DNA of 64,000 bases, taken from NCBI RefSeq assembly GCF_020177595.1, contig NZ_JAHTBL010000001.1, positions 558,001 through 622,000 on the forward strand, given 5' to 3'. Under the pieces are notes generated by a model. The model was not told where the DNA came from and made no database searches. It worked only from the letters and a program-made list of their open reading frames with translations. Source of the DNA: Cognatishimia sp. MH4019. GTDB taxonomy: Bacteria > Pseudomonadota > Alphaproteobacteria > Rhodobacterales > Rhodobacteraceae. The stretch's first letter is position 1; every line of letters begins with the position of its first letter. Shown here piece after piece: positions 1-64,000 of this stretch. Made by a program: the position numbers and the translations under genes.

Positions 1-1413
1 CAGGTTTTCCATCTTGCCGTTACGGGTCAGACGCGTTTCTTGCTGGGCGACCTCGCTGCCCGCCTCGCGCAGACGCTCCAGAAGCGGGCCGAACTCGGGC
101 ACCGCGACGCTCAGCGGGCGCGCTTCTTGGTCGGCATCCCAATCCAGCAACCGCTCGGCTGAGCGGTTTACGAACGTGACCTTGCCGTTCTCGTCCAACC
201 CGATCACGCCGGAGGTGACGGAGGTCAGCACAGAGTCAAATAACCTGCGACGGCGTTCGATCTGACGAGTGTTGTCCAGCAGCGTCTCGCGCTGGCCTTT
301 CAACTGCTCCGTCATCTGGTTGAAGTAGCGGCCCAGCATGGCGATCTCGTCATCGCCCTCTTCCTCGCGCACGCGCATGTCCAGATTGCCGGTGCCCACC
401 TGCTGTGCGGCCCCCGCCAGCGCGCCGATGGGGCGCGAGAGCCGTTCGGCGAACCAAAGCCCAAGCCATATAGCGGCAAGGATCAGGATCACGGCAAAGC
501 CCAGATAGATCAGGCCGAATTGATAGAAGATGCGGCCCCGTTCCTGTTCCAACTGGTTATAAAAGGCCGCCGTTTCCTGCGTTTCGTCCAAAAGGTTCAG
601 GATATCGCCATCCACGGTCCGTGAGACATAAAGGAAACGGTCCAGAAAGGCCGTTAGCGGGACAAGCGCGCGAAACTCGTTATTGTCCCAATCCGCGATG
701 ATCAGCAGGCCGGTGTCGCGTGCGGTGTCGATGTCGGTGCGGGATGGAGCTTCGAAATCAAAGAGGTATGAGCGTTCACCGCGGGCCCTGATCTCAGCAT
801 CGCTGTCGATGATATACGCCTCGCGCAGGCCGCGCTGAATCTGCGCCTGGCCTTGAGCAAGGATGCGGCGCACATCGCTGGCGGCCATGACCCCCGACTG
901 GCGGCGCGTGATGTTCATGAATTGCGCCAGCGCGCGCGCGTCTTCGGTCAGATCGACGCGTTGCTCTTCCTCATAGGCCTCAGCCGCAGCGAGGGAGGAG
1001 CCCACAACCTCGCGGACCCGGTCCGAAAACCAGCCTTCGATGCCCACATTCAGTGTCAGGCCCGCGAAGATCGCCACCAGCACCGTGGGGATCAGCGCGA
1101 CCGAGGCGAAGATGCTGGTCAGGCGCAGGTGCAGACGCGACCCCGCCGAGCGCGCGCGCCGCGCGGCGATCATGCGCGCGATGCGGAAAGCGACCAGTGT
1201 CGCGACAACCAGAACATAGACCAGATCGGCGATCAGGATCAGACGCAAAGAGGGCGACGTCGCGCCCATATCGAGAGGTCCCAGTGCCAGAAATGTCAGA
1301 AGGGTCAGGATTGGTCCAAGCAGGACCAGCCCCAAAGTGGCTGCGTTTTGAACCCGCCTGCGTCGCCTGAAACGACTCAATCGGTCCAGAACAGACCGTT
1401 GCTGGAGTGCCAA
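1..1413 (-). CDS. ntrY: Nitrogen regulation sensor histidine kinase NtrY (3' end outside the window)
   Basis: N-terminal ~470 residues of a membrane histidine kinase; the kinase core lies beyond the left edge. Three hydrophobic segments fall within the first ~120 residues, followed by a periplasmic stretch, another membrane segment, a HAMP region and the start of a PAS domain. This is the NtrY architecture. NtrY with NtrX forms a second nitrogen or redox two-component pair. It is the fourth gene of dusB-ntrB-ntrC-ntrY, and ntrX is expected next. Start: a GTG at 1419 abuts a GGGGAGG sequence, too close to be served by it, whereas a TTG at 1413 has correct spacing from the same site. I chose TTG; the choice changes only two residues. 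Confidence 0.9.
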   Translation of the reverse strand, partial: MALQQRSVLDRLSRFRRRRRVQNAATLGLVLLGPILTLLTFLALGPLDMGATSPSLRLILIADLVYVLVVATLVAFRIARMIAARRARSAGSRLHLRLTSIFASVALIPTVLVAIFAGLTLNVGIEGWFSDRVREVVGSSLAAAEAYEEEQRVDLTEDARALAQFMNITRRQSGVMAASDVRRILAQGQAQIQRGLREAYIIDSDAEIRARGERSYLFDFEAPSRTDIDTARDTGLLIIADWDNNEFRALVPLTAFLDRFLYVSRTVDGDILNLLDETQETAAFYNQLEQERGRIFYQFGLIYLGFAVILILAAIWLGLWFAERLSRPIGALAGAAQQVGTGNLDMRVREEEGDDEIAMLGRYFNQMTEQLKGQRETLLDNTRQIERRRRLFDSVLTSVTSGVIGLDENGKVTFVNRSAERLLDWDADQEARPLSVAVPEFGPLLERLREAGSEVAQQETRLTRNGKMENL

Positions 1414-1523
1414 AGGCACCTCCCCTTATCCTGTGCCCCCGAAGGGGATGACCGCCATATCTGCGGGCTCTCAACCAGATTTCAGTCAGACTGACGCCCG
1501 CGGGCCACGCTATTGTTGCCCTT

Positions 1524-2888
1524 TTACATCAACTTGCGGCGGCGTGTCACGCGGATATCGAGATCGGTGATCTTCTTTCTGAGCGTGTTCCGGTTGATGC
1601 CCAGCAGATCGGCGCATTTGGCCTGATTTCCACCCGTGGCATCCAGTGCAATTTCGATCAGCGGCAGCTCCACCTCGCACAGAATACGCTGGTACAGGCC
1701 GGGTGGCGGCAGCACGCCGCCATGCAGATCGAAATAGCGGCGCAGGTGTTTGTTGACAGACGCGCTAAGCTTCTCGGTATCGCCGCCGCCCACAAGCGGT
1801 TCGATCTCGGGTTGGTTGCCCAGCATCATCTCGACCTCGGCGCGGCCAATCTCTTCCTCGGGCGAGGTCACCACCAAGCGGCGGATCGCGTTCTCCAACT
1901 GGCGCACATTGCCGGGCCAGCTATAGGCGCGGATCAGCTCTTGCGCGTCTTCGGAAAAGCGGCGTACGGGCGCGCCGTCGCGTTCGGCGCGGGCCATGAA
2001 ATGCTCGGCCAGAAGCGGGATGTCATCGACACGTTCGCGCAAGGACGGCACCGACAGGCTGACGCCGCCGAGCCGGTAGAACAGGTCCTGTCGGAAGCTG
2101 CCCTGCTCCATCCGGTGCATCAGGTCGCTCTGGCTGGTGGCCATGATGCGTGGCGCGTTGTCAGACAGCGCATCCAGCATGCGGACGATTTTGCCTTGCG
2201 CCTCGTCGCTCAAATCCGCGACCTCATCAAACAGGATCGAGCCACCCTTGGCACGGCTCAAGACGGCAGAGGGGCCATCGACCCCTTCCAGATCAGCGGC
2301 GCTGACAGTGACAAATGGCAACGTGCGGCGGTCGGAAAAATCGTGGATCGCGCGGGCAATCAGGGATTTGCCGGTGCCGCTTTCGCCGGTGATCAGTACA
2401 GCCAGTTCGGTGTTCATCACGCGGGCCAAAAGGCGGTAGATCGCTTGCATCTGGGGCGTGCGGCCAATAAGCGGCAGGTCATCGCCTCTGGTCGCAGGCT
2501 CCTCGCGGGAGGTGGGCGCGCGGCGCTTGACCTCAAGCGCGCGCGAGGCGCGTTTCATCAGGTCGGGCAGATCAAACGGTTTGGGCAGATAGTCGTAGGC
2601 GTCGGCTTCGGTCGCCTGAATTGCCGTCATGATTGTGTTCTGGGCCGAGATCACGATGACCGGCAGGCCGGGGCGTTTCTGACCGATATGGGGCAGCGCA
2701 TCCAGACCATTGCCATCGGGCATCATCACATCCGAGATGACCAGATCGCCCTTCCCTTCCTCGACCCACCGCATCAGCGTCATCAGCGAAGAGGTCGCGT
2801 GCACCTTGCAGCCCGCGCGGGTCAGCGCCTGGGTCAGAACGGTGCGGATTGTGCGGTCGTCATCAGCGACCAGAACGGTTCCATCCAT
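1524..2888 (-). CDS. ntrC: Nitrogen assimilation response regulator NtrC, GAFTGA-less type
   Basis: 454-residue response regulator activating nitrogen-stress genes when phosphorylated by NtrB. Receiver domain at ~1-120 with an acidic pocket (D9-D11) and phospho-acceptor D53 in [14 protein letters not shown]+ domain at ~138-370 with Walker A GESGTGKS (168-175) and Walker B ILFDEV (~218-223); Fis-type helix-turn-helix at the C-terminus ([20 protein letters not shown]). Between Walker A and B the GAFTGA sigma-54 contact loop is missing: only about two dozen residues separate VTVSAADL from ILFDEV. Rhodobacter capsulatus NtrC is known to lack this loop and to work with the housekeeping sigma factor, so the same is inferred here. 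It directly follows ntrB with no gap. Confidence 0.96.
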
Positions 2889-3962
2889 CTATTCGGTCCT
2901 CAACTCTTTGGGGGCGACAGGCAAGGACAGGCGGAACACCGTCTTGCCGGGCACGGAATCAACGGCGATCCAGCCGTCATTTTCGTTAATGATCTTCGAC
3001 ACAAGCGCGAGGCCCAGACCGGTGCCATTTTCGCGACCCGAGACGAACGGATCGAAAATGCTGGAGGCCAGATCGGGCGGCAGGCCGGGGCCGTCGTCGA
3101 TAATCTCGACCTGAAGGGGCAGTTTGGAGCCGGTCCCATCGGCGCGGCGCATCCGCAGGGAATGCTCGTAATAGGTGCGAATGCGGATCGTGCCGCCACT
3201 TGGATCAGCGGCTTGAGAGGCGTTTTTCAGCAGGTTCAAAAGGACCTGCACCAGTTGATCCGGGTCTACATAGGTCAGCGGCAGCGAAGGGTCGTAATCC
3301 TCCACCAGTTTCATATGCGCCCCGAACCCCACGGCTGCGGATTTGCGCGTGCGGTCCAGCAAATCGTGGATGTTGACCGGCTTGCGCTGGGGGGGACGCA
3401 GGTTGCCAAACTGCTCGACCTGCTCCAGCAATTTCACGATGCGGCGGCTTTCATCGACGATCAGATCGGTCAGTTCCTTGTCATCCTTGCTCAAGTTCAT
3501 CGACAGCAATTGCGCAGCCCCGGTGATCCCTGCGAGCGGGTTCTTGATCTCATGTGCCAGCATCTCGGACATGCCGATGGCCGATTTCGCGGCGGCCTTG
3601 GTGGTCTGGCCGGAATTGGCGCGGCTGGCCAATTCGCGCGGAGAAATGATCAGGATCATATGGCCCGGCGCGCCTTGCAGCGGGGCGATCTGGATATTGC
3701 AGACCATCGGCGGGCGTTCCCCGCCGCCGGCTTCCACATCGTTGATATAAAGAGGGGTTTCGTCGCGACGCGCGCGGGCGTAGGCATCCTCGATCGAGAC
3801 GTTGACGGCAATGCGGTCCCAGACAGGCGTGTCCTGCAGGGCCTTGGTTGACAGGTTCAAAAACGTCTCGGCCGCCGGGTTGCAATCAAGGATCGTGTCC
3901 TCTGGCCCGATCAGCAAGGCGGGCATCGGCAGAGAGGCCCAGATGGCGCTGGTTTTCGTCAT
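2889..3962 (-). CDS. ntrB: Nitrogen regulation histidine kinase NtrB
   Basis: Soluble 357-residue kinase that phosphorylates or dephosphorylates NtrC, normally under PII control. N-terminal PAS domain (~10-110), H-box MLAHEIKNPLAG with phospho-acceptor H137, N-box (LLNLLKNASQ), and the ATP-binding lid motifs DDGPGLP and GTGLGLAL. There are no membrane segments, which separates it from NtrY. Its start overlaps the dusB stop by 4 bp, and its stop directly abuts the ntrC ATG, so translation of the three genes is probably coupled. Confidence 0.96.
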   Translation of the reverse strand: MTKTSAIWASLPMPALLIGPEDTILDCNPAAETFLNLSTKALQDTPVWDRIAVNVSIEDAYARARRDETPLYINDVEAGGGERPPMVCNIQIAPLQGAPGHMILIISPRELASRANSGQTTKAAAKSAIGMSEMLAHEIKNPLAGITGAAQLLSMNLSKDDKELTDLIVDESRRIVKLLEQVEQFGNLRPPQRKPVNIHDLLDRTRKSAAVGFGAHMKLVEDYDPSLPLTYVDPDQLVQVLLNLLKNASQAADPSGGTIRIRTYYEHSLRMRRADGTGSKLPLQVEIIDDGPGLPPDLASSIFDPFVSGRENGTGLGLALVSKIINENDGWIAVDSVPGKTVFRLSLPVAPKELRTE

Positions 3963-4948
3963 GCCACGGCCCCCGCTTCGATGCTCAAAGCGTCGCCCAG
4001 AAGGGCTATAACGCGGTTCGGGTCGGCTTCTGTCAGGACGGCTTTGCGCAGGCCTGTGGGCGTGTTGGCCACGTCCATATACCAGCCCAGATGCTTGCGC
4101 GCGACGCGGGCACCAAGGGTGGCTCCGTAAAAAGACAGCATCGCTTCATAATGGGTGATAACCATGTCGATCAGCGCGGTCCCGGTCGGGATATCTGGTG
4201 CCGGGGTGCCATAAAGATCGGCGGCGATCTGCGCCAAAAGCCACGGTTTGCCTTGTGCGCCGCGCCCGATCATCACGCCATCACAGCCTGATTGCGCAAG
4301 CGCTTGCCGGGCGGTGGCGCTGTCTACGATATCGCCATTTGCAATAACCGGAATTGAGACTGCGTCTTTCACGGCGGCAATCGCGGCCCAATCCGCGCGG
4401 CCTTTATAGAACTGGCACCGGGTGCGGCCATGGATCGTCAGCATCTGGATGCCCGCCGCCTCGGCCCGTGTGGCTAGGCTGGGCGCGTTCAGTAAATCAT
4501 CGTCCCAGCCCAGCCGGGTTTTAAGCGTAACCGGCACGTCAACCGCCGCCACCACAGCGTCGATCAGCGTCAGCGCGTGGTCCAGATCGCGCAGCAACGC
4601 AGAGCCGGAATAGCCGTTGGTCACTTTCTTGGCCGGGCAGCCCATGTTGATGTCGATGATGCTGGCTCCATTGGCCGCGACCATGCGCGCAGCCTCGGCC
4701 ATCCAATAGGCGTCGCGGCCTGCGATCTGAACGGCGGTGCCGTCTGCCTCAAACCCCAACTCGGCCCGTTCGCGCACGCCGGGCTTGGCCTGCACCATCT
4801 CTTGGCTTGCGACCATTTCGCTGACCACGAGACCTGCACCAAAAGAGGCCACCAGATCGCGGAACGGCAAATCAGTGATCCCGGCCATCGGTGCGAGCAA
4901 AACAGGAGGCGTGAAGCCAAGCGACGACTTGACCGGTTCGGAAGGCAT
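3959..4948 (-). CDS. dusB: tRNA-dihydrouridine synthase DusB (NifR3)
   Basis: 329-residue FMN-dependent TIM-barrel enzyme reducing uridines in tRNA. It shows the Dus signature LAPMAGITDLPFRDL near the N-terminus and the catalytic-loop motif DINMGCPAKKVTNGYSGSAL with its conserved Cys. First gene of the nitrogen operon, the position in which it was originally named nifR3 in Rhodobacter; its link to nitrogen control is by operon position only. A perfect inverted repeat lies just upstream of the start. Confidence 0.95.
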   Translation of the reverse strand: MPSEPVKSSLGFTPPVLLAPMAGITDLPFRDLVASFGAGLVVSEMVASQEMVQAKPGVRERAELGFEADGTAVQIAGRDAYWMAEAARMVAANGASIIDINMGCPAKKVTNGYSGSALLRDLDHALTLIDAVVAAVDVPVTLKTRLGWDDDLLNAPSLATRAEAAGIQMLTIHGRTRCQFYKGRADWAAIAAVKDAVSIPVIANGDIVDSATARQALAQSGCDGVMIGRGAQGKPWLLAQIAADLYGTPAPDIPTGTALIDMVITHYEAMLSFYGATLGARVARKHLGWYMDVANTPTGLRKAVLTEADPNRVIALLGDALSIEAGAVA

Positions 4949-4967
4949 GTGAGGTGCTTAATCCTTA

Positions 4968-4994
4968 TGCAGACCCTCTTGGAGTAGGTCTGCA
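4968..4994. promoter_or_regulatory. Perfect inverted repeat upstream of dusB-ntrBC
   Basis: TGCAGACC at 4968-4975 and GGTCTGCA at 4987-4994, separated by 11 nt, start about 20 bp upstream of the dusB ATG in the dusB/ispDF divergent region. The symmetric arms suit a dimeric repressor or NtrC-type autoregulation, or a leader hairpin. No U-run follows on either strand, so it does not look like a terminator. The binding protein is unknown. Confidence 0.5.
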
Positions 4995-5148
4995 CGCACC
5001 GGAAATCAACGAAACACGCCATAATCTTGGGCGGAATTCAGCAAGTGATTAATTTTTAGGCATATAGTCCTCACGTTCGTGACCCATTGCTTGCCCAAAG
5101 CGCAACGCCTAGACAGAACGCCATGACAGATCAGCAGGATAATACGTG

Positions 5149-6285
5149 ATGCGGACCGCCGCTTTGATCGTTGCCGCAGGGCGCGGCACACGTGCGGGTG
5201 GCGAGATTGCCAAGCAATGGCAACCGCTTGCGGGACGTCGCGTCGCGGAGTGGACGGTTGACGTCTTCGAAACACATCCGCGCGTGGACCGCATCGTGAT
5301 TGTCCACGCGGCAGAGGATTTGACCGAGGTGCAGGGCTTTGCCGCGCGCGGGCATCTGTGCGTGCCCGGAGGCGCGACAAGGGACGCCTCGGTCCGCGCG
5401 GGGCTGGAGGCTTTGGCAGGTGATCCGCCAGAGCGTGTTCTGATCCATGATGTTGCACGGCCTTGCTTGACAGGGGCAGTGATCGACCGGGTTCTGGACG
5501 CTTTGGAGACCACCGAAGGTGCGGCCCCTGCCCTTGCTGTCACCGACGCATTATGGCGCGGCGCTGAAGATGCGGTCACCGGGACGCAGGATCGCGCCGG
5601 GCTTTACCGCGCGCAGACGCCTCAGGGCTTTCGCTTCGATGCCATTCTTGCTGCCCATGCCGCCCATCCCGGCGGGGCTGCTGATGATGTGGAAGTCGCG
5701 CGCGCCGCAGGTCTGCGCGTGGCGATTGTAGAGGGCGATGAGGCCAATCTGAAAATCACCGGACCCGACGATTTTGCGCGGGCCGAACGGATCATGAGAC
5801 AGAATATGGATATTCGACTTGGAAACGGTTTTGACGTGCATCGCTTTGGTGACGGGGATCATGTGATCCTGTGCGGTGTGCGGGTGCCGCATGGGCGCAG
5901 TCTGCAAGGGCATTCGGATGCGGATGTCGGCATGCATGCCGTGACCGACGCGATCTACGGCGCTTTGGCTGATGGCGATATCGGCCAGCATTTTCCGCCA
6001 AGTGACCCTCAATGGAAAGGTGCGGCGAGCGAGATTTTTCTGCGCCACGCGGTGGAACTGGCCAGTTCGCGCGGCTACCGGATTGCAAATATGGACTGCA
6101 CGCTGATTTGCGAACACCCGAAGATTGGCCCCCATGCCGCTGATATGAAAGCGGAAATGGCGCGGCTAATGGGGTTGGAGCCGGGACAGGTCAGCGTCAA
6201 GGCCACCACGTCCGAGCGGTTGGGCTTTACCGGGCGCGGGGAAGGCATCGCCTCGATTGCCACTGTTACGCTGGTCGCCGCATGA
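5149..6285 (+). CDS. ispDF: Bifunctional IspD/IspF, MEP pathway
   Basis: Fusion enzyme for two steps of non-mevalonate isoprenoid synthesis: CTP-dependent cytidylation of methylerythritol 4-phosphate, and cyclisation to the 2,4-cyclodiphosphate. The IspD half (~1-220) starts with the nucleotide-binding sequence [13 protein letters not shown]. The IspF half begins at [14 protein letters not shown], with the metal ligands Asp and His in DVH and a further His in [10 protein letters not shown]. Such fusions are common in alphaproteobacteria. Start: ATG at 5149, nine bases after AGGA; a GTG at 5146 is an alternative adding one residue. Overlaps pgpA by 4 bp. Confidence 0.96.
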
Positions 6286-6776
6286 GCCGCGCGATTGCGA
6301 CGTTTTTCTACGTCGGCCTGTTGCGGCCTGCGCCGGGGACCTGGGGTTCGGCGGCGGCGATTCCGGTGGCATATGTGCTGCACGCCTTGGGAGGCTTCCC
6401 GCTGTTGTTTGTGGCAACACTCGCGGTCTTCGCACTGGGCTGGTGGGCCACGGTCGAGGCCACGCGCGGGGCCGAGGATCACGACCCGTCCGAGATCGTG
6501 ATTGATGAGGTTGCCGGCCAGTGGGTCGCGCTTTGGCCGGTCTCGCTGGGCTTGTGGATGGCGGGCGTGGACCCGTGGACTTTTCCATGGCCGGGCTGGG
6601 TCACCGCTTTCATTTTTTTCCGCGTGTTCGATATCTGGAAGCCCGGCCCTGTGGGTTGGGCCGACCGGCGTCATGACGCCTTGGGCGTGATGATGGATGA
6701 CGTGATCGCAGGGGCAATGGCAGCCTGCGTCGTGGCGGGTGCTGCGGCGATTGCGCATATGGGGTTGGGTCTATGA
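6282..6776 (+). CDS. pgpA: Phosphatidylglycerophosphatase A
   Basis: 164-residue inner-membrane phosphatase making phosphatidylglycerol from its phosphate. It has the family's N-terminal sequence around [10 protein letters not shown], the acidic metal-binding stretch [14 protein letters not shown] at ~71-84, several hydrophobic segments, and a C-terminal [13 protein letters not shown] motif. It overlaps both neighbours by 4 bp (ATGA), so ispDF-pgpA-pncC forms a coupled operon. Confidence 0.94.
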
Positions 6777-7237
6777 GCGTAGCAGAGCGCATCGTCCAAC
6801 GGGCGACGGAGTTGGGGTTGAAAGTGACCACGGGAGAGAGCTGCACTGGAGGCCTTGTGGCCGCAGCGATCACGGATGTCGCGGGATCCTCGGCCATCTT
6901 CGGGCGCGGCGTGATCACCTATTCCAACGCGGCAAAGATTGCGCTGTTGGGGGTCTCGGCGGCAACGTTGGAGACCCATGGCGCCGTCAGCGAAGAGGTC
7001 GCGGGCGAGATGGCCCAAGGTGCGCGGGCCACGGCGGCGGCGGATATCGCGGTCTCGATCACCGGGATCGCGGGACCTGGCGGGTCGGAGTTCAAACCAG
7101 AAGGTCGGGTCTGTTTCGGCATCGCGGATGCGGCAGGCGTGCATACCGAGACGGTAGAGTTCGGGGCTTTGGGGCGGGCCAATGTCCGTGCCGCGGCACG
7201 GGATCATGCGCTGGCGCTGGTGGCGGCGCGCCTCTAA
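6773..7237 (+). CDS. pncC: Nicotinamide-nucleotide amidohydrolase (CinA C-terminal domain)
   Basis: 154-residue stand-alone CinA C-terminal domain that deamidates NMN to nicotinic acid mononucleotide in pyridine-nucleotide recycling. Catalytic region TTGESCTGGLVAAAITDVAGSS near the N-terminus (the Ser of ESCTGG is the conserved site), then FGRGVITYSNAAK and ITGIAGPGG. Length matches the single-domain PncC form; the N-terminal MoaB-like half of full CinA is absent. Last gene of the ispDF operon. Confidence 0.93.
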   Translation: MSVAERIVQRATELGLKVTTGESCTGGLVAAAITDVAGSSAIFGRGVITYSNAAKIALLGVSAATLETHGAVSEEVAGEMAQGARATAAADIAVSITGIAGPGGSEFKPEGRVCFGIADAAGVHTETVEFGALGRANVRAAARDHALALVAARL

Positions 7238-7269
7238 AGTGCTACATTATCTGGCTTAATCGCGTAAAT

Positions 7270-7317
7270 AGCGCCTAATAATTAGTCATTATATGAATTG
7301 CCTATGAAATAGGCGCT
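7270..7317. repeat. Inverted repeat in the pncC-amtB gap
   Basis: AGCGCCTA (7270-7277) and TAGGCGCT (7310-7317) are perfect 8-bp arms separated by 32 AT-rich bases, within the 164-bp gap before amtB. It could end the upstream operon or bind a regulator of amtB. No U-run follows the right arm, which argues against a simple terminator. Confidence 0.4.
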
Positions 7318-7401
7318 CAATCTATCGCTCTGCTCTTTTTTCAGCAGCTCATTTACCGTCTAGCACATCGCATTGATGAATGACTGCGAAGGACACCCCC
7401 C

Positions 7402-8583
7402 ATGAACGGAGCTGATACAGCCTGGATCATCGTCGCAACGGCGCTGGTCCTCTTGATGACCTTGCCGGGGCTTGCCCTGTTCTACGGAGGCCTTGTGCGT
7501 GCGCGCAATGTCCTGAGCGTGTTTATGCAATGTTACGCCATCGCCTGTCTGATGAGCGTACTGTGGCTGGTCATCGGGTACTCGATTGCCTTTGGCGGTG
7601 GCACAAGCGGGCTTTGGGGCGGACTGGACAAGATGTTTTTAAGCGGGGTCACCGCAGACAGCCTGTCCGGCACTTTGCCCGAGGTTCTGTTCTTTGCGTT
7701 CCAGATGACCTTTGCGATCATCACGCCGGCGCTTATTGTGGGCGCCTATGTGGAGCGGATCAATTTCGGCTTCGTGATGCTGTTTTCGGGGCTGTGGATG
7801 CTGATCTGCTATGCGCCCGTGGTGCATTGGATCTGGGGCGGCGGGATGCTGGCCGATGGCGGCATTTTCGGCGAAACAGGAGTGCGCGATTTTGCGGGGG
7901 GTATTGTGGTGCACGAAACCGCAGGGCTTGCGGCGCTGATCCTTGCGGTGATGCTGGGCGCGCGCAAAGACCCCAGCAAACCGCCCCATAATCCGGGCAT
8001 GGTGATGATCGGCGCGGCGCTGCTTTGGGTTGGCTGGTTCGGCTTCAATGGCGGCTCGCAATTGGCCGCCGATGGTGGGGCTGCGATGGCGCTGACGGTG
8101 ACGCATATCTCGGCAGCGACGGCGTCGCTATCCTGGGCTCTATGGGAGCGGATCAAGTTCGGCAAAGCCTCGCTCGTGGGCATGGTGACGGGCACGATTG
8201 CGGGTCTGGCCTCGATCACGCCAGCGTCCGGGTTTGTGGGCCCGGTGGAGGCGCTGGTGATCGGCGCGGTTGCAGGGATCCTATGTCAGGAAGCGGTTGT
8301 GCTGATCCGTAACGTATTGAAAATAGATGATACCTTGGATGTTTTCGCCGTGCATGGTGTCGGCGGCATTTTCGGCACGATCATGATTGCGGTCTTTGGC
8401 CAGGGCAGCTGGGCTGCACAATTGGGCGGGCTGGCAATTGTTGGGATTTACACAATCGTGGTGACGACCGTCTTGATTTTTGTGATCAAGCTGATCGTGC
8501 CGCTGCGGGTCAGCGCAGAGGACGAGACGACCGGTCTCGATCTGACTTCTCATGGCGAACGGGCCTACGATCTGACGTCCTAG
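7402..8583 (+). CDS. amtB: Ammonium transporter AmtB
   Basis: 393-residue inner-membrane ammonium channel with about 11 membrane segments. The twin pore histidines are visible as H171 in VVHETAGLAALI and H318 in DVFAVHGVGGIFG. Translation begins directly at the first membrane segment, so no separate signal peptide is evident. A GAAGGA site precedes the ATG. The PII gene glnK, usually directly upstream of amtB, is absent here. The stop codon overlaps that of the convergent MmgE/PrpD gene within one CTAG. Confidence 0.96.
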   Translation: MNGADTAWIIVATALVLLMTLPGLALFYGGLVRARNVLSVFMQCYAIACLMSVLWLVIGYSIAFGGGTSGLWGGLDKMFLSGVTADSLSGTLPEVLFFAFQMTFAIITPALIVGAYVERINFGFVMLFSGLWMLICYAPVVHWIWGGGMLADGGIFGETGVRDFAGGIVVHETAGLAALILAVMLGARKDPSKPPHNPGMVMIGAALLWVGWFGFNGGSQLAADGGAAMALTVTHISAATASLSWALWERIKFGKASLVGMVTGTIAGLASITPASGFVGPVEALVIGAVAGILCQEAVVLIRNVLKIDDTLDVFAVHGVGGIFGTIMIAVFGQGSWAAQLGGLAIVGIYTIVVTTVLIFVIKLIVPLRVSAEDETTGLDLTSHGERAYDLTS

Positions 8584-9869
8584 ACGCCGCGCAAGACGGC
8601 TCCGATCTGTGACGGGTCGGAGCCCTTCTCGATCATGTGCCAAAGAGCTTTGGCTTGCGGCTCTCCTAAAAGTGCGGCGGATTTTTTGGCAAGCTTATCG
8701 GAGAGCGCTGTGAGCGAGATCGGATGAGCAAGATCGTAAGAGACCTCGACCCGGTCTGATGCAGTTGTCACGAGCACGGTCGCGGCAGTTTCCGCCATTT
8801 CCGCGTCTGACGTGACGGTGACGCGCTTGGCCAGAGCCTGCAATGCTGGATCTGTGGCCACCTCGTCAGAAAAGCTCTCAAGCGCTGCTGTGGAGACGCC
8901 CGACAGCGCCATCGCGGCGGTGTGGGCGTAGCTGAATTTTACCTCAAGCCCACTGCGTGGGGATTTGATATCACAAACGCTGAGCCAGCGCGGATGTGTG
9001 GTGATTTCGATTTTCTGAATTTCACCGGTGATCTGCGGGGCGATCTGGGAGAGTGCCTCAAGCGCTGCATGGGTGCCATGGCAACAGGCGTGAAATTTGT
9101 GACTGATGCGGTCGAAATGCCAGATGCCGTCAGCCGCGAATGGCGCGGTTTCCAGGGTGCCATGATGGGTGGGGCCGAAACCTTGGCCGCTGGCCATGCC
9201 GTCCGCGGCAGCGGTCATGCCAAGGCGGGCCAGCTGGGCGCATTCGACCCCGTTGGAGGCTGCGATGCCTGCGTTATAGGGCTTACCCATCGCGCCAAAC
9301 TGCGACTTGAGGCCAGAGGAGCGGGTTGCCACGAGGTTGAGCGCGGTTTCGATTTGCTCTTCCGTCAGGTTCATCAGCTTCGCAGCGGCCAGCGTTGCGC
9401 CGAATGCACCCGCGGTCGCGGTTTGGTGAAAGCCCACCTGATAGTGGCTGCGCCCCAGCCAGAGGCCCACGCGGATGGAGGCTTCGACACCGATCAGGGC
9501 TGCCGTCAGGAAATCAGCGCCTGACGCATTTTCGGTTTCGGCAACGGCAAGTGCTGCGGGCAGCACGGCGACACTGGGATGGCCGATATGGGCAAAATGC
9601 GTGTCGTCATAATCGAGCGCATGGCTGATCGTGCCGTTTGCCAACGCGGCGGCGCGCGGAGGCTGTGGCGTGGGGTCGCCAAAAAGGCTGGCGCGCCCCT
9701 GCCCGCCTTCTGCCAGCACCATCTGGCGGATGATCTTTGCGACGGGCTCCGATCGGCCTGCGCGGCCAACCGTCACCCAGTCTGCAAGCGATAGCTGCAT
9801 GATTTGCAGGCTCGCCTCGGGCGGTGTTGCGGTTTGCGCGAACTGCGCGAGTTGGGCGGCAGGCGTCAC
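8580..9869 (-). CDS. MmgE/PrpD family protein
   Basis: 429-residue member of the MmgE/PrpD family (2-methylcitrate dehydratase, iminodisuccinate epimerase and relatives). Recognised from the conserved region ANGTISHALDYDDTHFAHIG with the following HPSVAVLPAALAVAE, and from FGATLAAAKLMNLTEEQ. No prpB or prpC gene is nearby, so the 2-methylcitrate role cannot be assigned; the substrate is unknown. The GTG start overlaps the stop of the upstream COQ10-like gene (GTGA), suggesting translational coupling. Confidence 0.88.
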   Translation of the reverse strand: MTPAAQLAQFAQTATPPEASLQIMQLSLADWVTVGRAGRSEPVAKIIRQMVLAEGGQGRASLFGDPTPQPPRAAALANGTISHALDYDDTHFAHIGHPSVAVLPAALAVAETENASGADFLTAALIGVEASIRVGLWLGRSHYQVGFHQTATAGAFGATLAAAKLMNLTEEQIETALNLVATRSSGLKSQFGAMGKPYNAGIAASNGVECAQLARLGMTAAADGMASGQGFGPTHHGTLETAPFAADGIWHFDRISHKFHACCHGTHAALEALSQIAPQITGEIQKIEITTHPRWLSVCDIKSPRSGLEVKFSYAHTAAMALSGVSTAALESFSDEVATDPALQALAKRVTVTSDAEMAETAATVLVTTASDRVEVSYDLAHPISLTALSDKLAKKSAALLGEPQAKALWHMIEKGSDPSQIGAVLRGV

Positions 9870-10318
9870 GCGGAGGTGCCATACAAGGCGGCGGCGCGGC
9901 GTTCAAAGGCGCGCACGATGCGTTGCATCGCCTCATTGAACACCATGCCGATGATGCCCTGCAGGACGGCGTTCTTGAACTCGAAATCGACGAAGAACTT
10001 CACTTCGCAGCCGCCCTCTGCCTCGGCAAAATCCCAGGTGGATTTCATATAGCGGAACGGGCCGTCGATATATTCCGTGTCGATGCTTTTGCGGTCTGGA
10101 TGTAGCGTGACGCGGCTGCCGAAGCGTTCGCGGAACACCTTGAAGGAGATCACCAGATCCGCCTCCATCACCTCGGAGGGGCCGTGCTGGGTGCGCGAGC
10201 GGATGCGCGCTGCGGCGCACCAGGGCAGAAATTCGGGGTATGAGGCCACGTCAGCCACCAGATCGTACATCTGTTGTGCGGTGTATGGCAGGTGGCGTGT
10301 TTCCGAATGGGTCGGCAT
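9866..10318 (-). CDS. COQ10/RatA-like START-domain protein (SRPBCC)
   Basis: 150-residue single-domain protein of the ubiquinone-binding Coq10/RatA family. It opens with [20 protein letters not shown] and [11 protein letters not shown], and ends with the amphipathic segment around [19 protein letters not shown]. Mitochondrial COQ10 binds ubiquinone; E. coli RatA was reported as a ribosome-association toxin, so names differ between databases. A coenzyme Q chaperone role is the better guess. The ATG at 10318 matches the usual N-terminus of the family. Confidence 0.9.
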
Positions 10319-10391
10319 CCGACGTCCTTTTCTCCCCGTGACAGTGGGGGGCCATATCGGTAAATCGGGGGCAGAAATCAAGGGGAAGCGC

Positions 10392-10928
10392 ATGGAACAG
10401 CGGCCATATGTCATTGACGAGATGATCTCAGCCCAGCAGATCGCAGAGCGGATCGGGGATCTGGCTCGCGAGATCGAGGCCGAGTTTGCCGATACCGACA
10501 AGCTGGTTGTTGTGGGGCTGCTGCGCGGATCTTTCGTGTTCATCGCGGATATGGTGCGGGCGCTGGATTTGCCGATCGAGGTCGATTTTATCGAGGCATC
10601 GTCTTATGGCGACGGAATGGAGAGCACGCGCGAGGTCCGGATCTTGAAGGACTTGCGCGGCGCGATTGAAGGGCGCGATGTGCTGGTGGTCGAAGATCTG
10701 ATCGATACCGGGTTTACCTTGCGCCACGTGCTGGGACTTTTGGGCGCGCGCAAGCCTGCGCGGTTGCGGTCCATTGTACTGCTGGACAAGCCGTCGCGCC
10801 GGGAAGTGAAGGTGGATGTGGATTGGGTTGGGTTCGAGATTCCGGATGCGTTTGTCGTGGGCTACGGGATTGATTACGCGCAGCGCAATCGCAACCTGCC
10901 TTATATTGGCGCGGTGCGGTTCACATGA
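10392..10928 (+). CDS. hpt: Hypoxanthine phosphoribosyltransferase
   Basis: 178-residue purine salvage enzyme forming IMP or GMP from the base and PRPP. It has the loop [15 protein letters not shown], the flexible-loop SYG motif ([11 protein letters not shown]), and the PRPP-binding signature [15 protein letters not shown]-terminal [19 protein letters not shown] also fits. ATG at 10392 is preceded by AAGGGGAAG. Its stop overlaps the start of a tiny membrane protein gene. Confidence 0.94.
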
Positions 10929-11101
10929 ACTTGCGCTGGTTCGTCCGGGCGTCGAAATGGGCGCGAAACCCGCCATCTGAGAAGATGGTGAAGCTGGTCT
11001 TTGGGATTATTCTGGCCGGGTTGGTGCTGGTCGGGATCGAGTATTTCATCGGCTGGCCGGACTGGCTGACAGTGAATGAGCCGGGGCGCATGTTGCGCTA
11101 G
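10925..11101 (+). CDS. Small single-pass membrane protein coupled to hpt
   Basis: 58-residue protein beginning [18 protein letters not shown], with a basic N-terminus, one hydrophobic segment at ~22-40 ([20 protein letters not shown]) and a short polar tail. The topology would place the basic end in the cytoplasm. Its ATG overlaps the hpt stop (ATGA), the spacing of a coupled gene, and codon use resembles the neighbours, supporting a real gene. Function is unknown. Confidence 0.75.
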
Positions 11102-11235
11102 TGTTTTGCGAAGCAAAACACGTTGCCCGATAGGTGATTTGAAAAATCACCGAAAGGGTTATGGTTGCGTCGCGCCTTCGGCGCGTCGCGACGCTGGGGG
11201 TTTCACCCCCAGACCCCCAAGGTATTTAAGGACAA
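11101..11235. repeat. Cluster of four hairpins between hpt operon and lipA
   Basis: Successive inverted repeats: GTGTTTTGC-gaa-GCAAAACAC (from 11101), GGTGATTT-ga-AAAATCACC-like arms near 11132-11150, CGTCGCGCC/GGCGCGTCGCGACG near 11167-11192, and TGGGGGTTTCACCCCCA near 11194-11211, followed by ACCCCCAAGGTATTT. It sits at the 3' ends of two convergent transcripts, so it may act as a bidirectional terminator. The last part resembles G/C-rich intergenic repeats common in Rhodobacterales. Confidence 0.55.
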
Positions 11236-11243
11236 AAGACGTC

Positions 11244-12200
11244 TCAGGCGTTTTCGAGCTTGGCCATGCGTGCGTTGCGAAGTTTCGCGAAGTCATCTCC
11301 GGCATGGTAGCTGGAGCGCGTGAGCGGCGTGGCGGAGACCATCAGGAAGCCTTTGCCGAAGGCGGCTTTTTCGTAGGATTTGAATTCATCCGGTGTCACG
11401 AAGCGATCGACCGCGTGGTGTTTCGGGGTTGGCTGAAGGTATTGGCCGATGGTCAGGAAGTCGATATCGGCGGCGCGCATGTCGTCCATCACTTGCAGCA
11501 CGCCTTGGCGGTCCTCGCCCAGGCCGACCATGATGCCGGATTTGGTGAACATGGACGGGTCCAGTTCCTTGACGCGCTGAAGCAGGCGCAGCGAGTGGAA
11601 ATAGCGCGCGCCGGGACGCACCTCAGGGTAGAGGCCGGGCACCGTTTCGAGGTTGTGGTTGAAGACGTCCGGGCGGGCTTCAACCACCGTTTCGAGCACG
11701 CTGTCGGCGCATTTCAGAAAATCGGGTGTCAGGATTTCGATGGTCGTGTCCGGCGCGCGGTGGCGGATGGCGCGGATGGTCTGGGCGAAGTGATCGGCCC
11801 CGCCATCTTCCAGATCGTCGCGGTCCACTGAGGTGATGACCACGTGGTTCAGGTCCAGTTTTTGGACCGCATGGGCGACGCGCCCCGGCTCGAACGCATC
11901 AAGCGTATCGGGGCGACCCGTGGCGATGTTGCAGAACGAGCAGCCGCGCGTGCAGATGTCGCCCATAATCATCATCGTGGCGTGACCCTGGCTCCAGCAT
12001 TCGCCAGCGTTGGGGCAGCCTGCTTCCTCGCAAACAGTGACCAGCTTATGCTCGCGCATGATGGCGTGGGTTTTCTTGTAGCCTTCGGAGGTCGGCGCTT
12101 TAACCCGGATCCAGTCGGGTTTGCTGGGCTGGGCCTTGTCCGCCTTATGGGCTTTTTCCGGGTGGCGTTGGGCCGGGATTTTCAGATCGCGCGTGCTCAT
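11244..12200 (-). CDS. lipA: Lipoyl synthase
   Basis: 318-residue radical-SAM enzyme inserting two sulfurs into octanoyl groups on lipoyl carrier proteins. Both iron-sulfur sites are complete: the auxiliary cluster C57, C62, C68 ([12 protein letters not shown]) and the SAM cluster C83, C87, C90 (CTRGCSFC). The C-terminal [10 protein letters not shown] region also matches the family. It has its own upstream gap and no visible operon partner; lipB is not in the window. Confidence 0.96.
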
Positions 12201-12285
12201 GTGCTGCCTCTTGGGACCAGATCAAAAAGTTGTTTAACACTTAACTATCTGGGACGGAAATGTCCAAAGGCCACCACGTCGCAGG

Positions 12286-13353
12286 TTATCCGATCAGTTT
12301 CCCATAGTCCTGACGCTGGCCCAGATAGTGCTGAGAGAGGCGTTGCAACGCGATCCGCAAAACGATCTTGCCCGAGCGCGCGGACCAGCCCATTTGCTTT
12401 TCGGTCACCTCGAGCCCTTCGAGAAAGCAGCAACAGCGCAAGGCGATATCGGCAAGGCTAGGGCCAAGCTCGGTCAAGGCGGCGTGGACACGGGCGCGGG
12501 CGGCATCGGGGCCGACGCCTGCGCCTTTTGACGGGTCGGTTTCGGGCGCTTGGTTGAGAAACGCTTCCCAGTCGGCGGGAGCGTAGGGGCCAAGCTGGCC
12601 CAACTCGAAATCTTCGCGCAGACGTTCACCGGCCGTGACGAGATCTTCTGACAGAAAGACATTTCCATCCTTGTCGCGGCGGCGCGAGAGGCTGATGAGC
12701 GGGGATTCGACCGCACCGTAGCGGGCGCGGCGGTTGGAGGTGTCTTCGGTGGCTGCAGCCGGTGCAACGTCGTCTGCCTCTACCGCCAGCTCGCGCGCTG
12801 CTGCGCGGCCTGTTGGCGTGACTTCATAGCGCGAAATGCGGCCCGGTGCGTCGCAGGCGATCCAGTCTTTCAAGGCCATGGCTTCGGCGACCGAGCGGTC
12901 AATGACGGCTGTGCGCGTGCTGCTGCCGTCGGGACCATTGCGCACGACGACGGCCTTTTCCATATCCGCGGCAATCGCCAGAATCGCACCGGTTTCGCAC
13001 AAGCGACGCAACGCACGGTGGGCATCGTTCAGCAACGGATCGGGTGCGGTGGTGGTTTCGGCAATCGGAGATTGTGTGGGCAACATTTGGCGACACTCCT
13101 TCTTGGGGGAAAGGGAAATCGCGCGCACGGTTTTAGATGCCAGACGCCGCAGCGCCTTGTCGACCAACGGATCATCCCTGCGCTGCTCGAAGCGGCGCAC
13201 TTGTCGCATGATGGTGGATGCGTGAACGCCCCGCGAGCGGGCAAGCCCACGGATCGTTACCCCACCCTCAACATGTGTGAGATACAGTCTGGCCCCGTCC
13301 GGCACCCAAGCCGGCATTGGCGACAGAGCCTCCACGCTCTGATCGTCTGGCAT
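12286..13353 (-). CDS. DUF6456 helix-turn-helix protein
   Basis: 355 residues with an N-terminal helix-turn-helix near 30-70 (GVTIRGLARSRGVHASTIMR) and a C-terminal DUF6456-type domain ending in CFLEGLEVTEKQMGWSARSG and IALQRLSQHYLG. The middle looks linker-like with Ala/Glu/Asp-rich sequence. It is probably a DNA-binding regulator of a family seen in Rhodobacterales; no target is known to me. The ATG at 13353 has an AGGGAAGGA site about 10 bases upstream; a TTG at 13386 is less likely. Divergent from the DUF6477 gene. Confidence 0.8.
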   Translation of the reverse strand: MPDDQSVEALSPMPAWVPDGARLYLTHVEGGVTIRGLARSRGVHASTIMRQVRRFEQRRDDPLVDKALRRLASKTVRAISLSPKKECRQMLPTQSPIAETTTAPDPLLNDAHRALRRLCETGAILAIAADMEKAVVVRNGPDGSSTRTAVIDRSVAEAMALKDWIACDAPGRISRYEVTPTGRAAARELAVEADDVAPAAATEDTSNRRARYGAVESPLISLSRRRDKDGNVFLSEDLVTAGERLREDFELGQLGPYAPADWEAFLNQAPETDPSKGAGVGPDAARARVHAALTELGPSLADIALRCCCFLEGLEVTEKQMGWSARSGKIVLRIALQRLSQHYLGQRQDYGKLIG

Positions 13354-13576
13354 TCTTAATCGTCCTTCCCTGCGAGCGACGTTCAAGCGCCACCCGATTT
13401 ATAGGCACAACCTAAACGGGCATTTATTACCCAGAAGTTAAAATCGAGCAGCAAAACGATGATTGTTGCCAAAAGATAAACAAAGGCGGAAGCCGCCGAA
13501 CGGTGCTTCTGGGGAAGACGCAACACCCGTTCAGGTTGTGTCATGGTGACCTCGCCAAAACCGAAGGGAACCTGCC

Positions 13577-13873
13577 ATGACCGATATTCTTGCTCGTCTG
13601 GAATGCCTGCGCCGCCCGCGCCTTTTGATGTCTGCTGCGCGATTCGGGGTGCTGGAGTATCGCCGCACCCGTGATCTTGCGCGCATTCTGCAAAGCGAGC
13701 GGATGATCGGCCCGGTGGAGGCGTTAACCCATCTGATCGACATCGAAGGCACGCTGGAAGAGCAACGCGTGACCGATGACGGGCGCTATAACCTGACCCA
13801 GCATGTGCTGGTGATGATCGCGATCATGGGAGAGGCGCGGATGGTTCAAGCGGCCCGCGCGCCCCTGCCCTAA
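13577..13873 (+). CDS. DUF6477 family small protein
   Basis: 98-residue soluble protein, MTDILARLECLRRPRLLM at the start, rich in Arg and Leu, with predicted helices and no membrane segment. It resembles a small Rhodobacterales family annotated DUF6477. A GAAGGGAA site precedes the ATG. It is transcribed away from the DUF6456 regulator, separated by 223 bp holding likely promoters for both, and converges on the MttB-like gene with 9 bp between stops. Function unknown. Confidence 0.75.
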   Translation: MTDILARLECLRRPRLLMSAARFGVLEYRRTRDLARILQSERMIGPVEALTHLIDIEGTLEEQRVTDDGRYNLTQHVLVMIAIMGEARMVQAARAPLP

Positions 13874-13882
13874 GCCCGGCCT

Positions 13883-15427
13883 TTAGACAAACGCGTCAGG
13901 CATGGAGGCTTTTTTGCTTTCGACATATTCGACGAGTTTGGCGTGGATGCCGGGGTCAAGCTGAGGTTGCTGATAGTCGTTCAGCAGCTTCTGGACCCGG
14001 AGCGTGGCCAGCGCCTGGGTGTCGCGCGCGCCTTCTTCATCCCATGTCTCGAACGGCTTGTAATCCAGCAAATCGGTGCGCCAGAAGGCCTCTTTGAAGT
14101 TGGCTTGGGTATGGGCGCAGCCAAGGTAATGCCCGCCTGGGCCGACCTCGCGGATCGCGTCCATCGCTTGCGCCTCTTCTGAGGTGTCCACGCCCGCGGC
14201 CATCTTCTGAAGCGTGCCAAGCTGGTCCGCGTCCATCACGAATTTCTCGTAAGAGGACACGAGGCCCCCTTCGAGCCAGCCACAGCTGTGCAGCATGAAG
14301 TTCACACCGCCCATGAGCGCTGCGTTATGGGTATGCGCGGTCTCATAGGCCGCTTGCGCATCAGGCAGTTTGGAGCCGCACAGCCCCCCGCCCGAGCGGA
14401 ACGGCAGACCCATCCGGCGGGCCAATTGCCCTGCCCCGTAAAGGATCTGGCTGGCCTCGGGTGTGCCGAATGTAGGCGCGCCGGAGTTCATGTCGATCGA
14501 GGTCACGAAGGTGCCGAAGATGACAGGCGCGCCGGGGCGGATGATCTGGGAATAGGCAATGCCTGCCATTACCTCGGCCAGCACTTGAGTGAGCGTGCCC
14601 ATGACGGACACAGGCGCCATGGCCCCGCCGACGATAAAGGGCGAAATGATGCAGGCCTGATTGTTGGCGGCGTAAACCTCCAACGCGCCCATCATCGTGG
14701 CGTCAAAGGTCATCGGCGAGTTGATGTTGATGAGTGAGGTCATCACGGTATTCTCTTGGACGAACTCTTTGCCGAAAAGAATCTCGCACATCTCAACACT
14801 GTCTTGGGCGCGCGATGGTTCGGTTACTGATCCCATGAAGGGCTTGTCGGACAGCGTCATATGGGCCAGCAGCATATCCAGATGGCGCTTGTTGACCGGC
14901 ACATCCGTGGGCTCGCACACGGTGCCGCCGGAATGGTGAAGGTATTTCGACATGTAGCCGAGCTTCACGAAATTCTTGAAGTCATCCATCGTGGCGTAGC
15001 GACGACCGCCATCAGCATCGCGCACGAAAGGCGGGCCATAGACGGGGGCGGTCACAAGGGTGTTGCCGCCGATCTCCACGTTCCGCTCGGGGTTGCGGGC
15101 GTGTTGGGTGAATTTTGAAGGCGCGGTTTCGCACAGCTTGCGGGCAAGGCCTTTGGGGATGCGCACCCGCTCGCCGTTGACATGAGCGCCTGCGGCTTTC
15201 CAGCGCTCCAACGCTTCGGGGTTTTCGACGAAAGCGACGCCGACCTCTTCCAGCAGCACCTCGGCATTGGCTTCGATAATGCTCAGCGCCTCCTCCGAGA
15301 GAAGCTCGGTCAGGGGGATGTTGCGTTCGATGTATTTGGCCGTCTCGATCTTGACCGCCGTGCGTTCGGCCCGCCGGGCCGCCCCACCGCCCCCACGCGC
15401 GCGCCGTTTTGTCTGTGCTTCCGCCAT
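13883..15427 (-). CDS. MttB-family (non-pyrrolysine) corrinoid methyltransferase
   Basis: 514-residue TIM-barrel methyltransferase of the trimethylamine methyltransferase (MttB) family. Known non-pyrrolysine members, such as MtgB, move a methyl group from quaternary amines like glycine betaine to a corrinoid protein. The frame is open throughout with no in-frame TAG, so no pyrrolysine. Family features include ERNIPLTELLSEEALSIIE, AGAHVNGERVRIPKGL, and VGPGGHYLGCAHTQANF near the C-terminus. The N-terminus has an Arg/Gly-rich segment (KRRARGGGGAARRAERTA). ATG at 15427 is preceded by GGGTGG. No corrinoid protein adjoins; partner genes lie at 53-57.5 kb. The substrate cannot be read from sequence. 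Confidence 0.88.
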   Translation of the reverse strand: MAEAQTKRRARGGGGAARRAERTAVKIETAKYIERNIPLTELLSEEALSIIEANAEVLLEEVGVAFVENPEALERWKAAGAHVNGERVRIPKGLARKLCETAPSKFTQHARNPERNVEIGGNTLVTAPVYGPPFVRDADGGRRYATMDDFKNFVKLGYMSKYLHHSGGTVCEPTDVPVNKRHLDMLLAHMTLSDKPFMGSVTEPSRAQDSVEMCEILFGKEFVQENTVMTSLININSPMTFDATMMGALEVYAANNQACIISPFIVGGAMAPVSVMGTLTQVLAEVMAGIAYSQIIRPGAPVIFGTFVTSIDMNSGAPTFGTPEASQILYGAGQLARRMGLPFRSGGGLCGSKLPDAQAAYETAHTHNAALMGGVNFMLHSCGWLEGGLVSSYEKFVMDADQLGTLQKMAAGVDTSEEAQAMDAIREVGPGGHYLGCAHTQANFKEAFWRTDLLDYKPFETWDEEGARDTQALATLRVQKLLNDYQQPQLDPGIHAKLVEYVESKKASMPDAFV

Positions 15428-15607
15428 GAGACCACCCTTTACTTCTCGCAAAGTCCGAAGATGTCTTCTTTGATACGCGGTTTGCACCGGCCCTCGCACC
15501 GCGATAACGGCGGTTCGGGGGGAAAAGCGACATCTGCCAGCGCGATCAGCGCTGAAAATGCATCCCAGTCATTGCGTGTCGGTGCGCACGAGGCTACCAG
15601 ATGAGCC

Positions 15608-17170
15608 ATGTCTGATACATCCCATGACCGCCTTCTGATTATCGACTTTGGCAGCCAGGTGACGCAGCTGATCGCGCGCCGCCTGCGCGAGCTGAATGTC
15701 TATTGCGAAATCCATCCCTACCAGAACGTCACCGACGCGTTTTTAGCCGAATTTGCCCCGAAAGCGGTCATTTTCTCGGGCGGTCCGGCGTCGGTTTTTG
15801 ACGAAGGCGCGCCGCAGCCGCCCGCAAGCGTCTTCGACATGGGCGTGCCGATCCTGGGGATTTGTTATGGCCAGCAGGTGATGATGCATATGCTGGGCGG
15901 CAAGGTCGAACAGGGCCACGGCACCGCCGAGTTTGGCCGCGCCTATGTGACCCCGTCGGACGACCGGATCGATCTTCTGAACGGCTGGTTTTTGGAGGCA
16001 AAAGAACAGGTCTGGATGAGCCATGGCGACCATGTCAGCCAGATCGCGCCGGGGTTTGAGGTGTATGGCACCTCTCCCAACGCGCCGTTTGCGATCACGG
16101 CGGATGTCGCGAGGAATTTCTTTGCTGTGCAGTTCCACCCCGAAGTGCACCACACGCCCAACGGCAAGACGCTTTACGAAAATTTCGTGAAGCTGGCAGG
16201 CTTTACCGGCGACTGGACGATGGGTGCGTATCGCGAGGAAGCCATTCGCAAGATCCGCGAACAGGTGGGCGATGCGAAGGTCATCTGCGGGTTGTCGGGG
16301 GGTGTCGATAGCTCGGTCGCCGCCGTGCTGATCCATGAGGCGATTGGCGATCAGCTGACCTGCGTCTTTGTCGATCACGGTCTGCTGCGCCAGAACGAGG
16401 CCGACGAGGTCGTGACCATGTTCCGCGATCATTATAATATGCCGCTGATCCACGCAGATGAAAGCGATCTGTTTCTGGGTGAGTTGGAAGGCCAGTCCGA
16501 TCCGGAGACCAAGCGCAAGATCATCGGCAAGCTCTTCATCGACGTGTTCCAGAAGCACGCAAACGAGGTGGGCGGCGCGAAATTTCTCGCTCAAGGGACG
16601 CTGTATCCAGACGTGATCGAAAGCGTCAGCTTTTCGGGTGGGCCGTCGGTCACGATCAAGAGCCACCATAATGTGGGCGGTTTGCCCGAGAAGATGGGTC
16701 TCAAGCTGGTGGAGCCGCTGCGCGAGCTTTTCAAAGACGAGGTGCGCGCCTTGGGTCGCGAGTTGGGCCTGCCGGACAGCTTTATTGGCCGCCACCCCTT
16801 CCCCGGCCCCGGTCTTGCGATCCGCTGCCCCGGGGATATCACGCGCGAGAAGCTGGATATTCTGCGCAAGGCGGACGCCGTCTATATCGACCAGATCCGC
16901 AAACACGGTCTTTATGATGATATTTGGCAGGCTTTCGTGGCGATCCTGCCGGTGCGCACGGTCGGCGTGATGGGCGATTTCCGCACCTATGATTATGCCT
17001 GCGCGCTGCGCGCTGTGACCTCTGTTGATGGGATGACGGCGGATTACTATCCGTTCAGCCATGAATTTCTGGGCGAAACCGCGACGCGGATCATCAATGA
17101 GGTCAAGGGCATCAACCGCGTGACCTATGACATCACCAGCAAACCGCCCGGCACCATCGAATGGGAGTAA
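15608..17170 (+). CDS. guaA: GMP synthase (glutamine-hydrolysing)
   Basis: 520-residue enzyme converting XMP to GMP. The glutamine amidotransferase domain (~1-200) has nucleophile C86 in GICYGQQ and the His/Glu pair in [10 protein letters not shown]. The ATP pyrophosphatase domain has the P-loop [10 protein letters not shown], and the C-terminal dimerisation domain ends in KPPGTIEWE, the usual GuaA C-terminus. Divergent from the MttB-family gene across 180 bp. Confidence 0.97.
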
Positions 17171-17285
17171 GACGCGGTCACGCTCCGGTCCGACTTGCGG
17201 ACCAGAGCGCCTTCGCTTCTACGGCCATCGGCTTCCCAGCCTGTTCCGCCATTCCGGGATATACGGCAATCCTTTCGCTTTTCTT

Positions 17286-17354
17286 AAATATCCTCGGCGA
17301 AGCCTCCGACCTTGGGATATTTTGCCTGCGGCGCGGATATTTTGAAAAAGCGAA
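17286..17354. repeat. Dispersed GGATATTTT repeat downstream of guaA
   Basis: AAATATCC (17286-17293) and GGATATTT (17315-17322) form an inverted repeat, followed by a 20-nt copy GGATATTTTGAAAAAGCGAA (17335-17354). The same 20-mer occurs inverted at 57673-57692 with one mismatch, and a diverged copy at 57632-57651. It lies in the 225-bp gap between guaA and the exporter gene, where I see no other feature. Confidence 0.6.
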
Positions 17355-17395
17355 CTGGCCCGGCGCAATTTTAGATAAATCTGATCGAGGGCTGC

Positions 17396-18265
17396 ATGTC
17401 TGACGTCATCAAGGCCGCGTTGTGGATGAGTGGCGCGATAGGGTCTTTTTCGGCAATGGCGATTGCAGGGCGCGCGGTCAGCTTTGAGCTCGATACGTTT
17501 GAGATCATGATGTTCCGGTCGTTCGTGGGCATCGTATTGGTCCTGAGCATTGCCGGGGCTGCAGGCACTCTGTGGCAGATCACACGGCGCAATCTGGGGC
17601 TGCAGGCGATCCGCAACCTGTGTCATTTTACCGGGCAGAACCTTTGGTTCTTTGCGCTCACCATGATCCCGTTGGCACAGCTTTTCGCGCTTGAATTCAC
17701 CTCACCGCTTTGGGTGTTGTTGTTGTCGCCGCTCTTTCTGGGAGAGCGTCTGACCCGACCCAAGGTGCTGGCCGCTTTGGTCGGCTTTACCGGTGTTCTG
17801 ATCGTTGTGCGCCCGGACTTCAACGCGCTCAATATCGGGGTGATCTGTGCGGCGGCCTCGGCGATTTTCTTTGCAGGCACAGCCATTGCGACGCGCAAGC
17901 TGACGCGGACCGAAACGATCACCTGCATCCTGTTTTATCTGACAGTGATGCAGGCGGTATTTGGTATCATCGCGGCGGGCTATGACGGTGATATCGCCCT
18001 GCCCTCTGCGGTATCTGTGCCATGGCTGATCCTGATTGGCTGCGCGGGGCTGCTGGCGCATTTTTGCCTGACGACCGCCTTGAGCCTTGCGCCCGCGAGT
18101 GTGGTTATGCCGATTGATTTCATCCGGTTGCCGGTTATCGCGGTAATCGGTGCGGCGTTCTATAGTGAGGCGATTGATCTTTGGATCTTCATCGGTGCAG
18201 CGCTCATTTTTGGGGCAAATTATGCCAATATCCGCCTCGAAAACCGGCGCGTAACAAGAATGTGA
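17396..18265 (+). CDS. EamA/DMT-superfamily transporter
   Basis: 289-residue inner-membrane protein with about ten hydrophobic segments arranged as two EamA repeats, the drug/metabolite transporter fold. The first repeat includes FTGVLIVVRPDF at its end, typical of the family; the second ends in GANYANIRLENRR. Substrate unknown; relatives export amino acids or metabolites. It stands alone between the guaA repeat region and the FadL gene. Confidence 0.88.
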   Translation: MSDVIKAALWMSGAIGSFSAMAIAGRAVSFELDTFEIMMFRSFVGIVLVLSIAGAAGTLWQITRRNLGLQAIRNLCHFTGQNLWFFALTMIPLAQLFALEFTSPLWVLLLSPLFLGERLTRPKVLAALVGFTGVLIVVRPDFNALNIGVICAAASAIFFAGTAIATRKLTRTETITCILFYLTVMQAVFGIIAAGYDGDIALPSAVSVPWLILIGCAGLLAHFCLTTALSLAPASVVMPIDFIRLPVIAVIGAAFYSEAIDLWIFIGAALIFGANYANIRLENRRVTRM

Positions 18266-18378
18266 CGCCGCGTCCCTGCTGATCTCATAACGTTGGGTAA
18301 GAATTGACCGGGCGAGTTTCCGCCGCCTAACGTCGAGACACCAATAAAGAAACGTGTCCAGGGATGAGGGATTCCGAA

Positions 18379-19770
18379 ATGAAATATATTGCAAGCACGT
18401 CCGCCGCGCTGTTGCTGAGCACATCGCTCGCCTCTGCCGCCGGGCTTGACCGATCTGGTCAAAGCGTTGCTGCGATCTTTGCTGATGATAGCACTGTGTC
18501 GCTGAGCTTTGGCGTCGTTGAACCGAATGTTGTCGGCAAAGATGATGCGGGCAACTCGTATAATGTTGGCGAAAGCTATACACAGCTGGGGTTCAGCTAC
18601 ACTCAGGTTTTGAGCGAACAGGCGAGCGTTTCGTTGATCTTCGATCAGCCCTATGGGGCCAATGTGAATTACGAGGTTGATCCGTCGACATCCGCACTGG
18701 GCGGCACGCGCGCGGACCTGTCGAGTGAATCTCTTGGCATCGTGGGCAAGTTTCAGTTCAACGAGCGCTTCAGCGTCTTTGGTGGTGTCAAGGCCGAGCG
18801 TGTGCGCGCAGAGGTGGATCTGAACGGTACGGCCTACGCAGACTCGTTCATTACGGCAAACCGTGTTGCACCGACTGCCGCTTCCAATTTTAACGGGCGG
18901 CTCGGTGGCACCGGCCTTCCAAATCTGAGCACGGCAGATGCCGAAGCCATCATCGAGGGCGATGATGACGCGATCAGCAATTTCATCTCGACCTATGGTG
19001 CAGCGCTTGGCATCCAGGGCGCAGGTATCACGCCGGCGACCTTTGCAGCTCTGCCCGCCGCACAACAGCAGGCGATTATCCAGCAAGGTGGTCAAGGCGG
19101 TGTTGATGCGCTGCAAGGGGCCATCGGTACGGGTAAGAACAACTTCTTCAATGCGAGCGGTTACCAGTTTGAAATGGAAGACAGCACCAAGCCGGTCTTC
19201 CTTATCGGTGCCGCTTATGAAATCCCCGACATTGCCCTGCGCGTGGCTCTGACCTACCACTTTGAGACCGAACACACGGCAGATACCAAAGAGCAGGTGC
19301 TTGGACAGACGATCAAAGGTGAGGTTGACTATGTGACGCCTCAATCCGTCAATTTGGATTTCCAGACCGGGATCGCCGAAGACACGCTTCTGACCGCATC
19401 TTACCGCTGGACCGAGTTTTCGGCCGTGGATGTTGTGCCGGACTTTCTGCAGGCCGACCTTGTGAACCTTGAGGATGGTGAGCGCTATACAATCGGGATT
19501 GCGCGCCGTTTCAGCGACAGCTTCGCGGGTTCCGCGACATTCCTTTATGAGCCCGAGGGCGACGATCTCGTCTCTCCGCTTGGTCCCACAAATGGTCTGA
19601 TGGGTCTCACGCTGGGGGGGCGCTACACCAAGGATAACGTAACATTGTCGGGTGGTATCAACTACTCGGTTCTGGGCGATGCGTCGGCGAATGTCGGTGG
19701 TGATGGCGTCGCCGATTTCGAGGGCAGCACCTCCTACGGTTTCGGGTTCAACGCAGCCTTTACGTTCTGA
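18379..19770 (+). CDS. FadL/OMPP1-type outer-membrane transport protein
   Basis: 463-residue outer-membrane beta-barrel with a signal peptide (MKYIASTSAALLLSTSLASA). The mature protein alternates polar and hydrophobic residues, has barrel strands throughout, and ends in Phe (FGFNAAFTF), the usual outer-membrane sorting signal. The family imports long-chain fatty acids and other hydrophobic compounds. An Ala/Gln-rich insert at ~195-250 probably forms an extracellular or hatch segment. ATG at 18379 follows GAGGGA; a hairpin terminator follows the stop. Confidence 0.86.
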   Translation: MKYIASTSAALLLSTSLASAAGLDRSGQSVAAIFADDSTVSLSFGVVEPNVVGKDDAGNSYNVGESYTQLGFSYTQVLSEQASVSLIFDQPYGANVNYEVDPSTSALGGTRADLSSESLGIVGKFQFNERFSVFGGVKAERVRAEVDLNGTAYADSFITANRVAPTAASNFNGRLGGTGLPNLSTADAEAIIEGDDDAISNFISTYGAALGIQGAGITPATFAALPAAQQQAIIQQGGQGGVDALQGAIGTGKNNFFNASGYQFEMEDSTKPVFLIGAAYEIPDIALRVALTYHFETEHTADTKEQVLGQTIKGEVDYVTPQSVNLDFQTGIAEDTLLTASYRWTEFSAVDVVPDFLQADLVNLEDGERYTIGIARRFSDSFAGSATFLYEPEGDDLVSPLGPTNGLMGLTLGGRYTKDNVTLSGGINYSVLGDASANVGGDGVADFEGSTSYGFGFNAAFTF

Positions 19771-19795
19771 TCCAAGCGATCAGTCGAGATTTGAA

Positions 19796-19822
19796 GCCTC
19801 GCCGTTTTCGGCGGGGCTTTTT
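19796..19822 (+). terminator. Rho-independent terminator of the fadL-like gene
   Basis: GCCTCGCCG-TTTT-CGGCGGGGC hairpin (nine pairs including one wobble) followed by TTTTT, 26 bp after the FadL-like stop codon. Confidence 0.9.
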
Positions 19823-19876
19823 CTTATGCGCAAGAAACAGATCGCCGGGGTGCCGGTGCTCCCCTAGAACGGCTCC

Positions 19877-20812
19877 ATGACTGTGCAAAAATCCTTGTCC
19901 GCCCGTGCATGGGCGGAGCTGTTGCTTCTTTCTGCCATTTGGGGCGGGTCGTTCCTGTCGATCCGCATCGCGCTGGATGAGATCGGGTTTGTCACCAGCG
20001 TGGCGCACCGCGTCGGCTGGGCGGCGCTGTTGCTGTGGGTTGTGATCGCGCTGCGCGGCATTGCGGTGCCAAGGGATGCGAAGGTGTGGGGCGCGTTTCT
20101 GGTGATGGGGACGCTGAACAACGTCATTCCTTTTTCGCTGATGGCTTGGGGCCAGTTGCATATCGAGACCGGGCTGACCTCGATCTTCAACGCGGGGACA
20201 GCGATTTTCGGAGTTCTGGCCGCGGCGATCTTCTTTGCGGATGAACGGCTGACCCGTCGGCGCATGATGGGCGTCATGCTTGGGTTTTTCGGTGTGGCGA
20301 CGGCGATCGGGCTGAACTCATTCACCAATTTCGACATTAGGTCCGTCGCGCAACTGGCTGTTATTGCGGGAACTATATCCTATGCCTTGGCGGGTGTCTG
20401 GGCGCGCAAACGGCTTTCGCATCTGCCACCACAATTGGCGGCGGCGGGGATGTTGACGGGCTCTGCTGTGATAATGATCCCGGCAGCCATGTGGATCGAA
20501 GGGCCGATCCGCTTTGATCTTGAGCTGCGGACGTGGGGCGCGATCGGGTATTATGCGATCTTCGCGACAGCGGGCGCTTATCTGCTCTATTACCGCGTGC
20601 TGGCAATGGCGGGCAGCGGCAATCTGATGCTGTGCACGCTGCTGATTGTGCCGTTCGCGATCACTCTTGGCGCGGTGGTGCGCCATGAGGCGTTGCCGGG
20701 GAATGCGTACATCGGGTTTGCGATCCTCGCGCTGGGGCTGAGTGTGCTTGACGGGCGACTGTGGCGCTGGCTTTTCAACAAACCCCTACCTCTTGATGGG
20801 TCTGCGCGCTAA
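19877..20812 (+). CDS. EamA/DMT-superfamily transporter
   Basis: 311 residues with about ten hydrophobic segments in two EamA repeats; begins with a short basic or polar head and the family-like sequence LSAIWGGSFLSIRIALDEIG. Not a recent duplicate of the exporter at 17.4 kb: the two share only the fold. Substrate unknown. A 33-bp gap leads to the P-loop gene, so the two may be co-transcribed. Confidence 0.87.
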   Translation: MTVQKSLSARAWAELLLLSAIWGGSFLSIRIALDEIGFVTSVAHRVGWAALLLWVVIALRGIAVPRDAKVWGAFLVMGTLNNVIPFSLMAWGQLHIETGLTSIFNAGTAIFGVLAAAIFFADERLTRRRMMGVMLGFFGVATAIGLNSFTNFDIRSVAQLAVIAGTISYALAGVWARKRLSHLPPQLAAAGMLTGSAVIMIPAAMWIEGPIRFDLELRTWGAIGYYAIFATAGAYLLYYRVLAMAGSGNLMLCTLLIVPFAITLGAVVRHEALPGNAYIGFAILALGLSVLDGRLWRWLFNKPLPLDGSAR

Positions 20813-20845
20813 ACCCGTCTGAACAGGACGGTGAAAGACAGCGCG

Positions 20846-21703
20846 ATGATTTACGAGACGGCTCAGGACTGGCAATCGGCCAAGCGAAAGAAGGTGCTTC
20901 TTTTCGCAATGTCCGGCCTTGGGAAAACCCATGTTTCCAATATGTTGCGCGACAGCGGTGATTGGTTTCACTACTCGGTCGATTATCGGATCGGCACGCG
21001 CTACATGGGCGAATACATCGTCGATAACTTCAAGCGCGAAGCGATGCGTCAGCCGCTTCTGCGCGAGCTCTTGATGAGCGACAGCCTTTATATCGCCTCC
21101 AACATTACCTTCGATAATCTTGCACCGCTGTCGACCTATCTGGGCAAGCCGGGTGATCCGGCCAAAGGCGGGCTGAGCTTTGCCGAATACACGCGCCGCC
21201 AGGCCCAGCATCTGGAGGCAGAGCGCGCCGCGATGATGGACACGGTGCGGTTCATTGACCGTGCCGAGGATCTTTATGGCTATGGGAATTTCGTGTGTGA
21301 CACGAGCGGGTCGATCTGCGAGGTGGTTGATCCGAGCAATCCGAACGACCCTATCCTAAAAGCGCTGTCAGAAAATTTGCTGCTGGTCTGGATCAAAGGC
21401 ACAGAAGATCATCGCGCCGAATTGGTGCGCCGCTTTGACAAAGCGCCCAAGCCGATCTATTACCGGCCCGAGTTTCTGGACGAGATATGGAACGCATATC
21501 TCAGCGATAACAATCTGGTAGAAGGCGAAGTTGATCCTGATGCCTTCATCCGCCACACCTATGCCGAAGTGATCGCGCACCGCCAGCCGCGCTATGCGGC
21601 GATGGCAGAATGGGGTGTCACCGTCACGGCCGAGGATGTCGCGAAAGCCACAACGCCCGAGGCCTTTGACGCCATGATCGCCGCCGCCCTTGAGGCGCGC
21701 TGA
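20846..21703 (+). CDS. P-loop ATPase-like protein of unknown function
   Basis: 285-residue soluble protein with a nucleotide-binding loop LLFAMSGLGKTHVSNML near residue 20: it reads AxxxxGKT, so the first Gly of a standard Walker A is Ala. A shikimate-kinase-like fold is suggested by the short N-terminal strand and following helix. Annotated simply as ATPase in related genomes, as far as I recall. Start is uncertain: ATG at 20846 or an upstream GTG at 20831. It lies 46 bp upstream of metA. Confidence 0.75.
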   Translation: MIYETAQDWQSAKRKKVLLFAMSGLGKTHVSNMLRDSGDWFHYSVDYRIGTRYMGEYIVDNFKREAMRQPLLRELLMSDSLYIASNITFDNLAPLSTYLGKPGDPAKGGLSFAEYTRRQAQHLEAERAAMMDTVRFIDRAEDLYGYGNFVCDTSGSICEVVDPSNPNDPILKALSENLLLVWIKGTEDHRAELVRRFDKAPKPIYYRPEFLDEIWNAYLSDNNLVEGEVDPDAFIRHTYAEVIAHRQPRYAAMAEWGVTVTAEDVAKATTPEAFDAMIAAALEAR

Positions 21704-21749
21704 TCCGCGGCCTATCTAAAGCCTCCCGCAAGCAACCGGACCTGATCCC

Positions 21750-22667
21750 ATGCCCATCAAACTGCCCGCCACCCTACCCGCCTATGACGTGCTGACGCGC
21801 GAAGGTGTGATGGTGATGGACGAGGATGCCGCGGGCCGGCAGGATATCCGGCCTTTGCGTATCGGGCTCTTGAACCTGATGCCCAAGAAAATCCAGACGG
21901 AGAACCAGTTTGCCCGTCTGATTGGGGCCACGCCTTTGCAGATCGAACTGACGCTGATCCGCATGTCTGAGCATCAGACGAAGACCACCGCCGCCGAGCA
22001 TATGGCCGAGTTCTACCGCCCCTTTCAGGAGGTGAAGGACCAGAAATTCGACGGGCTCATCATCACAGGTGCGCCCATTGAGCATCTCGACTTTGACAAG
22101 GTCACCTATTGGGAAGAGCTGCGGGAGGTTTTCGCCTGGACTCAAAGCAACGTGCATTCCACCTTCGGCGTCTGCTGGGGAGGCATGGCGATGATTAACC
22201 ATTTCCACGGTGTGAAGAAGCACATGCTGGACGCCAAGGCGTTTGGTTGCTTCCGGCACCGCAATATTGATCCTGCCTCGCCTTATCTGCGTGGGTTCTC
22301 GGATGATTGCGTGATCCCGGTGAGCCGCTGGACCGAGATGAAGCAGGACGAGATTGACGCAGCCGACGGTTTGAAAACGCTGCTCAGCAGTGACGAGGTG
22401 GGCCCCGCGCTGGTGGAAGACCCCGCCCATCGCGCGCTCTATATCTTCAACCATTTTGAGTATGACAGCGACACGCTCAAGCAGGAATATGACCGCGACG
22501 TGGCCGACGGCACACCGATCAACGTACCGCTGAACTACTATCCGGACAACGATCCCGCGCGCAGTCCCCAGAACCGCTGGAGAAGTCACGCGCATCTTCT
22601 ATATGGCAACTGGATCAACGAGATTTACCAGACGACCAACTATGACCTTTCGAAAATTGGCCACTAA
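21750..22667 (+). CDS. metA: Homoserine O-acyltransferase MetA, probably acetyltransferase
   Basis: 305-residue first enzyme of the methionine branch. The catalytic residues are at the family's expected places: nucleophile C142 in FGVCWGG, H235 and E237 in FNHFEYD. Residue 111 is Glu ([10 protein letters not shown]). In this family Glu at 111 is associated with acetyl-CoA use and Gly with succinyl-CoA use, so O-acetylhomoserine is the predicted product. The gene overlaps the next one by 26 bp. Confidence 0.95.
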
Positions 22668-23637
22668 CCTTCTGACCCTCGCCGCTGTCACGGCTGTTCT
22701 GGCGGGCTGCGGTGCCATCGTCGGCAACCGGGCGGAGACGCGTGCCGCGCAGGCAGAGGCGGCCTACCCGCCCACTGGTCAGCTTCTGGACGTGAACGGC
22801 ACCACCGTGCACGCCCATGTTGAAGGCACCGGCCCCGATTTGATCCTGATCCACGGCGCCAGCGGCAACACCCGCGACTGGACGTTTGAGTTTGTGGACC
22901 GCGTCAAGGATCGCTACCGCGTCATCGCCTTTGATCGCCCCGGTCTGGGGTGGACCGAACGCCTGCCCGGCTTTGAAGGCGCGACCAACACCAAGGCAGA
23001 GAGCCCGTCTGAGCAGGCTGCTTTGCTGAAAGCTGCCGCCGATCAGCTGGACGTGGAAAATCCGATCATCGTCGGTCACTCATTCGGCGGGGCTGTCACG
23101 CTGGCCTGGGCGATGGACTATCCTGATCACCCTGCCGGGCTTGTGTTGCTGGGCGCGGCATCCAACCCGTGGCCTGGTGATCTGGGCGCGCTTTACGGCA
23201 TCAACTCCTCTCGTGTGGGCGGGGCAACGGTGGTTCCGCTCATCTCGGCCTTTGTGCCGACGTCACGGATTGACGATGTGCTGACCAGCATTTTCGAGCC
23301 GCAGACCGCGCCCGAAGGCTATGCCGAATATGTGGGGGCTGGCCTGACCTTGCGGCGCGAGTCCCTTAGGGCCAATGCGCAGCAGGTGAACTCCTTGCGT
23401 CCCCATATTGTCGAGATGTCGAAGCGCTATAACGAGATCGCAGTGCCCACAGAGATTGTGCATGGCACCGCCGACACGATTGTGCCTCTGAAGATCCACT
23501 CAGAGCCGCTTTCGCAGCAGATACCAGGCGCTGTGCTGACCCGGCTTGACGGGATCGGCCATATGCCCCAGCACGTCGCCGCCGCTGAAACCATTGCAGC
23601 GATTGACCGCGCGGCAGCCCGTGCCGGATTGCGCTAA
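22642..23637 (+). CDS. Alpha/beta-hydrolase lipoprotein
   Basis: 331-residue hydrolase with a lipoprotein signal (hydrophobic core, then LAGCGAIVG lipobox), so it is probably anchored in the envelope. The alpha/beta-hydrolase core shows [12 protein letters not shown] (oxyanion region), nucleophile Ser in VGHSFGGA, Asp in HGTADTIVP and His in GIGHMPQH. The closest functional label would be a non-specific esterase or lipase. Its ATG at 22642 lies inside the 3' end of metA, which suggests co-translation rather than shared function. Confidence 0.88.
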
Positions 23638-23676
23638 GCGCCCGCACCCTCCATATATAGGAAAAGGGAGGAGCCT

Positions 23677-24546
23677 ATGGAGCTTCCATTCGACGGGGCC
23701 ATCAGCAGTTTTTATCGCGATACCGCGCCGGATGACGTGCGCGAGGCGATTGAAACCCGCAAGAAGGACAAGATCCTGAACCCGGACTTCCCTTATGGCC
23801 AGCGCATGGACAAGGACGCCTACGAGGATCATCTGGACGCGCTCCAGATCGAGCTCGTCAAGCTGCAACGCTGGGCGCGCGACACTGGTGCGCGGATCGC
23901 GATTGTTTTTGAAGGCCGGGACGCTGCGGGCAAAGGCGGCATGATCAAGCGGTTCCGCGAGCATCTGAACCCGCGCGGCGCGCGCGTTGTGGCGCTGTCA
24001 AAGCCCACCGACCGCGAGGCCACGCAATGGTATTTTCAGCGTTATATCGATCACCTGCCCGCGGGCGGTGAAATCGTTTTCTACGACCGCTCTTGGTATA
24101 ATCGCGGGGTCGTCGAGAAGGTGTTTGGCTTTTGCACAGACCCTCAGCGCGAGGCTTTTTTTCGTCAGGTGATCCCCTTCGAAGAGATGCTGGCCCATGA
24201 AGGCATTCTTGTCTTCAAGCTCTGGCTCAACGTGGGTCGCGCAGAGCAACTGCGCCGGTTTCTGGACCGCGAGAGCGATCCGTTGAAGCAGTGGAAGCTG
24301 AGCTGGATCGACGTGGAAGGGCTTAAAAAGTGGGACGCGTATTCCTCGGCTATTGTCGAGACCTTCACCCGCACCCATAGCGATGCGGGCCCTTGGACGA
24401 TCATCCGCTCTGACGACAAACGCCGCGCGCGGCTGGCCGCGATCCAGTCGGTGCTGTGCCAGATCGACTATGCGGGCAAGAACGCAAAAGCGCTTGGCGA
24501 CCCCGATCCGAAAATTGCCGGTGGCCCCGATATCTGGGATGCCTAA
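23677..24546 (+). CDS. ppk2: Polyphosphate kinase 2
   Basis: 289-residue family 2 polyphosphate kinase, which makes GTP or ATP from polyphosphate and NDP. It has Walker A in [15 protein letters not shown] (79-93), a Walker B-like segment [12 protein letters not shown] with D137, and the lid sequence DPLKQWKLS. Length fits the single-domain class. Its stop overlaps the start of a TetR gene by 8 bp. Confidence 0.94.
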
Positions 24547-25156
24547 GCGCGGCTACCATCACGGCAACCTGCGGGAAGCTCTGGTCGAGGCAGCGCTGCT
24601 GCTGATCGAGGAAAAAGGCCCCACGGGTTTTACCTTGTCAGAGGCCGCCAAGCGCGCGGGCGTGACCCCTGCGGCAGTCTACCGGCACTTTGAAGGCCGC
24701 GAAGACCTGATCGCCGAGGCCGCGCGGCAAGGCTATGAGATTTTCGCGGACCTGATGGAGTATGCCTATGAGAAAGGCCAGCCCTCGGCCCTGGCATCCT
24801 TTGAGGCGACTGGGCGGGCCTATCTGGCTTTTGCGAAGAAGTATCCGGGCCATTACGTGGCGATGTTTGAGAGCGGCATTTCGATCCAGCGGACGCCTGA
24901 GTTGAACGCGGTGGCGACACGCGCGCGGGCGGTGCTGGAAAAAGCGGCGACAGAATTGTCCATGCATATCCCGCCGGAAAAGCGCCCCCCACCACAGATG
25001 TTCTCGGCCCATATCTGGGCGTTGAGCCACGGCGTGGTTGAACTGTTCGCGCGCGGATCGCCGGGGACAAAAGCGCCGTTTCCGCCAGAGGATTTGCTGG
25101 AAAGCGGAATCGGGGTCTATTTGCGCGGCTTGGGATTGGTGCCGCCGGACAAGTGA
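24539..25156 (+). CDS. TetR-family transcriptional regulator
   Basis: 205-residue regulator. The N-terminal helix-turn-helix is clear ([20 protein letters not shown] followed by [12 protein letters not shown]), with a C-terminal ligand-binding helical domain that looks like the WHG-type seen in some TetR proteins. Start ATG at 24539 overlaps the end of ppk2, so regulator and kinase are translated together; whether it controls ppk2 is unknown. Confidence 0.92.
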
Positions 25157-25182
25157 TTTGGGTATCTAGACCAAAGTGAAAC

Positions 25183-26265
25183 TCAGGCAGAGAATAGCAC
25201 CAAGGAGCGGGCGTCCCAGCTGACGCGGGCGGTATCCCCGACCTCTAGAACGGGGCGTCCGATCATGTTTTTCATAGAAATTGTAATGGGTTTCGGCGCG
25301 TCTTCAATGTCGACATCGTAATAGGTCATGTCCCCGTAATAGGCGCGGTCTTTGATCGTGGCTTGCGTGATCTGGCCGCGATCCGGCTCGCCCTCGAACA
25401 GGATCGACATCATTTCGGGGCGGATGCCGACCTCGGCCGCACCGGGCGTGATGCCGGACGGGGCCTGATCCTCGGCGATTGTCACTGCGCCAAGCCCGGC
25501 GACGTCCAGATCAATTGCTGCGGCATCCTTTACCGTGGCTGGCAGGAAGTTCATCACACCGATGAAGTCGCCTACTTTGCGGGTGACGGGGCGCTTGTAG
25601 AGCGTTTGCGGGTCGGCCAGTTGGGCGATTTCGCCTTCAAACATCACAGCGACGCGGTCCGACATGATCAGCGCTTCTTCCTGATCGTGGGTGACGAGGA
25701 TGAAGGTGATGCCGACCTGCCGCTGCAGGCGGCGCAGTTCCGATTGCATCTGCTCGCGCAGTTTCTTGTCGAGGGCGGAGAGCGGCTCATCCAGCAACAA
25801 AACTTTGGGTTTGAGGATCAGCGCGCGGGCCAAAGCGACGCGCTGGCGCTGTCCGCCGGAAAGCGCGTGGGCCGCCCTGCCCCTAAAGCCTTTTAAGCCA
25901 ACCATATCAAGTGCTTCTTCGACGCTCTTCATCTTCTCTTGTTTCGACATTTGCGCCTTGCGGAGACCGAAGCCGACGTTTTCAGCCACACTCAGATGCG
26001 GGAAGATCGCGTAGCTTTGAAACACCATATTCGTGGGGCGCGCGTTGGCGGGCACACCGTTCATATCGGCACCTGCGATATGAAGCGTGCCGTCTGAGGG
26101 GGCTTCAAACCCCGCAATGGTGCGCAAGAGCGTGGTCTTGCCGCAGCCGGAGGGCCCCAGGAGTGAGAAGAACTCGCCCTGGGCAATCTCCAGGTTGATG
26201 CCCCGCAGCGCGTGGTAGTCGCCATAGTATTTGTTGACGTTTTTTAGGTCGATCAGAGCGGTCAC
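25183..26265 (-). CDS. ABC transporter ATP-binding protein, polyamine/putrescine type
   Basis: 360-residue ATPase with Walker A GPSGCGKT (37-44), Q-loop near MVFQSYAIFPHLSV, signature LSGGQRQRVALARAL, Walker B KVLLLDEPLSALD and the H-loop THDQEEAL. A C-terminal TOBE-like domain (~280-360) is typical of PotA/PotG and other CUT1-type proteins. The GTG at 26265 follows AGGAGGG with good spacing and overlaps the upstream permease stop (GTGA). Third and last gene of the operon. Confidence 0.93.
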   Translation of the reverse strand: MTALIDLKNVNKYYGDYHALRGINLEIAQGEFFSLLGPSGCGKTTLLRTIAGFEAPSDGTLHIAGADMNGVPANARPTNMVFQSYAIFPHLSVAENVGFGLRKAQMSKQEKMKSVEEALDMVGLKGFRGRAAHALSGGQRQRVALARALILKPKVLLLDEPLSALDKKLREQMQSELRRLQRQVGITFILVTHDQEEALIMSDRVAVMFEGEIAQLADPQTLYKRPVTRKVGDFIGVMNFLPATVKDAAAIDLDVAGLGAVTIAEDQAPSGITPGAAEVGIRPEMMSILFEGEPDRGQITQATIKDRAYYGDMTYYDVDIEDAPKPITISMKNMIGRPVLEVGDTARVSWDARSLVLFSA

Positions 26266-27062
26266 AGGAACCCTCCTTTGTCTTGCAGGCCTGCGCGGCG
26301 CAGACCCCGTCGGCGCATCATTTCGGCGAGGATCAGCAGCAGGATCGAGCCTGCGACGAGGATGGTTCCAAGGGCCATGACCACGGGGATGCGGGCGGGA
26401 AAACGCAGCTGACTCCATAGATAGACCGGCAGCGTGGGCTCAGTCCCGGTGAGGAAGAAGGCGATGATGAACTCGTCCAGCGAGATGGTGAAGGAGATCA
26501 GCAGGGCTGAGATGATCGCGGGGCTGACCAGCGGGAGCGTGACGAGGCGGAACGTGCTCCATGGGGTCTCGCCAAGGTCAATCGCGGCTTCTTCCATTGC
26601 GGGATCAAGGTTCTGGAAGGCGGAATTTAGGATTGCGATGCAGAACGGCGTGCAGATCAGGACGTGGCCCATGATGACTGTCCAAGCGCCAAGGCTCAGA
26701 CCCAGTTGCAGCAAGATGACGAGGAGTGAGACGGCGACGATAATCTCGGGCAGGACCAGCGGCACCATGATGAAGCCCATGATCGGGCGCTTGAAGCGGA
26801 AGCTGTATTTGGCGGCGGCGCGGGCGGCACAGATGCCAAGCAGTGTCGACAGAATGGCTGTGATAACAGCGATGTAGAGGCTGTTCTTCACGCTGTCGAT
26901 TAATGCCGGGATTTGAGGCAATTCGGTGAACCACTGGGTCGTGAAACCGGTCAGCGGAAACGCGATGATCGTGGCGTCGTTGAACGCGAAGATCGGCAGT
27001 AGCGCGATCGGGGCGTAAAGAAAGATCAAATACAGGATCGCGTATGTGCGCAGGGATTTCAT
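26262..27062 (-). CDS. ABC transporter permease, PotC-type
   Basis: 266-residue inner-membrane permease with about six membrane segments and the EAA-type loop (EEAAIDLGETPWSTFRLVTLP) contacting the ATPase. N-terminus YAILYLIFLYAPIALLPIFA is typical of PotC-like subunits. Overlaps the other permease by 4 bp and the ATPase by 4 bp. Confidence 0.92.
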   Translation of the reverse strand: MKSLRTYAILYLIFLYAPIALLPIFAFNDATIIAFPLTGFTTQWFTELPQIPALIDSVKNSLYIAVITAILSTLLGICAARAAAKYSFRFKRPIMGFIMVPLVLPEIIVAVSLLVILLQLGLSLGAWTVIMGHVLICTPFCIAILNSAFQNLDPAMEEAAIDLGETPWSTFRLVTLPLVSPAIISALLISFTISLDEFIIAFFLTGTEPTLPVYLWSQLRFPARIPVVMALGTILVAGSILLLILAEMMRRRGLRRAGLQDKGGFL

Positions 27063-27937
27063 CGCGACCCTCGCAGATAGCGGCGGTTCAGGGCGACGAA
27101 GAGAAGCGCGATGAGCGAGACTGAGAGCATGGCGATGACCGCCAGCGTCGCCCCCATCGGCGCGTTGTTCAGGCGCAGGAACTGCACTTGGATCATGTTG
27201 GCGATCATCAGCCCGTCGGGGCCGCCCACAAGGCGGGGCGTCACGTAGTCCCCGATGGTCGGGATGAAGACGATCAGGACGGCGGCGACGACGCCGGGCA
27301 TAGCGAGTGGCAAGGTCACGCGGAAGAAGGTGGAGAGCTTGCTTTCGCCAAGGTCTTGCGAGGCCTCTAGCAGCGAGCGGTCGATTTTTTCCAATGCGAC
27401 AAAGATTGGCAGGATCGCGAACGGGGCGAAGGCGTGGGCCAGCGTGATAACGACGGCATTGGCATTGTAGAGGATGAAAGTGAGCGGTTCGTCAATGATT
27501 CCAACGGTTTGCAGGCCGGAGTTCAACACGCCGTTGAAGCCCAGGATCACCTTCCACAGGAACACGCGGATCAGGTAGCTGGTCCAGAACGGGATCGTGA
27601 TGAGAAACAGCCACAGCGACTTGCGCGATGGCGCGACATGGAACGAGATGAAATAGGCGATCGGGAACGCCAGCAGGACGGTGACAAGCGTCACCAGCCC
27701 CGCGATGCGGATCGAGCGAAACAGAAGCTCGCGGTAAAGCGGATCTGTCACCGCCTCGCGGTAATTGTTCAGGGTTGGCGTTGTGTCGAAGGTCTGGAAG
27801 TCCTGCGTCCAAAAGCTGATCAGAAGGATCGCGGCCAAGGGGACGGCGAGCATCGCGATGACATAGCCCAAAGGTGCGCTAATCAGCGCCAGTCCCTTTT
27901 TGTTTTCGGTATTCAGTATCGCCAACGGCGCGCCCAT
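27059..27937 (-). CDS. ABC transporter permease, PotB-type
   Basis: About 292-residue permease with six membrane segments and EAA loop region (LLEASQDLGESKLSTFFRVT). First gene of the potB-potC-potA-like operon. ATG at 27937 chosen; a TTG at 27946 would add three residues. No solute-binding protein gene precedes it: upstream there is only a 130-bp gap and the rpsI terminator, so the binding protein must be encoded elsewhere. Substrate class, polyamine or similar, is by family resemblance only. Confidence 0.9.
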   Translation of the reverse strand: MGAPLAILNTENKKGLALISAPLGYVIAMLAVPLAAILLISFWTQDFQTFDTTPTLNNYREAVTDPLYRELLFRSIRIAGLVTLVTVLLAFPIAYFISFHVAPSRKSLWLFLITIPFWTSYLIRVFLWKVILGFNGVLNSGLQTVGIIDEPLTFILYNANAVVITLAHAFAPFAILPIFVALEKIDRSLLEASQDLGESKLSTFFRVTLPLAMPGVVAAVLIVFIPTIGDYVTPRLVGGPDGLMIANMIQVQFLRLNNAPMGATLAVIAMLSVSLIALLFVALNRRYLRGSR

Positions 27938-28027
27938 CCCCAACAATCACGCCAGCATGGGGCAAAAGCGGGGGCAATCTCAAGAGAGACCGCACCGGAG
28001 CGGCGCAAAAAACATCCCCCTGCCAAA

Positions 28028-28055
28028 GAAAAAGGCCGCACCCGAAAGTGCGGCC
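28028..28055 (-). terminator. Rho-independent terminator of rplM-rpsI
   Basis: On the minus strand, GGCCGCAC-TTTCGG-GTGCGGCC followed by a T-run, about 25 bp past the rpsI stop. It separates the ribosomal operon from the downstream ABC operon. Confidence 0.9.
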
Positions 28056-28080
28056 CTTTCCAAATTCGCATGTCGCCAGC

Positions 28081-28575
28081 TTAACGCTTGGAGAACTGGA
28101 AGCTCTTACGGGCTTTCGCCTTACCGTATTTCTTCCGCTCGACCACACGGCTGTCGCGGGTCAGGAAGCCGGCGGCTTTCAGAGCGCCACGCAAGCTGGG
28201 ATCGTACAGTTGCAGCGCTTTGGAGATTCCGTGCTTGACCGCACCGGCCTGACCGGACAGACCGCCGCCTTTGACGGTGGCCATCACGTCGAACTGGTCC
28301 TCGACACCGGCGACGGTGAAGGGCTGGCGCAGGATCATCTGCAGCACGGGACGTGCAAAATAGACCTTCATCTCTTTGCCGTTCACAGTGACCTTGCCAG
28401 AGCCTGGCTTGATCCAGACACGGGCGACCGCATCCTTCCGCTTGCCAGTGGCGTAAGAGCGGCCCAGGTCGTCACGGACGGGCTCACGGTTGATGGAAAC
28501 CTCTGCCACGGGGGCTTCGGTCCCTTCGGCGACGGCGTTCAGCTCGTCCAGCGATTTGATTTCGTCAGCCATCAT
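28081..28575 (-). CDS. rpsI: 30S ribosomal protein S9
   Basis: 164-residue S9. Core motifs [20 protein letters not shown] and the basic C-terminus [11 protein letters not shown], which in S9 reaches the P-site tRNA, are present. The first ~35 residues form an acidic N-terminal extension typical of alphaproteobacterial S9. Start overlaps the rplM stop by 4 bp. Confidence 0.96.
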
Positions 28576-29045
28576 GCGCTCCGGGTGTTTTTCTTGTTCA
28601 TGGATTTGACGTCCACGGTTTCAGGGGACTGGGCTTCATGCGGGTGCTCGGCACCGGCATAGACGCGCAGGTTGGTCATGAGCTGGCGGCTTAGACGGTT
28701 GCCGGGCAGCATGCGCTGAACGGCCTTCATCACCACGCGCTCGGGGTGATCGCCTTCAAGGATCTGCTCGGCCGTGCGGGACTTGATACCGCCGGGGTGG
28801 CCGGTATGACGCCAGTAGGTTTTTTCGGAACGTTTCTTGCCAGTCAGCTGGATCTTGTCAGCATTGATGACAATCACGTTGTCGCCCATGTCCATGTTGG
28901 GCGTGAACGAGGCTTTGTGCTTGCCACGCAAGCGCATGGCGATAATCGAGGCGAGACGGCCCAGAACGATGCCTTCAGCGTCGATCAGGATCCATTTCTT
29001 GTCGATATCTGCCGGAGTTGCAGAAAAGGTTTTCATTTGGTTCAC
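28572..29045 (-). CDS. rplM: 50S ribosomal protein L13
   Basis: 157-residue L13, with [20 protein letters not shown] at the N-terminus, [20 protein letters not shown] in the middle and [20 protein letters not shown]. First gene of rplM-rpsI, with a recognisable promoter upstream. Confidence 0.97.
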
Positions 29046-29099
29046 CTGAGTTGGGTGTGAGGAGGCGCAAACGCTGCGCCCCGCAAATTCGATTGCGCG

Positions 29100-29127
29100 G
29101 TTATATAGGGGCTGGATGTGCAGTCAA
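29100..29127 (-). promoter_or_regulatory. Probable sigma-70-type promoter of rplM-rpsI
   Basis: On the minus strand, TTGACT (29127-29122), a 16-base spacer and TATAAC (29105-29100). The preceding C gives the CTTGAC favoured in alphaproteobacteria. It lies about 55 bp upstream of the rplM ATG. Confidence 0.7.
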
Positions 29128-29137
29128 GCGGCGGTTC

Positions 29138-29161
29138 CTGTTTTTATATTAGCAAAAACAG
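29138..29161. repeat. AT-rich inverted repeat between mocR-like gene and rplM promoter
   Basis: CTGTTTTT (29138-29145) and AAAAACAG (29154-29161), 8-nt loop, just upstream of the rplM -35 box; a smaller GGTAT-ATAA-ATACC repeat follows. It may end the minus-strand MocR transcript or bind a regulator of rplM. Confidence 0.45.
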
Positions 29162-29195
29162 TGTGTTATAAATAAGGTATATAAATACCCCAGTT

Positions 29196-30596
29196 TTATA
29201 CTGTGATCTGGTCCGTCGGATTATCGAGCAAGCGGCGCAGGATCGCCATCGCCTCGTCAAAGCGTTCTATGGGCATTTGCGCGTTCACGGAAATGCGTAC
29301 CGCGTGTGGGGCGGCTGTATCGCGCATGGCAAACTCATCTGCGGCCCGGATCAAGACACCTTGAGCCTCAGCAGCACGTAGGAAGGCAGGCGCGCGCCAA
29401 CCGGGCGGCAAGGTCAGCCATAAAAACGGCACATCCGCGTGCCAGACGACATTGAACCGGCCCAGATGATTGATCGCGCGTTTGACATAGCGGCCAAGCT
29501 CTTCGCGGATCGCTTCGGTTACGGAACGGGTGCGCGGATCCTCCAGAAGGGAGTGCATCGCCTCAGCCATGGGCCGCGCGAGGGAAAAGAAGCCGTAATT
29601 GCCCACCCGGCGCAGATCGAGATTGCGGGTCTTCGGGGCAATCGCATAGCCGATCCGCAAGGCGGGTGTCATGGTTTTCGAGATCGACGAGATATACCAG
29701 CCCTGATCGGGCAATAGCGCGCGATAGCCCGGCCCTGTGGCCGCGCCCAGCCGGTAGCAATCGTCCTCCAGCACATCGATGCCGGTTTCGCGAATGACGG
29801 CGGCCAGCTCATGGCGCCGTTCAATCGGGGTGGTGATGCCGGTGGGATTATGCACTTCAAGCGTCGTGCACAGAAGTTGCGCATCATGCTGGCGGATCGC
29901 GTCGCGCAGCGCGTCCGGGCGCAGGCCGTGCTCATCCATCGGGACGCCCACGACCTCGGCGCGCAGAAGTTCTGCCGCGCGCCGGAACCCCGCGTAAGAG
30001 ATATCCTCGACCAGAATCACAGGGCGCGGGCCGCGCAGCACGCATTGCATGACCATGCCGATGGCGTTTTGGCCGCCGTGGCTCCAGACGATATCCTCGT
30101 GGTGCACGGGGCCGACCTGCATGGGGTCAAACCAGTTCAAGAGCGCCCTGCGCGCAGGCTCGAAGTCTTCGCGTCGCGGATAGTTCAGTAGGGCGTTTGC
30201 GTCGATCTCGGTGGCGCGGTGCAGATGTTCGCGGATCAGACCCACCTGCCCCATATCGGGCAGTCTGGGAGAGAACAGGGTATAGGTGCCGTCGTTCTGC
30301 TGGGGTTGTACTTGCCGCGCCCAGTTCTGGTCGGCCTCGTGTGCCACAACTTGATCGGCCACGAAGGTGCCGCGGCCTACGACAGCCTGCAGCAGGCCTT
30401 CATCGGTCAGCATCGTATAGGCGCGCGCAACGGTGCCCGGTGTGATCTTGAGATCCCATGCCAGATCGCGGACGGGTGGCAGTTTTGCCCCGGTTTCCAG
30501 CGTGCCATCTGAGATCTGCGACCGGAGCGCTTCTGCCACCGCTTTATACTTCGGCAATTCAGCAAGATCCGGGCTGCTTATCGAAATTGTATCCAT
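29196..30596 (-). CDS. MocR-family (GntR-aminotransferase) regulator
   Basis: 466-residue regulator with an N-terminal GntR winged helix (YKAVAEALRSQISDGTLETG, then LKITPGTVARAYTMLTDEGL) fused to a type-I aminotransferase fold. The PLP lysine is in SSISKTMTPALRIGY (~residue 307 from the chosen start). MocR proteins use PLP-bound ligands to control vitamin B6, GABA or amino-acid genes. The ATG at 30596 lies inside a TGTATCCAT repeat, and the divergent DUF1127 gene shares the regulatory region; a TTG or ATG 8 codons upstream is possible. Confidence 0.9.
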   Translation of the reverse strand: MDTISISSPDLAELPKYKAVAEALRSQISDGTLETGAKLPPVRDLAWDLKITPGTVARAYTMLTDEGLLQAVVGRGTFVADQVVAHEADQNWARQVQPQQNDGTYTLFSPRLPDMGQVGLIREHLHRATEIDANALLNYPRREDFEPARRALLNWFDPMQVGPVHHEDIVWSHGGQNAIGMVMQCVLRGPRPVILVEDISYAGFRRAAELLRAEVVGVPMDEHGLRPDALRDAIRQHDAQLLCTTLEVHNPTGITTPIERRHELAAVIRETGIDVLEDDCYRLGAATGPGYRALLPDQGWYISSISKTMTPALRIGYAIAPKTRNLDLRRVGNYGFFSLARPMAEAMHSLLEDPRTRSVTEAIREELGRYVKRAINHLGRFNVVWHADVPFLWLTLPPGWRAPAFLRAAEAQGVLIRAADEFAMRDTAAPHAVRISVNAQMPIERFDEAMAILRRLLDNPTDQITV

Positions 30597-30639
30597 TACA
30601 ATATATCCATAGACTGACACAAAGACTCTTTGTATCCAT
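30588..30639. promoter_or_regulatory. Direct repeats TRTATCCAT, likely MocR operator
   Basis: Three same-orientation copies: TGTATCCAT 30588-30596, TATATCCAT 30602-30610 and TGTATCCAT 30631-30639, starts 14 and 29 bp apart. They lie between the MocR-family gene and the divergent DUF1127 gene; the first overlaps the MocR start codon. Direct repeats are the usual operator form for MocR proteins such as GabR and PdxR, so autorepression and control of the DUF1127 gene are inferred. Confidence 0.65.
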
Positions 30640-30692
30640 ACATCATAGCAATTGTGCTAATATTGTGTCAATACAATTCGAGGAGACTTCCC

Positions 30693-30926
30693 ATGACACA
30701 TCTGACAACGCCGCACCTGAATGCCCGTCTGGCCTATCTGGCCGACAAGCCGCTCCCTGCCCCTGCGCAGTTTGCGCTCGCGATTGCCGTTGTCTTGGTG
30801 AAATGGGAAGAGCGCCGCCGTTCGCGCATTGCACTGAGCCAACTGGACGACCACCTTCTGGCCGATATCGGCCTGAAGCGGGAGGCCGCTATTCATGAAG
30901 CAGGTCTTCCGTTCTGGCGCCATTGA
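30693..30926 (+). CDS. DUF1127 domain protein
   Basis: 77-residue basic protein ending with the DUF1127 motif (ALSQLDDHLLADIGLKREAA). Some short DUF1127 proteins bind RNA and affect phosphate or carbon metabolism in Agrobacterium and Rhodobacter; a role here is only inferred. ATG at 30693 follows GAGGAGA. Terminator follows. Transcribed divergently from the MocR-type regulator over shared repeats. Confidence 0.88.
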   Translation: MTHLTTPHLNARLAYLADKPLPAPAQFALAIAVVLVKWEERRRSRIALSQLDDHLLADIGLKREAAIHEAGLPFWRH

Positions 30927-30953
30927 TCCCTGAGGCCGCCAGAACCTCTTCCT

Positions 30954-30979
30954 GGCCGGGGGCAACCCCGGCCTTTTTT
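30954..30979 (+). terminator. Rho-independent terminator of the DUF1127 gene
   Basis: GGCCGGGG-GCAA-CCCCGGCC hairpin followed by six T, 28 bp after the stop. Confidence 0.92.
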
Positions 30980-31143
30980 GTGCTCTGCGGATCGCATTAA
31001 TGCGCGCCTTCTGACTATTTATTCGACACGATATGTTTCAAAAAGTGCTGCTTTTTTGAACAACCAGCTGCTCAAGCCGTGTTGAGATGCGTTTGGCTGT
31101 ACTGTAACAGCCACGTAACACCGCATTCCAAATAATTCTTTTT

Positions 31144-31761
31144 ATGACTGAAATACCCCTCCCCCCCAAATCGAAACGCGCCATCTGGCCAGCTCTTGTT
31201 GTTGCGGCTCTGGTGATTGGGCTGGCGTTTCTGGCGCTCGCGCTGGCTGAAAATGTGGGCACCAACGGCACGCGGGTGCTTAAAGATCCGGCGACGGCCT
31301 ACAAATACCCGATCTTCGCGGGCTTCGTGTCGCATCTGGGGGTCTTTGTGTTGATCGCGGCCTCTGCGGCAACGGGGTTTGCGTCAAGCCTGCGCCCGGC
31401 GCATGCCAAGCGATTGGCGGCGGTGGCGATCCTGTCGCTGCTGCTGGCCTTTGACGATATGTATCTGTTCCACGAACGCGTGGGCCCGTGGCTTTTGGGG
31501 ACTTCGGAAGAGGTTGTGATGCTGGTCTATGCCATCTTCGCGCTGACCATCGCCTTTCAGTTCCGCAAAAGCCTGTTCGCACGCGAGCAGATCCCTCTTG
31601 TGCTGGCTGGCGTGGCGCTTGTGATCTCAATGGTGATCGACATGGATGGCGGTTCAGGTCGGTCGATTGTGTTGGTTGAGGATTTGAGCAAACTGACAGG
31701 ATATGGCCTCTGGTCCGGGTTCTGGCTGACCTTTGCACGCGCCGATCTGCAAGCGTCCTAA
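31144..31761 (+). CDS. Six-pass membrane protein of unknown function
   Basis: 205 residues with about six hydrophobic segments. Charged or His residues lie in or next to membrane segments: FDDMYLFHERVGPW after segment 3, SEEVVMLVYAIFAL in segment 4, MVIDMDGG, and VEDLSKLTGYGLWSGF near the end. Conserved acidic and His residues inside a membrane bundle suggest an enzyme or ion carrier, but I recognise no named family. Its stop overlaps the convergent thioesterase stop by 4 bp. Confidence 0.78.
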   Translation: MTEIPLPPKSKRAIWPALVVAALVIGLAFLALALAENVGTNGTRVLKDPATAYKYPIFAGFVSHLGVFVLIAASAATGFASSLRPAHAKRLAAVAILSLLLAFDDMYLFHERVGPWLLGTSEEVVMLVYAIFALTIAFQFRKSLFAREQIPLVLAGVALVISMVIDMDGGSGRSIVLVEDLSKLTGYGLWSGFWLTFARADLQAS

Positions 31762-32180
31762 CGCTCTGGCGGGATCGAATAGGTGAGCGACGCGCGCGCC
31801 ACCAGGTTATCGCTGCCTTCGCTGTAAATTCGTACATCGGTGACAGCCAAGGCACGGCCCAATTTCAGCAGCTCGGCTTTGGCGATCAGGTCCACGCCCG
31901 CTTCTGGCTTGCGCATGAAATCAATCGCACAGTTTGTCGTCACCGCCAGGGCTTTAGGACCGATCATCGCGAGGATGGCCAGATACGCGCTGACATCGGC
32001 CAACGCAAACATCGAAGGGCCAGAGACCGTGCCGCCCGGGCGCAAGTGACGCTCGGCTGTGACAAGGCGCACCGTGATGGTGTTCTCGGCAACCTCCTCT
32101 ATCGCGAAGTCGCCAGAGACCTGTGGAAAGGCCTCGATCAGAAATGCGTCCAGCGCGGCTTTGTCCATCTTCACGCCCAT
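31758..32180 (-). CDS. PaaI-type hotdog thioesterase
   Basis: 140-residue single hotdog domain. The central region HLRPGGTVSGPSMFALADVS, where the catalytic Asp of PaaI-type enzymes sits in the helix, is present, with TTNCAIDFMRKPEAG following. Acts on acyl-CoA; the chain type is unknown. ATG at 32180 follows GGAGGGAAGAG. It is divergent from an enoyl-CoA hydratase gene, which suits a fatty or aromatic acid context. Confidence 0.87.
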   Translation of the reverse strand: MGVKMDKAALDAFLIEAFPQVSGDFAIEEVAENTITVRLVTAERHLRPGGTVSGPSMFALADVSAYLAILAMIGPKALAVTTNCAIDFMRKPEAGVDLIAKAELLKLGRALAVTDVRIYSEGSDNLVARASLTYSIPPER

Positions 32181-32238
32181 CTCTTCCCTCCCCGCGTTTT
32201 GCCGCCTAGGATTGGCGCGAAACGCTGGGGAGGACAAG

Positions 32239-33027
32239 ATGGCGATTTTGGAACGCGAGGACCGCGGGGCGGTGGCGCATCTGTTGATGAACACGCCTGA
32301 AACGCTGAACGCGCTATCGGATGATATGATTTCAGCCCTCGACAGCGCATTTGAGGCGCTTGAGGGCGACAGAACTATTCGTGCTGTGACATTGTCAGGC
32401 GCGGGCAAGGCGTTCTGCGCGGGCCATAACCTGCGGGAGATGTCGGCAGCGCGACAAGCCGAGGATAAAGGAGCCGCGGCGTTCGGTGATCTTTTCGACC
32501 GGTGTTCCGCGATGATGCTGCGCATTCAGCGCATGCCGCAGCCGGTGATTGCGCAGGTGCACGGTATTGCTGCGGCGGCGGGGTGTCAGTTGGTGGCGGC
32601 GTGTGATCTGGCCGTGGCGGCGGAAGATACGCGCTTTGGGGTCAACGGGGTCAATATCGGGCTGTTTTGTTCAACGCCGATGGTGGCGCTGTCGCGCAAC
32701 ATCCCGCGCAAACAGGCGTTCGAGATGCTGACCACGGGCGATTTCATCAATGCCGCGCGCGCGGTTGATTTGGGGCTGATCAACCGCGCCGTGCCCCATG
32801 ATACTCTGGCGCTTGAGGCCGAGGGGTTGGCCGACCAGATCGCAGGCAAGCTGGGGGTGGCTGTCCGCATCGGCAAGCGCGCGTTTTACGATCAGCTGCA
32901 GATGCCGATAGATCAGGCCTATGCGTTCACCCGCGATGTGATGGTTGAAAACCTCGCCGATGAGGACACCGCCGAGGGGATCGAAGCCTTTATCGCCAAA
33001 CGCGCTCCGAACTGGGATCAGAGCTGA
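32239..33027 (+). CDS. Enoyl-CoA hydratase/isomerase family protein
   Basis: 262-residue crotonase-fold enzyme. Oxyanion-hole segments: SGAGKAFCAGHNLREM and HGIAAAAGCQLVAACDLAVA. The two Glu residues of classical hydratases are not obvious after GINIG-like VNIGLFCSTPMVALSRN, so the reaction is uncertain; ECHDC3-like is a possible label. ATG at 32239 has GGGGAGGA upstream. Confidence 0.85.
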   Translation: MAILEREDRGAVAHLLMNTPETLNALSDDMISALDSAFEALEGDRTIRAVTLSGAGKAFCAGHNLREMSAARQAEDKGAAAFGDLFDRCSAMMLRIQRMPQPVIAQVHGIAAAAGCQLVAACDLAVAAEDTRFGVNGVNIGLFCSTPMVALSRNIPRKQAFEMLTTGDFINAARAVDLGLINRAVPHDTLALEAEGLADQIAGKLGVAVRIGKRAFYDQLQMPIDQAYAFTRDVMVENLADEDTAEGIEAFIAKRAPNWDQS

Positions 33028-34493
33028 TAAAGCGCGCCGAACTTCGCGTCGAGATAGCTGAGCAGCGGATCTTCCGACGGCGCGCTGCCTGTCGCATGGG
33101 CAATCGTCTCGCGCGGGGTGCGCAGACCGCCATGCTGTTGCAGGTTCTCGCGCAGCCAAGCGGTGGCGGTGGATGTATCGCCTCGCGCCAGATCGGCATC
33201 AAGCGTCGGCACAGCGGTCCGAAGGCTTTCATAGAGACAGCCCGCATAGACATTGCCCAAGGTGTAGGTCGCGAAATACCCAAAGAGGCCGACAGACCAA
33301 TGCACATCCTGCAGACAGCCGTTGGAAGGCTTGTCGACCGCGTAACCAAAGTCGGTTCTGAAACGGGTATTCCACGCCTCTTCGAGATCAGGGATTTTTA
33401 GATCTCCCGAGATCAGTTGACGCTCCAGATCGAAGCGCAGCAGGACGTGCAGGTTATATTGCACCTCATCCGCTTCGGTCCGGATATAGCCCGCATGGAT
33501 GCGGTTGACGGCGGCATAGAAAGCCTCCTCATCCTTGATGCCGAAATCACCGAAAGCGTCGCGCATTTTATTGTAAAGATATCCGGTGAACGCACGGCTA
33601 CGGCCCAACTGGTTCTCGTAAATACGGCTTTGGCTTTCATGCACACCCATCGATGCGCCCTGCCCGATCGGGGTCAGCGCATAGGCATCATCCACGCCTT
33701 GCTCATAGGCCGCGTGGCCAACCTCGTGAATCGTGGAATAAAAGCAATTGAACGGGTCCAACGGGTTGGTGCGCGTGGTAATCCGCACATCCTGCCCCGA
33801 GCCGCTTGAGAAGGGATGCACCGCCTTGTCGATGCGGCCCGTCGCCAAATCATAGCCGAAATCGAGCGCCAACTGCTGAGAGATCGCAAGCTGTGCGGCC
33901 TCGTCAAATTCGCCCTGCACCGGCGCAGGCGCGGGTTTGTCGAGGATCGCTGCGCGCAAGGCGGTCAGACGCGGGCGCAACGCGCCGAACATCTGGTCAA
34001 GCTCGGCGGCGGTCGTGCCGGGCTCGTAATCCTGCAAAAGCGCGTCATAGGCATCGCCGCCATCGGCCAGCGCGGCCCCTTCTTCCTGGCGCAGGGCAAC
34101 AACGCGTTCGAGCGTCGGGACGAAGGCTTTGAAATCCTCGTTCTTGCGCGCTTCCGCCCATTCGCCTTGGGATCTTGAGGTGACACGGGCAATTTCGGCC
34201 GCGAGCTTTGCGGGAACCTTGGCGTTGCGCTTAAAACTCCGGGTGATCTCGCGGATCTGTGCGGCGGCCACGGGATCGAGTTTGCCCGTATCAATCGCAC
34301 CCAGCCAGTCGCCGATCTGCGGATCCGTGCGGCGCGCGTGAAGCACAGCTTCCAATGCGGCCATTTCTTCGCCGCGTTGATGGGCCGCCCCGCGGGGCAT
34401 CATCGTTTCCTGATCCCAGCCCAAACGGCCAGCGATTTGCCCCAGCGCTTCTGTTTCGCGTTGGAAGGCCATCAGGGTATCATATGCAGTCAT
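33018..34493 (-). CDS. Carboxypeptidase M32 (Taq family)
   Basis: 491-residue zinc carboxypeptidase. Zinc motif HEVGH at 256-260 and the family sequences AFTGYLYNKMRDAFG and ADEVQYNLHVLLRFDLER are present. Length is normal. One base separates its start from the ctaA stop, so it is co-transcribed with the heme A synthase gene. Its 3' end overlaps the convergent hydratase gene by 10 bp. Confidence 0.93.
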   Translation of the reverse strand: MTAYDTLMAFQRETEALGQIAGRLGWDQETMMPRGAAHQRGEEMAALEAVLHARRTDPQIGDWLGAIDTGKLDPVAAAQIREITRSFKRNAKVPAKLAAEIARVTSRSQGEWAEARKNEDFKAFVPTLERVVALRQEEGAALADGGDAYDALLQDYEPGTTAAELDQMFGALRPRLTALRAAILDKPAPAPVQGEFDEAAQLAISQQLALDFGYDLATGRIDKAVHPFSSGSGQDVRITTRTNPLDPFNCFYSTIHEVGHAAYEQGVDDAYALTPIGQGASMGVHESQSRIYENQLGRSRAFTGYLYNKMRDAFGDFGIKDEEAFYAAVNRIHAGYIRTEADEVQYNLHVLLRFDLERQLISGDLKIPDLEEAWNTRFRTDFGYAVDKPSNGCLQDVHWSVGLFGYFATYTLGNVYAGCLYESLRTAVPTLDADLARGDTSTATAWLRENLQQHGGLRTPRETIAHATGSAPSEDPLLSYLDAKFGALYQL

Positions 34494-34494
34494 T

Positions 34495-35640
34495 TCAGAC
34501 GGGTCCTCTCACGGATTGGGCCAGTGGGTAATGGGACAGGAACCGCGCGCGCAGGATCAGCACCCACAGCACAACCGCGCCGAATTGGTGGACAATCGCG
34601 ATCTGCCAGGGCGCGGAATAGATCACCGTCACGATGCCGATCACCATTTGCACGATCAGCATGGCGAAGACAGCATTGAAGGCAAAGCGCGTCCCGGCAT
34701 TGGCGGATTTGCGCCCGCGCAGCCAGACGATGATCCCGAAGACAAACAGCAGATACCCCGCCATCCGGTGCATGAATTGCACAAGGCCATCATCCTCGAA
34801 GAAGTTGCGCCACAGGGGCTGCAACTCAAACGGCTCCGGCGGCAGGAAGCCACCGGCCATCAGCGGCCAATCCGGGTAGGCGCGGCCCGCGTCGATGCCA
34901 GCGACAAGCGCGCCGATGAGTATTTGGACAAAGGTGAAATGCATGAGCCCGGTTGAGAGCGAGAAAAGTTTCGCTTCCTTGCCGCGCCGGGCCTGCATCA
35001 GGTCGGCTTCGGTCCGGCCCAGTTGGAACACATACCACGCGAGAAATCCGAGGATGACGAAGGCCAGACCGAGATGGGTGGCCAGACGATAGGAGGCGAC
35101 ATCCAGCATCCCTTCGCGCAGCCCGCTGGAAACCATCCACCAGCCGATGGCCCCTTGTAGCCCGCCCAGACCGCCCAAAAGCAGGAGCTTGCCGGTCCAA
35201 CCAGTTGGGATGCGTTTGGTGAGCCAGAAAAAGAGGAAGGGCAGCGCCCAGACAAGGCCGATGAAGCGGCCCAATTGGCGATGACCCCATTCCCACCAAT
35301 AGATCACCTTGAACTCGGACAGGGACATACCGGCGTTTTGCAACTGATATTCGGGGATCGCGCGGTAAAGCTCGAACTCTGCCTGCCAGTCAGCGGCGTT
35401 CATGGGGGGTAGCGCCCCGGTCAGCGGTTTCCATTCGGTGATGGACAGCCCTGAATCCGTCAGCCGGGTCAGACCGCCCACGGCGATCATCACGACGACC
35501 AGCGCGAAAAGCACCATCAGCCAGATGCGGATCGCCCCGCGCGCGCCTTTATGGGCGCGGTCAATGACGCCTGTCACGGGGGCGGCAGGGGCTGTTTGCG
35601 CCTCGCCCACCTCTTCGAAAATATTGCGCTTTTTGCTCAT
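34495..35640 (-). CDS. ctaA: Heme A synthase (CtaA/COX15)
   Basis: 381-residue eight-pass membrane enzyme hydroxylating heme O to heme A for aa3-type cytochrome oxidase. Conserved features: VGGLTRLTDSGLSITEWKPL, WWEWGHRQLGRFIGLVW, THLGLAF, QFMHRMAGYLLF and IVHQFGAVVLWV, containing the heme-binding His residues. The ~35-residue polar N-terminal extension is typical for type 2 (COX15-like) forms. Confidence 0.95.
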   Translation of the reverse strand: MSKKRNIFEEVGEAQTAPAAPVTGVIDRAHKGARGAIRIWLMVLFALVVVMIAVGGLTRLTDSGLSITEWKPLTGALPPMNAADWQAEFELYRAIPEYQLQNAGMSLSEFKVIYWWEWGHRQLGRFIGLVWALPFLFFWLTKRIPTGWTGKLLLLGGLGGLQGAIGWWMVSSGLREGMLDVASYRLATHLGLAFVILGFLAWYVFQLGRTEADLMQARRGKEAKLFSLSTGLMHFTFVQILIGALVAGIDAGRAYPDWPLMAGGFLPPEPFELQPLWRNFFEDDGLVQFMHRMAGYLLFVFGIIVWLRGRKSANAGTRFAFNAVFAMLIVQMVIGIVTVIYSAPWQIAIVHQFGAVVLWVLILRARFLSHYPLAQSVRGPV

Positions 35641-35695
35641 AAACGCCTCATATGCCTTTACTTAGCTACGTAGAGATCGTGCGGGTCCGTTCAAG

Positions 35696-36451
35696 TCAAT
35701 CACCCCGCTCCTTCCAGCGCACCATTTGACGCATCACCCCGTGGAGCATCTGAACATCCGCGCGTGTCAGCGCCATGCGGGACCACAGATTGCGCAGGTT
35801 GCGCTTCATGCCGTCGGCCTTGATCTCGGGAAAAAAGAAGCCCGCGCGGTCGAGGGCCTTTTCGTAATGCTCCGCCAGTTTTTCGACCTCGATCTGTTCG
35901 GCCCAATCGGCCTTGCCCATCTCGACGGTCTCATGGGTGACGGCTTCGGTCTGACGACGCCACTCATAGCCCGTCAGCAACACGCATTGCGCCAGGTTCA
36001 GAGACGGGAAATCGGGGTTCACCGGCACCGAAATGATGGCATTCGCTTTGGCGATATCTTCATTCTCCAGCCCTGCGCGTTCCGGGCCAAAGAGCACCGC
36101 AACCTTCTCGCCACTGGCGATCTTTTCGGCGGCCAGCTCCATCGCGCGCTCGGGGCTGAAGACGGGCTTGGTCATGCCGCGTTGCCGTGCGGTCGTGGCA
36201 AAAACGTAGGAACAATCGGCGACCGCGCCTGCGGTATCCGCAAAGAGCCCTGCCTCGTCCAGAAGACGCCCTGCCCCCGACGCCATCGCCACGGCTTTGC
36301 TGTTCGGCCAGCCGTCACGCGGGGCCACGACCCGCATCCGGTCTAGCCCGAAATTCCACATCGCACGCGCCGCGCCGCCGATATTCTCGCCCATCTGTGG
36401 GCGTACCAACACAAAAGCGGGTTGCGGTTTGAAAGGATCATTCTCACTCAT
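35696..36451 (-). CDS. trmJ: TrmJ-type tRNA 2'-O-methyltransferase (SPOUT)
   Basis: 251-residue SPOUT-fold methyltransferase. Trefoil-knot motifs: VLVRPQMGENIGGAARAMWN at the N-terminus, VLFGPERAGLENEDI and VNPDFPSLNLAQCVLLTGYE; the C-terminal extension (~150-251) matches TrmJ rather than RlmB. TrmJ methylates ribose 32 of several tRNAs. Two perfect inverted repeats lie directly upstream of its start. Confidence 0.9.
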   Translation of the reverse strand: MSENDPFKPQPAFVLVRPQMGENIGGAARAMWNFGLDRMRVVAPRDGWPNSKAVAMASGAGRLLDEAGLFADTAGAVADCSYVFATTARQRGMTKPVFSPERAMELAAEKIASGEKVAVLFGPERAGLENEDIAKANAIISVPVNPDFPSLNLAQCVLLTGYEWRRQTEAVTHETVEMGKADWAEQIEVEKLAEHYEKALDRAGFFFPEIKADGMKRNLRNLWSRMALTRADVQMLHGVMRQMVRWKERGD

Positions 36452-36497
36452 GGCGGCGGTCTAAGCCGCCGCCGCGCAAAGCACAATCCTTTGCGCG
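36452..36497. repeat. Two adjacent perfect hairpins upstream of trmJ
   Basis: GGCGGCGG-tctaag-CCGCCGCC (36452-36473) begins at the base next to the trmJ start codon; CGCGCAAA-n9-TTTGCGCG (36473-36497) shares one base with it. Both lie in the trmJ leader in the divergent gap before the ThiE-like gene. Could block ribosome access or bind a regulator; no U-run on either side. Confidence 0.5.
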
Positions 36498-36568
36498 ACG
36501 CCTCTCTTGTGGTGGCACGGCGCGCGGGGTAAGAGCCTGATCCAACAGCAAGACCCGGAAAGACGCGC

Positions 36569-37189
36569 ATGAGCAGTGAAGACATCCCCCAGATTTACCT
36601 CATCACGCCACCAGAGTTCGAGCTGTCGGATTTCCCCAACCAGCTGGCGCGCTGTCTGGATACGGTGCCCGTCGCCTGCTTGCGCCTTGCCATGGCCAGC
36701 CGGGACGAGGACCGGATCGCGCGTGCCGCTGATGCGCTGCGTGAGGTGGCCCATGCCCGCGACGTCGCATTGGTGATCGACAGTCATGTGCTGCTGGTGG
36801 AGCGGTTGGGGCTGGACGGTGTGCATCTGACCGATGGGGCGCGCTCAGTTCGCAAGACGCGCAAGGATCTGGGTGCGGATGCGATCATTGGTAGTTTCTG
36901 TGGCGCGTCGCGTCATGACGGGATGAGCGCAGGCGAAGCCGGGGCCGATTATGTTGCGTTTGGCCCGGTTGGCACAACGCCTTTGGGGGACGGCACCGTA
37001 GCAGAGCCTGATCTCTTCCAGTGGTGGTCCGAGATGATTGAAGTGCCGGTGGTGGCCGAAGGCGCATTGACCGACGGGTTGATCCGCACCGTGGCACCTT
37101 TCACGGATTTCTTCGGGATCGGGGAAGAGATCTGGCGCCACGACGATCCAGCCGCCGCCCTCAAAGCCTTTGCGACCGAGATGGGTTAA
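36569..37189 (+). CDS. ThiE/TenI-like protein
   Basis: 206-residue TIM-barrel protein of the thiamine phosphate synthase family (IYLITPPEFELS, LDGVHLTDGARSVRKTRKDL, ADYVAFGPVGTTPLGDG). Diagnostic ThiE residues look altered: the N-terminal QLR-K strand reads CLRLAM, and GPVFPTKTK reads FGPVGTTPLG. It may be a TenI-type or divergent enzyme rather than true ThiE. No thiamine genes are adjacent. Confidence 0.75.
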   Translation: MSSEDIPQIYLITPPEFELSDFPNQLARCLDTVPVACLRLAMASRDEDRIARAADALREVAHARDVALVIDSHVLLVERLGLDGVHLTDGARSVRKTRKDLGADAIIGSFCGASRHDGMSAGEAGADYVAFGPVGTTPLGDGTVAEPDLFQWWSEMIEVPVVAEGALTDGLIRTVAPFTDFFGIGEEIWRHDDPAAALKAFATEMG

Positions 37190-37195
37190 GCAGGA

Positions 37196-37228
37196 AAGAG
37201 GTTTCAGAAAACTCTTTTCAAACCTCTT
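37196..37228. terminator. Putative bidirectional terminator between ThiE-like gene and olsA
   Basis: AAGAGGTTT (37196-37204) and AAACCTCTT (37220-37228) with a 15-nt loop, between convergent genes and overlapping the olsA 3' end. AT-rich with weak U-runs, so termination is a guess. Confidence 0.4.
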
Positions 37229-38054
37229 GAGAAGAGATTTGCGCCAAGCCACCCCGCACGGCGTCCTCCATTGCGCGGGCCAAGGCCTTTCGGTCGTCAA
37301 ATGCCGCGACGGCCACAGGTGCGTGATAGATAATCTCCACCGCGCCGGGCCGTTTTGCGGCGAGCGTTTTCAGCAAATGCGGCGCGAACCCCATATCGCC
37401 CCACCAGCCGTAGAAATCCGCACGCGCGCCATCGGGGGCCGTGTAATTCACCGTTACCGGCTGGATATGCATAGCCTCGCGCAAGCCATCATCAAAGAAT
37501 GCAGCAAAGAGCGTGGGCTTGAACTGCAGCACGCGCTGCCCGTCGCTGGAGGTGCCCTCGGGGAAGAACAGCAGTTTGTGCCCGGCGCGGAGCCGTGCGG
37601 CAAAGATCAGCTTTTGGCGCGCTGCATCCTGTCTTTCGCGGCGAATAAAGACAGTGCCGGTCGCGCGGGCCAGCCAACCGATGCCGATCCATCCCGCCAC
37701 TTCGGCCTTGGCGACAAAGTAAATTCTTTTGGGCGCGTTCAGCGCAAAGATGTCCAGCCACGAGCCATGGTTGGCCACAATCGCCCCGCGCTGCTGCATG
37801 ATCTCGCCCTGCACGCGGTGCTGCATCCCCATGATGATAAAGGCACTGCGGCAGACAAACTGGGTGATATAGGGCGTCACCGGGCGCTTTAGGCCAAAGA
37901 TAGGACGCTCTATCAGGCGGATCAGCAGCAGCAGCGCCAGACAGCCGAATGTCACAATGGCCAAAGGTAAACCGCGTGCGATGATGCGCAGCCAATCCCC
38001 TATCGTTGGCTCAAACGGAGGGGGCTCCGTCTCACCTTGCCAAGTGGGTGTCAT
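37218..38054 (-). CDS. olsA: 1-acyl-glycerol-phosphate-type acyltransferase, likely OlsA
   Basis: 278-residue PlsC-like acyltransferase with the NHGSWLDIFAL catalytic motif (HX4D), a membrane segment near residue 30-55, FIRRER, and FFPEGTSS. It overlaps the start of the preceding GNAT-type gene by 4 bp. That gene resembles OlsB, so the pair is predicted to make ornithine lipids: OlsB N-acylates ornithine, OlsA adds the second acyl group. Confidence 0.85.
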   Translation of the reverse strand: MTPTWQGETEPPPFEPTIGDWLRIIARGLPLAIVTFGCLALLLLIRLIERPIFGLKRPVTPYITQFVCRSAFIIMGMQHRVQGEIMQQRGAIVANHGSWLDIFALNAPKRIYFVAKAEVAGWIGIGWLARATGTVFIRRERQDAARQKLIFAARLRAGHKLLFFPEGTSSDGQRVLQFKPTLFAAFFDDGLREAMHIQPVTVNYTAPDGARADFYGWWGDMGFAPHLLKTLAAKRPGAVEIIYHAPVAVAAFDDRKALARAMEDAVRGGLAQISSQEV

Positions 38055-38830
38055 GCGCGCCGCCCGGTCGAGATGCGCGCTTGTTTGGCATTCATGCGCG
38101 CCGTGTCCATCACAAGGCACACATCGGTCGTATTGAACGCATGGTCCACAAACGCCCCCTCGCCCACAAAGCCCCCCAGCCGCAGATAGGCTTTGATCAG
38201 CGCAGGCGTCTGCACCATGGCCGCGCGCCGGTCGATATCGCTTTCCGGGATCAGGTCCATGTTTTGGAAATGCGCAGGCTGGGCGCGCACGCGCAGCTCG
38301 GGTGGTGCCAGATGACGGTGATGCAGGAAGGCCAGCGCTTGCTTGAGAGGTGCGATATCCGTGCCATGAAACGACGCCACTCCGAAAAGAACGTCGATCC
38401 GGTGGCGGTCCACATAATCGGCCAAACCGCCCCAAAGATGCATCATCGCCATACTGCCACGATAGGGTTCCGCAAGGCAGGATCGGCCCAGTTCCAACAG
38501 ATTGCGACCAGAGGCTTTGAGCACCGACAAATCATACTCATCCTCGGAGTAGAATTGCCCTGCCGCCGTGGCCTGATCGGCCCTCAAAAGCCGGTAGACG
38601 CCCACCACACCGCCTTCATCCGGTGCGGCGCGATCAATCAGCAAAAGATGGTCGTAGAACGGATCGAAGCGATCTCTCTCAAGACCCGCGTCGTGATCAA
38701 CCAGCGCCCCGTCGCCGCCCAGTTCTTCCACGAAAACCCGATAGCGTAAGCGTTGGGCATGGCGCAGATCGGCCTCACTGGCCGCCAGACGCACCTGAAA
38801 TTCCGGGGTATGAGCACGCATCCAGACCAT
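38051..38830 (-). CDS. olsB: Ornithine-acyl-ACP N-acyltransferase-like, OlsB
   Basis: About 259-residue GNAT-fold protein of the OlsB/hemolysin-like family: RLAASEADLRHAQRLRYRVF, EYDLSVLKASGRNLLELGRS, GLADYVDRHRIDVLFGVASF. It makes lyso-ornithine lipid in bacteria that produce it under phosphate limitation. The start is uncertain: ATG at 38830 or 38821. Operon with olsA. Confidence 0.85.
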   Translation of the reverse strand: MVWMRAHTPEFQVRLAASEADLRHAQRLRYRVFVEELGGDGALVDHDAGLERDRFDPFYDHLLLIDRAAPDEGGVVGVYRLLRADQATAAGQFYSEDEYDLSVLKASGRNLLELGRSCLAEPYRGSMAMMHLWGGLADYVDRHRIDVLFGVASFHGTDIAPLKQALAFLHHRHLAPPELRVRAQPAHFQNMDLIPESDIDRRAAMVQTPALIKAYLRLGGFVGEGAFVDHAFNTTDVCLVMDTARMNAKQARISTGRRA

Positions 38831-38941
38831 TCCGACAAACCGTGACCGGGTTCTATGGTGCGGGTGGAGGCTTGGCAATCCCGAGACCCCACCGCCATGT
38901 TAACGAAAAGAAAACACACGTTTAGGTTGAATTTTGGCGGT

Positions 38942-39124
38942 CTATCCGGTAAACACCATCTCAAGGTCGACAACCGTGGCGTCAATCACGACCTTCCCTT
39001 CCTCGCGGAAGTTAACCGTAACTTTACCATCTATGTTGGACTGTACCTGACCAAGACCCCATTCAGGCTTTTCAGGATGCTTCACCAACATGCCCGGTTC
39101 CAATAGGCTGCTCATGTCCGACAT
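38942..39124 (-). CDS. DUF3553 small protein
   Basis: 60-residue protein with a conserved core (EPGMLVKHPEKPEWGLGQVQ and EEGKVVIDATVVDL). A compact beta-rich domain related to those in some helicase tails. Its ATG at 39124 follows AGGAGAAG, which lies inside the chpT coding sequence; the two genes are divergent and share the CATG at 39122-39125. Function unknown. Confidence 0.8.
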   Translation of the reverse strand: MSDMSSLLEPGMLVKHPEKPEWGLGQVQSNIDGKVTVNFREEGKVVIDATVVDLEMVFTG

Positions 39125-39746
39125 GACGACTTCTCCTGTTTCGCAGACCACTGACACTCTGGCTTTGCTGGGATTGCTTGGCTCTCGTATCTGTCATGAC
39201 CTTATCAGCCCTTTGGGCGCAATCGGAAACGGAATCGAGCTTTTGGCAATGTCGGGGGCCAGTACGGGTCCTGAAACAGCGCTGATCGAAGACAGTGTGC
39301 GCAATGCAAATGCCCGCATCCGCTTTTTTCGGATCGCTTTTGGGGCAGCCCAGCCCGGCCAGTTTCTGTCGCGGCGCGATGTTCTTTCGGTGATCGACGA
39401 TATTTCGAAGGGCGCGCGGGTCACATTCGACTGGACGGTCGAGGGGGATGTCCCGCGCTGCGAGGCGCGTTTGGCGTTTCTGATTATGCAATGTTTCGAG
39501 ACGGTAATGCCGTTTGGCGGCACCGTCCGCATCATCAACCATCCCGGTGGATGGAGCGTGATCGGTGCGTCTGACCGGTTCCGCGAAGAACCCCATCTCT
39601 GGGCGCTGGCCGAGCACAAGAGCGAAGATCTAAGCGACCTGAAAGCCGCTGATCTGCATTTCGCGCTTGCGCCACTTGTGGCGCAGGAGCTGGAGCGCAG
39701 GCTTGAGGTGACCCGCAAGCCCGACGAGATCAGCGTGCGCTTTTAA
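39114..39746 (+). CDS. chpT: Histidine phosphotransferase ChpT
   Basis: 210-residue dimeric phosphotransferase passing phosphate from CckA to CtrA and CpdR in alphaproteobacteria. The phosphorylated His is H28 in [17 protein letters not shown], followed by a degenerate histidine-kinase-like ATP domain. The start (ATG 39114, or 39123) overlaps the divergent DUF3553 gene. The stop overlaps proA by 4 bp. Confidence 0.9.
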
Positions 39747-40996
39747 GCGCGCACCGTTCCGTCACCGACAACGATATATTTGAAGCTTGTCAGTTGCTCG
39801 GCCCCGACGGGTCCGCGCGCATGCATCTTGCCGGTGGCGATCCCGATCTCTGCGCCCATGCCGAACTCACCCCCATCGGCGAACTGTGTGGACGCGTTGC
39901 GCATCAGGATCGCGCTGTCGAGGCGGGTAAAGAACCGCTCTGCCACCGCGTCATCCTCGGTCAGCACACAATCGGTGTGGCTCGAGCCATAATTGCGGAT
40001 ATGCGCAATCGCTTCGTCAACATTATCAACGACTTTTGCGGCGATCTTCATATCGAGATATTCCGTCCCCCAATCGTCTTCGGTCGCGGGGATCGAGCCG
40101 TTCAGCCCTTCCGCGCGCACTTCAACGCCCGCCTCTTTCAGGTCCTCGACAATCTGTTGACCAAGCGTGTCCGCAACATCGCGATGGATCAGCAGACACT
40201 CGGCAGAGCCACAAATCCCGGTGCGCCGGGTTTTGGCGTTCAGCACAACCTTGCGCGCCTTTTCAGGGTCAGCCTTCGCATCCACGAAGATATGGCAAAT
40301 GCCTTCGAGATGCGCAAAAACCGGCACCCGCGCTTCGCGCTGCACGAGGCCCACAAGCCCCTTGCCGCCCCGCGGGACAATCACGTCGATATAGTCCGTC
40401 ATCCGCAGCATCTCGGCCACGGCCTCCCGGTCGCGTGTCGGCACACGCAGCACCGCATCTTCGGGAAGACCCGCATCGCGCAAACCTTCAACAAGGCAAG
40501 CATGGATCGCGCCAGAGCTGTGAAAGCTCTCCGATCCGCCGCGCAGAATGACGGCGTTCCCCGCTTTCAGACAAAGCGCACCTGCATCAGCGGTGACATT
40601 CGGACGGCTCTCATAAATCACGCCGATCACGCCAAGGGGGGTGCGGACGCGTTTGATGTGCAGCCCCGTGGGTCGGTCCCATTCGGTCATGGTTTCGCCC
40701 ACAGGATCGTCTTGCGCAGCCACAGCGCGCAAACTGTCGACGATGCCCTGAATGCGCGCCTCGTCCAGCAGAAGCCGATCAAGCATGGCCGCTGTCAGCC
40801 CTTTTTCGCGCCCGTAATCCATGTCCTTGGCATTGGCTTCGATGATCGCATCCCGCTGCGCCCAGACCGCATCGGCGGCGGCAGTCAAAGCGGCCGCTTT
40901 CTGCGCGGCTGGGGCAAAGGCCAGCTCTGCGGAGGCCGCTTTCGCGCGCGCGCCCAGATCAGCCATCATGTTGGCGACATTATCCATATCTTTCAT
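39743..40996 (-). CDS. proA: Gamma-glutamyl phosphate reductase
   Basis: 417-residue second enzyme of proline synthesis. Catalytic Cys is C262 in [19 protein letters not shown]-binding region around [13 protein letters not shown]. Follows proB by 16 bp. Stop overlaps chpT on the other strand. Confidence 0.96.
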
Positions 40997-41012
40997 CGCT
41001 CAGCCTTTCGCT

Positions 41013-44211
<3,199 letters not shown>

Positions 44212-44223
44212 CTTTCCAGATCC

Positions 44224-44763
44224 TTATTTCATCTTCTTCAAGTAAGTCCAGGTATCGACCTTGGCCTGTCGGGCCACACTAAACGCTTCCGCATCGCCCA
44301 GATATTCGAACCCGCAATTGGTCAGCACACGGGCAGAACCGGGGTTGTCCTGAAAGACCGACCCGAACATGGTGTCGACGCCCTGCGGGTTCGCCTCCAC
44401 CATCGCGCGGACAGCGTCCGAGGCCAGCCCCGTGTTCCAGAACGCAGGCGCCACCCAATAGCCAATCTCCGACTGGTTGCGGTCCATCGGCTTCAGACCG
44501 ATCAGTCCCAGCACCTCGGCAGAGCCTTGCGCCGCACCATCCATGACCCAGACGTCCTCGTCGCGCTCGTCCGTCAACGATGCTGCGATAAACTGTTCCG
44601 TCGCACCGGGGGGAAGCGGGTGCGGGATCGTCGTGGTCATCCGCGCAACGCGTTCGTCGCTTGCATACATCTCGATCAGACCTTGATCGCTGCGCCGCAA
44701 CGGGCGCAGCACAAACCGATCGGATGCGATGATCCCCGTTGTGTCGATCTTTTCCATGTTCAT
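44224..44763 (-). CDS. GNAT family acetyltransferase
   Basis: 179-residue single RimJ-type GNAT domain (SDRFVLRPLRRSDQGLIEMY; APAFWNTGLASDAVRAMV). It resembles both halves of the tandem GNAT downstream, suggesting local duplication. Start overlaps the LysE-type gene by 4 bp. Confidence 0.85.
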   Translation of the reverse strand: MNMEKIDTTGIIASDRFVLRPLRRSDQGLIEMYASDERVARMTTTIPHPLPPGATEQFIAASLTDERDEDVWVMDGAAQGSAEVLGLIGLKPMDRNQSEIGYWVAPAFWNTGLASDAVRAMVEANPQGVDTMFGSVFQDNPGSARVLTNCGFEYLGDAEAFSVARQAKVDTWTYLKKMK

Positions 44764-45365
44764 GGTGTCCCTCCTCCGAACAGCACGAATAAAACGCTTG
44801 CGACGGTCAGAACCGCCAGTGAAATCATCAAGCCCCGCTCGGCCGACGTGCCGGCGACGGTGCGCGCGATCCGGTCGCCTGCAAAGCTCCAGATCGGGTG
44901 CAGCACGACCTGACAGGCCAGAAGACAGATGGCGATGATCGCCGTGGCTTCCAAGGGCGGCGTGCTAGGGGCCGTGAAGCTGGTAAAGCCCGCCGTGATC
45001 ATCGCCCAAGCCTTGGGGTTGAGCGGATGCACGATCAGCCCTGCGGCAAAGCCCGGCGCATTGTCTGGTCCCGCCCCGGTTTCAAGCCGCATGTTGGCAA
45101 CGCGCCACGCGAGCCAGATGATGTAAGCGGCAGAAGCCCATTTGAGCGCCTCAAACAGCCAAGGCACCGCCTCGGCCAGTTCCATCAGGCCAAAGCCGAT
45201 GGGCCAAATAATCAATTGCTTGCCCAACGCCACCCCTGCCACGAAGGGCAAAGCGGCCCGAAAGCCAAACCGCGCGCCTGTGGCCAGCAAGGCCATGTTG
45301 GCCGGACCGGGCGTGCCCACCTGAGAGGCGGCAAAGGTCAAAAAGCTGGCGACGGCGACGCTCAT
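44760..45365 (-). CDS. LysE-family translocator
   Basis: 201-residue inner-membrane exporter with about six membrane segments and the family motif TPGPANMALLATGARFG near the N-terminus. Exports amino acids or related metabolites. First gene of the lysE-GNAT-GNAT-obgE-proB-proA run, which the upstream terminator separates from rpmA. Confidence 0.88.
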   Translation of the reverse strand: MSVAVASFLTFAASQVGTPGPANMALLATGARFGFRAALPFVAGVALGKQLIIWPIGFGLMELAEAVPWLFEALKWASAAYIIWLAWRVANMRLETGAGPDNAPGFAAGLIVHPLNPKAWAMITAGFTSFTAPSTPPLEATAIIAICLLACQVVLHPIWSFAGDRIARTVAGTSAERGLMISLAVLTVASVLFVLFGGGTP

Positions 45366-45382
45366 GATCGCTCCTGAAAACG

Positions 45383-45411
45383 AAAAAGGGGACCGGTTTG
45401 CACCGATCCCC
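45383..45411 (-). terminator. Rho-independent terminator of rplU-rpmA
   Basis: On the minus strand GGGGATCGGT-gcaa-ACCGGTCCCC (one wobble pair) followed by TTTTT. Sits between rpmA and lysE. Confidence 0.88.
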
Positions 45412-45439
45412 CAGAATTTTTAGCTCTATACGGTTCGGC

Positions 45440-45709
45440 TTATTCAGCGGCCTCCGCCACTGGGAGAACCGAAATAAAGGTGCGGCCCTTGAGGCCTTTG
45501 TGGAACTTCACAGCGCCATCGACAGTCGCGAAGATCGTGTGATCCTTGCCCATGCCAACGCCTTCGCCCGGCCACATTTTCGTGCCACGCTGACGCATGA
45601 TGATGTTGCCGGGAACGACAGATTCGCCACCGAATTTCTTCACACCAAGGCGACGACCGGCAGAGTCGCGGCCGTTGCGGGATGAACCACCTGCTTTTTT
45701 ATGTGCCAT
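45440..45709 (-). CDS. rpmA: 50S ribosomal protein L27
   Basis: 89 residues. Starts [20 protein letters not shown], the functional N-terminus close to the peptidyl-transferase centre, with the core [20 protein letters not shown]. Twelve bases after rplU. Confidence 0.97.
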
Positions 45710-45721
45710 TCGTCTCTCTCC

Positions 45722-46390
45722 TTAGCCTTTTGCCAGCTCTTTGGCCTGTTCGATCCAGCCTTCACGCTCGATCCGGCCCTTGAACGACAGTTTCTCGTCC
45801 ATGGCTGCGACGTCTTCGTCATTCCACGCAGCGATCTGCGCAAATGTCGTCACACCCGCTGCGTGCAGCTTCTTCTCAAGCGCGGGCCCGACACCGGACA
45901 ATTGCTTGAGATCGTCGCCACCTTCAGCCTTTGCAGCCGCTTTCTTGGGCGCGGCCTTCTTGGCTTCAGCCTTCGGCGCGGCCTCTTTCTTCGGAGCCGC
46001 CTTCTTGGCAGGCTTTTCCGCAACCGCAGCGGCGGCCACAAAACCAGCCCCACCCACAGCCGCTTTCACGCCCGACTTGCCCGCACCCTTTTCAAGGATG
46101 TCCGTCACGCGGATCAGCGTCAGCTTCTGACGGTGACCTTTGGTGCGCTTGGAGCTGTGCTTCCGGCGGCGTTTGACGAAGTTGATGACCTTGTCGCCTT
46201 TGATCTGGTCGATCACTTCGGCCTGCACGCCTGCATCGTCGACCATCGGCGTGCCGATCGTGCCACCAACCATCAGAATTTCGTTGAACTGGACTTTTTC
46301 ACCAGCATCGGCTGCAAGTTTCTCAACACGCAGAACGTCACCCGCCTGCACCTTGTATTGCTTGCCACCGGTCTTGAGGACCGCAAACAT
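45722..46390 (-). CDS. rplU: 50S ribosomal protein L21 with C-terminal HhH extension
   Basis: 222 residues, about twice the usual L21. The L21 domain (~1-103: [36 protein letters not shown]) is intact. An Ala/Lys-rich linker (~104-157, repeats of [17 protein letters not shown]) leads to a C-terminal domain (~158-222) with the helix-hairpin-helix motif [15 protein letters not shown]. Such extensions are common in Rhodobacterales; their role is unknown to me. First gene of rplU-rpmA. Confidence 0.95.
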
Positions 46391-46527
46391 CGCGTCTTTC
46401 CTTCGTCTCTCGCGTCCTGTGGCCCCTTGCGGCGTTCTCGGGGCTTAAGGCCCCACCTCGGACAGCGCGCCCGTGAGGGCGTCATTAAAATAGGTTCCGA
46501 ACAGGCGGAGGCCTGCCGGAATGCGCG

Positions 46528-46556
46528 CTTATCGTCACGTCGCGGTTGTAAGTCAA
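46528..46556 (-). promoter_or_regulatory. Probable promoter of rplU-rpmA
   Basis: On the minus strand CTTGACT (-35, 46556-46551) with a 17-base spacer and GATAAG (-10, 46533-46528), about 135 bp upstream of the rplU ATG. Confidence 0.6.
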
Positions 46557-46580
46557 GCCCAAAGAAGGCCTCTTTCGCCC

Positions 46581-46937
46581 ATGAAATGGCCCCTTCTTTC
46601 TTTGATAGGCATCTGCGCGCTGACCGCCTGCTCTCTTGAGCCGCGCCACGTCCCAAATCCGCGGCTTTTGCCGGGGCAAGCGCTGCAAACCTCAGCGCAG
46701 AATGCCGTCTATAATCGGCGGCGCGGCGCGGTGGAGTTCTTTGTCAAAGACAACCATCCGCGCCTCATGGCCGAGATTGAGCGTGGCGGCGGTCCCTATC
46801 TGGACGAAGCGATGGCGATGGCGAAAGTGCCGCCCGCGTCTCGCGAAGCGCTGAAACTCGATCTCCGCGGGGATCGCAGGCTTTACGCCACCAGCCCGGA
46901 TGCGCTTGTGGTCACGCTGATGGTCTACGGCTCTTAA
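46581..46937 (+). CDS. Small lipoprotein
   Basis: 118 residues with a lipoprotein signal (WPLLSLIGICALTACS, lipid Cys at ~17). The mature part is soluble with no recognised domain (RRRGAVEFFVKDNHPRLMAE). Possible envelope protein. Its stop overlaps the convergent DUF2059 gene by 4 bp. Confidence 0.78.
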   Translation: MKWPLLSLIGICALTACSLEPRHVPNPRLLPGQALQTSAQNAVYNRRRGAVEFFVKDNHPRLMAEIERGGGPYLDEAMAMAKVPPASREALKLDLRGDRRLYATSPDALVVTLMVYGS

Positions 46938-47749
46938 AGCTCCTGCCCACCCATATAGATTGACGCCGCCAAACCCAGCGCGCGGCTGATTTCGGTGAAC
47001 ATTTCGTTGAACCCCTCGAACAAGGCGCGGTTCAACGCGCTGCCCTCGTCGGTTTCCGACAAGGCGATGTAGGCTTCGATCTGGTCATCGCTCAGCGGCT
47101 GATAGGCCATCAGCAGATAGGATTGGATCCATTCCTCCGTCTCGTCGCGAATCTCGGGCTCTTGGTTCCAGACATCCCGGATGATCTGGTCTTGCGTCAT
47201 CTCGAAGGGAAACGCGCCGCCATCAGCCAACCCGGTATAGAACGCATAGTTCGAGTTGAGCGCGCCCACGACATTTGATTCCACAAGATCATTCGTGTCG
47301 ATATAGCTGCGGATCAGATCAAGCCGTGGATCACCGGCCTCTTGGGCGGCCTCAAGCTGGGTGATGCTGGCCTCCTCGACGCTCTCATCCAAAAGCGCTT
47401 CCCGCGCGCTGATTTCCAGCGCGATGATTTCGGCCCCGGTCTCGGATTCAAAGAACGCGATCAGGGGGGCCGTATCCGTGCCCTCCATCGCCGCATTGAA
47501 ACCGCGTTTGAGCGTTTCGCTCATCTTGTCGGTGTCATAAATGTCGTTGATGGTCCGTTCCCAATCCGGCCCCCCGGCCCCGTTCAGGAAATCAGTCGAC
47601 ATCTCGGCCCCATAGGACAGCCCCTCTTCGCGCATGATCTCGATGATGCGCTCCATACCCATCGCGTCATAAAGCGCCTCCATATCGGCGCGTGCCGCTC
47701 CGGGCAGCAACAGCACCATGGCAAGGCATATCTGGATCAGGCGGGTCAT
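46934..47749 (-). CDS. DUF2059 exported protein
   Basis: 271 residues with a Sec signal peptide (MTRLIQICLAMVLLLPGAARA). The mature protein is acidic and helical, and the C-terminal half (~YQPLSDDQIEAYIALSETDE) matches DUF2059. Periplasmic; no known function. Confidence 0.82.
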   Translation of the reverse strand: MTRLIQICLAMVLLLPGAARADMEALYDAMGMERIIEIMREEGLSYGAEMSTDFLNGAGGPDWERTINDIYDTDKMSETLKRGFNAAMEGTDTAPLIAFFESETGAEIIALEISAREALLDESVEEASITQLEAAQEAGDPRLDLIRSYIDTNDLVESNVVGALNSNYAFYTGLADGGAFPFEMTQDQIIRDVWNQEPEIRDETEEWIQSYLLMAYQPLSDDQIEAYIALSETDEGSALNRALFEGFNEMFTEISRALGLAASIYMGGQEL

Positions 47750-47912
47750 CGGGCTCTCCTTCGTGTCTTTGCAAAGCTAGCGCCGATTGCGCGCCGGGCC
47801 AATGCGCAAACAGCGCGGTCGCCAATCTGTGACAGCGTCGCGAGGACGGCGCGCAAAAACCAGTTGCGCCGCGCGGCCATGGGCAGTAAACGGCGCGCCA
47901 CAGACCCTTCGC

Positions 47913-48002
47913 GGAGAGGTGCCGGAGTGGTCGAACGGGGCGGTCTCGAAAACCGTTGTGGGTGCAAGCCCACCCAGGGTTCGAATCCCTGTCTCTCCGC
48001 CA
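47913..48002 (+). tRNA. tRNA-Ser (CGA)
   Basis: 90 bases. The seven-base acceptor stem GGAGAGG pairs with TCTCTCC (last pair G-T); a long variable arm (GTGGGTGCAAGCCCAC) is typical for serine; T arm GGGTTCGAATCCC; encoded CCA. Anticodon loop CTCGAAA gives CGA. Confidence 0.97.
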
Positions 48003-48402
48003 CGGGCCTTTGTGGGCGTCCGGCCCGGCAAAGCGCAGTCATTTCTACATCTTATCATACGCATAACCGCAAGACAGCGCGGGCTCTAAGCCGTTGATAC
48101 ATCAACGCTTTTGACGTGATCTTTTCGGGATCAGCATTTTCTTGCCGCATATAGCGGCACCCTATCGCGCCACCAGCAGTTGTGGTAACGGTTGGCCACG
48201 TGGCTTAACCTCGCTTTAAGACAGGTAAGCCAAACTGAACGCATCTAGCAGAGAGGCATGGCGCGCAATCGCCCTGACAGGCGTCCCGGATATCCTCGGC
48301 TCTTTAGAGCGCACCCTGGCATGTAAAAGCCATGGGTTCGCCTTCATGATGCCACAGACCTTCAGGACGCTCTCTGCACGACATTGGCTATCGGGAGCTG
48401 TC
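48003..48402. other. 400-bp gap with no gene seen
   Basis: Between tRNA-Ser and the cysteine protease gene. Near its start CGGGCC and GGCCCG (about 48004-48027) form a short inverted repeat that may end tRNA transcription. A 22-codon frame begins at the ATG in gaggcATGgcg near 48258, but its ribosome-binding site is too close, so I do not call it. Otherwise I see nothing recognisable. Confidence 0.6.
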
Positions 48403-48984
48403 ATGCCCACGTTCTTTCGCGCGTTTTGTGTCGCCCTTGTTGCGATGATCTGGAGCGTTCCGCAGATCGCCTCTGCGGAGACATTCCTGACCCCGCGTAT
48501 GATGACAGCATCCCCGGAAGGATCGGCGGGGCTTTGCACCCGCTATGGCTGGGCCTGCGCAATCGGACAGGTGCAAGGTCAGATCGGCGCGGACGGGCTG
48601 CGCATCGCGACGCAAATCAACGCTCAGGTCAATGCAGAGGTGCGCGAAATCTCTGATCAATCGCAATACCGGCAGGCGGAGGTCTGGACGCTGCCCACCG
48701 CACGCGGCGGCGATTGCGAAGACTTCGCCCTTCTGAAGAAAAAGCGCCTGATCGAGCGCGGCTTTCCCGCCAATCAGCTTCTGATCGCCACGGTGCTGGA
48801 TCGCACGCATGCGCCTCACGCGGTGCTTGTGGTGCGCACAACCGGGGGCGACTATGTGCTTGATAACCTGACAGACCGCGTCAAACCGTGGCGCGAGACG
48901 GGATATACGTTTTTGAAAATGCAAAGCCCCGATGCCCCCCATCTGTGGCAAGCTGTTCTGGCCGGCGGCATCGCGCAAAGCTAA
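48403..48984 (+). CDS. LapG-like transglutaminase-type cysteine protease (BTLCP)
   Basis: 193-residue exported protease with a Sec signal peptide (MPTFFRAFCVALVAMIWSVP QIASA across 1-25). The catalytic triad is complete: C105 in GGDCEDFALLK, H139 in HAPHAVLVV and D154 in VLDNLTD. This is the bacterial transglutaminase-like cysteine proteinase family that includes LapG, the periplasmic protease that cuts LapA adhesins at TAAG. No LapD-type regulator or large adhesin is in the window. Convergent with the Gly-rich acidic protein gene. ATG at 48403 follows GGGAG. Confidence 0.88.
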   Translation: MPTFFRAFCVALVAMIWSVPQIASAETFLTPRMMTASPEGSAGLCTRYGWACAIGQVQGQIGADGLRIATQINAQVNAEVREISDQSQYRQAEVWTLPTARGGDCEDFALLKKKRLIERGFPANQLLIATVLDRTHAPHAVLVVRTTGGDYVLDNLTDRVKPWRETGYTFLKMQSPDAPHLWQAVLAGGIAQS

Positions 48985-49045
48985 CGCCGCCTGCTCTGTC
49001 AGACTTGGTTACCCACTCTTGTCTTGGGTCTGCCTTTTAAGGCGC

Positions 49046-49789
49046 TTAGTCTTCTGCCTCCTCATTTGACCCGTCATTGCCATCGCCGGAACCTTCGCCG
49101 TCAGAGCCGCGGCCTTCGCCACCGGAGCCGCCATCGCCTTCACCGCCGTCTCCATCAGAGCCACGGTCCCCGCCGTCGCCTTCGCTGCCAGAGTCGCCTC
49201 CGTCGCCGCCCTCACCCTCAGAACCACCTTCTCCGTCGGAACCGCCGTCACCGTCACCACCGGACTCGCCTTCGCCGCCGCCATCTCCGTCGGAACCGCC
49301 GTCACCTTCGCCGCCCTCACCGCCGCCGGTGTCTTCGCCCTCATCATCAGGGCTGTCCTCACCATCAGGTTCGTCATCTTCGCCACCTGAACCACCGGTC
49401 CCACCTGGCTCACTTGAGCCGCCGCCTGGAGAACCATCGGTTCCGCCCGATCCCCCTTCGGGACCTGCCGCGGTTTGCACACCACCGGAAGAGAGATTGT
49501 CATCGGGTTCTCGAAAGCCGTTCCCGTCATCCGCGGACCCGGTCTGCCCGATTGAGGCAGTCGGTGCGTCGGTCAGGATCAATGCCTGTTGCGGGCAGAC
49601 CTCCAATACCTTCGCCAGCAAGTCGGGAAAGTCGTCCCGCGCGCGCAGCCGGTTTATGACCGGCCCTGGAATATCCGCTGCAAGGCAGAGGTTATAACTT
49701 GCCGCCGCCGCAGAATTTGTTTGAATAAAGCCAGCAGCCACAAATCCGCTGGAGAGTAAAAGTAATTTTCTTGAAAATTTGAGTTTCAT
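49046..49789 (-). CDS. Exported acidic Gly-rich low-complexity protein
   Basis: 247 residues: signal peptide (~1-30, ending NSAAAA), a short conserved-looking region with two Cys (YNLCLAADIPGPVINRLR ... VLEVCPQQAL, ~32-75), then a tail of ~140 residues made almost only of Gly, Asp, Glu and Ser, in irregular GGDGGSDGEG-like units. A TAAG tetrapeptide is at ~106-109 just before the tail. The tail could bind cations or be an unstructured spacer. It is too irregular for the RTX nonapeptide. The low-complexity DNA makes antisense frames open. Confidence 0.8.
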   Translation of the reverse strand: MKLKFSRKLLLLSSGFVAAGFIQTNSAAAASYNLCLAADIPGPVINRLRARDDFPDLLAKVLEVCPQQALILTDAPTASIGQTGSADDGNGFREPDDNLSSGGVQTAAGPEGGSGGTDGSPGGGSSEPGGTGGSGGEDDEPDGEDSPDDEGEDTGGGEGGEGDGGSDGDGGGEGESGGDGDGGSDGEGGSEGEGGDGGDSGSEGDGGDRGSDGDGGEGDGGSGGEGRGSDGEGSGDGNDGSNEEAED

Positions 49790-49914
49790 ATTCGACCCCG
49801 TTTTTGGGCGGGGCACTGTCAGGTCGAGACCCGACAAGGCCCACCAGATAAAAACCTGATCTTAGTCTGAAAAGCGCAATATCTCTGCTCAGATGATTGA
49901 CTAGTTTTTAGGCA

Positions 49915-50967
49915 CTAAACTTTTCGCATCCATTTTGTCGCAGTGCCCAAAGGGACTTCAGAGCCGCTTTTTAGCAAGGCAACAAGATGGGTGTTGCGCA
50001 CAAAAACGCGCTCAACCCGAGCCTCTGTTTCGGTAAGGGACACCGCATAAATGGCGTGGCGTGTTTCGTGAACGCGGCCTGCCGCAAGCGACAGCGCAGT
50101 TGGCACTCCATGGGCCGAAATCGCGTTGTCAGTCGATGCTGCGCGATGGCCCGCAGCACCCGCAGTGCAGCCATCTTCAACCCCAAGAACGCCCCGATGC
50201 CGTCCATTCCAAGGGGCATAGTCACGGCCGCCATTGGAGTACCATAGCATCGTGACGGGCAGACAGCGCGGGTCTTTGACGATGACGATGAGGTCACGTT
50301 CGGCCCGTCGCGCAATCGCTGTCCAACCGAACGCCGCGCCTGGAGCCTCGATCAGCGTGATGAAGTCTTCGTTAGCCGCCTGTGTCGGATAGCGTGTCAA
50401 ATCAACCGGTCCTGTGGCGCCGGGAAAATGATGCAAATCCTTGCCCTGCGCAGGATAATTTAGCCAGTTCCGACCCGCCTCCAACGGGGCGTCCGGCGTC
50501 ATCGCCGCTGCCTTGGGTGAAAAGCTGAGCCGACCACCATCGTCCATGTGGATCATGGGATGATGCGCGACAGGCAGCGCCCCGTTCCCGCCTACGATGC
50601 GATGTGTTTGCACCAGCGCGCCGCCGTTGAGCGCCACGCGTTTGTCCACCTGCGCGCCCATAACAGTCTTGCTCAGACGCATCACAACCTCTGTTGCGGA
50701 GTGGCGCACCACCTCCCACGCGCTGTTTGCCGTCAGCCCGTGGATCGGTGCCTCTATCAGGTCGCTCTTGCCAAACGGCGCGCAAAAGAAATCGCCTTGC
50801 AAACGCCGCTCGACCAAGGGGATCGTTTCATCTGATTGGACGGCTGGTTCATCAAGCCACGGCGCGCGGTGAAGGGGCGCAAGGCCATTCAAGCGCAGAT
50901 CGCAGATATGGCCAGTGTCCAAAGCGACACCGACACTATCGCTTTGCCCCGCAAGCCTGAGTGTCAC
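49915..50967 (-). CDS. Aldose 1-epimerase-like protein
   Basis: 350-residue galactose-mutarotase-fold protein. The His and Glu that would act as acid/base are suggested by [12 protein letters not shown] and by LGVEDGC, but the match to classical GalM motifs is partial. Acts on a sugar, substrate unknown. Its start overlaps the rlmE stop by 4 bp. Confidence 0.7.
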
Positions 50968-51665
50968 CCTCGAAAACCCTGCGCGACTACGAACTTTTCG
51001 GAACTGTTGGACCGCGAAGCTGGTGGTTTCACATTAGCTACTTTGGTGAATTTCTGTTTCAGGAGCTTCTGTAAATCGCCCTCTGCCCCACCGGCCAGCA
51101 CCTTGGCCACAAAGGTTCCGCCTGGATCCAGAACGTCGAAGGCAAAGTAAGCCGCCGCCTCACATAAGGCCATGATCCGCAGGTGATCGGTCTGTTTATG
51201 TCCGGAACTGGCCGCCGCCATGTCCGACATCACAACATCCGCCTGCCCGCCCAGCCAGGTTTTTACCTTGTCGTCGGCCTCGTCTTCCAGAAAGTCCAGC
51301 ACATGCAGTTCGGCGCCAGCGATGGCTTCGACCTCTTGCAGGTCGATGCCCAGCACGGTGCCAACGGCCTTGCCTGACTTCTCGCCCAACGCGTTCACGC
51401 GTTTGACGGCCACCTGACACCAGCCCCCCGGTGCGCAGCCCAGATCGACGACCCGCGCCCCCGGCACCAGAAAGCGGAATTTATCGTCCAGTTCCAATAT
51501 CTTGAACGCCGCCCGCCCGCGATAGCCTTCGGCCTGCGCGCGCTTGACATAGGGGTCGTTCAACTGCCGTTCCAACCACAGGGTCGAGCTTAGCTTGCGC
51601 CCCCGCGCTGATTTCACCTTCACGCGCAAATCGCGCTGCCCGCGCCCGCTTGTCTTTTTTGCCAT
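50964..51665 (-). CDS. rlmE: 23S rRNA (U2552-2'-O)-methyltransferase RlmE
   Basis: 233-residue FtsJ-type methyltransferase. K/D/K/E-type catalytic residues lie in [24 protein letters not shown] and FVAKVLAGG; the SAM motif is [16 protein letters not shown]-terminal basic extension binds RNA. Its ATG shares one base with the ppx stop. Confidence 0.95.
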
Positions 51666-52792
51666 CAGCCCGGCCTTTCTTCCAAAACGCCGTCCGCGCT
51701 CATTTGTGCATATAGTAGCCCTTCGCGCAGACCGCGATCCGCGACCGACAGCCGGTCTGTCGGCCAGGATCGCAACAGCGCTTGCAGGATTGCCGCCCCC
51801 GACATGATCAGCGCCTGCCGGTCGCGCCCGATGCGCGGGTCATTGCGGCGCCCAACGGGCCCCAGTGCCAGATAGTCGTGAATGACTCGGTGAATTTGAT
51901 CCGAATCCATCCGCAACCCATCCACCTTGGACCGGTCATAGCGCTTGAGCCCCAGATGTGATGCCGCCACGGTCGTGACCGTCCCGCTGGTGCCGATAAT
52001 CTGAAACCCCTCGCGCGCCTGCTCTTCCGCGTAAGGCGCGAAATCGGCTAGGTTTTCTTCGAAAAAACAACTCATCAGCGCAAAGCGGCCCGCGTCATCT
52101 TCCACATCATGGAACTGATCGCGCAAGGTGGCGACGCCCAAGGGCACAGAAATCCAGTCCACGACTGATGCGTTGCCATCACCCGCATCACCGCGCCGCA
52201 ACCCTTCGGTGACTTGCATGATTGCCTGCGCCCGGTGCTTCTTCTTGACCCGGCGCAGATCAATCCAGACCAGTTCCGTCGAACCCCCGCCGATGTCCAC
52301 AACCAGCAATTGTTCGGTCTTTTTCGACACAAGTGGCGCGCAGGAAATCACGGCCAACCGCGCCTCTTCCTCGGGCGCGATTATCTCAAGCTCCAGCCCG
52401 GTTTCGCGCCGCACCTGCGCGATGAACTCGCGCGCATTGATCGCCCGGCGACAGGCCTCCGTCGCCACCAGTCGCATCTTCCTGACGCGGTGTTGCTTGA
52501 GCTTGTGCTTACAGATCCGCAGCGCCTGAACCGTGCGCTGCATGGACGCCCGCGACAACCGCCCGGACGCCTCAAGCCCCGCCCCCAACTGGACGGTCTT
52601 TGAAAAACTATCGACCACTTTGATCTGCTCGCCATCGGGACGCGCGATCAACATGCGGCAACTATTTGTGCCCAGATCAAGCGCTGCATAAAGCGGCGGC
52701 CTGTCCGGCGTAGAAGATGCGGTGCCTTCAACCGGTTTCGGGAGAGCGCCCGCACCTAAGGGACGCTTGGGCGCCATCATCACGCCCTCCAT
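51665..52792 (-). CDS. Ppx/GppA exopolyphosphatase family protein
   Basis: 375-residue ASKHA phosphatase. [17 protein letters not shown] (phosphate 1), [11 protein letters not shown] and [17 protein letters not shown] are the family motifs. Hydrolyses polyphosphate or pppGpp. First gene of ppx-rlmE-epimerase. ATG 52792 chosen; in-frame ATGs 52780 and 52777 with better GGAGGG spacing are alternatives. It complements the ppk2 gene 28 kb away in polyphosphate turnover. Confidence 0.92.
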
Positions 52793-52997
52793 TTCGAGTT
52801 GCCCTTAACCTATGACGTCCCCGTGATGCGCGCAAGGATGCTCATAAAGACCATGAATCGATTTCCGATGCGGGCCGGTGGCGTGATGTCGCGCAGTGGC
52901 TTACATCAAATGCGTCGCTGACAAGACGCGCTTTGTCGAAATTGAGCCGCGCCCATCGTCCGCGACCCCGTAGAAAGGCTCCAACAGGGAGAGTGCA

Positions 52998-53294
52998 ATG
53001 CCAGACGTCACCGTTGTCTATTGGCGCGATATTCCGGCGCAGGTTATCGTCGGGAAAGGACGCCGTGGGGCGAAAAAGCCGCTTGAAGAGCGGTTTGAGC
53101 AAGCCATTGACCGCGCCGCCATGAAGACCGGCGCGGCTGGCACGGACGACTATCTGGCCGAATGGCGTAAGGCGACCCCCTATTCCGTCGACGGCGACCC
53201 CGAGGCGGTTCTGGACGCAGAGGTCGCTCGCCTGCAGACCGAGTATGACCAAGAGCGGATCAAGGCTTTGATCGCAAATAATGGCTGGGCATAA
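52998..53294 (+). CDS. Small PF13769-type (virulence-factor-labelled) protein
   Basis: 98 residues, PDVTVVYWRDIPAQVIVGKG at the start; matches a family labelled virulence factor in databases, though that name comes from one early study and has little functional meaning. Good GGGAG site before the ATG. First gene of the one-carbon operon; the folate reductase follows by 25 bp. Constant pairing with such genes in related genomes suggests a part in methyl transfer, but no activity is known to me. Confidence 0.8.
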   Translation: MPDVTVVYWRDIPAQVIVGKGRRGAKKPLEERFEQAIDRAAMKTGAAGTDDYLAEWRKATPYSVDGDPEAVLDAEVARLQTEYDQERIKALIANNGWA

Positions 53295-53319
53295 GCTGAC
53301 AAATCTATGGGAGGCCGCG

Positions 53320-54243
53320 ATGGGTCTGTTGAATTTCAAGCGCAAGGATGACGTCAAAACCGTGAACCCACAGGTCGAGGCGTTCCTGAAAGATTACTCG
53401 ATCGAGGTGATGCCGCGCACCGCCGAGAAGGTCGAGAATTTCCGCGATCTGCTGCCCGAAGGCACCCGCGTTTACATCGCCCATATCGAAGGCACCCCGA
53501 TTGACGACATGGTCGCGACCGCCGCGCGGCTGGCCAAAGACGGCTACAAGGTGATGCCCCACTTCCCGGCCCGCATCATCAAGGATCAGACGGTTCTGGC
53601 CGACTGGATCGCACGCTATCAAGGCGAGGCAAACGTCGATGAGGCGCTCCTGCTGGCCGGTGGCGTGGCAGAGCCCCACGGCGCTTTCGACAGCTCCATG
53701 CAGCTGCTTGAGACCGGCCTTTTCGACAAGGCAGGCTTCAAACGCCTCCATGTCGCCGGACATCCCGAGGGCAACAAGGACATCGACCCCGACGGCTCCA
53801 TGAAGAACGTGGACGACGCCCTGCGTTGGAAGCAGAAATTTTCCGAGACAACGGATGCCGAAATGGCGCTCGCCACCCAGTTCTGCTTTGAAGCCAAGCC
53901 CGTGATTGCCTGGGCCGACGCCCTGCGCGACGCAGGCATCGACCTGCCGATTCATATCGGCGTTGCTGGCCCCGCCAAGCTACAAACGCTCATCAAGTTC
54001 TCCATCGCCTGCGGTGTCGGTGCCTCCCTTCGCGTCCTGCAGAAGCGCGCCAAGGATGTGACCAAGCTGGTGCTGCCATTCGAGCCGACCGAGTTCATCG
54101 CTGATCTGGCCGCCCACAAGGCCGCCAACCCCGATTTCAACATCACCTATGTGCATTTCTTCCCGCTGGGCGGGATCAAGACGAATGCCAATTGGGCGAT
54201 TGAACATGGCGGCGCCTCCGCCGTCCCCGCCTCTCAGGTCTAA
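53320..54243 (+). CDS. Methylenetetrahydrofolate reductase family protein
   Basis: 307-residue TIM-barrel protein of the MetF-like family. Family features: VYIAHIEGTPIDDMVATAAR, KVMPHFPARIIKDQ and PIHIGVAGPAKLQTLIKF. ATG at 53320 follows GGGAGG. In this operon the expected direction is oxidation of 5-methyl-THF made by the following methyltransferase, although MetF normally reduces; FAD site residues were not verified. Confidence 0.88.
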   Translation: MGLLNFKRKDDVKTVNPQVEAFLKDYSIEVMPRTAEKVENFRDLLPEGTRVYIAHIEGTPIDDMVATAARLAKDGYKVMPHFPARIIKDQTVLADWIARYQGEANVDEALLLAGGVAEPHGAFDSSMQLLETGLFDKAGFKRLHVAGHPEGNKDIDPDGSMKNVDDALRWKQKFSETTDAEMALATQFCFEAKPVIAWADALRDAGIDLPIHIGVAGPAKLQTLIKFSIACGVGASLRVLQKRAKDVTKLVLPFEPTEFIADLAAHKAANPDFNITYVHFFPLGGIKTNANWAIEHGGASAVPASQV

Positions 54244-54252
54244 GGATTAAGA

Positions 54253-55413
54253 ATGACCCGCACCGTACTGGAATCTAAATCGAAAACCGTTGTCATCGGC
54301 TTTGATGAGCCGTTCTGCGTGATCGGTGAACGGATCAATCCGACAGGCCGCAAATTGCTGGCCGCTCAGCTTGAGGCTGGCGATTTCTCGACCGTCGAGA
54401 AAGACGCGCTGGAACAGGTCGTCTGCGGTGCGCAGGTCCTCGATATCAACGCGGGCGTTGTCTATAACTCGAACCCCAACCCCAACGAGACCGAGCCGCC
54501 TTTGATGGGCAAGATCGTCGATCTCGTTCAGGGCCTCGTCGATATCCCGCTTTGCATAGATAGCTCCGTTCCCGGCGCTTTGGAGAAGGGTCTGGAACTG
54601 GCCAATGGCCGCCCCCTGCTGAACTCGGTCACGGGCGAGGAAGAGCGGCTGGAAGAAATCCTGCCCCTTGTAAAGAAGTACAACGTCCCCGTCGTCGCGA
54701 TTTCCAACGATGACACGGGCATTTCCGAAGACCCCGACGTCCGCTTTGCCGTTGCCAAGAAGATCGTCGAACGTGCCGCCGATTTTGGCATCCCCGCCCA
54801 TGATATCGTCGTCGATCCGCTTGTCATGCCAGTAGGTGCGATGGGCACGGCGGGTGTGCAAGTCTTTGAACTTGTGCGCAAACTCCGCGAAGAGCTGGGC
54901 GTAAACACGACCTGCGGCGCGTCCAATATCAGCTTTGGCCTGCCCAATCGACATGGCATCAACAACGCGTTCCTCGCCATGGCTTCCGCGGCCGGCATGA
55001 CCTCTGCGATCATGAACCCCGTCGCGATGCCCAAGACCAAGAAGATGGTCAGCGACCGGCTGGACGAGCTTAAAGCGCTGGGGGCCACGGCCCCGGATGA
55101 TATCGACATGACCGCCATCGCACCGCTCCTCGGCATGGCCCCCGCACAAGATATCGTGACAGAGCGCCTTGCCCGCCTCTCCGATCTGGGCATCATTGTC
55201 CCCGAGGGCGTCGAGCTGGGCAAGCTCGCCCCGCTCTTGGGTCTGTCACCCAAAGTTGGCGTCGCCTCCGAAGAGGTTATCTCGATCCGCGCCGCCGATT
55301 TCCTGCTGGATCACGACCCCTCGGGCGGCAACTGGATCAAACTGAACAAGACCAGCGCACCCGCCGGTGGACGGGGTGGTCGTGAAGGTGGGCGCAGAAG
55401 CCGCCGCGCGTAA
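54253..55413 (+). CDS. Methyltetrahydrofolate:corrinoid methyltransferase (DHPS-fold)
   Basis: 386-residue pterin-binding TIM barrel related to AcsE, MtrH and MtgA. Diagnostic parts: CVIGERINPTGRKLLAAQLE at ~22-41, AQVLDINAGV, CIDSSVPGALEKGLEL, and NTTCGASNISFGLPNRHGIN near 220. It passes the methyl group between corrinoid protein and tetrahydrofolate. A C-terminal Arg/Gly tail ends GGRGGREGGRRSRRA. Length exceeds the ~270-residue core, with an extra ~100-residue region at the C-terminus. Confidence 0.9.
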   Translation: MTRTVLESKSKTVVIGFDEPFCVIGERINPTGRKLLAAQLEAGDFSTVEKDALEQVVCGAQVLDINAGVVYNSNPNPNETEPPLMGKIVDLVQGLVDIPLCIDSSVPGALEKGLELANGRPLLNSVTGEEERLEEILPLVKKYNVPVVAISNDDTGISEDPDVRFAVAKKIVERAADFGIPAHDIVVDPLVMPVGAMGTAGVQVFELVRKLREELGVNTTCGASNISFGLPNRHGINNAFLAMASAAGMTSAIMNPVAMPKTKKMVSDRLDELKALGATAPDDIDMTAIAPLLGMAPAQDIVTERLARLSDLGIIVPEGVELGKLAPLLGLSPKVGVASEEVISIRAADFLLDHDPSGGNWIKLNKTSAPAGGRGGREGGRRSRRA

Positions 55414-55458
55414 GCTACAGTAAGAACGCTTTGGAAGGCCATGTAAAACGGTGATAAA

Positions 55459-57501
55459 ATGAAAGCTGACCCTCTCGTTATCTTCACGCCTTCGGGCAAA
55501 CGGGGTCACTTTCCTGTTGGCACACCGATCCTCACCGCTGCGCGCCAGTTGGGCGTCGATCTTGATAGCGTCTGCGGTGGTCGTGGCATCTGTTCCAAAT
55601 GCCAGATCACACCCTCCTATGGCGAGTTTCCAAAGCACGGCGTCACTGTTGAAGAGGACGCGCTGTCCGACTGGAACGCGGTCGAGCAGCGCTATGACGA
55701 CAAACGCGGCCTGAAAAAGGGCCGCCGCCTTGGCTGTCAGGCCACTGTCCAGAACGATATCGTCATCGACGTGCCACCCGAAAGCCAGGTGCACAAACAG
55801 GTCGTCCGCAAAGCCGCGACTGCCCGCGCCATCACGATGGAGCCCGCCACGCGCCTCTACTATGTCGAGGTGCCCGAACCCGACATGCATATCCCCACCG
55901 GAGATTTCGAGCGACTTCAAGATGCGCTTGCAACTCATTGGGATATAGACGGAATTACCGCTGATCTGACCCTGTTGCGCAAGCTGCAACCCGCCTTGCG
56001 CAAAGGCCAATGGGCTATCACTGTTGCGCTGCATAAAGGCCACCAAGACGACAAACATCGCGTCCTAGATGTCTGGCCCGGCTTCTTCGAAGGACCGCTC
56101 TACGGTCTCGCGATTGACCTCGGCTCCACCACCGTTGCCGCTCATCTGTGTGACCTAACCGACGGCACCGTGAAGGCGTCCAGCGGCATCATGAACCCGC
56201 AAATCCGCTTTGGCGAAGACCTCATGAGCCGCGTCAGCTACGCCATGATGAACCCCGGCGGCGATGTCGAAATGACCTCTGCCGTGCGCGACGCCATCAA
56301 CGAGCTGACCATGGCCATCGCCGATGAAGCGCAGATCGACGCGGCCCACATCGTTGAAACGGTCTTCGTCTGCAACCCGGTCATGCACCACCTGCTGCTG
56401 GGTATCGACCCGGTCGAGCTGGGCCAGGCCCCCTTCGCGCTCGCCACGTCCTCCTCTGTCAGCCTGGACGCCAAGGAACTGGACCTCAGCGCCATGAACG
56501 ACCGCGCCCGCGTCTTCATAATGCCGTGCATCGCAGGCCATGTAGGGGCTGATGCCGCAGCCGTCGCTCTCAGTGAAGAACCTCAGAATTCCAAAGACTT
56601 GGTGCTCATAGTTGATGTTGGTACCAATGCTGAAATCCTGCTCGGCAACACCGACAAGGTTCTCGCTTGCAGCTCGCCCACCGGCCCGGCGTTTGAGGGC
56701 GCGCAGATCTCCTCCGGCCAGCGCGCCGCCCCCGGCGCCATTGAAAAAATCGAGATTGACCCCGTCACCAAAGACCCCCGCTTCAGAGTCATTGGTTGCG
56801 ATCTATGGTCCACCGAAGACGGCTTCACCGAGGCCACAGCGACCACCGGCATCACCGGCATTTGCGGCTCCGGCATCATCGACGCCGTGGCCGAGATGCG
56901 CATGGCGGGCCTGCTCGACCCGTCCGGCCTGATCGGTGGCCCCGATCAAACCGGCACTGCCCGTTCGATCCCCGAGGGCCGAACCCATGCCTATGTCGTC
57001 CATGACGGCACAACTGATGGCGGCCCTCTGATCACTGTCACCCAAGGCGATATTCGCGCAATTCAGCTCGCGAAATCAGCGCTTTACGCAGGCGCACGCC
57101 TGCTCATGGATGAGATGGAGGTCGACACAGTTGATCGTATCGTCCTTGCAGGTGCCTTCGGCGCACATATCTCCAGCAAGCACGCGATGGTCCTCGGCAT
57201 GATCCCCGACGCGCCGCTGGACAAAGTTTCAAGTGCGGGCAACGCCGCTGGCACCGGGGCGCGCATCGCGCTTTGCAATACGTCCGCGCGCACGCATATC
57301 GAAACGCTGGTCAAGCAGATCGACAAGGTCGAAACCGCCATCGAGCCGAAATTCCAAGAGCATTTCGTCGCTGCCAACGCGATCCCTCATGCAACCGATC
57401 CATTCCCGGAACTGGCCAAGATCACGTCCCTGCCAGATGTCAGTTTCAACACCAATTCCGGCGATCAAGCTGGGGGTCGCCGCCGCCGCAGACGCGCTTG
57501 A
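55459..57501 (+). CDS. RamA-like corrinoid-activating ASKHA ferredoxin (DUF4445)
   Basis: 680-residue protein with an N-terminal 2Fe-2S ferredoxin domain (Cys 39, 45, 48, 93; VCGGRGICSKC) and an ASKHA ATPase-like domain (YGLAIDLGSTTVAAHLCDLT, LVLIVDVGTNAEILLG). Such proteins reductively re-activate inactive cob(II)alamin on corrinoid proteins. Last gene of the operon and, like the previous one, it ends in an Arg/Gly tail (AGGRRRRRRA). Supports a corrinoid methyl-transfer operon, although the corrinoid protein itself is not in this window. Confidence 0.92.
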   Translation: MKADPLVIFTPSGKRGHFPVGTPILTAARQLGVDLDSVCGGRGICSKCQITPSYGEFPKHGVTVEEDALSDWNAVEQRYDDKRGLKKGRRLGCQATVQNDIVIDVPPESQVHKQVVRKAATARAITMEPATRLYYVEVPEPDMHIPTGDFERLQDALATHWDIDGITADLTLLRKLQPALRKGQWAITVALHKGHQDDKHRVLDVWPGFFEGPLYGLAIDLGSTTVAAHLCDLTDGTVKASSGIMNPQIRFGEDLMSRVSYAMMNPGGDVEMTSAVRDAINELTMAIADEAQIDAAHIVETVFVCNPVMHHLLLGIDPVELGQAPFALATSSSVSLDAKELDLSAMNDRARVFIMPCIAGHVGADAAAVALSEEPQNSKDLVLIVDVGTNAEILLGNTDKVLACSSPTGPAFEGAQISSGQRAAPGAIEKIEIDPVTKDPRFRVIGCDLWSTEDGFTEATATTGITGICGSGIIDAVAEMRMAGLLDPSGLIGGPDQTGTARSIPEGRTHAYVVHDGTTDGGPLITVTQGDIRAIQLAKSALYAGARLLMDEMEVDTVDRIVLAGAFGAHISSKHAMVLGMIPDAPLDKVSSAGNAAGTGARIALCNTSARTHIETLVKQIDKVETAIEPKFQEHFVAANAIPHATDPFPELAKITSLPDVSFNTNSGDQAGGRRRRRRA

Positions 57502-57526
57502 CGGCCCCGCGCGGGCGGTCTAGTCA
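57498..57526 (+). promoter_or_regulatory. Probable tRNA-Gly promoter
   Basis: TTGACG (57498-57503), 17-base spacer, TAGTCA (57521-57526), 11 bp before the tRNA. The -35 box contains the TGA stop codon of the ASKHA gene. Confidence 0.5.
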
Positions 57527-57537
57527 AACATTCCGGC

Positions 57538-57611
57538 GCGGGTATGGTGAAAAGGTATCACGCGAGCTTCCCAAGCTTAAGTTACGGGTTCGATTCCCGT
57601 TACCCGCTCCA
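57538..57611 (+). tRNA. tRNA-Gly (CCC)
   Basis: 74 bases. Acceptor stem GCGGGTA pairs with TACCCGC, followed by the discriminator T and encoded CCA; T arm CGGGTTCGATTCCCG; anticodon loop TTCCCAA gives CCC. The anticodon stem has a weak outer pair. Confidence 0.95.
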
Positions 57612-57631
57612 AAAGTTTCACCCTTGGATTT

Positions 57632-57692
57632 GGATATTTGAGAAAAGCGAAGCGTTAATGCCGCGCCCTGACTTCGCTTTTTGAAAATATCC
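57632..57692. repeat. Long imperfect hairpin from two copies of the dispersed repeat
   Basis: GGATATTT (57632-57639) and AAAAGCGAAG (57643-57652) pair with CTTCGCTTTT (57672-57681) and AAATATCC (57685-57692), with a 3-base internal loop and a 19-base terminal loop. Both arms resemble the 20-mer at 17335-17354. It may terminate the tRNA and ASKHA transcripts; the U-run is weak. Confidence 0.65.
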
Positions 57693-57736
57693 CCGCGCGG
57701 AGCGCAAAATAATCAAAAAGAATGCGCCGCAGGCGC

Positions 57737-58711
57737 TCAATATAGTCCGGCTGAGCGGGCGCGAAGCTGGATCAACGCAAGCACCGTATCAATTGTCGGG
57801 GTCGGCGTATTTGTCAGATGGCCAAGTTCTTGCACGGATGCCACCAGCGCGTCGATTTCCATCGGGCGACCTTGGTCCAGATCCTGCCACATGGACGTGC
57901 GATGTGCGCCAACCGCGGCCCCCCCATCGATCCGGCGATCGACATCGATGGGAAACTTTACGCCCAGTGTCTCGGCAATTTCCTGAGCCTCAACCATCAT
58001 GCCGCGGGCGACCGCACGTGTGCCTGGATCGGTGCAAAGCACATCAAGCGTTGCATGGGTCAGTGCCGAGATCGGATTGAACGACAGGTTCCCCCACAGC
58101 TTTACCCAGATCTCGTCACGGATACGGGGGCGGACCGGCGCTTTCAGTCCCGCCGCCGACAACGCTTTGGACAACGCCATCGCGCGCTCGGATTTCGAGC
58201 CGTCAGGCTCGCCCAATGAGAAGCGGTTGCCTTCGATATGTTTGATGACACCGGGTTCGATCACTTCGGCGGCCGGATAAACGACGCAGCCCAGCACATT
58301 ATCAGGGCCAAAGCCGTTCCATTGTGCATCGCCCGGATCGACCGAGGCCAGACGTGTGGCCTCCAGATCCCCGCCAAGTTTGTGAAAATACCACCACGGC
58401 ACGCCGTTCACACCGCTGACAATGGTCGTATTCGGCCCGATCAGCGGCTGCATCTTTTCGACGACAGGCGGCACCGAATGGGCCTTGAGCGTCACGATGA
58501 TATAGTCCTGCGGTCCCAACTCGGACGGGTCATCCGAAGCCGTGACCTGAACCGTGGTCTCGCCGCTCTCTTCTATCAGCCGCAGCCCATTGGCTTGCAT
58601 CGCTGCCAAATGCGGGCCGCGCGCGACCAGCGACACATCCGCCCCTGCATCCGCCAGTTTCACGCCCATATAACCGCCGATGGCCCCGGCGCCGAATACA
58701 CAGATTTTCAT
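57737..58711 (-). CDS. 2-dehydropantoate 2-reductase family protein
   Basis: 324-residue NADPH-dependent reductase of the PanE/ApbA family. Nucleotide-binding GAGAIGGYMGVKLADAG at the N-terminus, C-terminal motif KLWGNLSFNPISALT. Could be true PanE (pantothenate synthesis) or a relative. It is 10 bp downstream of the acyl-CoA ligase gene, in the operon with the Tct transporter, so the substrate may be another keto acid. Confidence 0.85.
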   Translation of the reverse strand: MKICVFGAGAIGGYMGVKLADAGADVSLVARGPHLAAMQANGLRLIEESGETTVQVTASDDPSELGPQDYIIVTLKAHSVPPVVEKMQPLIGPNTTIVSGVNGVPWWYFHKLGGDLEATRLASVDPGDAQWNGFGPDNVLGCVVYPAAEVIEPGVIKHIEGNRFSLGEPDGSKSERAMALSKALSAAGLKAPVRPRIRDEIWVKLWGNLSFNPISALTHATLDVLCTDPGTRAVARGMMVEAQEIAETLGVKFPIDVDRRIDGGAAVGAHRTSMWQDLDQGRPMEIDALVASVQELGHLTNTPTPTIDTVLALIQLRARSAGLY

Positions 58712-58721
58712 CGCTCAGCCC

Positions 58722-60254
58722 TTATGCCGCCTGCACAAGGCCAAGTTTTTCAGCCATGCCAATCCGCTGCATCTTGCCAGTTGCGCCTTTCGGGATTTCA
58801 TCCAAAATCAGCACCTTACGCGGCACTTTGAAGTCCGCGACACGTTCGGCAGCAAAAGCGCGAATGTCTTTCTCTGTCGCAGCCTGACCATCCCGCAGCA
58901 CCACCGCTGCTGCGACCTCTTCGCCCAGTTTCGGATGCGGCAAGGCGAACGTCACGCATTGGGCAATTGCCGGGTGATCCATCAGAACCTCATCGACCTC
59001 AAGCGGGCTGATCTTTTCGCCACCACGGTTGATGATCTCTTTCAGGCGCCCCGTCAGACGCAGATACCCTTCCTCGTCAAAGGCGCCTTGGTCGCCGGTG
59101 CGGAACCAGCGATGGCCGTCAGCCTGAAAGAACGATTTCGCGTTGGCGTCCGGATTGTTCTCGTAACCGGGCGTGACGTTCGGGCCAGAGATCACGATTT
59201 CGCCCACGCCGTCGACCAGACGGTCATCGGTCTCATGGGCGGTGCGCACCATCGGCCCTGCCTCGACCCCAACCGATCCGGGCTTTTGCGCGCGCGGTGG
59301 CAGCGGGTTTGAGGCCATTTGATGGGCCGCTTCGGTCATCCCGTAGCCTTCGATGACCGGCGCGCCAAAGGTCTCTTGCAGGGCCGTCATCACTTGCGGT
59401 GGCAGCGAGGCCGAGGACGAGCGCAAGAAGCGCAGATTCGTCGCCTCAATCACATCCGCGTTGCGACTTGCGCGGCTGAGGATCGCTTGATGCATCGTCG
59501 GCACGGCGGTGTACCATGTCGGCTCTGCATCCTTCATCCAGCCGAAAAAGCGCAATGCGTCAAATCCCGGGGCGCACCAGATGGACGCACCTGCCGCGAG
59601 CGACGCAGATACCGCCGCCAGCAGCCCGTGGATGTGAAAGAGCGGCATCACATTCAGGCAGCGATCATCCGCGTTCAGCGCCAGCGAGTCGCAGATATGC
59701 CCGGCGGAGGCTGCAATGTTGGATTGCAAAAGCGGCACGATCTTGGGGCGCGATGTCGTCCCCGATGTGTGCAGGATCAATGCGACGTCTTCCTCGGTCG
59801 GCGCGTCTGTCGCAGCCCTTGCTCCCCCCGGCACATCTGCGGTCAACGTGAACTGCCCCGCAGCCGCGTTTGCCCCCGATTGCGCGCGCAGCACGGCCAG
59901 ACCTTTGGCATTGGCCGCCGCCAAGGCGGGGCCGTCATAGCCTTCTGCCAGAACAATCGCTTTCGCGCCAAGATCTTCTAGGTAAAATTCATACTCGTCC
60001 TGACGGTAAGCCGGGTTCAACGGAGCCGTTGTCGCTGCTTGGGCAATCGTGACAAAGGCAGTCGCCATTTCGGGACCATTGGGAAGCACAATCGCCACCC
60101 GGTCCCCGCGCCCGATCCCAAAGCCGTGCAACTGCGCGGCCACATCCTCGGCCAAGATACGTAACGCACCATAAGTCAACCAATCCCGGTTCGGCGCCCC
60201 GATGGCGGGGGCCTCTTTCGGATGATCTGCAAGCAAGGTTTTGAGTGTCGTCAT
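58722..60254 (-). CDS. AMP-forming acyl-CoA ligase, oxalyl/malonyl-CoA-type
   Basis: 510-residue ANL-superfamily ligase. A3 motif LILHTSGTTSRPKIVPL, A5 YGMTEAAHQ, A8 TGDQGAFDEEGYLRLTGRLK and the C-terminal Lys in PKGATGKMQR are present. The overall sequence resembles oxalate-CoA ligase (AAE3-type) more than long-chain ones. Lies between PanE-type and TctA genes, so it may act on the acid imported by the Tct system. Confidence 0.87.
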   Translation of the reverse strand: MTTLKTLLADHPKEAPAIGAPNRDWLTYGALRILAEDVAAQLHGFGIGRGDRVAIVLPNGPEMATAFVTIAQAATTAPLNPAYRQDEYEFYLEDLGAKAIVLAEGYDGPALAAANAKGLAVLRAQSGANAAAGQFTLTADVPGGARAATDAPTEEDVALILHTSGTTSRPKIVPLLQSNIAASAGHICDSLALNADDRCLNVMPLFHIHGLLAAVSASLAAGASIWCAPGFDALRFFGWMKDAEPTWYTAVPTMHQAILSRASRNADVIEATNLRFLRSSSASLPPQVMTALQETFGAPVIEGYGMTEAAHQMASNPLPPRAQKPGSVGVEAGPMVRTAHETDDRLVDGVGEIVISGPNVTPGYENNPDANAKSFFQADGHRWFRTGDQGAFDEEGYLRLTGRLKEIINRGGEKISPLEVDEVLMDHPAIAQCVTFALPHPKLGEEVAAAVVLRDGQAATEKDIRAFAAERVADFKVPRKVLILDEIPKGATGKMQRIGMAEKLGLVQAA

Positions 60255-60278
60255 GTCGTCTGTTCCTTCCTGCGCACC

Positions 60279-61796
60279 CTACTGGGCGGGCGCGACCCCG
60301 TCTTTAGGTGATTTCCTCAGATACTTAGCCAGCGGCAGCAAGAAGAAAAGCACGGCCAGCGCGATGAATGTCCCCGACAGCGGGCGCTCGACAAAGGCCA
60401 GCACGTTACCTTGCTCGGCAATCAGCGTCTGGCGAAAGCTCTTTTCCATCAGCGGTCCCAGCACCAGCGCCAGCACAAGCGGGGCCAGTGGATAATCCGC
60501 CTTGCGCAGCAGATAGCCTGCGATGCCGAAGCCAGCGATCAGCCACACGTCATGCATCTTCTGGCTGGGGGCGAACCCGCCGACGATGCACAACACCAGC
60601 ACGATGGCGCACAAAACCGTAAACGGCATCCGCAGCGCCCAGACGAAAAGCGGGATCAGCGCGAGGTTAATGAGGACCGCCGCGAAGTTCGCCGTGTAAA
60701 GCGATGAAATCAGCCCCCACACGAAATCCGGCTGCTCGATGAACAGCATCGGTCCGGGCACCAGTCCCCACATCACCATGCCCCCCAACAGCAGTGCCGT
60801 GGTGGGCGATCCGGGGATACCAAGCGTCAGCATGGGCAAGAGAGATCCGGTCGAGGCGGCGTTATTCGCTGTCTCTGGGGCCGCGACCCCTTCGATGTTG
60901 CCCTTACCGAAGCTATCGGGCTTTTTCGAGGTCGAGCGCGCGATGCCATAGGCCATCAGCGACGCAGGCGTGGCCCCAGCCGCCGGCAACATTCCCACGA
61001 AGAAGCCCAGAAACGAGCCGACGCTCATCGTCCGCCACAGCCGGTTCATCGCCCGAAAGCCTGCCCCCAGCTCTTTGAACGTGATCCTTGCGGGCGTGAC
61101 TTGCGGCGCGGTCTTCGATGTCTCAATCGTGTGCAGCACCTCACCAATGCCGTAGACGCCAATCGCCAGCACCAGAAAGCTGATGCCCGAATAGAACCCC
61201 GGCAGGTCGCCAAAGATCAGCCGCGGTTGACCCGAGATCAGATCGAGCCCCACGGTCGACAGGACCAAACCCAGACAGATCATCACGATGGTCTTTAACA
61301 CGTCGTCACCGCCAAGCCCCACGAAGGTGGTAAACGCCAGTAGGACCAATGCGAACTCCTCCGCCGGGCCGAATTTTAACGCAAGATCAGCCAGGGGCGC
61401 TGCGAAAACCGTGAACAAAACGACCGAAATGGTGCCGCCGATAAACGATGCCACCGCCGCCGCGATCAGCGCCAACCCGGCCTTGCCCTGCTGCGCCATG
61501 GGCCGTCCATCAAACGTGGTGGCCACCGCCGTTGACGCCCCCGGAATGCCCAACAGGATCGAGCTGACAGCCCCCCCATACATCGCGCCATAGTAAATCG
61601 CGCAAAGCAGGATGATGGCCGAGCTGGGCGGCACGATGAAGGTCAGCGGCAGCACAATCGCCACCCCGTTGACCGATCCCAAGCCCGGCATCGCGCCAAT
61701 GAAAAGCCCCGCGGTCACGCCCAGCAAAACGATCATCAGGTTCAGCGGCGACAGCGACGTCGCAAAGCCGTCCATCAAAAGAGAGAAGACATCCAT
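60279..61796 (-). CDS. tctA: Tripartite tricarboxylate transporter large permease TctA
   Basis: 505-residue membrane protein with about 12 segments and the TctA signature GAMPGLGSVNGVAIVLPLTF near the N-terminus, with LLGIPGASTAVATTFDG. Works with TctB (previous gene) and the binding protein TctC. Confidence 0.93.
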   Translation of the reverse strand: MDVFSLLMDGFATSLSPLNLMIVLLGVTAGLFIGAMPGLGSVNGVAIVLPLTFIVPPSSAIILLCAIYYGAMYGGAVSSILLGIPGASTAVATTFDGRPMAQQGKAGLALIAAAVASFIGGTISVVLFTVFAAPLADLALKFGPAEEFALVLLAFTTFVGLGGDDVLKTIVMICLGLVLSTVGLDLISGQPRLIFGDLPGFYSGISFLVLAIGVYGIGEVLHTIETSKTAPQVTPARITFKELGAGFRAMNRLWRTMSVGSFLGFFVGMLPAAGATPASLMAYGIARSTSKKPDSFGKGNIEGVAAPETANNAASTGSLLPMLTLGIPGSPTTALLLGGMVMWGLVPGPMLFIEQPDFVWGLISSLYTANFAAVLINLALIPLFVWALRMPFTVLCAIVLVLCIVGGFAPSQKMHDVWLIAGFGIAGYLLRKADYPLAPLVLALVLGPLMEKSFRQTLIAEQGNVLAFVERPLSGTFIALAVLFFLLPLAKYLRKSPKDGVAPAQ

Positions 61797-61808
61797 CAGA
61801 CCACTCCC

Positions 61809-62297
61809 TCAGAAGAAGATCGCGTAAAGCGGCAGGAAAAACGGCTCTGTCACGCCTTTCGGCAACAGAATTTTCAGCGTCACTTCGAAGAAAAAGAACA
61901 AAAAGACCGGCGTGATCAGCGTGATGGAGGCAGTCAACGTCCAGCTGTGACCGCCAAAAATCCGCAGATACCACAGCAGAAAGCCCATCAGCGCCACATA
62001 GGTGCCAAGATATTGCATCGCACCGATCGTCACCAACAGGGCCACGCAAACCAGCACCACCGATCGGATCATCTCCGGGTCAAAGAACGGTTTGTCGTCT
62101 TTCGGGGGGCTGACAAAACTGCGAAGGAAAATGCCGGCTGAGGCCAGCAGCATCACCAAGGATAGCCAGAATGGAAATGCGCCGCCGCCGGGGCCAGAGC
62201 TGCCCTCCCACCCGATGGGCAAAACAGTCGCGTGCCACATCAGATAGGCGGAAAATACCATCAAAGAGGCCGCAATCACGCGGTCGGCTGTCACCAT
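61809..62297 (-). CDS. tctB: Tripartite tricarboxylate transporter small permease TctB
   Basis: About 162 residues with four membrane segments. ATG at 62297 has GGGAG eight bases upstream; ATG at 62315 lacks a ribosome-binding site. It lies between tctC and tctA. Confidence 0.88.
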   Translation of the reverse strand: MVTADRVIAASLMVFSAYLMWHATVLPIGWEGSSGPGGGAFPFWLSLVMLLASAGIFLRSFVSPPKDDKPFFDPEMIRSVVLVCVALLVTIGAMQYLGTYVALMGFLLWYLRIFGGHSWTLTASITLITPVFLFFFFEVTLKILLPKGVTEPFFLPLYAIFF

Positions 62298-62382
62298 GAG
62301 GAACGCTCCCGACATCGGTATTGAAGTTCGGCACGGCGGGGCAAGCCGCCGTGCCTTCGTGCAAGCAGTCAGAGGTCAGCGG

Positions 62383-63366
62383 TCAGGAGCCTGCGATCTC
62401 GCCCATGGACGTCAGAATATCATTGTGACGCTGACGCTCTTCCAGGAAATAGGCCTGCAGCGCATCGCCCGTCAGCAGATCGGTTTGCAGGGCTTTTTCA
62501 GAAGCATAGGTCTGCCACTCTTCCGACTCGGCCAGTTTCTCGAACATCGCGGTGTAATAAGCGACAGCCTCGGGCGGTGTGCCCGGAGGGGCCACAAAGC
62601 TCCGCTGCATCGTATAGACCATCTCGTGGCCCAGCTCGGTCATGGTCGGCACGTCAGGGAAAACAGCAATCCGGTCGGCTGTGAAGGCCGCGATAGGGCG
62701 CGATTTGCCTGCCTGCCAGAAGCCCATCTGCTCTGACGGGTTGTTCACGGTGCTGTCGATGTGGCCGCCCACAAGGTTCTTGGCGACCGTGCCGCCGCCT
62801 TTGAAGGGCACGTAAGTGTGCTTGATGCCGAACTCTTTCTCCAGCATCGCGGTCACAAGACTGTCTTCCTGACCGGTGCCCGTGCCACCCATCTTCCACT
62901 CGCCACCTGCGGCTTTCACAGCGGCCACGTAATCATCCAGCGTCTGGATATCGCTGTCGGCATTGACCCACAGAACAAACGTGTCCAAAGCCATCCGCGC
63001 AATCGGCGTGTAGTCTTCGATATCCACGCCAATATCCGTGCGCAGCGGCGTCGTGTAATAGCTGTTCAGCGTCGCCATAATCGTGTGGGCATCGCCTTCC
63101 TTGTCCTTGAGATAGCGCAGCGCCTCTGCGCCCGATCCGCCACCTTTGTTCACAGGCAGGATCGGCATCGACGACAGGTTCTCTTTCTGAATGATCGACT
63201 GGAAGAGACGCGCCAGACGGTCGGCACCGCCACCCTGCCCGGCCATGATGACCATCTCAACAGGCTTTTGCGGCTTCCAGTCGCTTGCCACTGCGGGCAT
63301 TGCCAACGCCATTGCTGCAGCGCTTGCCAGACCCAAAGCGGCGCGGCGTGTGAATGAAACTGTCAT
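62383..63366 (-). CDS. tctC: Tripartite tricarboxylate transporter binding protein TctC
   Basis: 327-residue periplasmic binding protein of the Bug family, with RPIAAFTADRIAVFPDVPTM and VFVAPPGTPPEAVAYYTAMF-type motifs near the C-terminus. Signal peptide contains a twin-Arg pair (FTRRAALGLASAAAMALAMP), so Tat export is possible. First gene of tctCBA-ligase-PanE. Ligand unknown. Confidence 0.92.
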   Translation of the reverse strand: MTVSFTRRAALGLASAAAMALAMPAVASDWKPQKPVEMVIMAGQGGGADRLARLFQSIIQKENLSSMPILPVNKGGGSGAEALRYLKDKEGDAHTIMATLNSYYTTPLRTDIGVDIEDYTPIARMALDTFVLWVNADSDIQTLDDYVAAVKAAGGEWKMGGTGTGQEDSLVTAMLEKEFGIKHTYVPFKGGGTVAKNLVGGHIDSTVNNPSEQMGFWQAGKSRPIAAFTADRIAVFPDVPTMTELGHEMVYTMQRSFVAPPGTPPEAVAYYTAMFEKLAESEEWQTYASEKALQTDLLTGDALQAYFLEERQRHNDILTSMGEIAGS

Positions 63367-63478
63367 GATGTATCCTCCCTAGCATGACCGAAGTTGCAGC
63401 GGCTTTCCCACCCTTCTGCGCAACTTGTGTGCAGTAAGATGACGCGACGGAGGGATTTTTCACTAGAAATGGGGTTTG

Positions 63479-63524
63479 TGTGTAATAAGTAAGCCTTACA
63501 CAGATGTAATCTGTAATGTTGTAA
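63479..63524. promoter_or_regulatory. TGTAA-repeat operator upstream of the XRE gene
   Basis: TGTGTAA (63479-63485) and TTACACA (63496-63502) form a perfect 7-bp inverted repeat with a 10-base spacer. Further TGTAA copies begin at 63505, 63512 and 63520. They sit between tctC and the XRE gene and could be an autoregulatory site that also controls tctCBA. Confidence 0.6.
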
Positions 63525-63533
63525 GGATACGCG

Positions 63534-64000
63534 ATGCGAAAGACCCTAGTCGGCCCCCGCTTGCGCCAACTGCGCCGCGAGCATGGCCAGACCCAGTCCG
63601 AGATGGCCAGCCAGCTGAATATCTCGCCGGCTTACGTTAACCTTCTGGAGAACAATCAGCGCAGCTTGTCGGTGCAGGTTCTTATGGCGCTGACCGAAGG
63701 CTACGGGGTCGATTGGCGGGATCTGATCAACGACAACGACGTCACCCGCCTTGCCGATCTGCGCGCCGCCGTGCGCGACCCGATGTTTCCCGAGGATCGC
63801 CCGGACCTGCAGGAGTTGCGCGCGGCCATCGACCACGCCCCCAAGCTGGTGGACCGGTTTCTGAGGCTCTATCAAAGCCACCGCGCCGCGGTGGATCGCT
63901 TCATGTCGCTGACCGCCCAGGATGGCGAGGCCAGCCTCATCACCGTCTCGCCCGAAACGGCGATCCACGATTTCTTCCGCTCCAACGGCAATTACTTCGA
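63534..64000 (+). CDS. XRE-family regulator, short-chain fatty acid type (3' end outside)
   Basis: First 155 residues. Helix-turn-helix at ~8-65 (LRQLRREHGQTQSEMASQLN, ISPAYVNLLENNQRSLSVQV), then a middle region leading to the IrrE-like/DUF2083 part seen in PccR/ScfR/RamB-type acyl-CoA-responsive regulators; that part lies beyond the edge. ATG at 63534 follows AAGGA. Divergent from tctC. Confidence 0.85.
   Translation, partial: MRKTLVGPRLRQLRREHGQTQSEMASQLNISPAYVNLLENNQRSLSVQVLMALTEGYGVDWRDLINDNDVTRLADLRAAVRDPMFPEDRPDLQELRAAIDHAPKLVDRFLRLYQSHRAAVDRFMSLTAQDGEASLITVSPETAIHDFFRSNGNYF

Follow-up and report, generated by a model that had tools for sequence, protein, structure and literature searches.

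The window, i.e. the whole 64 kb stretch of DNA from Cognatishimia sp. MH4019 that was analysed, contains a pair of divergently transcribed genes that code for a MocR-type regulator and a small protein of the DUF1127 family. The regulator gene (mocR; 29196-30596, minus strand) encodes a 466 aa protein that combines a GntR-type winged helix-turn-helix (wHTH) domain (PF00392, residues 16-79, 61.3 bits) with a fold-type-I aminotransferase-like domain (PF00155, Aminotran_1_2, residues 130-451, 84.1 bits), both scores lying above the respective Pfam cut-offs. These are the two domains that define the MocR/GabR subfamily, and the conserved lysine of this subfamily is likewise present: the position of the PLP-binding lysine corresponds by alignment to K307 and is occupied by lysine in all 116 distinct rows of the clade to which the protein belongs (see below). 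GabR itself appears among the solved relatives of the window protein. An alternative in-frame GTG farther upstream would extend the product to 474 aa; the ATG at 30596 is preferred on the basis of the alignment of relatives and the survey of their start codons described below. The regulator is ordinary in kind and well conserved.

The divergent gene (30693-30926, plus strand) encodes a protein of 77 aa that recovered the DUF1127 model (PF06568) with 46.7 bits against a gathering score of 23.3. It is one of four DUF1127 genes in this genome, a family that corresponds to YjiS and COG5457. The protein is characterized by a hydrophobic N-terminal stretch, AQFALAIAVVLV, followed by an Arg-rich domain and a C-terminus of the form PFWRH; an ending with an aromatic residue and W is shared by 98 of 122 partner DUF1127 proteins. 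Judging from its sequence, an association of the protein with the membrane is possible. The gene is followed by a terminator-like hairpin of 8 pairs, all G-C, with a T tract (30954-30973, plus strand), which suggests that the transcript comprises a single gene. The stretch 31144-31761 codes for a hydrophobic protein of 205 aa, for which searches of Pfam and NCBIfam recovered nothing at E<=0.001 and tblastn against the 80 named loci yielded zero matches.

Architecture of the intergenic region

Three elements, here termed A, B and C, are found around the region between the two genes. Operator A (ATTGTGTCAATACAAT, 30662-30677) is an inverted repeat of the form ATTGT-N6-ACAAT situated directly 5' of the ribosome-binding site of the DUF1127 gene; it is stronger than the repeats described in the first-pass annotation of this DNA, which had missed it. 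Box B (30630-30636, minus strand) is a GATACAA half site, and operator C (ATTGTATCCATTACAAT on the plus strand, 30586-30602) is an inverted repeat of the form ATTGT-N7-ACAAT with the start codon of mocR in its spacer. These elements may be read as three GATACAA-type boxes in the same orientation on the mocR strand, namely the right arm of A, B itself and the right arm of C, with the left TTGT arms making inverted repeats of A and C. Measured between the GATACAA units on the mocR strand of the window, A and B are separated by 33 bp, and B and C by 43 bp.

A sigma-70 promoter of mocR was predicted at 30642-30671 (minus strand; TTGACA-18-TATGAT, with a TG ahead of the -10 element), which agrees with the consensus at 11 of 12 positions. 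Its -35 box is contained in operator A. Box B would lie just downstream of the predicted -10 element, and C would reach the start codon with its right arm. No plus-strand promoter was called for the DUF1127 gene in the promoter prediction of the window. A further inverted repeat, ACAAAG-ACT-CTTTGT (30619-30633), overlaps box B; it occurs in the window and in two relatives (G001 and G002), and is a genus-level feature.

Conservation of the gene pair and its probable operator

A profile of 17 relatives, with matches accepted at E<=1e-90, was run against 295 sampled genomes of the family and recovered this MocR in 127; upstream regions were obtained from 126 of these, the remaining one (G147) being omitted on account of a match that lacks the N-terminus. 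A divergent DUF1127 ORF is present in 123 of the 126 regions. The three exceptions are a region at a contig edge (G241), one with what by eye appears to be a C-terminal remnant of a DUF1127 gene (G102) and one in which none was found (G073). As 47 sequences from this very set had served to train the DUF1127 HMM, which was applied only to upstream stretches of about 1.2 kb, checks with the Pfam DUF1127 model were added: of the 41 genomes searched, 12 carry the clade and all 12 gave a match adjoining the MocR, and all 10 partner proteins tested passed the model. The wider neighborhood is also retained: of the 80 named loci, 77 have DUF1127 upstream of mocR and 74 have rplM on its downstream side.

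The operator elements are similarly widespread. TTGT-N7-ACAA occurs at the mocR start in 120 and TTGT-N6-ACAA in 95 of the 126 regions, against a mean of 0.3-0.4 and at most 2 genomes in shuffles that, like those for the box and -10 counts below, preserve base composition only; the same motif with spacers of 4, 5, 8 and 9 nucleotides was found in 0, 2, 0 and 0 regions. The conserved unit is GATACAA/TTGTATC inside TTGT-N6/7-ACAA, and not TRTATCCAT. For the statistics on the boxes, the 6 regions without TTGTN7ACAA were dropped, followed by another 2 whose A score was below 10 of 14, which reduced the 120 left to 118. In 94 of these a B box with at least 6 of 7 matches to GATACAA is located between A and C, against 15 of 118 after shuffling; the box is exact (7/7) in just 50. 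In 73 of the 120 regions a box with at least 6 of 7 matches has a spacing of exactly 43 bp to the C arm. In the 94 regions with a B box the spacing from A to B is 18-20 (8 regions), 29-34 (77) or 41-44 bp (9), and that from B to C is 30-32 (5), 42-44 (81) or 54-57 bp (8). These spacings jump by about one helical turn, which fits boxes that are kept on one face of the DNA, as suits MocR proteins; motif boxes one or several helical turns apart are described as a general rule for MocR regulators (PMC5320631, section 9). In 117 of the 120 regions an in-frame start codon is offset by 0, +2 or +5 relative to the TTGT in C; in the other 3 it is at -4. The -10 element of mocR is clear in the window itself. 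Among relatives, one scoring at least 4 was seen in 26 of the 118 regions against 14 after shuffling, and one scoring at least 5 in 10 against 1; from these counts a general -10 element throughout the relatives could not be firmly established.

The sequence TTGTRTYRAYACAAT has a single full match in the window's own genome, at operator A, and two further sites elsewhere if one mismatch is allowed, while the looser TTGTN6ACAAT shows no excess genome-wide (5 places versus 6 rows for the control). Exact TTGTRTYGAYACAA was recovered from 18 of 61 relatives, comprising 14 of the 18 genomes that carry the clade described below and 4 others. Each of these 14 genomes has it at the mocR-DUF1127 locus alone, and in one of the 4 others (G037) it adjoins that genome's own DUF1127-linked MocR.

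Relationship to the EnuR/EhuR regulators

The best NCBIfam model for the window protein is EhuR (NF052286), with a score of 265.7 bits against a curated cut-off of 480, and the inverted repeat at 30662-30677 has the form of the EnuR/EutR operator consensus, ATTGTn6ACAAT (ATTGTnnnnnnACAAT), given in the relevant passage of PMC8739950. It is conceivable, therefore, that the protein is EnuR/EhuR itself, the repressor of ectoine catabolism of Ruegeria pomeroyi and Sinorhizobium meliloti, with which it shares the operator form and the PLP lysine, and that the DUF1127 gene is one member of an ectoine regulon. In a tree of 58 rows (HMM-chosen frames, quick search without bootstrap, SH-aLRT support) the DUF1127-linked rows constitute one clade (33 rows, support 100) that is nested in an EnuR/EhuR superclade (48 rows, support 100), but stands apart from the ectoine EnuRs and from YjiR of E. 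coli; one 'ehu' row, L065, falls outside. Thus, the window MocR is a member of a separate clade that is paralogous to the ectoine EnuR.

The distribution of EutD cuts both ways. Of the 18 genomes with the clade in the set of 61, 9 gave no match to TIGR02993 at E<=1e-80, including the window's own genome (G000), G001 and G002, whereas the other 9 have one. EutD scores above the model cut-off in three clade genomes. Two of these (G015 and G028) encode, some 6.5 kb from eutD, a protein that exceeds the EhuR cut-off, along with a DUF1127-linked paralogue elsewhere, which speaks against identity with EnuR/EhuR; the third (G033) has such an EutD yet no EhuR above the cut-off, which weighs against a clean separation.

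A comparison of the predicted inducer-pocket residues of EnuR is likewise mixed. Among the 116 distinct clade rows the Asn244 position is N in 113, Lys302 is K and Arg429 is R in all 116, Phe417 is F in 97 and Y in 19, and Ser431 is replaced by A in 103, while the position of Ser104 is ambiguous in the clade alignment. With the Asn, Phe/Tyr and Arg pocket positions mostly retained, a ligand related to that of EnuR is conceivable. The Ala412 position is distinctive: every one of the 116 rows has Arg or Lys there, whereas five EnuR-like proteins show A, A, A, A and T and another 11 likewise lack Arg/Lys. This residue raises the possibility that the sensed amine is acidic; in the EnuR paper, however, Ala412 is given a peripheral rank and described as frequently Leu. 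Arg/Lys at this position is not a mark of all DUF1127-linked MocRs, as T, G, A, A and V occupy it in the five that lie beyond the clade. The region of the recognition helix also differs, being TPGTVARAY in the window protein against SVHTVSKAY, SVQTVSRAY and SLQTVSRAY in three EnuRs. All told, we regard identity with the ectoine repressor as unlikely.

Several MocRs of the superclade that lie outside the clade also face a DUF1127 gene, namely those of G037, G043 (two copies), G047 and G019, amounting to 5 of 16 'ehu' rows. Two of them, one in G043 (L299) and one in G047 (L300), score above the EhuR cut-off, and no EutD match at E<=1e-80 was found in either genome (93% and 77% complete, respectively). 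The DUF1127 link may therefore be older in the superclade than the ectoine role, and labels of the EhuR/EutR type might include regulators without ectoine genes, in which case the EhuR label would be over-reaching. We tentatively suggest, at somewhat less than even odds, that the distinct clade senses an amine and has essentially one target, DUF1127, by way of a link that perhaps predates ectoine control in the superclade. As Ala412 ranks as peripheral and 9 of the 18 clade genomes have an EutD match, we place less weight on this suggestion and more on identity with EnuR. A second EhuR-like MocR of G001 (L274, in the stretch 433000-441000, 463 bits) lies beside a gene for an EamA-type transporter; no DUF1127 gene was found in this 8 kb stretch.

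Proposed mechanism and functional implications

The above architectural and phyletic observations lead us to propose, with a probability of about three in four, that the intergenic region is the operator and promoter region of two divergent genes, that of a MocR repressor under autoregulation and that of its target, DUF1127. We infer that a MocR dimer would bind across A, B and C, thereby masking its own -35 box and start region, and that the DUF1127 gene would be controlled from A. The ligand-free protein would repress both promoters, in the manner of an autorepressor of the GabR/EnuR type. Formation of an external aldimine between an amine and the PLP on K307 might then change the dimer such that transcription of DUF1127 is either released or activated.

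GabR of Bacillus subtilis offers a precedent for a divergent arrangement, for autorepression and for direct repeats separated by about three turns, which the window pair shares, with autorepression as part of the model. The target of GabR, in contrast, is a metabolic operon, whereas that proposed for the window regulator is a single gene for a small protein. The yjiR-yjiS pair of E. coli K-12 also consists of divergent, adjacent MocR-type and DUF1127 genes, but YjiR falls outside the superclade in the tree, and TTGT-N6/7-ACAA is by eye absent from the intergenic region of that pair.

Alternatively, the sites could serve the autoregulation of mocR alone, with DUF1127 as a bystander retained by synteny. 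Two of the sites, B and C, are on the side of mocR and the third, A, overlaps its -35 box, the locus is syntenic down to rplM, and much of the conservation could be explained by autoregulation alone. However, the position of A immediately before the DUF1127 ribosome-binding site, the near-universal retention of DUF1127 in the surveyed regions and its recurrence opposite MocRs outside the clade speak for a target rather than a bystander. The G073 region, in which a DUF1127 gene was not found, has also lost the C repeat and has an imperfect A, although this is a single case judged by eye. We consider a mere bystander to be about as improbable as the ectoine repressor. It is far less probable that the inverted repeats work in RNA, as hairpins that hide the start codons. 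C spans a start codon and by itself can fold into a hairpin of 6 pairs (-1.7 kcal/mol, z -3.26), but in context both leaders are no stabler than their shuffles (z -0.03 and -0.65), A covers the -35 box and hence lies outside the predicted mocR mRNA, and the helical phasing of the boxes suits binding to DNA.

If the clade indeed senses an amine and has DUF1127 as essentially its one target, a metabolite signal would be wired directly to a small regulatory protein rather than to a metabolic operon. The reported roles of DUF1127 proteins include RNA turnover in Rhodobacter, phosphate signalling in Agrobacterium and virulence in Salmonella. CcaF1 of Rhodobacter sphaeroides is cited as binding RNA in a passage of PMC11707872, where YjiS of Salmonella is reported not to be an RNA binder, so that RNA binding is not a family-wide property; the Agrobacterium proteins are described as acting via the kinase PhoR (PMC12501420). 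Controllers are known for some DUF1127 proteins, e.g. RpoHI/RpoHII for RSP_0557. Through a conserved regulator that senses a ligand and apparently has a single target, the signal acting on another member of the family would become directly accessible.

The first-pass annotation had not seen a link of this kind described, but one between mocR and DUF1127 is already in print as a prediction: Suvorova and Rodionov (2016; PMC5320631) place COG5457, named as a 'YjjS-related' target, in most Rhodobacterales 'EutR' regulons, and section 12 lists it there and in other MocR regulons. Our literature search found no paper that names 'MocR' together with 'DUF1127'. The defining feature of these EutR/COG5457 regulons is found here, i.e. 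a site of the EutR type upstream of a COG5457 (DUF1127) gene, and the regulator type, the TTGT...ACAA palindrome and the target are shared. In PMC5320631 the target is placed under the ectoine regulator, whereas the window presents a separate paralogous clade, a three-box operator and a repeat that coincides with the start codon. The division into paralogues and the location of the start codon were not found in the main-text passages of that paper and would go beyond the printed prediction.

The TRTATCCAT direct repeats

The first-pass annotation had drawn attention to three direct repeats, TRTATCCAT, as a typical MocR operator. The three copies exist with the offsets of 14 and 29 bp that it gave: TGTATCCAT at 30588-30596, TATATCCAT at 30602-30610 and TGTATCCAT again at 30631-30639, all read on the plus strand. 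The first spans the mocR start codon (ATG, minus strand, 30596-30594), as stated, and is included in operator C; the third overlaps box B. These are the only three exact matches within the window (expected 0.23), and the 9-mer occurs 13 times in the whole genome against 7 times for a reversed-pattern control, with 3 of the 13 at this locus. The repeats as a mere chance cluster can be practically dismissed, as none of 100 dinucleotide shuffles of the window reached three matches and the box at 43 bp is widely kept, even if chance might still account for the middle copy.

The proposal that this is the operator region of the gene pair stands in part. The first and third copies (starting at 30588 and 30631), which are 43 bp apart, both belong to the conserved operator and look like direct-repeat boxes of the MocR type, and they are conserved where the gene pair occurs, but the dominant elements are inverted repeats together with one half site. 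An operator made of direct repeats only was rejected, with exact ATGGATACA, the repeat as read on the mocR strand, in 47 of 126 regions versus the much more frequent TTGT-N7-ACAA. The middle copy did not hold up as an operator box, being fully matched in just 2 of 120 regions. At least 7 of its 9 positions match in 27 of 120 regions against 1 after shuffling, which is attributed to a purine-rich ribosome-binding site, a Shine-Dalgarno-like sequence, that relatives have at the same position.

At the other end of the regulator gene, right behind the mocR stop codon and upstream of rplM-rpsI, lies a palindrome, GGGTATTTATATACC (29176-29190, minus strand). The form GGGTATN4ATACC also follows mocR directly in five relatives (G001, G002, G008, G015 and G034), and GGTATn2-6ATACC is present in 28 of the 74 gaps between mocR and rplM in the named loci; from its sequence this palindrome could possibly be an operator for some unrelated regulator.
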